DNA from: a virus
IMG/VR virus record: IMGVR_UViG_3300010391_000240
Coordinates: 1-21,110 of that record
DNA: 21,110 nucleotides
Direction: 5' to 3' (one strand)
Shown here piece by piece: positions 1 to 21,110 of the stretch (within the stretch, counting starts at the first letter, position 1; the number at the start of each line of letters is the position of its first letter). The notes beneath the pieces were generated by a model that saw only the letters and a program-made list of their open reading frames with translations, was not told where the DNA came from and searched no databases. Position numbers and translations under genes: made by a program.

Positions 1-735
1 CAGGCTGAGTATGCGCGTCGAGCTCGAGTGTCAAAGCCGATGGTTCATGCCCTGGTAAAAAAAGGGGTTGTGGTTTTATCGATCATCGAGCTCAATGGCA
101 AACAGGAGCGTAGAATCGATCTAGGTAAAACGACAAATTTAGAATATCTCGTGAACCGTGGGTATGTTCCGTCGCCATCTAAGGCCCCCTTAGAACCTAC
201 AGAGCCATCGGGGACAACGTCAATCGATTCTGAGGGCTGCGAGACCAATGCAGAAAAGGCCCCGACTATTTCTGTTCACGGGCCTACAGAGCCGCTTCAG
301 AGTGTTCCAGATGATAATCCTCAGTTGCCGTTGGACCTCAACACAGCCTCAAAACCCGCACTCGACCGCATTAAAACGCTCGAGCAAATCCGACAAATTC
401 AGGTGCAAACCAGCCGTGCCCGAGGAGATCTGATAGACCGCGATCTGGTTCGTCGGCTCCTCCTCCAGCTCCTCTCTATAGACAATAGCCAATTCATGCA
501 CATGTCGGATGATCTGACTGGCCGCATCATAGCCGAGATACAGATCGAGCGCATATTCGGGATGTTGCCCTCAGAGCAACGCGCCACGCTGGGCTTCGAT
601 ATGACGGCCATCAATGCACAGGTCAATGCTACCATCGATCTGGCAATCAATAATGTGCTCATCCAGAAGGAAAAAATGATTTCTGATTTTCTAAATTACG
701 TCGGCTCGGAGGCTGCTGTAGATGACGTCGCATAG
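1..735 (+). CDS. Phage terminase small subunit, Nu1-like (5' truncated by window edge)
   Basis: The small terminase subunit recognises the packaging site on phage DNA and recruits the large subunit. The frame is open from base 1. Before the GTG at 28 it reads QAEYARRARV, which continues into SKPMVHALVKKGVV. That is a Nu1-type winged helix-turn-helix start (AEYAR..GVS...V..AV..G), so the true start lies upstream of the window and the GTG at 28 is probably an internal codon. The N-terminal domain is followed by a Pro/Ser/Thr-rich, probably disordered linker (about residues 50-110 counted from position 28). A helical C-terminal part (ARGDLIDRDLVRRLL onward) fits the large-subunit-binding region. 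The stop overlaps the large-subunit start by 14 bp. Family assignment rests on the HTH pattern and the neighbour; the linker is not informative. Confidence 0.8.
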   Translation, partial: QAEYARRARVSKPMVHALVKKGVVVLSIIELNGKQERRIDLGKTTNLEYLVNRGYVPSPSKAPLEPTEPSGTTSIDSEGCETNAEKAPTISVHGPTEPLQSVPDDNPQLPLDLNTASKPALDRIKTLEQIRQIQVQTSRARGDLIDRDLVRRLLLQLLSIDNSQFMHMSDDLTGRIIAEIQIERIFGMLPSEQRATLGFDMTAINAQVNATIDLAINNVLIQKEKMISDFLNYVGSEAAVDDVA

Positions 736-2656
736 TGACGTTGAATACCTCCGAGGGATAGTCAACGAGCATCGCCTCCGGATGCCCAATCCATCCATTT
801 CTAATTTCATAGAGCAGCACCGTATTCTCCCCACTGACACCCCTTTCCCTGGCCCGTGGCGCAATGACAAGACCCCCTACCTCACAGAGATCATGGACAA
901 CATGGGGCCCTACAGTGGAGTAATTAAGACCTCTGTGATGAAGGGCGCGCAAATCGGCGTCACAGCCGCAGTTGAAAACGTCCTGGCCTACTGGATGAAA
1001 GAATATCCTGCCGCCTGCATGTTCGTTATAGCCAATGATGCGCTGTGCAAATCATGGGGCGCAAAACGCCTGGAGCCCCTGATAAATTCTATTGGTTTTA
1101 GAGATAAAATCATGACGCAATTGGACGAATATAAATCCCGACGCACTGGTGACACGATTTACGAGAAAAAATACCCAGGCGGATTTCTGAAAATCGCTTC
1201 AGCTCAGGCCGCTGGTTCGCTCCGTTCTGATTCCATCCGTATCCTCAGTATAGATGAGCTGGACGGTTGTCCCGCTGAGTTGCGTTCGGGTGAGGGTAAT
1301 TTCAATGACGTTGTGGAGGCCCGTACTAATGCCTATTCATATCGCGCTCGCATTATCCAGAGTTCTACCCCTACTACGTTCGAGGCATCGCTGATTAGCC
1401 GTGAGTATGAGATGGGAGACCAGCGTAAATACCACGTCCCATGTCCCTACTGTGGCTATGCGCAGGAGCTGGTGTTCGAGAACCTGAAACCGGATACTCA
1501 TGCTGGACGCCTGGTTAATGCCTATTACCTGTGCTCAAAATGTTCAGAGGCCATTTTTAATAACCAGAAATACGAGATGCTGCGCCTCGGCCAATGGATC
1601 CCGACTGCACAGTCCTCCGTGCTCAGCCATAGGTCGTATCATATCTCGGCCCTGTACTCTCCTCCGGGGCTGGAGTCCTGGACGTCCATCTACCAGAAAT
1701 ATCAGAAGGCCCAGCGTACCCCGGCTGGGATGCGGAGCTTTGTCAATCTCTGCCTCGGCCTCCCCTACAAGGAGAGCGGTTCGCGCCCCAAAATCGAAAA
1801 GGTTATCGAACTCCGAGGGGCCTACACCTCGCGCACCGTGCCTCATGGCGTGCTCTATCTGACGTTTGGCATAGACGTCCAGCGCGGCTCTGACACGGAC
1901 CCCGCCAACCCTCCGCGCCTGGAGATGGAGATCGTGGGTCATGGGGCTGGCTATCGCACCTGGGGCATCATGTATCAGACGTTTGAGGGCGCTCTGGATG
2001 ACCCCTATGCAGGAGCATGGGAGGTGCTGTACGAGTGGGCCGATGCTAAAAATTTCACCTTCAGGCGTGCCGATGGGCGCACGTTCCAGCCCGTGTTCGG
2101 TTTTGTGGATTCGGGCGATGGCCAGACGTATGACGTGGTTTATCGTTTCTGCAATAGGTGGGTAAACACATTCCCCTCCAAGGGCTATGCCCGGCTGACC
2201 TCCAAAAACGATGAGGGCTCGGACCCGTTCAGCCCGAGCCGTGAGAGAAGCTTCCGAAAAACCACCACCGGCAAAGCTGATGGAAAATTATTCTTAATCA
2301 ACACAAACCACTACAAACGTCTTCTCTACAACAATCTGAGAATCGAGCGCCAGCCCCTGGAGCCTCAGCGTCCTGGGTTTTGTGATTTCCCTATCGACTA
2401 TGACCAGCGATATTTTGAGATGTTGACTGCGGAGGAGTTGAGGGTGGACGGGTCGTTCACCTCAGCAGGGCGGCGCAATGAGGCGCTGGACTGTCGCGTT
2501 ATGGCGCTCTGTGCCGGGGATGTGTTTCTCGGGGCCAGCGTAACTGATATGCAGGCGTACATGAAATCCCAGGGCATGACAGCCGATCAGCTCATGGGTA
2601 TCAATTACAGGTACGTCCTGGACTATATGGCCAAACTCACAGAAGGGCCGATGTGA
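722..2656 (+). CDS. Phage terminase large subunit, GpA family
   Basis: ATP-driven DNA-packaging motor and nuclease that cuts concatemeric phage DNA and pumps it into the prohead. The 644-residue length is close to lambda gpA. Visible elements in order: a Walker-A-like loop KGAQIGVT (about 74-81), a Walker B strand ILSIDE with the acidic pair D178/E179, a four-cysteine zinc-ribbon-like insert (CPYC at 241-244, CSKC at 271-274), and a C-terminal nuclease domain with GIDVQ (D385) and FVDSGD (D463) as likely metal-binding acids. The ATG at 722 follows a CGGAGG Shine-Dalgarno at 707-712 and lies inside the end of the small-subunit gene, so the two are translationally coupled. No frameshift or missing key residue is visible. 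Confidence 0.95.
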   Translation: MTSHSDVEYLRGIVNEHRLRMPNPSISNFIEQHRILPTDTPFPGPWRNDKTPYLTEIMDNMGPYSGVIKTSVMKGAQIGVTAAVENVLAYWMKEYPAACMFVIANDALCKSWGAKRLEPLINSIGFRDKIMTQLDEYKSRRTGDTIYEKKYPGGFLKIASAQAAGSLRSDSIRILSIDELDGCPAELRSGEGNFNDVVEARTNAYSYRARIIQSSTPTTFEASLISREYEMGDQRKYHVPCPYCGYAQELVFENLKPDTHAGRLVNAYYLCSKCSEAIFNNQKYEMLRLGQWIPTAQSSVLSHRSYHISALYSPPGLESWTSIYQKYQKAQRTPAGMRSFVNLCLGLPYKESGSRPKIEKVIELRGAYTSRTVPHGVLYLTFGIDVQRGSDTDPANPPRLEMEIVGHGAGYRTWGIMYQTFEGALDDPYAGAWEVLYEWADAKNFTFRRADGRTFQPVFGFVDSGDGQTYDVVYRFCNRWVNTFPSKGYARLTSKNDEGSDPFSPSRERSFRKTTTGKADGKLFLINTNHYKRLLYNNLRIERQPLEPQRPGFCDFPIDYDQRYFEMLTAEELRVDGSFTSAGRRNEALDCRVMALCAGDVFLGASVTDMQAYMKSQGMTADQLMGINYRYVLDYMAKLTEGPM

Positions 2657-2662
2657 TATAAT
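2654..2662 (+). promoter_or_regulatory. Extended -10 promoter directly upstream of the gene at 2668
   Basis: TGATATAAT matches the extended -10 consensus TGnTATAAT perfectly. The TATAAT (2657-2662) ends 5 nt before the ATG at 2668, so transcription should start at or within a base of the start codon. No good -35 hexamer is seen 16-18 bp upstream (as usual for extended -10 promoters), and no Shine-Dalgarno lies within range of the ATG. This would give a leaderless mRNA for the 2668 gene, in addition to read-through from the terminase genes. One matching site could be chance. Confidence 0.45.
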
Positions 2663-2667
2663 CATCC

Positions 2668-3396
2668 ATGTCCAACGAGTTTTCAGTCAAAAGCGATATT
2701 CGCAGGCTCACCCTCTGGACCCTAAAGGCCCCGATGCAGTTCCGGCGCGCCATGGCCGGATACCTCAATACCTCTGCGTTTGGCTCGCGTAAAAAATCAC
2801 AAATCATCATCCAGCGGTCTATGGTGGTCCGGGCTCCGGGGTTTATTTTGGGCTCTATCCGAGTTGAGCGGGCTTCTCCGGCCCCATATCCCGTCCACAT
2901 GACCTCTATGATGGGTTCCGTTAAGCGAGAGCGCTACAGCGGCCTTGCGGAGCAGGAGACGGGCCAGGCGTGGGCCACGAAACGGACCAACACCGTGGCC
3001 GCGCGCGAGGGCAGTCCGAGGCGCATCATTCCCAAAAAATATCGCATGGGTCGGAAACACAGGCTCCTAACCGACGTGGTGGATTTATTTGTTGCCCGCC
3101 GGGCCGGACGGGCAGCATCAAACCAATCACATTCCAGTCGCGTGGCCGCTGCATTGGCCATACTGACGCGCAAAAACGATACGCGGCCCTTTATCATAGG
3201 CGGCACGCCCGGACGCAAATCCGGGCTCTACAGGCTCGATGGGGGCAAACTGGTGATGCTCCAGCGCATCAAACGCAGGAGCATCAGGCCCAAGCGCGTG
3301 GAATGGATGTCCGGGGGCGTGAAAAAATTCTACCAGTTCAATCGCCCCAATACCGTCTGGAGGTTGGAGCTGGCCCGTCAGGGCCTGAAGCTCTAA
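2668..3396 (+). CDS. Basic phage protein, possible neck/minor tail (GPZ- or gp10-like) component
   Basis: A 242-residue protein rich in Arg and Lys throughout. It contains an ERYSGLAEQETGQAWATKR segment and a C-terminal beta-rich part. The pattern (N-terminal helix with RAMAGYLNTSAFGSRKKS, a strand with SIRVERA, then W..QE.G and a basic tail) recalls small phage connector or tail-completion proteins found near terminase genes, but I cannot assign a family firmly. No signal peptide or membrane segment is seen. It starts 11 bp after the large terminase. Its ATG lacks a Shine-Dalgarno but sits 5 nt behind a TATAAT box, so a leaderless transcript is possible. Its stop lies 3 bp from the stop of the convergent reverse-strand operon. 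A DNA-binding role inside the head is an alternative. Confidence 0.6.
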   Translation: MSNEFSVKSDIRRLTLWTLKAPMQFRRAMAGYLNTSAFGSRKKSQIIIQRSMVVRAPGFILGSIRVERASPAPYPVHMTSMMGSVKRERYSGLAEQETGQAWATKRTNTVAAREGSPRRIIPKKYRMGRKHRLLTDVVDLFVARRAGRAASNQSHSSRVAAALAILTRKNDTRPFIIGGTPGRKSGLYRLDGGKLVMLQRIKRRSIRPKRVEWMSGGVKKFYQFNRPNTVWRLELARQGLKL

Positions 3397-3399
3397 TTT

Positions 3400-3618
3400 C
3401 TACCTGATGGGTTTGCCGCACTTATGCAGGCGCACCAGCGCGGGATTATCCTCTCTGGCCAGACTCCGCATGTACTCGGAGAGCGATATATCCAGTGCAG
3501 TAGCCCGTGCCGATATGGCGCGCTTTTCCAGTCCAGTGACCCTGACTCTGATGATATCGGTTTTACCTCTCAGCCCCAGTTGCGAGCCCTTGATGATCGT
3601 AGTCTTATGTCCCTGCAT
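3400..3618 (-). CDS. Ribbon-helix-helix DNA-binding protein, probable regulator of the reverse operon
   Basis: A 72-residue protein. Residues about 19-55 fit a ribbon-helix-helix (Arc/CopG/MobC-like) fold: a basic strand DIIRVRVTG, a first helix EKRAISARATAL, then SLSEYMRSLARE, which matches the conserved (S)-x-SEY-[IM]R ending of the family. RHH proteins dimerise and bind short inverted or direct repeats through the beta strand. This is the last gene of a four-gene reverse-strand operon. Its ATG overlaps the previous gene by 14 bp and has GAGG six bases upstream. The position fits an autorepressor, and an ATTAATG repeat flanks the operon promoter at 4544-4607. The fold is well supported; the target is inferred. 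Confidence 0.75.
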   Translation of the reverse strand: MQGHKTTIIKGSQLGLRGKTDIIRVRVTGLEKRAISARATALDISLSEYMRSLAREDNPALVRLHKCGKPIR

Positions 3619-3835
3619 TCATCACCTCGATGTAAGATTTTATGTATCTCAGTGCGTCTCTATGGGCCTGATGTATCAGCCGGTTAAAGCCGCGCTTCAG
3701 CTCGCTCGAACCGTCCAGCCAATACCAGCGTATCCCCTCGTCCTGGACCCTGTACATTTCCACCCGAGTCCCTCTGGTCTCATCGTGGTTATTCAAATAT
3801 TCGTTTAGGTCTCTGACAGCGGTTTCCATGGTCAT
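3605..3835 (-). CDS. Hypothetical protein of the reverse-strand accessory operon
   Basis: A 76-residue protein I do not recognise. It is helical in character, with an N-terminal METAVRDLNEYLNN segment, a central strand-like RVEMYRVQDEGIRWYWLDG, and a C-terminal amphipathic helix (LIHQAHRDALRYIKSYIEVM). No signal peptide, membrane span or metal motif is seen. The ATG has a GGGGGAG Shine-Dalgarno seven to twelve bases upstream, inside the end of the preceding gene, so translation is coupled. Third gene of the operon running from 4488 to 3400. Small, soluble, unrecognised proteins placed next to an RHH regulator in late phage regions are often accessory or anti-defence proteins, but nothing in the sequence proves that here. 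Confidence 0.7.
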   Translation of the reverse strand: MTMETAVRDLNEYLNNHDETRGTRVEMYRVQDEGIRWYWLDGSSELKRGFNRLIHQAHRDALRYIKSYIEVMNAGT

Positions 3836-3838
3836 GGG

Positions 3839-4096
3839 CTACTCCCCCATGCTCAGGGCTGCGCGGCGCAGGACATCCCCTACAAACACGTTGCCGCAGA
3901 GGAATATTTTCCGGCCCTCATGCCGCCCTATGCGCTCTGAGTGCATGTTACCACGGTGCGCGCGCCAGGCCCTGTAGATGCGCGCCAACTCCATACTGTA
4001 TTTGCGCTGGCCTATCATGTCGCGGGCCTCCTGGCCTCCAAGCAGGGCCGTATAGGCCCTCTTGAGATATTGTTTTTCAGCATGCCTGAGTTTCAT
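3839..4096 (-). CDS. Hypothetical basic protein of the reverse-strand accessory operon
   Basis: An 85-residue, strongly basic protein with many Arg and His residues. The N-terminal part (KLRHAEKQYLKRAYTALLGGQ) and the middle (YSMELARIYRAWRAHRG) look like amphipathic helices, followed by a short hydrophobic stretch KIFLCGNVFVGDVL. It has one Cys, no zinc motif and no clear signal peptide. A GGGGGA Shine-Dalgarno lies seven bases before the ATG. The gene starts 2 bp after the stop of the upstream gene and ends 3 bp before the next start, so it is part of one transcript. Nucleic-acid binding is suggested by charge only. I do not recognise the family. Confidence 0.7.
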   Translation of the reverse strand: MKLRHAEKQYLKRAYTALLGGQEARDMIGQRKYSMELARIYRAWRAHRGNMHSERIGRHEGRKIFLCGNVFVGDVLRRAALSMGE

Positions 4097-4098
4097 GG

Positions 4099-4488
4099 TT
4101 ATATCCCCCTTAACTGTGACTCGTAGCGCCGGGTGCGGGTTGCACGAGCTTGGTTGCCGCGCTCGTGCTTCTCGTCCCTTGCTGCCACGCGCTTAGACTC
4201 GTTTATCCAAGGCTTGCGATAGGTGCCATTGGCATAAAGGTTGCGCCCCTTAATACGGGTGGTGTTCCCGTCTGAGAGCTGGAGCGTGAAGGTGTGTTGT
4301 TGTTTGGCCGCGCCATAGCTGTCTTTGGTTATGGTGCCGGTGATGAGTTCGAAGTGCGAGAACTTGGCGGCACGGAAGGAGCCAGTGAAGACGGCTCGCT
4401 CGAACCTCACTTCGTCCCCACATACCGCGTCGCCTGTGCATCTGATGCTGTACTCTGCGTCGCCCTTATATTGACTCTCCTGATACAT
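4099..4488 (-). CDS. Hypothetical phage protein, first gene of the reverse-strand operon
   Basis: A 129-residue protein. The N-terminal two thirds look like a small beta fold (GDEVRFERAVFTG, HFELITGTITKDSYG, HTFTLQLSDGNTTRIKGRNL). The C-terminal third is a charged, Arg-rich helix (KRVAARDEKHERGNQARATRTRR). The block from TKDSYGAAKQQHTFTL through RIKGRNLY looks like a conserved functional core, but I cannot name the family. An excellent GGAGG Shine-Dalgarno is four bases from the ATG. It is the promoter-proximal gene of the operon, about 54 nt downstream of the predicted start site of a TTGACA promoter. OB- or SH3-like nucleic-acid binding would fit the strand pattern and basic tail. This is inference. 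Confidence 0.7.
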   Translation of the reverse strand: MYQESQYKGDAEYSIRCTGDAVCGDEVRFERAVFTGSFRAAKFSHFELITGTITKDSYGAAKQQHTFTLQLSDGNTTRIKGRNLYANGTYRKPWINESKRVAARDEKHERGNQARATRTRRYESQLRGI

Positions 4489-4543
4489 ATTGCCTCCGTC
4501 TCGCTGCCCGGCCTCGGCTCGGGACTTATGCTGTTTTCAGCTT

Positions 4544-4607
4544 AATTAATGTTACCACGTTTGTAGCTATAATGTCAAGACTTTTATCGCCCACCCTCAC
4601 ATTAATT
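4544..4607. repeat. 9-bp inverted repeat flanking the reverse promoter (candidate operator)
   Basis: AATTAATGT at 4544-4552 and its exact reverse complement ACATTAATT at 4599-4607 lie on either side of the reverse-strand -35, with the first overlapping the -10. A third copy of the core ATTAATG is at 4632-4638, next to the palindrome TAATATTA (4628-4635). Short repeated half-sites around a promoter are what ribbon-helix-helix repressors bind, and such a protein is encoded at the end of the operon. In a locally AT-rich stretch a 9-bp repeat could be chance. Confidence 0.4.
4549..4578 (-). promoter_or_regulatory. Sigma70-type promoter for the reverse-strand operon
   Basis: On the reverse strand a perfect TTGACA (4578-4573) is followed after 18 bp by TAACAT (4554-4549), a good -35/-10 pair. 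Predicted transcription start is about 4542, giving a leader of roughly 54 nt with a strong Shine-Dalgarno. It is the best consensus promoter in the window and needs no phage activator by its sequence. That suggests these four genes are expressed early, or in the lysogen, unlike the surrounding late genes. Confidence 0.65.
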
Positions 4608-4645
4608 CTTTTGCGGTATATCATAAGTAATATTAATGCTGTATT

Positions 4646-4682
4646 TTTGGCTTGATTAAGCCCCGGCTATCCCAAATAATAT
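4646..4682 (+). promoter_or_regulatory. Palindromic late-type promoter, leaderless start for the gpW-portal operon (copy 1)
   Basis: A 21-bp sequence (4646-4666) containing the interrupted palindrome GGCTTGATTAAGCC (4649-4662) recurs exactly at 11199-11219. TTGATT inside the palindrome (4652-4657) is a plausible -35. After 17 bp comes AATAAT (4675-4680), within the shared ATAATAT. The ATG at 4687 is 7 nt past the hexamer, so the predicted transcript starts at the A of the start codon. No Shine-Dalgarno precedes this ATG. The palindrome over the -35 is a likely site for an activator or repressor. Identical spacing in both copies, with unrelated spacer bases, argues for a real promoter. Confidence 0.65.
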
Positions 4683-4686
4683 ACGC

Positions 4687-4977
4687 ATGACACCCACGGA
4701 GCGTGCTGAGCTACAGGCCAGACTCGTCACTCTACAGGCGCGCCTCGCGGCTCTGGAGTTGGCCTACACCGCCTCGCTGGCCGGGGGTAATAAATCCTAC
4801 CAGTTCAACTCCGGTGTGGGCTCACAGTCCGTAGAGCGGCACAATCCCAAAGACCTCCAACTGAGCATCGAGTCCACACAGGCCGAGATCGATAAAACGA
4901 AACGCCTCCTGGCCGGGACTCAGGGCTACACCATGAGCCTCCGGCGCACGTGTGGTTATGGGGGGCTCGCCATATGA
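4687..4977 (+). CDS. gpW-like head-tail joining protein
   Basis: A 96-residue protein placed directly before the portal, the position of lambda gpW, which joins the filled head to the tail connector. An N-terminal helical hairpin (TERAELQARLVTLQARLAAL) is followed by a short strand SYQFNSGVGSQSVERHN and a second helix (PKDLQLSIESTQAEIDKTKRLL). This matches the helix-beta hairpin-helix plan of gpW and the related small proteins seen before portals. The start codon coincides with the predicted transcription start and has no Shine-Dalgarno, suggesting leaderless translation. The stop overlaps the portal ATG (ATGA at 4974-4977). Family assignment comes from fold pattern and position, not from strong sequence identity. 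Confidence 0.65.
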   Translation: MTPTERAELQARLVTLQARLAALELAYTASLAGGNKSYQFNSGVGSQSVERHNPKDLQLSIESTQAEIDKTKRLLAGTQGYTMSLRRTCGYGGLAI

Positions 4978-6638
4978 ATATAATAGAGCGCGCCCTCACG
5001 GGCCTGGGCCTCATCCGCAACGTAGACCACGCCGTGCAGAGCGTGGAGAGCCAGGCGCGTTCGGAGTTCGCACGCTATCATGCCCATGTCGTCGCGCAAA
5101 TGGGCTATGGTTCCACCGTGTCAGACCACCGCTCGTATGGCGGCAAATATCCCATGGGCATCCCCGGCACAGGCTCGGGCCGGACGCTCTCTCACTATGA
5201 CCTCCGCATAAATGCCCGCGAGCGCTACCATGACACTACGCAGGCCAAGGCCCTGGTAGACAGGTTTGTGGACGTCGTGGTGGGCACAGGGCTACAGATA
5301 GAGCCTACCCCGCAGGCTGACCTGCTCGGCATCACCAGCGAGGAGGCAGAGGCGTGGGCGCGCAACGTGGCCACCCGGTTCCGGCTCTGGAGCGAATCCA
5401 AAAACCAGCATCGCTCATGCAATATGACGTTCACTCAGTACCAGAAAGTCTACGCGCGTGGGATGCAGCTCGACGGGGAAAATTTCACGCGCTTGTTTTA
5501 CTCCAAAGACCATGGCCTCCTCAATCCGCTACAGTTCGAGGGGCTGGACCCTAACCAGATATGCGGCAATGCCTACACGTCTACAGACGGCCTATCCACG
5601 TCGGCACAGTTCAATGACGGCATCCGGCGTGATGCTCAGGGCCGCGAGTTCGAGTATACGATCTGGGTACCACGCACGGGGGTCGGCTACGAGCGTGTGA
5701 CCATTCCCGCCCGAGGCGAGAAATCCGGGCGCACGTTTATGCTGCATGGGTTCGTGCCGGACTATAACGGGCAACAGCGCGGCTATAGCCGCATCGGCCA
5801 TGCTATACAGGATTTTCTAAATATCGCGGATTTCGAGCAGGCGCAGGTGCGCAAGGCCATTAACCAGAGCAACCTCGCGTTCGTCTCGGAAAATACCCAG
5901 ATGTCTCCCGGAGATCCTCTGGCCGGGATGTCCAAAAACGTGGCAGGCCGTCCCGTCTCGGCCACCTCTCCAGCCACCAGCAGCACTGATGCCATGACGT
6001 GCAATCTGTTGCCAGAGGCGAGTTTCAGGATACCGGGCTCCACCATGGTCATTGCGGCTCAGCGTGGAGATACGCTAAAACCGGTTCCCAACACCGCGCC
6101 TGCGGACTCGTATGATAAATTTCTGGACGCGTTGATGTCCTACCTCAGTGCCTCCATGAGCATGCCGCTGGAGATGTTGAAACTCCAGTTCAACTCCAAC
6201 TATAGCGCATCACGTGCAGCAATATTGCTGTTCTGGCGCGTGGCAGAGCAGTGGCGGGGCGAGCTGTCTACAGACTGTCTGGACCCCGTGTACGAGGCGT
6301 GGCTGACCGAGGAGATCGCCATGGGCACTATACAGGCTCCGGGCTGGTTCAACCCTCTGATGCGTGCTGCGTGGCTGTCGTGCCTATGGATCGGGCAGGG
6401 CGCGCCGGACATAGACCCCACCAAGACCGCTAAGGCCGTCCGCGAGCGCATAGAGATGGGGCATACCACGATGGAGCGCGAGGCTCGGAACTATAACGGT
6501 TCGGATGCCACCGCCAACCGGATGAAGCTCCGTAAGGAGTTCGAGGATTATCCCCACGCGCCCTGGGAGCTGTTGAAGGCGGGCCTGACAGAGGATGTCG
6601 AGGCTGATGATAAAAACGAGATCGAGGAGGAAAAATAA
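4974..6638 (+). CDS. Phage portal protein, lambda gpB family
   Basis: Dodecameric portal that forms the DNA entry and exit channel at one head vertex and docks the terminase. The length, 555 residues, is close to lambda gpB (533). The family hallmark is seen at about residues 76-97, where LRINARERYHDTTQAKAL runs into a hydrophobic helix ending VVGTGLQIEP. It is followed by conserved GLDPNQI and by SYLSASMSMPLEMLKL in the C-terminal half. The acidic C-terminus (EDVEADDKNEIEEEK) is typical. I chose ATG 4974, in ATGA overlap with gpW and with a GGGGGG tract 9 bases upstream, over the in-frame ATG at 4950, which adds only MWLWGARH and has no ribosome site. Confidence 0.93.
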   Translation: MNIIERALTGLGLIRNVDHAVQSVESQARSEFARYHAHVVAQMGYGSTVSDHRSYGGKYPMGIPGTGSGRTLSHYDLRINARERYHDTTQAKALVDRFVDVVVGTGLQIEPTPQADLLGITSEEAEAWARNVATRFRLWSESKNQHRSCNMTFTQYQKVYARGMQLDGENFTRLFYSKDHGLLNPLQFEGLDPNQICGNAYTSTDGLSTSAQFNDGIRRDAQGREFEYTIWVPRTGVGYERVTIPARGEKSGRTFMLHGFVPDYNGQQRGYSRIGHAIQDFLNIADFEQAQVRKAINQSNLAFVSENTQMSPGDPLAGMSKNVAGRPVSATSPATSSTDAMTCNLLPEASFRIPGSTMVIAAQRGDTLKPVPNTAPADSYDKFLDALMSYLSASMSMPLEMLKLQFNSNYSASRAAILLFWRVAEQWRGELSTDCLDPVYEAWLTEEIAMGTIQAPGWFNPLMRAAWLSCLWIGQGAPDIDPTKTAKAVRERIEMGHTTMEREARNYNGSDATANRMKLRKEFEDYPHAPWELLKAGLTEDVEADDKNEIEEEK

Positions 6639-6640
6639 TA

Positions 6641-6904
6641 ATGGCAGACCCCGTGCTCGTACCGCTCGTGGCTAATGCCTGGACTCTGGTGGCTGCAAAC
6701 GTCACCGTGGGCCAGATACATAAATCCGGCAATATCGGAACGCCACTGTATCAGACGTTCGTCTCGACCGGCAATCCGGCTCCGGTGGATTTGACGCTGG
6801 CTGTGCCCATGGTGGGCGACAGTGAGAGCATCAGCTCGCCCGTCGGCATAGATGTATATCTGTGGGCCTCTGGCGCTGCGGCTGTCGTCAGGGTGGATAT
6901 ATGA
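6641..6904 (+). CDS. Small beta-rich phage protein of unknown function
   Basis: An 87-residue protein with alternating hydrophobic residues (LVANAWTLVAANVTVGQI, GIDVYLWASGAAAVVRVDI), predicted to be almost all beta strand. No signal peptide and no Cys. Similar short beta proteins beside fibre or decoration genes often form virion surface or fibre-attachment parts. It begins 2 bp after the portal stop with an upstream GAGGA, and its stop overlaps the next gene's start (ATGA at 6901-6904), so it is made in step with the fibre-like protein that follows. Its function is not recognisable from the sequence. Confidence 0.65.
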   Translation: MADPVLVPLVANAWTLVAANVTVGQIHKSGNIGTPLYQTFVSTGNPAPVDLTLAVPMVGDSESISSPVGIDVYLWASGAAAVVRVDI

Positions 6905-8448
6905 TAGGGAGCGGTGTCGAGCCCGGACAGGTCCCTCAGCCTCTGTCAGAGGTAGATAGCCCGTTGTTTGCGGGCCTTGTGCTGTCTGACGACTGGGGAA
7001 AAGCCTGGTGGGAGTCCCTGGGTCAATTCGACGCGCTTTACATCGGCAGTCCGTTTGACGGTATAACCAAAACTATCCGGATGTCTGTCTCGGACGACGA
7101 GGTTGTCGTCGACTCATCCAGGTCCTATAGCGAGCTACGCGTGTTTGGAGATCCCATGGGGAACTCCAACACACAGTTGACGTTGTGGAGTATAAGTCCG
7201 CTCGCGTTGGCCACCGCCCACATAGATTTATCAGCCACGCAATCAGCATATGGAGCCCCAACGTGTCGAATGGAAATGAGCAATTCTCTTTGGGAGGTAG
7301 TTATCTCCGATCTGGGGATGGTGCTCAATACCATAGGCATCGATGTCTACAATGCATATATAGCTGTCTGGTCCCCTGGTGGGATGCAGGGAATAATCAT
7401 TGACGATTTTGACACCGGGGGCGCTGCGCTGGATACTGTAGCCATGTTCCCCTACGACCTGACGCCGGGTAATATGGTCCCCGGCTTCAGGACGGAGGAT
7501 GGCACCCTGATCCTGCTGGACCAGAGTATGCTAACTACGGACGATGTGGAGTTCGCTCTGGTGGCCCATGAGGCTGTCAGCGGGGATATGTACATCGACG
7601 TGGCAACGCTGGCTACGGCTGCCAGCGTTGCCACGCCCACGGGCACGGTCATCAGCGGGACCGTGGTAGACACGCGCACCATTAACGCCACGTACTATCA
7701 GGTCCAGGAGGTGGCAGCTACTCCGGGGTTCCTGGTGGAGTTCACGTTCGAGGGCATCACACAGACCCCGCAGGTCCTGCATTTCAAGGGCCGCTACCAG
7801 GGGAACGCTGCCCATGACGTGATACTACAGGTCTGGAACTACAATACCGTTGCCTGGGAGGCCCTCACTGGCCTCGCCGATGACATACCAAACACTGCCG
7901 CTGATGTCCATTATACGTTCACGATGCCGGGCGTCCTCGCGGGCACCTGGCCCACGCACTATGTGAGCGCTGGACAGATGAGGGTGCGGTTTAACCACAC
8001 CACTGCGGGGATTGCAACACATAACCTCTATGTGGACTACATCGCCATACAGCAGCGTTCGATCACCCTCACGGTGAAGGGCACACAGTACACGCTGATA
8101 GACGGCATGGCTGCAGGGACGCAGGACAACGTGACTATCACAGCGGCCTCCGGAATGGCCACGATACTCATCAGCGGGAAATACCGCATCGATGGATACC
8201 TGTGCATGGCTGGTCTGCCGACGCTGACTGTCGAGGGCCACATAGCCATAAACGATGTCATACAGGGGCGCGGTGGATTTAAACACACCCTCCATGATAA
8301 TAGTGCGGAGTTCACAAACGAAACCTACAGCGGGTTTTTCGACCTGGTTGCCGGGGATGAAATCAAATTCAAACTCAAGGGCGATCTGCCCGGTGGCTGG
8401 CTCTCGATAAACGATTTCGCAATGCTCATCCAATACATCGGCAAATAG
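6901..8448 (+). CDS. Fibre-like virion protein with C1q/TNF-like C-terminal domain
   Basis: A 515-residue protein, Gly-, Thr- and Val-rich, with no signal peptide. The N-terminal 240 residues are beta-rich and unrecognised. The middle (about 265-395: TPGFLVEFTFEGITQTPQVL, then TFTMPGVLAGTW and MRVRFNHTTAGIATHNLYVDYI) looks like a carbohydrate-binding-type jelly roll. The last about 115 residues (ISGKYRIDGYLCMAG, then INDVIQGRGGF, YSGFFDLVAGDEIKFKLKG and a final MLIQYIGK) match the strand pattern of trimeric C1q/TNF-like caps. Such proteins are usually host-binding fibres. Its place next to the portal, far from the tail genes, raises a head-attached fibre. I chose ATG 6901 (ATGA overlap); an in-frame ATG at 6862 lies deep inside the previous gene. 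Confidence 0.65.
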   Translation: MIGSGVEPGQVPQPLSEVDSPLFAGLVLSDDWGKAWWESLGQFDALYIGSPFDGITKTIRMSVSDDEVVVDSSRSYSELRVFGDPMGNSNTQLTLWSISPLALATAHIDLSATQSAYGAPTCRMEMSNSLWEVVISDLGMVLNTIGIDVYNAYIAVWSPGGMQGIIIDDFDTGGAALDTVAMFPYDLTPGNMVPGFRTEDGTLILLDQSMLTTDDVEFALVAHEAVSGDMYIDVATLATAASVATPTGTVISGTVVDTRTINATYYQVQEVAATPGFLVEFTFEGITQTPQVLHFKGRYQGNAAHDVILQVWNYNTVAWEALTGLADDIPNTAADVHYTFTMPGVLAGTWPTHYVSAGQMRVRFNHTTAGIATHNLYVDYIAIQQRSITLTVKGTQYTLIDGMAAGTQDNVTITAASGMATILISGKYRIDGYLCMAGLPTLTVEGHIAINDVIQGRGGFKHTLHDNSAEFTNETYSGFFDLVAGDEIKFKLKGDLPGGWLSINDFAMLIQYIGK

Positions 8449-8461
8449 AGGAGGTAGTACA

Positions 8462-8797
8462 ATGTTTTCACTGACGGGCGCAAAACGGTTTGAGGCGGAG
8501 CCCTGGTTTATCGAGGCTCCCACGGAGTGGCAGGGCAAGGTCACAAAAATAGTGGTTGAGCCGGAAAAGTCTTTTTTCAACCGCGCTACCAGCCAGGATG
8601 AGGAACGGCCCAACGCTGCAATCGAGTTTGCGGTGGGCAAGCTCCGCGAAGGGATTTTCGTGGAGCACCTGCGCGTCCGGCCCGTGGTCACGCTGGAGGG
8701 TGCTGATTACGATGCGTTTCTGGCAGCGCTCCCCGTCATGGCCTCGCTGGAGGCCCTGGTGGTGGACGTGCTCCAGAACCCCAGGCCGAGGGTATAG
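8462..8797 (+). CDS. Hypothetical phage protein
   Basis: A 111-residue soluble protein, not recognised. The N-terminal half is strand-like (FEAEPWFIEAPTEWQGKVTKIVVEPE). The C-terminal half has an acidic alpha/beta run (DYDAFLAALPVMASLEALVVDVLQNPRPRV). There is no Cys, membrane span or signal peptide. A strong GGAGG Shine-Dalgarno lies in the 13-bp gap after the fibre gene. The next gene starts 2 bp after its stop. It could be a fibre chaperone or accessory by position only. Confidence 0.65.
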   Translation: MFSLTGAKRFEAEPWFIEAPTEWQGKVTKIVVEPEKSFFNRATSQDEERPNAAIEFAVGKLREGIFVEHLRVRPVVTLEGADYDAFLAALPVMASLEALVVDVLQNPRPRV

Positions 8798-8799
8798 CC

Positions 8800-9375
8800 A
8801 TGACAATAAAACTCACTCGCTCGGACGTTGTCAGGCTGTACGAGGTCATCAGGCTGGTGCTCAGGGCCCCTGCGTTCTCGTTTTCGCTGATGAACCAGCT
8901 CCATCTCCTGTCTGCCTGTCTGAAGGCCCTCATTGGGGCCATGGAGGCCACTGCGCGGCCTATAGGAGCGCTGGAGCAGTACGTGGCAGAGCATACCAAG
9001 CTCCAGTTAGCGCATGCCCAGCGGGACAGGTCTGGCCGCGCCATGAAGCGGCCTGACGGTCACTACATAATCCGCGAGGGCGAGATGCCCAAACTGACCG
9101 AGGCCATAGCCAGCCTCATAGCTAAATACGCAGACCAGGGCCATGATATCAATGACCTCTATACCTCACACCTGAGCATGTGCAACGAGTTCATGGCAGA
9201 GATGATCGACGTGGAGGTCGCCCCTATGACCCCGGAGCAGATGGCTGCTATCGAGGGACTCTGCCAGTCCGGCAGGCTGAGCCTGACCGGGGAGGACGTG
9301 GTGCTGTTACAGGCTATGGTGCCTCAGCATGAGCCCGCCCCTGCCGCCAAATGGGATAACTGTGACGGGCATTAG
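8800..9375 (+). CDS. Hypothetical helical phage protein
   Basis: A 191-residue protein, largely alpha-helical, not recognised. The first 55 residues contain a helical run with moderately hydrophobic stretches (DVVRLYEVIRLVLRAPAFSF, LMNQLHLLSACLKALIGAM). The middle has a short polar segment with DGHYIIREGEMPKLTEAI. The C-terminal third has a PMTPEQMAAIEGL motif followed by LTGEDVVLLQAMV. No signal peptide. Its start follows the previous stop by 2 bp with only a weak GAGGG upstream. The next small gene begins within its last codons. The function is unknown; its place just before the lysis block is the only clue. Confidence 0.65.
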   Translation: MTIKLTRSDVVRLYEVIRLVLRAPAFSFSLMNQLHLLSACLKALIGAMEATARPIGALEQYVAEHTKLQLAHAQRDRSGRAMKRPDGHYIIREGEMPKLTEAIASLIAKYADQGHDINDLYTSHLSMCNEFMAEMIDVEVAPMTPEQMAAIEGLCQSGRLSLTGEDVVLLQAMVPQHEPAPAAKWDNCDGH

Positions 9376-9562
9376 CGTAGAGGCGTTCGAGACTTGGAGC
9401 GAGGAGCGCATACGCGCAAAAAACAAATGCGCCGGGAGGGCCTGTACGCCCTCCTATGGCGATGAGATGTGCCGGGCCTGCTATGTGGCACAGTGCCAGG
9501 GCAGGCAGCATATAGCAGGAGTCCGGGACAACAGAGAGGCCCATGAGGATGACGTTGTCTGA
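9362..9562 (+). CDS. Small cysteine-rich protein, candidate zinc finger (A)
   Basis: A 66-residue protein from GTG 9362; a longer in-frame ATG at 9329 would overlap the previous gene more. It has five cysteines in the order C-x4-C-x8-C-x2-C-x4-C (KCAGRACTPSYGDEMCRACY), so a zinc-binding knuckle is likely. The C-terminus is acidic. It overlaps the gene before (14 bp) and the gene after (20 bp). The next gene shares the C-x-P-x6-C-x2-C-[YW] core, so the two are probably an old tandem duplication. The start choice is uncertain because the Shine-Dalgarno (TGGGA) is weak. Role unknown; small zinc proteins of phages often bind nucleic acid or host enzymes. Confidence 0.55.
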   Translation: MTGISVEAFETWSEERIRAKNKCAGRACTPSYGDEMCRACYVAQCQGRQHIAGVRDNREAHEDDVV

Positions 9563-9734
9563 GGCCCTGAGATATACCGAGTGGGCGCAGCAATGCCTAC
9601 AGGATAATTCCATATGCCGCCATGCCAACCAGGCAAACATGCCCTCGCGGTGCATCCCGCTGAGGGCCGAGAGGCGGTGTCAGGAATGCTGGCAGGCGGC
9701 ACAGGAGGCGCACGATGAGCAGAGACATAAATAA
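9543..9734 (+). CDS. Small cysteine-rich protein, candidate zinc finger (B)
   Basis: A 63-residue protein with five cysteines (C-x6-C-x11-C-x8-C-x2-C). The last three form SRCIPLRAERRCQECW, matching the preceding gene's core C-x-P-x6-C-x2-C-[YW]. Arg- and Gln-rich, no membrane span. ATG 9543 and ATG 9549 are both possible; AGAGG at 9535-9539 is better spaced for 9549. It overlaps the previous gene by 20 bp and the endolysin gene by 20 bp, so it sits in the translation-coupled chain leading into the lysis cassette. Function unknown. Confidence 0.55.
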   Translation: MRMTLSEALRYTEWAQQCLQDNSICRHANQANMPSRCIPLRAERRCQECWQAAQEAHDEQRHK

Positions 9735-10143
9735 ACTCGCCCCGGACGTCCGGGCGCTGTGCGTGTTGCTGATCGATCAGGCCCGAATAGCAGGCATCAA
9801 AATAGGCATCACGTCCACCCTCAGGACTCCGCAGGAGCAGGAGGCCCTATATGCCCTGGGCCGCATGCCTGTCGAGGCGGTCAATGCCCTGCGAGGTGCG
9901 GCTGGCATGCCCTCCATCACGGAGGAGGAAAATAACAGGCGCGTGACGTGGACCCGGCAGAGCCGCCACCTGACGGGCCGGGCTTTTGATTTTGTGGTTA
10001 TCCATCCCAGGGGATATGCCGACTGGCATAACATAGAGGCGTTCACGCGCGTTGGCGAGATCGGGGAAGCCCTCGGGCTTTATTGGGGTGGCCGGTTCGA
10101 GAAAAGAGACCTCGCGCATTTTCAGGCGGAGCCGCCCGAATGA
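9715..10143 (+). CDS. M15-family peptidoglycan endopeptidase (endolysin)
   Basis: A lytic enzyme that cuts the peptide part of the cell wall (L-alanyl-D-glutamate or D-Ala-type peptidase, M15/VanY fold). The 142-residue length fits single-domain phage M15 endolysins. The zinc ligands are visible as H85 and D92 in SRHLTGRAFDF and H135 in DLAHFQ, with D132 as the likely catalytic acid just before. The GLYWGGRF block ahead of it is typical. No signal peptide is seen, so it needs a holin for release. ATG 9715 has a GGAGG six bases upstream. Its stop overlaps the next start (ATGA at 10140-10143). It heads a four-gene lysis cassette. Confidence 0.9.
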   Translation: MSRDINKLAPDVRALCVLLIDQARIAGIKIGITSTLRTPQEQEALYALGRMPVEAVNALRGAAGMPSITEEENNRRVTWTRQSRHLTGRAFDFVVIHPRGYADWHNIEAFTRVGEIGEALGLYWGGRFEKRDLAHFQAEPPE

Positions 10144-10427
10144 CGCCGCCCCCTGCCAAGGGATTTATCCGCGCTATGCTCTCCTCGGATAGTGCGGTCT
10201 CGTTTGGCCGCGTGGCCGCGTTTACGCTCCTGATTGCGTACATCCCCGGCTATGTCTATACCGTGTTCACGTGGCGTTGGGATGCCATGACGCTGGTCTA
10301 CTATAACTGCGTGCAGGTTTTGTTTTTTCTGGCCGCGCTGATGCCCTCCAAGATCACGGACGCCATGAGGGCGATATTCTCACGCGGGGCAGAGACCGCC
10401 AAGCCCACCACAGAGGAGAGGCCATGA
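10140..10427 (+). CDS. Two-segment membrane protein, probable holin
   Basis: A 95-residue protein with two hydrophobic segments: about 22-44 (GRVAAFTLLIAYIPGYVYTV) and about 50-68 (LVYYNCVQVLFFLAALM). It has a charged C-terminal tail (SRGAETAKPTTEERP). Size, topology and position directly after the endolysin fit a class II-type holin that makes membrane lesions to release the enzyme. ATG 10140 overlaps the endolysin stop, and its own stop overlaps the next ATG (10424-10427). Holins are too diverse to assign by sequence; an anti-holin or other inner-membrane protein remains possible. Confidence 0.65.
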   Translation: MTPPPAKGFIRAMLSSDSAVSFGRVAAFTLLIAYIPGYVYTVFTWRWDAMTLVYYNCVQVLFFLAALMPSKITDAMRAIFSRGAETAKPTTEERP

Positions 10428-10822
10428 CAATATCAGACGCGCTTGTCAAGATCAAGGACGTGCTCAAAAGGATCTTCGCAAATAAATATCTGAGGTATGT
10501 TTTCCTCGGATTAGTAGCCCTGTGCGGCCTGTATTTTCTGTTCACCGGCTCTGGCCGCGATATCACGTACCGGATTTTCAGAGACCAGATCAATGCGCAC
10601 TCCGCCACCATACAGGCCACATACGAGGCGCAGATCAAGGCCCTCGGGCTGGAGCTACAGGCCCGTAATAAGGAGCTTGCAGCCTCACACAAGCGCGTGG
10701 AGATGCTGAACGAGAAGCTCTCCGGCCTCATGGAGAGGCGTAGGAATATCAAGCCCCCGGCCACGGGCCAGGAGCTTGTAAAACGCTTTAGGGAGATCGG
10801 CTATGATGTCACAGTGCGTTAG
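10424..10822 (+). CDS. Rz-like inner-membrane spanin candidate
   Basis: A 132-residue protein with one transmembrane segment near the N-terminus (about 23-41, LRYVFLGLVALCGLYFLF), followed by a long periplasmic coiled coil (about 55-105, TYEAQIKALGLELQARNKEL onward). This is the plan of phage i-spanins such as lambda Rz, which join an outer-membrane partner to fuse the two membranes at lysis. The gene overlaps the holin-like gene by 4 bp, and its last 20 bp overlap the next gene, as Rz and Rz1 often do. The short cytoplasmic N-terminus is basic. Assignment rests on topology and position. Confidence 0.65.
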   Translation: MTISDALVKIKDVLKRIFANKYLRYVFLGLVALCGLYFLFTGSGRDITYRIFRDQINAHSATIQATYEAQIKALGLELQARNKELAASHKRVEMLNEKLSGLMERRRNIKPPATGQELVKRFREIGYDVTVR

Positions 10823-11198
10823 TGTCGTCCTGTTGCTGTTGGCCTTGGCGCTGCCCTGCGGGGCGGCTGAGGTCTGTATGGGAGAGGCCCCGGCGCGAGC
10901 CGTGCTGATAGAGCTGGAGGCGTGCAGGGTAGACCGTGATATCATCTCGTCCCAGGCCAGCATCGTACAGGAGCAGAGGCAACAGATAGATATACTCAAT
11001 GGCGTGGCCGTGACGCTCTCTGCGCAGGTGCAGGCGGACGCCGTGACTATCGAGGAGCGCGGTAAACAGGTGGAGTTGGTGCAGAGCCAGTGCGAGGCAC
11101 AGATAGAGGCCGCGCGGCCCAGCCTGATGGATCGCCTCGGATGGGGTGGCGGTGGTGCGCTCCTGGGCCTCCTGTTTGGTGTGATGTTGGTTTTGTAA
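10803..11198 (+). CDS. Exported coiled-coil protein with C-terminal membrane anchor, possible spanin partner
   Basis: A 131-residue protein. The N-terminal signal segment (about 6-22, VSVVLLLLALALPCGAA) has likely signal peptidase I cleavage after GAA. A periplasmic coiled coil follows (about 35-100, rich in Gln and Glu), then a C-terminal hydrophobic segment (about 113-131, GGGGALLGLLFGVMLVL) ending at the stop. Lambda Rz1 is a short lipoprotein without a C-terminal anchor, and this protein has no good lipobox (the Cys near the signal end is preceded by Pro). The two-ended topology is closer to unimolecular spanins. The gene starts in the last 20 bp of the Rz-like gene. ATG 10803 or 10806 are both possible. 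It is the last gene before the second palindromic promoter. Confidence 0.6.
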   Translation: MMSQCVSVVLLLLALALPCGAAEVCMGEAPARAVLIELEACRVDRDIISSQASIVQEQRQQIDILNGVAVTLSAQVQADAVTIEERGKQVELVQSQCEAQIEAARPSLMDRLGWGGGGALLGLLFGVMLVL

Positions 11199-11235
11199 TT
11201 TGGCTTGATTAAGCCCCGGAGGTAGGTGATAATAT
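11199..11235 (+). promoter_or_regulatory. Palindromic late-type promoter, leaderless start for the protease-capsid operon (copy 2)
   Basis: Exact second copy (11199-11219) of the 21-bp sequence at 4646-4666, with the palindrome GGCTTGATTAAGCC at 11202-11215. TTGATT (11205-11210) and GATAAT (11228-11233) are separated by 17 bp. The ATG at 11240 is 7 nt beyond the -10, the same geometry as copy 1. GGAGGT at 11218-11223 is 16 bases from the ATG, too far to act as a normal ribosome site, and it would lie upstream of the predicted transcript. The copy begins right after the stop of the spanin-like gene. It splits the late region into two transcription units. Confidence 0.65.
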
Positions 11236-11239
11236 TTCC

Positions 11240-12421
11240 ATGCGGAAAATAATAATTAGCGGTATCATCGGGTGGGACGCCAATGCCAAAGACCTCCGCA
11301 AGGCCCTGACCGAGGCCAACGGCCAGCCTGTCCAGATAGAGATCAACTCCCCCGGTGGTCTCGTCTATGAGGGCATCGAGATGTACAACCTAATCAGACG
11401 CTACAAGGGCCGCACTGAGTGCGTCATCATGGGCATGGCTGCGTCCATGGCGTCGTACATCGCGCTGGCCTGTGACAAAGCCAAGGCCATGTCCAACGCC
11501 ACGTACATGATCCACAACGCCCTCACCGTGGCCATGGGCAACCATAACCAGCTCCGCAAAACCGCAACGCAGCTCGAAAACATATCCCAGCTCCTGGCCA
11601 ACGCCTATCAGGCCAAAACCAAACTCCCTATGAAAAACATCCGCCGCATGATGGATGAGGAAACGTTCCTGTACGGCTCCGAGATTGGCGAGGCCGGGTT
11701 TGTGGACGAGGTCATACAGGCAGAGCCGAGGGAAACGCCCGACAAGGCCAGTGCGGTCGCGCAGGCACAGGCCACGCTCGGGGCTATGTGGACTGCCATG
11801 AGGGACAGCGTGGAGGCTCAGGGTGACCTACAGAGAGCCGCGGCTATCCTGGACCCTGCCGCGATGCAGGCCGCACTACCCGGCATCGATGAGGGCGAGG
11901 TGGCATCCTCTGACGACAAAACGTTCGAGCCCGCCGGGACGCTCTCCGGCTTTAGCGGAATAACCGAGCCCGGAGTTCCGGGCGCAAAAAACACGGAGGT
12001 AAGACAAAAAATGACACTCGCAGAACTGCTCGCAGCCAACCCGGCTGCCAGCGCAGAGCACCTCGCAATGCTCTCGACGGCCCGTATTGAGGCCGAGACC
12101 GCAGTCAGGACGCAGCTCAAGGCGACGGCCCTGAAGGCCGTCAAATACATGGAGGGCTACCCCAGGGCTATACAGGCCCTCGCCATCAGCGTGCTGTCCG
12201 GCGAGAGGGGCCTCGATGTGCTCGAGGGCGCAGCCGTGGCCTACGAGGCCATGACCGAGGCTGGCAAGTCCACCGCCGCACAGACCGAGGGTGGCACGCT
12301 GCCCGAGACCCCGCCGTCTGACGGGGCTGGCGCAGCCGCACAGAAGATTTCCAAATACGAGGAGACCGGGGTCGTGGACTCCGTGGAGGCATACAAAGCC
12401 ATGGTCAAGGAGGGCAAATAA
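11240..12421 (+). CDS. Prohead maturation protease (ClpP/S14-like) with C-terminal scaffold domain
   Basis: A 393-residue protease of the lambda gpC functional type but with a ClpP-like fold. The catalytic triad is visible as S69 in GMAASMAS, H92 in YMIHNA, and D139 in MMDEETF. The oxyanion-loop NSPGG is at 36-40 and the ending GEAGFVDEV at about 150-158. Residues after about 258 form a separate Ala-rich helical domain (TLAELLAANPAASAEHLAML onward), also made alone from an internal start, as with lambda C and Nu3. It cleaves scaffold and itself during head assembly. The ATG is at the predicted transcript start and lacks a well-placed Shine-Dalgarno, implying leaderless translation. Decoration and capsid genes follow directly. 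Confidence 0.9.
   Translation: MRKIIISGIIGWDANAKDLRKALTEANGQPVQIEINSPGGLVYEGIEMYNLIRRYKGRTECVIMGMAASMASYIALACDKAKAMSNATYMIHNALTVAMGNHNQLRKTATQLENISQLLANAYQAKTKLPMKNIRRMMDEETFLYGSEIGEAGFVDEVIQAEPRETPDKASAVAQAQATLGAMWTAMRDSVEAQGDLQRAAAILDPAAMQAALPGIDEGEVASSDDKTFEPAGTLSGFSGITEPGVPGAKNTEVRQKMTLAELLAANPAASAEHLAMLSTARIEAETAVRTQLKATALKAVKYMEGYPRAIQALAISVLSGERGLDVLEGAAVAYEAMTEAGKSTAAQTEGGTLPETPPSDGAGAAAQKISKYEETGVVDSVEAYKAMVKEGK
12011..12421 (+). CDS. Internal in-frame start: capsid scaffold protein nested in the protease gene (Nu3-like)
   Basis: Inside the protease gene, GGAGGT at 11995-12000 precedes an in-frame ATG at 12011. This would give a 136-residue protein starting MTLAELLAANP, equal to residues 258-393 of the full-length product. 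It is Ala-, Glu- and Gln-rich and helical, with no protease residues, as expected for a scaffold. The same arrangement, Nu3 within C, is established in lambda and in many phages with fused protease-scaffold genes. The stretch before the ATG (about residues 215-257) looks like a flexible linker. The spacing of 11 bases from GGAGG is a little long but workable. Confidence 0.65.
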   Translation: MTLAELLAANPAASAEHLAMLSTARIEAETAVRTQLKATALKAVKYMEGYPRAIQALAISVLSGERGLDVLEGAAVAYEAMTEAGKSTAAQTEGGTLPETPPSDGAGAAAQKISKYEETGVVDSVEAYKAMVKEGK

Positions 12422-12424
12422 CCC

Positions 12425-12871
12425 ATGCCCGTACAGAGCGAAGTAGGCATAGACCTGAGCCCGTTCGTGCTCGGGGGCCTCGGTCTCTACAAAGACGAGG
12501 TGACGTTCCTCCAGGACGCAGTCCGCGAGGCCGACCTGGTGAGGTACACGCTGCTGGCCAAAATAGCGGCCTCCGGCAAACTGGTTCCGTTCTCGGACGA
12601 GGCCGCAGTGAACGGCACTGCTATCCCCTACGGCATCTACGTGGGCGAGGACATCCCGTTTGCCTCTCTGGTGGCCGGGGACGTGGTGGCGCCCTCCGTG
12701 CTGGTTGGCGGGGCATGCCTCATCGACAACACCAAACTGGTCATCGAGAACGCCAAAACGCTGGCCACGGTCATCACCGTTGGGACCACAGACCTGCGGA
12801 CTGTGGAGGACCACCTGGCTACCAGGGGCATATTCAGCGCCGCCACCGTCGAGATCGACGGGAACGTATAA
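12425..12871 (+). CDS. Head decoration protein, lambda gpD family
   Basis: A 148-residue protein that trimerises on the outside of the expanded capsid and stabilises it. The order SGKLVPF, then GIYVGEDI and LVGGACLIDNTKLV, with a C-terminal DLRTVEDHLATRGIF, matches the gpD-type beta-tulip family; lambda gpD is 110 residues, so this one has an N-terminal extension. Neighbours are diagnostic: protease and scaffold before, major capsid after. A GGAGGG sits about 10 bases before ATG 12425. No odd features. Confidence 0.9.
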   Translation: MPVQSEVGIDLSPFVLGGLGLYKDEVTFLQDAVREADLVRYTLLAKIAASGKLVPFSDEAAVNGTAIPYGIYVGEDIPFASLVAGDVVAPSVLVGGACLIDNTKLVIENAKTLATVITVGTTDLRTVEDHLATRGIFSAATVEIDGNV

Positions 12872-12886
12872 AGGAGGATTCAGATT

Positions 12887-14083
12887 ATGGGCAGCATAAA
12901 CGCACAGGACGCCTTCAGCAGGATAATGCTGGAGCCCTTCGACACCCGTCAGTATGCGGGCGTGCCGCTCGGGTTCGGGGCCTTTTTCGGCAACCCGGCC
13001 ACGGGGGCAAGGACAGTCTTCGCACCGGACGCCTCCAGCGTGGACATAGACATCATCGGGGGCAATACCAAGGTTGCGGCCACCATCCCGCGCGGCCTCA
13101 TCAGTGGTAGCCTCGGGCCGAACATGAAAACAGACCTCAGCGGAAAATACACCGCCTTCGCGCGCGTATTCCCGCTCATCGAGGAGAGGTGCCCCTACGC
13201 GGCCTCGGAACTCATCAAGCGCGTGGCCGGAGAGAAGCCCTACGGCGGCAAAACGCAGATCGAGCGCTTGCGCTCCAAGGCCCAGTTCGACTCTGCCGAG
13301 ATGTCCAGGCGCATATTCCGCGCCCATGAGCTGCTCGCGTCACAGTCCATCCGGACGGGCAAACACGATGCCATCATCGGCACCACGGACCCGAACCTCC
13401 AGTACGATTTCAAGCGCGACGCCGTGCTCACGTATGCCGCCCCCGCCGTCTGGACAAATGCGGCCACGGACATCATGGCGCATATCAAAACCATACTCCA
13501 GCGCGGCAAGGACAAGGGCCACGTGGACTACGACGTGATGATCCTGGGCGGCACGACGCTGACCGGGTTCCAGAACAATACACAGATCAAGGCCCTCGCG
13601 GACAACGTGGGCTTCAAGATCGTCAACCTGGACAGCGACATGACGCTGCCGCCCGAGATCAAGCGCCTCCGCGATTCCGGGTTCCAGCTCATCGGGAAGC
13701 TCGACAGCAACGGCGTCCGCCTCTGGGTGTTCGGGTACAACGCCTCGTACACCAATGCCGCTGGCAACACCGTGCTGTACATGCCCGACGACGAGGCCGT
13801 GTTTGCCTACAGCGGGGCACGGTGTGACAGGATATACGGCCCCGGAGAGGTCATGCCCATGACCCCGGAAAAGGCCGCGATGATGCGCATGTACTTCGGT
13901 ATCGACCCGAACCTGATGCTGCCCACCCCGGACATGACCGGGGCGATCCTCGACACGAGGATGATCGGGTTCGACGCCTACATGATGCCCGAGGACAAGG
14001 GCGTCGTGCTCAGGGCGCAGAGCGCGCCCATACTGCCCACCACGTTTGCCAACGGGTTTGCGCAGATCACGGGCACGGCATAA
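12887..14083 (+). CDS. Major capsid protein, lambda gpE family
   Basis: The main shell subunit, HK97 fold, 398 residues against 341 in lambda gpE. The family is recognised from the N-terminal QDAFSRIMLEPFDT..QYAGVPLG, from PRGLISGSLGPNMKTDL, from the helix ERCPYAASELIKRV, and from DAKNRV-type replacements in the C-terminal half (NAAGNTVLYMPDDEAVFAYS followed by ARCDRIYGPGE). A strong AAGGAGGA site precedes ATG 12887 by about 9 bases, as expected for the most abundant virion protein. It lies 15 bp after the decoration gene. Several large open frames on the opposite strand here are codon-bias shadows. Confidence 0.95.
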   Translation: MGSINAQDAFSRIMLEPFDTRQYAGVPLGFGAFFGNPATGARTVFAPDASSVDIDIIGGNTKVAATIPRGLISGSLGPNMKTDLSGKYTAFARVFPLIEERCPYAASELIKRVAGEKPYGGKTQIERLRSKAQFDSAEMSRRIFRAHELLASQSIRTGKHDAIIGTTDPNLQYDFKRDAVLTYAAPAVWTNAATDIMAHIKTILQRGKDKGHVDYDVMILGGTTLTGFQNNTQIKALADNVGFKIVNLDSDMTLPPEIKRLRDSGFQLIGKLDSNGVRLWVFGYNASYTNAAGNTVLYMPDDEAVFAYSGARCDRIYGPGEVMPMTPEKAAMMRMYFGIDPNLMLPTPDMTGAILDTRMIGFDAYMMPEDKGVVLRAQSAPILPTTFANGFAQITGTA

Positions 14084-14094
14084 GAGGCCCGCGC

Positions 14095-14604
14095 ATGGCA
14101 AGCGAAAAAAAGAATATGGAAAAATCCCAGGGCGCTGAACAGCTATTCTGGCTGAGCAAGGCATGCACCGGGTCTGTCGGCAAAAGCGCCCTCCAGTATG
14201 GCGATCCCATACCGGAGGGCGCTCCGCCTGCCGAGGTCGCGCATTACATGTCTCGCGGTCTGGTGGGCACCATGGCCGCTGCGCTGGTGCCGCCAACGTC
14301 CGCGCCGGACGTCAAGGCCCTTCAGGCGTTGGAGGCCGAGGTCGCCCGTCTGACAGAGACCGTGGCTGCGCGTGATGCGCAGATTGCGGGGCTCCTGGCC
14401 ACGATGCAAACGCATAGCGATAGCAATGCAAACGCAGAGGTAGGGACGCTCAAGGCAGAGATCGAAAAATACCGCAATGGTTGGGAACCATCCGTAAAGG
14501 ATCTCCAAAAGCGGCTCGATCTGGCAAACGAGTATTCACAGGAGCAGGAGGCGGAGATCAAAAAGCTCCAGGCCGAGCTCGATGCAAAGGGAGGTGCTGC
14601 GTAA
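14095..14604 (+). CDS. Coiled-coil phage protein after the capsid gene, possible gpFI-like accessory
   Basis: A 169-residue protein. The N-terminal domain (about 15-55) contains the motif PEGAPPAEVAHYMSRGLV. Residues about 75-165 form a coiled coil in two blocks (ALEAEVARLTETVAARDAQI; then KDLQKRLDLANEYSQEQEAE onward). No signal peptide or membrane span. Position right after the capsid gene matches lambda FI, an accessory that helps terminase dock to the prohead, also a small helical protein; sequence does not prove homology. The stop overlaps the next start by one base (TAATG). The next small protein carries a related PxGxxPAxVA...GLV motif. Confidence 0.55.
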   Translation: MASEKKNMEKSQGAEQLFWLSKACTGSVGKSALQYGDPIPEGAPPAEVAHYMSRGLVGTMAAALVPPTSAPDVKALQALEAEVARLTETVAARDAQIAGLLATMQTHSDSNANAEVGTLKAEIEKYRNGWEPSVKDLQKRLDLANEYSQEQEAEIKKLQAELDAKGGAA

Positions 14605-14798
14605 TGGCAACGGAAAAGCCTCAGCCTCAGACAGAGGCCATGGTCACGGTCCCTGGTGGCGGTGTGGTTTACCACGGCGGCAAACGCTACCCCAAGGGGC
14701 TCTGCCCCGCCAGCGTTGCCCGCGCCCTGGGCCTTGTGGAGACCGCTTCGGCCTCCACGTCCCCCAGCAAGTCCGGCAACACAGGCTCGGACAAATAG
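14604..14798 (+). CDS. Small phage protein sharing a motif with its upstream neighbour
   Basis: A 64-residue protein. Its core VVYHGGKRYPKGLCPASV followed by ARALGLVE resembles the N-terminal domain of the preceding gene (P-x-G-x2-P-A-x-V-A, then GLV). The C-terminal 15 residues are Ser/Gly-rich and flexible. ATG 14604 lies in a TAATG overlap with the upstream gene; GGAGG is 9 bases before it. The stop is directly followed by the next ATG. It is probably a head-completion accessory; no family recognised. Confidence 0.55.
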   Translation: MATEKPQPQTEAMVTVPGGGVVYHGGKRYPKGLCPASVARALGLVETASASTSPSKSGNTGSDK

Positions 14799-15203
14799 AT
14801 GAACATGAGGCAACAGGCAGAGGCCGATCTGGCGTTCACCCTGGAGGGTGAATGGGCGCTGCCTGTTGTCCTCATATCCCCTGACGGCGTGATGGACACT
14901 GTCGAGGGACAGGTGCTTTACGATAGCGCGACGCGCAATCCCATGACGGGCGAGCAGATAGTGGTCAACCGCCCCGTGGTCACGCTCCGGCGCTCGTCGC
15001 TCGCACGTATCCCGAAACAAAACGAAAACTGGCTGGTCAGGATTCCGATAACTCCGAACCCTCAGGCCGCGACCGTGGATTTTCTCCTTGACCAGACCAA
15101 TGCCCCTGACGGTGGGGCCTCGCTTGGTTTTATCCGCCTCTACATGAAGGCCGCGCGGCATGTGCCGCTGCCACCGCTGCCGCCCCCGGAGCCGCCCGTA
15201 TGA
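14799..15203 (+). CDS. Head-tail connector / stopper-like protein
   Basis: A 134-residue, beta-rich protein. The start RQQAEADLAFTLEGEWALPVVLISPDG and the middle VVNRPVVTLRRSSLARIP are typical of small head-tail attachment proteins (lambda gpFII-type position and fold plan) that close the portal and receive the tail. The C-terminus is an odd Pro-rich run (PLPPLPPPEPPV). ATG 14799 follows the upstream stop with no gap; ATG 14805 is an alternative. The stop overlaps the next ATG (15200-15203). Family call is by pattern and gene order. Confidence 0.6.
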   Translation: MNMRQQAEADLAFTLEGEWALPVVLISPDGVMDTVEGQVLYDSATRNPMTGEQIVVNRPVVTLRRSSLARIPKQNENWLVRIPITPNPQAATVDFLLDQTNAPDGGASLGFIRLYMKAARHVPLPPLPPPEPPV

Positions 15204-15838
15204 AACAGTTCCGGTCCCTGAAGGCCAGCCTCATAGCCATGCTGGGCGCACAGGCCGCGGGCCGGTTCCGCACCATAGGGTGGCCAGCGCAGGAGCAGGC
15301 GGCTGAGCAGATCACGGGCAACAACCGGACTGTCCAGCTCTATTACGAGTCCTCCGAGTTATCGAGCGCAGCGTATGGACAGGTCCAGCATGACGTCCTA
15401 TATCGCGTGGAGATGGCCGTTGCTGCGGACGCAACGGCAGACCTCACGGTGCTGGATGATGAGGATTCTACCGCCGGAGAGCGTGCCGCTGCGCTGGCCG
15501 CGGTGCTCAGCTCTGGCCAGGCCGCAGATGATGCCATGGATGAGCTGATCGAGATCGTGTTTGACATCCTGATGGCCGGATATAACTGTGACCTCGGTAT
15601 GGGGCCAAATGTGGTAGCCAACCGCTGGATACGCCGGATGGAAAAAGACCAGCCAATTGTTGATGGGGAGCTTGTGATATCCACGGGCACGATTGAGTTT
15701 TCCGCCCGCGTGGCTGAGGATATCCTGGGCGAGACCCCGGACGTGATTGCGGAGCCCGTCCAGGCGGGAGACATAACATTTAACAGAGATGCCGTAAATA
15801 CGGCACACGTACAAAACGGAATAGAGGAGGTTGTCTGA
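15200..15838 (+). CDS. Putative tail terminator (Mu gp37-like position)
   Basis: A 212-residue soluble alpha/beta protein directly before the sheath gene, where Mu-like phages encode the tail terminator that caps the tail and joins it to the head. The N-terminal helix SLKASLIAMLGAQ is followed by a QLYYESSEL / LYRVEMAVAA strand pair, an acidic loop (LDDEDSTAGE), and a helix DDAMDELIEIVFDILMAGY. The strand VDGELVISTGTIEFSARV comes near the end. This helix-strand-helix plan suits terminator proteins. It is coupled by ATGA to the gene before and by TGATG to the sheath. The family was not recognised with certainty. Confidence 0.55.
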   Translation: MKQFRSLKASLIAMLGAQAAGRFRTIGWPAQEQAAEQITGNNRTVQLYYESSELSSAAYGQVQHDVLYRVEMAVAADATADLTVLDDEDSTAGERAAALAAVLSSGQAADDAMDELIEIVFDILMAGYNCDLGMGPNVVANRWIRRMEKDQPIVDGELVISTGTIEFSARVAEDILGETPDVIAEPVQAGDITFNRDAVNTAHVQNGIEEVV

Positions 15839-17427
15839 TGCCGATAGACCCAACATCTCTCGCAGCGGCTAACGCCCTACGGGTTGAGAACGTCCAGTTC
15901 CAGCCCACGACTGCCAGCGTACCGCGCAAAATTCTTATCCTGGGCACCGCGCCCGGCCCGCTGCCTAACGGCTGGGTCGAAAACGAACCCAGGCAGGTTT
16001 TCAGCGCGGCTGAGGTGGCCGCAGCGCTTGGGTTCGGGGGCATGCTCCATCGCCTCGCCATCAGGGCATTTGCGGCCTCACAGGGCATACCGACGTATGT
16101 CATCGTACAGCTCGAAGCCTCCCTGACCGGAGGCGTGCTGGCCACTGGCACGGTGGCCCCTACTGTGGGCGTTGGCTACGTGGGCGGCACAGTCCGCATG
16201 TACGTGGCGGGCGAGCCTGTCCCGTTCGTGGTGGTCGCAGCCGATGACGCAACGGCTATCAAAACAAAGCTCGCCGCCGCGATCACCGCAAACCCGAACC
16301 TGCCTGTCATAGCGGCTGCGCCGGGTGGCGTGCTCACGATCACATCCAAAAGCAAGGGAGTGTTTGGCAACTACATCAACATCGCGCTCAACCTGGACCC
16401 CTCGGATGCGCTGCCCACGGGCCTGAGCATGGTCGTGACGCCCATGTCCGCAGGTGCAGGCACTCCGGACGTGGTAGACATGATGGCCGGTCTCGGCACA
16501 GACGACCTGGCCAACAGCCTGTTCATCACTGACGTGGTGAATCCGTTTATCGGGGATACGGACGCGCTGAACGCGATACAGGCATACGTCGGGGACCCCA
16601 ATACGGGCACTGGCCTCTATGCCGCAACGGTACACAGGCCCTTCAGGGCGCTCACCGGAAATACCACGGCTGAGGCCGCTGGTCTGGCTGCACTGATGGT
16701 AATCTCCAACCTCCGCAAAACAGACGCGGCCAACGGCGTCATAGCCCTGCCTGGCAGTCCGAACCACCCTGCCGAGGCTGCGGCCTGGGCTATAGGCTAC
16801 ATAGCCCGCATCAACAACCTCCGCGCGGCGGAGCACTATGTGGACGCGGTCATGGAGGGATTCAGGACGTCCTACGGGCTCTATCCCCTCAGCGCCAATG
16901 GCCAGTGGACGGACGTGTACGCCAACCGCGACATAGCCGTAAAGGCTGGCATCAGCCCCACGTGGGTCAAAAACGGCGTGGTCACGCTCCAGAACATGGT
17001 CACGTTCTACAGGCCGGACGCGGTGCCTGTGGATTCCAACGGCTACCGCTCGATGCGCAACATCAGCATCATCCAGAACGTGCTCTACACGCTCTGGCTG
17101 AATTTCGAGCAGGCCAAGTGGAAGGGCATCTCCATCGTGGCCGACGTCCGGAAGGTCACGAACCCGACAGACCGCAAAAAGGCCCGGACCGTGGAGACCG
17201 TAATCGACGACCTCACGATCCTCGCCAAGGCCATGGCCGGACGCGCCTGGCTGTACGAGTCCAAGTTCACGATCGACGAACTGAAAAAGACCGGCTCGGT
17301 CGTGATACGCCCGGGTGGGCTCGGGTTCGATTACACGTTCCGCATCATCCTGTCCGGCGAGGCCGGGATATTCAACGGCACTGTGGAGTTCGACATCTCC
17401 ATAGCCGTAACGCTGGCTACGGCATAA
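15838..17427 (+). CDS. Contractile tail sheath protein, Mu gpL-like
   Basis: The 529-residue sheath that contracts around the tube to drive it into the host (Mu gpL is 495). The N-terminus reads PIDPTSLAAANALRVENVQF, then RKILILGTAPG. A middle insert domain is Ala/Gly/Val-rich. The conserved C-terminal sheath domain holds TLQNMVTFYRPDAVPVDSNG, RSMRNISIIQNVLY, KKARTVETVIDDLTILAKAM, LYESKFTIDELKKTGSVVIR, and a final strand GIFNGTVEFDISIAVTL. The sheath makes the phage a myovirus. The start overlaps the terminator stop. The tube gene follows after 15 bp with its own strong ribosome site. Confidence 0.93.
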   Translation: MPIDPTSLAAANALRVENVQFQPTTASVPRKILILGTAPGPLPNGWVENEPRQVFSAAEVAAALGFGGMLHRLAIRAFAASQGIPTYVIVQLEASLTGGVLATGTVAPTVGVGYVGGTVRMYVAGEPVPFVVVAADDATAIKTKLAAAITANPNLPVIAAAPGGVLTITSKSKGVFGNYINIALNLDPSDALPTGLSMVVTPMSAGAGTPDVVDMMAGLGTDDLANSLFITDVVNPFIGDTDALNAIQAYVGDPNTGTGLYAATVHRPFRALTGNTTAEAAGLAALMVISNLRKTDAANGVIALPGSPNHPAEAAAWAIGYIARINNLRAAEHYVDAVMEGFRTSYGLYPLSANGQWTDVYANRDIAVKAGISPTWVKNGVVTLQNMVTFYRPDAVPVDSNGYRSMRNISIIQNVLYTLWLNFEQAKWKGISIVADVRKVTNPTDRKKARTVETVIDDLTILAKAMAGRAWLYESKFTIDELKKTGSVVIRPGGLGFDYTFRIILSGEAGIFNGTVEFDISIAVTLATA

Positions 17428-17442
17428 GGAGGAAGAAAAGAT

Positions 17443-17823
17443 ATGTCAAAGATTTTTGGGACAATCAAAAGCGTTAACATCGACGGAATTGATTACGACG
17501 CCATGGCAGATTCAAACCCGGCTATAGGTGGAGACGTGGAGATAGAGGGAATAGCGACCAGCGGCGAGCCGGTTTTTAAGGTCGTGGTCCGCATCAACGA
17601 GGCCGCAGATATTGATCTGCCCTTGTCCATGGAGCAGTTTGAGGTAATTCGGGAGATAGTGAGAGACGCTGTCCCTGTCTCATGCTCAATCACGTATGCC
17701 AATGGCTCGGTCATTAGGGATAGTGCCATGGTCAAGATTGCCTCATGGACTGCTCAGGACGGGAAATGCTCGATCGTATTTTTGCCTGCGAGTGCGGAGG
17801 GCTGGGAGACGTTCGCAAAATAG
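17443..17823 (+). CDS. Tail tube protein, Mu gpM-like
   Basis: A 126-residue protein forming the inner tube of the contractile tail. Mainly beta strands: IFGTIKSVNIDGIDYDAM, VEIEGIATSGEPVFKVVVRI, VPVSCSITYANGSVIRDSAM, and CSIVFLPASAEGW. This is the order of the Mu-type tube family. A strong AAGGAGGAAG lies about 10 bases before ATG 17443, fitting high expression. It is followed by the only sizeable gap in the tail module, a structured 136-bp segment. Confidence 0.85.
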   Translation: MSKIFGTIKSVNIDGIDYDAMADSNPAIGGDVEIEGIATSGEPVFKVVVRINEAADIDLPLSMEQFEVIREIVRDAVPVSCSITYANGSVIRDSAMVKIASWTAQDGKCSIVFLPASAEGWETFAK

Positions 17824-17959
17824 CACCTCGCCCCGAGAGGGGGTGAACACGGCGGCAATGCCTTCCCTGGGCGGGGGCCTCCTCCCTCGATAGGATGGGC
17901 AGGCGGTGGGCTGATCCCAGGGTAGGCCCCCTGCCGCAAAATATCCAAAAGGAGGTCGT
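17824..17959 (+). promoter_or_regulatory. Structured GC-rich intergenic RNA, candidate cis-regulatory element
   Basis: 136 bp between tube and chaperone genes with dense complementarity. A hairpin CCCC-GAGA-GGGG (17831-17842, GNRA-type loop) is followed by an outer stem GCGGCA/TGCCGC (17852-17857 with 17932-17937). A stem GGGGGCCT/AGGCCCCC (17873-17880 with 17924-17931) stacks on it. A competing stem CCCTGGG/CCCAGGG joins 17865-17871 with 17916-17922. The last two interleave and probably exclude each other. CCTCCT at 17878-17883 is complementary to AGGAGG (17950-17955), the ribosome site of the next gene. No U-tract, so not an ordinary terminator. I do not match it to a known RNA family. Confidence 0.5.
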
Positions 17960-18382
17960 ATGTCAGAGCAGAAAATATCAGAGCAGAAAATATCAGAGGA
18001 GAGCGCACGCGCACAGCTCCGGGTGTTCGAGGAGTTCTACGAGATCGAGTTGGGAGCCATGCAGGAGGAAAGCGGCATGATAATGTCGCTGGTCGTGAAA
18101 TCTATCCAGCGTGGCCGCATCGAGATACGGGAACGGGACGGTAAGGTTTTTGTTGTCCAGCACCTGAAAACCCCTCCGGGCGATATCAGGGAGATAGAGT
18201 ACGGAGTGATCGGCACCAAAAACAAAATGGCGATGGACTCCCACCCTACGACCGCGGGCAACAAACGCGTATGCGCGCTGCTGGGTTCGCTCTCCGGCCT
18301 CGGCCCTACAGCCATGGAAAAACTGGTCGGCCCGGACTCCAAAACCATGGAGCTGATTGGCTGGCTTTTCGCCAACGCCTAA
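17960..18382 (+). CDS. Tail assembly chaperone, short form (Mu gp41-like)
   Basis: A 140-residue protein that binds the tape measure and recruits tube subunits during tail assembly; it is not part of the virion. It starts with a repeated SEQKI, then helices (ARAQLRVFEEFYEIELGAMQ), an ESGMIMSLVVKSIQRGRIEI strand-helix, KTPPGDIREIEYGVIGTKNKM, and a C-terminal helix LSGLGPTAMEKL. It sits between tube and tape measure, the conserved place for this protein. GGAGG is four bases from ATG 17960. The stop lies inside a second frame (-1) that continues to 18543, as is usual for these genes. Confidence 0.75.
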   Translation: MSEQKISEQKISEESARAQLRVFEEFYEIELGAMQEESGMIMSLVVKSIQRGRIEIRERDGKVFVVQHLKTPPGDIREIEYGVIGTKNKMAMDSHPTTAGNKRVCALLGSLSGLGPTAMEKLVGPDSKTMELIGWLFANA

Positions 18383-18543
18383 CAGATATCGATGGCTACG
18401 TGCGCACGATGCTGTTAGGCCAGATGCAGCCGAGCGAGATCATGAGGATGGACTACACTGAGTTACGCTGGTGGTACGGCCACATAGTGGCCAACGCAGA
18501 GGAAACAAAGCGGCAGATGGAAGCCGCCAAGAACAAAAAATAA
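17960..18543 (+). CDS. Tail assembly chaperone, frameshifted long form (-1)
   Basis: The -1 frame is open across the end of the short form and runs to 18543. It gives a C-terminal extension (DIDGYVRTMLLGQMQPSEIM, then DYTELRWWYGHIVANAEE) with the P-S-E-I-x6-E-L-x-x-W pattern of P2 E'-type chaperone tails. No credible independent start with a ribosome site exists for it. The best slip site is G-GAA-AAA at 18316-18322: the A-site Lys codon re-pairs perfectly and the P-site Glu codon re-pairs imperfectly. This is not a textbook heptamer. The tape measure gene starts 18 bp later. The long form is known in related phages to be made at a few percent and to be required for tails; the shift here is inferred. 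Confidence 0.6.
17963..17998 (+). repeat. 15-bp tandem repeat at the 5' end of the chaperone gene
   Basis: TCAGAGCAGAAAATA occurs at 17963-17977 and again at 17978-17992, then the first six bases start a third copy (17993-17998). In frame it encodes SEQKI-SEQKI-SEE. The identical copies suggest recent replication slippage; the unit length keeps the reading frame. Confidence 0.9.
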
Positions 18544-18561
18544 CAGAGGGCCGGGGAGGCC

Positions 18562-20091
18562 ATGGCAAGTAATATTTTCTCGGTACTGACACAGTTCAGC
18601 GTCAATGACCAGATGACCAAGGCCCTGGAGCGCATGTCCGCGGCCTCGGCCAAATTCGGGAGCACCACCGAACGGTCCATGCGCCGGGCCTCCTCCGCGT
18701 CCTCCATGTTCGGCTCTATCACGTCCAGCATCGTGGCTGCCACGGGCATCACAAACGCCCTGGACCTCATTAAACAGGGCGTGGTGGGCATCATCACGGC
18801 CACGGCTGATCTTGAGATGAGCACCACGAATTTTAAGGTCCTAACGGGCTCCATCGAAAACGCCCGCAACGTAGTAAACGACCTCCGGCAGTTTGCGGCG
18901 GTCACGCCATTTTCGTTTACGGACATCGAGCCCACGGCTAAAATGCTGATGGGGTTTGGCGTGGTGACGCAGGGCACGTTGATACCCACGCTGAAAATGC
19001 TGGGCGATGTATCGATGGGCAGCGCTGAGAAACTCGATCGCATCACGCTGGCGTTCAGCCAGATCGTCTCCGGAGGCCGGGCATATCAGCAGGACATCAA
19101 CCAGCTCGTTAACGCAGGTGTGCCCATCATGAAGGCCCTGAGCCAGCAATGGGGAGTGCCTATAGCTAAAGTCCGCGAAATGATAAAGGCGGGCCGGGCC
19201 ACGGGCACGGAAATACAAAAAGCGTTCAAAATGATGACCTCGCAGGGCGGTATGTTTTTCAATGGCATGGAGGAGGGCTCTAAGACCCTCATAGGGCGAT
19301 GGGCAACTCTGAGAGACAACATAAATATGATCGCCACGTCAATAGGCAATGCCATGTTGCCACAGATGAAATCCCTCGTCGAGCAGGCAGGCCAGGTGAT
19401 AGGGCAGTTGATGAAGTGGGTCCATACCAATCGAGCTTTGATCGGCCTGTATTTTGCCGATGCAGTCAAATCCATAACCGAGGCCGCGCGCACGCTCTGG
19501 CCCATACTGAAAGGCATCGGCCAAGCCCTCATATTCATCTATCCCATAGCCAAACAGTTGGTCCCTGTGTTGATCGGCCTGGCAGCAGCCTGGGCCGTGA
19601 ATGCTGCTATCCTGAAGGTCGTGGCCATATACGAGTTTGTCTCAGCTCTCTATGCGCTATCCAAGGCCACCACGGTAATTACAGCTGCGCAGTGGCTCTG
19701 GAATGTGGCTATGACCGCCAACCCAATAGGCGTAATAATAATGGCCATAGCCGCCCTCATCGGGGCGTTGGTATACCTCGAAATAAAATTCAAATCTGTA
19801 TCGGAATTAATGAGCAACGTCATGGAGGGCTGGAAGGTCTACGCGCGTATATGGGATGATATGTTTAGCGGTCCCTCCCGGCATGACACTATCGGAATCT
19901 CGGAGGATTACGCCAAGCGCCCACCTGTCACGCCTCCTGCTCAGATGCCCGCGCAGCTCATAGCCATGCAGCGGGCTGGCGTGGAGTTCCAAGGCCAGTT
20001 GAACATAGCCGGAGCACCTGAGGGCTCCACGGTCAAGTCCACCACCACGGGCGCGCCACCTCTGCGCGTGGCCCTGATGGGGGCGCAATAA
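18562..20091 (+). CDS. Tail tape measure protein
   Basis: A 509-residue protein that fixes tail length and fills the tube. The N-terminal helical part includes QFSVNDQMTKALERMSAASA. A TP901-type core follows (about 85-255: MSTTNFKVLTGSIENARNVV, then VTPFSFTDIEPTAKMLMGFG and VSGGRAYQQDINQLVNAGVP). Then comes a hydrophobic region (about 315-410, with ALIFIYPIAKQLVPVLIGLA and PIGVIIMAIAALIGALVYLE) that may enter the host membrane. The length implies a rather short tail. GGGGAGG is only two bases from the ATG, with AGAGGG further up as an alternative ribosome site. The stop overlaps the next start (TAATG). Confidence 0.88.
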   Translation: MASNIFSVLTQFSVNDQMTKALERMSAASAKFGSTTERSMRRASSASSMFGSITSSIVAATGITNALDLIKQGVVGIITATADLEMSTTNFKVLTGSIENARNVVNDLRQFAAVTPFSFTDIEPTAKMLMGFGVVTQGTLIPTLKMLGDVSMGSAEKLDRITLAFSQIVSGGRAYQQDINQLVNAGVPIMKALSQQWGVPIAKVREMIKAGRATGTEIQKAFKMMTSQGGMFFNGMEEGSKTLIGRWATLRDNINMIATSIGNAMLPQMKSLVEQAGQVIGQLMKWVHTNRALIGLYFADAVKSITEAARTLWPILKGIGQALIFIYPIAKQLVPVLIGLAAAWAVNAAILKVVAIYEFVSALYALSKATTVITAAQWLWNVAMTANPIGVIIMAIAALIGALVYLEIKFKSVSELMSNVMEGWKVYARIWDDMFSGPSRHDTIGISEDYAKRPPVTPPAQMPAQLIAMQRAGVEFQGQLNIAGAPEGSTVKSTTTGAPPLRVALMGAQ

Positions 20092-21110
20092 TGGCCAGCT
20101 ATCAGGACCGCGTCCAGAGGGATATCCAGCTCACCTCCCCTGACGGCAACCAGTTTGCGCCCAAATGGATAGGCGGGCCCCGGAAGTACGAAAAATCCCT
20201 CGGCATTTTTAAAATACCAAAACTGGCCGGACAGATCGTACAGGACATGGACGTAGGCGCAATAACGTACTCCCTCGAACTCCTGTTTGACGGGCCGGAT
20301 AACGACACCAAGGCTGACAAATTCTTCAAAGCCTGCGCAGAGTCCGGGCGGTGGCGCATAGTGCATCCCGTCAAGGGGGACCTGGTGCTACAGCTCATGT
20401 CCGTATCCGAGGCCATCGAGCCCGTGCGCAGTGGCAACGTCACGGTACTGGACACGGAGTGGATAGAGCCGCTGGACATAGGGACGGATATAACCGCCCC
20501 CAAGCTCGCGGCCCTGATCGATGCAGAGTTGGCCGCTGCAAACGCGGGGGCGGCGGATGATTTTGCCAACGCTGACCAGAGCGTATTTGCCACCATAGTA
20601 GCCGGGATAGGCACGGCGCTTGACGTGGTGCAGGGCACTATAGAGACCCTCACAGAGGGCATAGCGGACGTACAGGCCACCATGGACGGCATCAAGGACA
20701 ACATCAACGGTATATTGTCTGTAGTCCCCGGAGATCTGATTGCGCTGGCTGGACAGATGCAGGCCCTCATACAGACCCCTGCGTTGCTGCTCGGGGACAT
20801 CAATGCCAAACTCGACATGTACGAGGACATGATTGACCAGCTTGATTTCTCTCTGACGCCCACCGACAACTCCTCGGGCTCGCGCAATACCGCACTGATC
20901 AGGGAGCTTTGCATCACCGCTGCCGTGGGCGCTATGGCCCTCACGTCCACCATAGGTTCGCCCAAGTCCCGGCGTGATGCAGTGCTGATAGCAGAGCGCA
21001 ATGTCAACACTCTGTCCAGCACTGTGGACAGTCTGGACGCCATGCAGGCCACGTTTGAGGGGGCGGAGTTCGGATATCGGTACTATAGCCAGACACAGAG
21101 CTATGGCGCA
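20091..21110 (+). CDS. DNA circulation / Mu gp43-like tail protein (3' truncated by window end)
   Basis: Open from ATG 20091 to the last base, 340 codons with no stop. The N-terminus (SYQDRVQRDIQLTSPDGNQF, then KWIGGPRKYEKSLGIFKIP and YSLELLFDGPDNDTKADKFF) matches the N-terminal domain of the DNA circulation family found after the tape measure in Mu-like phages, a baseplate-hub or tail-tip part (Mu gp43/N). Residues about 170-260 look like long amphipathic helices (LDVVQGTIETLTEGIADVQA onward). It is coupled to the tape measure by TAATG. A second large open frame on the reverse strand here is a shadow. Confidence 0.85.
   Translation, partial: MASYQDRVQRDIQLTSPDGNQFAPKWIGGPRKYEKSLGIFKIPKLAGQIVQDMDVGAITYSLELLFDGPDNDTKADKFFKACAESGRWRIVHPVKGDLVLQLMSVSEAIEPVRSGNVTVLDTEWIEPLDIGTDITAPKLAALIDAELAAANAGAADDFANADQSVFATIVAGIGTALDVVQGTIETLTEGIADVQATMDGIKDNINGILSVVPGDLIALAGQMQALIQTPALLLGDINAKLDMYEDMIDQLDFSLTPTDNSSGSRNTALIRELCITAAVGAMALTSTIGSPKSRRDAVLIAERNVNTLSSTVDSLDAMQATFEGAEFGYRYYSQTQSYGA

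Follow-up and report, generated by a model that had tools for sequence, protein, structure and literature searches.

We consider it highly probable that two sigma70-type promoters in the window, a viral fragment of 21,110 bp with lambda-type head genes and contractile-tail genes, open two separate head operons, each initiating transcription at the A of its leading gene's ATG, with the head-tail adaptor gpW and the head protease translated from leaderless mRNAs, and that this is a trait of the whole phage group to which the window belongs. One promoter would open the operon beginning with gpW and portal and the other the operon beginning with protease, D and capsid. Promoter and start codon would form one composite element of fixed length, the distance between the initial T of the -35 and the ATG being 35 nt, and the messages would presumably be translated through recognition of the 5'-AUG by 70S ribosomes. 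Most members of the group show the trait at gpW, many show it at the terminase small subunit and some at the protease. As judged from the sequence comparisons presented below, the assignment of putative leaderless promoters to the heads of morphogenesis operons is well supported.

Gene content and the two putative promoters of the window

The genes of the window are arranged in the order terminase small subunit, terminase large subunit, a minor tail-like gene, four minus-strand genes, gpW, portal, further genes, a lysis cassette (our own reading of the ORFs), protease, D, capsid and sheath. Apart from the inserted lysis cassette and minus-strand genes, this is the order of the lambda-type head module, namely small and large terminase, W, portal, protease, D and capsid. 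The two promoters head rightward operons, one located after the minus-strand genes and the other after the lysis cassette. Details of the features are presented in Table 1.

Table 1. Coordinates of genes and promoter elements in the window
Feature	Position	Strand	Basis
Terminase small subunit-like gene, truncated at its 5' end by the record boundary, start outside the window	1..735	+	phrog_57, E 2.6e-4
Terminase large subunit gene (GpA), SD-led; query for relatives	722..2656	+	sequence search
TATAAT with TGA before it (an extended -10), separated by 5 nt from the ATG that starts the gene at 2668 and touching the terminase stop	2657..2662	+	lacks a good -35; one case only
Minor tail/neck-like gene without an SD	2668..3396	+	phrog_4688, E 6e-10
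Divergent promoter-like TTGACA-18-TAACAT, for the minus-strand genes	4549..4578	-	sequence match
Repeat block, copy 1, containing the -35 (~-41 to -21)	4646..4666	+	exact 21-mer
-35 element TTGATT, putative gpW promoter	4652..4657	+	sequence match
-10 element AATAAT, 17-bp spacer	4675..4680	+	sequence match
gpW-like head-tail adaptor gene, no SD; predicted transcription start on the A of the ATG (4687)	4687..4977	+	phrog_118, E 1.7e-8; HMM relatives
Repeat block, copy 2	11199..11219	+	exact 21-mer
-35 element TTGATT, putative protease promoter	11205..11210	+	sequence match
-10 element GATAAT, 17-bp spacer	11228..11233	+	sequence match
ClpP-like head protease gene; predicted transcription start on the A of the ATG (11240)	11240..12421	+	PF00574, E 3e-29

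No exact direct repeat in the window is longer than the block TTTGGCTTGATTAAGCCCCGG, a 21-mer present in two exact copies. The longest repeat in 200 dinucleotide shuffles of the window ranged from 12 to 18 bases (18 only once) and never exceeded 18, and the expected number of 21-mer pairs is ~7e-5. No third copy could be identified in the window with up to 3 mismatches allowed. Copy 1 is followed by CTATCCCA, AATAATAT, ACGC and the ATG of gpW, and copy 2 by AGGTAGGT, GATAATAT, TTCC and the ATG of the protease. Both have the layout TTGATT-17-[AG]ATAAT-6-ATG, which puts the A of the ATG at the usual +1 position. The -10 and the offset of the ATG are kept in the two copies while the spacers between repeat and -10 diverge. 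Both hexamers deviate from the sigma70-type consensus, each promoter matching it at 9 of 12 positions. An in-frame stop falls inside the repeat in both copies (the frames open at 4660 and 11213) and therefore no start codon is possible upstream of the assigned ATGs.

Direct reading of the window thus confirms the two copies, their coordinates and the distances given in the original prediction. The accompanying claim that neither gene has a usable Shine-Dalgarno (SD) sequence holds fully for gpW. It needs qualification for the protease, where AGGTGA ends 10 nt and GGAGG 17 nt before the ATG, both badly spaced; under the promoter model these two motifs sit upstream of the predicted +1.

The four small genes of the minus strand (3400-4488), of which one is NikA-like (ribbon-helix-helix) and one DUF7699, separate the terminase and tail-like genes from gpW. 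The promoter-like sequence assigned to them shares its intergenic region with the gpW promoter and is followed by an ordinary leader of ~55 nt and an SD, in contrast to the predicted leaderless starts of the window.

Relatives of the window

No close relative of the window was found in the annotated phage collection. Capsid and protease as single-sequence queries gave few or no relatives. Alignment searches were successful with D and sheath, which gave a handful, and with the terminase, which led to 62 viral contigs and 17 genome contigs. The closest genome contigs belong to Desulfobacteraceae (55% terminase identity) and Desulfuromonadales MAGs, and the hosts of the group are probably Desulfobacterota and others. 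The gpW gene was found by HMM in 46 sequences including the window. After removal of near-duplicates and outliers 42 were used, comprising the window and relatives that were mostly reached via the terminase.

Promoter geometry before gpW is conserved

Alignment of the 42 gpW upstream regions on the start codon, with positions counted from the A of the ATG, brings TTGACA into columns -35 to -30 and TATAAT into columns -12 to -7. In 31 of the 42 genes the best match to a sigma70-type matrix, made of approximate E. coli frequencies that may not be those of the host, stops 4-9 nt short of the start, and in 17 of these it stops exactly 6 nt short. The chance level for an end at 4-9 nt, obtained from shuffled upstream regions, is 13.8% (p ~2e-18 for 31/42); without the manual correction of two starts (L039 and L059) the count is 29/42 (p ~5e-16). 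No control gene family (terminase large subunit, portal, D, capsid, sheath and others) yielded more than one such case above the score cut. The spacing of the hexamers conserved in the relatives is 17-18 bp, and TTGAC is present upstream of 22 of 28 gpW genes as compared to 1 of 64 terminase large subunits.

The leaderless-type gpW genes, defined by a distance d of 4-9 nt between promoter match and start and by a score of at least 6, number 30. The base at -1 is C or T in 29 of them as compared to 59 of 181 control genes. A pyrimidine followed by a purine is the initiator of bacterial start sites, and the pyrimidine at -1 agrees with a transcript that begins at the A of the ATG. The start codon is ATG in 29/30, and in 23/30 no upstream in-frame start is present. 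SD-like matches are present in 3/30, as compared to 6/12 of the other gpW genes. About a quarter of all gpW genes are not leaderless by the matrix test. Terminator-like sequences were seen by eye directly before the promoter in L022, L027 and L029. In more distant isolated phages with a related terminase or portal, gpW lies close behind the terminase where it could be identified, and no such promoter precedes it.

The original prediction, which read both elements as promoters whose geometry places the start on the ATG, gains support from the recurrence of this geometry before gpW in many relatives and from one relative with the same two-gene design (L055, discussed below). It had also stated that a lack of further copies of the motif in related phages would count against it. 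On this point the outcome is divided: the geometry recurs, but the 21-mer itself, searched alone or together with the -10 in the viral contig collection, is absent from every other contig.

The same geometry at other operon heads

A scan blind to gene family, covering 1377 ORFs, identified 33 strong promoters with the -10 ending 5-8 nt before the ATG as compared to ~0.8 per position further upstream, where all distances of at least 10 nt combined account for 29. The hits include 17 gpW genes, the proteases of L003, L035 and L060 (the last being doubtful, with a AAAGGAGG-like sequence also upstream) and other genes, eight of which are terminase small subunits by the phrog_57 test. In a dedicated check of terminase small subunits, distant relatives included, the geometry was present in 13/39. 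The proteases show it in a minority only, most of those in relatives being SD-led. With its hits at gpW, the terminase small subunit and the protease, the geometry thus marks the places where operons of packaging and head genes begin. Members with the leaderless label are scattered across the entire deep terminase tree, with ten state changes (in a quick tree with several open forks) and across long branches; therefore the conserved spacing is unlikely to reflect mere common descent of the DNA.

On a wider reading, a large uncultivated phage group would have fused promoter and start codon wherever a morphogenesis operon begins (terminase small subunit, gpW and protease), and the entire machinery of packaging and head assembly would have been moved to leaderless, 70S-type translation. 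We put this forward tentatively and lean somewhat against it. The switch would perhaps serve to sustain synthesis of these proteins in late infection or stress, at times of limited initiation factors or limited SD-led translation.

The TATAAT that touches the terminase stop is a possible third leaderless start in the window. Homologues of the minor tail-like gene behind it have a weak promoter-like site in L025 and L026 (TTGAC and a -10-like hexamer ending 7 nt before the ATG) and no SD.

A probable shared factor and the palindrome

Relative L055 has a repeated block of its own before gpW and protease, a 20-mer (CTTGACTATAGCAAACGGGG) that differs in sequence from the block of the window. At both genes, as in the window, 35 nt separate the -35's first T from the ATG; the -10s of L055 are weak. 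The design is common to both genomes, the -35 and the upstream spacer being shared by the two copies and the rest being free. A search for repeated -35 blocks in the other relatives gave no clear one. The L055 block speaks for joint regulation of gpW and protease by something that recognises the -35 and the upstream spacer, and against an essential part for the palindrome; no significant dyad is present in the block.

The original prediction had a late regulator binding to the palindrome over the -35. The dyad of the window, with 5-bp arms and a 4-nt centre, is not beyond chance when the flanks are shuffled (p ~0.06-0.19). A dyad over the -35, as would mark an operator, is also lacking in the promoters of the relatives as a group, which stay near the shuffled level with a few strong cases such as L047 and L048. 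Given the weak dyad, the absence of the 21-mer from other viral contigs and these relatives, the late-regulator reading of the palindrome is weak and unsupported. The exact duplication of the block stays suggestive of an operator-controlled late promoter, and the identical 21 bp most likely make both promoters of the window respond to the same factor. If the dyad is an operator, its centre at ~-31.5 would be more in keeping with a repressor than with a classical activator. Within the 21-kb fragment no gene for a regulator was recognised. The strong palindromes of L047 (~110-160, TGTCAACTGGTTGACA) and L048 (~40-90, TTTGTCAACCGGTTGACAAA) lie over the -35 of terminase small subunit promoters and are candidate repressor operators.

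Alternative explanations

The elements could be ordinary gene-proximal promoters with leaders of a few nucleotides, the tight spacing being a result of compact genomes. Values of d of 7-10 in L015, L017 and L038 would allow leaders of 1-4 nt, and the gpW genes of L015, L022, L037 and L058 have a good promoter further upstream with a longer leader and an SD. However, the sharp mode at exactly 6 nt, the scarcity of SDs in that class and the fixed pyrimidine at -1 speak against such leaders, and leaders of 4-14 nt are absent in mapped Lactococcus transcripts (PMC10986495), which makes this explanation improbable. We give even less credence to the idea that the 21-mer and the AT-rich stretch form a 5'-UTR element, in which a hairpin (GGCUU-GAUU-AAGCC) and an A/U-rich site for ribosomal protein S1 would aid SD-less translation of a message started further upstream. 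It is the sigma70 hexamers at their 17-18 bp spacing that are conserved in the relatives and not the hairpin, the block of L055 has no significant dyad, the -1 pyrimidine (29/30) is a signature of start sites, and a search of the window against Rfam gave no match; these points outweigh the ability of GGCTT and AAGCC to pair, the A/U-rich sequence 5-12 nt before both ATGs and the lack of a good SD.

The least credible explanation, in our estimate a very remote one, is that the repeat is a recombination boundary or a recent duplication whose position before two ATGs is incidental. Such an origin would agree with an exact repeat that is not found elsewhere and with the insertion of lysis and moron genes before both operons. 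It does not account for the same ATG offset in both copies, for a -10 that is conserved next to a divergent spacer, or for the unrelated block of L055, which stands before the same pair of genes at an identical offset.

Relation to known systems

Leaderless phage messages as such are known, usually quoted as single cases or from hosts rich in leaderless genes; the variant proposed here appears to be novel and conserved to an unusual degree. The classical leaderless phage mRNA is that of lambda cI from PRM (review PMC9031893). As predicted for the genes of the window, it has a promoter starting on the AUG and no SD, but it concerns a repressor gene in one phage, in contrast to morphogenesis operon heads across a group. 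Predicted leaderless SigA promoters have been described in Cluster O mycobacteriophages (Corndog PL1, PR2 and PL2; PMC4351075). These are unrelated phages whose hosts are rich in leaderless genes, the genomes compared were closely related, and their dyad repeats are mostly not at promoters (PMC4351075). Corndog aside, nothing close was found in the literature on leaderless late or structural phage genes, and a search covering few subscription journals turned up no description of a leaderless layout conserved at gpW, the terminase small subunit and the protease. Among bacteria, minus-10-adjacent ORFs are known from Deinococcus-Thermus (PMC12340547), and 8 of 33 delta-proteobacterial genomes surveyed have leaderless genes (PMC3160421). 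These share with the present case a composite signal with the -10 a few nucleotides before the start codon; however, they are cellular genes, whereas full -35/-10 promoters at specific phage operon heads are seen here.

The head module Nu1-A-W-B-C-D-E of lambda has the same gene order as the window (small and large terminase, W, portal, protease, D and capsid). Lambda reads this module from one late promoter and its genes are SD-led, in contrast to the promoters found here before W and the protease. The late promoters of Mu, for example PI before the protease gene, have no good -35 and need the activator C. A putative late promoter directly before the head protease and a dyad near the -35 are points of likeness to Mu PI; the recognisable -35, the dyad centre at ~-31.5 and the lack of a visible regulator gene in the 21-kb fragment are points of difference.

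The recurrence of the leaderless layout at the same structural genes in phages whose terminases are only ~35-55% identical implies selection. The proposed layout predicts exact 5' ends for dozens of phages, would correct gene-start calls that rely on the SD and would offer a natural system for asking why a virus makes key head proteins by leaderless translation.

Further features of the relatives

The small gene after the portal (homologue of window 6641-6904) is present twice in L015, at 5005-5262 and 6997-7254. The tblastn matches to the decoration protein D in L047 and L053 are split in two, 0.7-1.1 kb apart, and the gene looks as if it were interrupted by an insertion. L019 contains a cluster of direct repeats of the AACGGCTTATGAGTTGTCACA family, ~72 bp apart (2404-2692), which is possibly a phage replication or regulatory site, and a weaker copy of the same family overlaps the start of its gpW gene (6622-6660).
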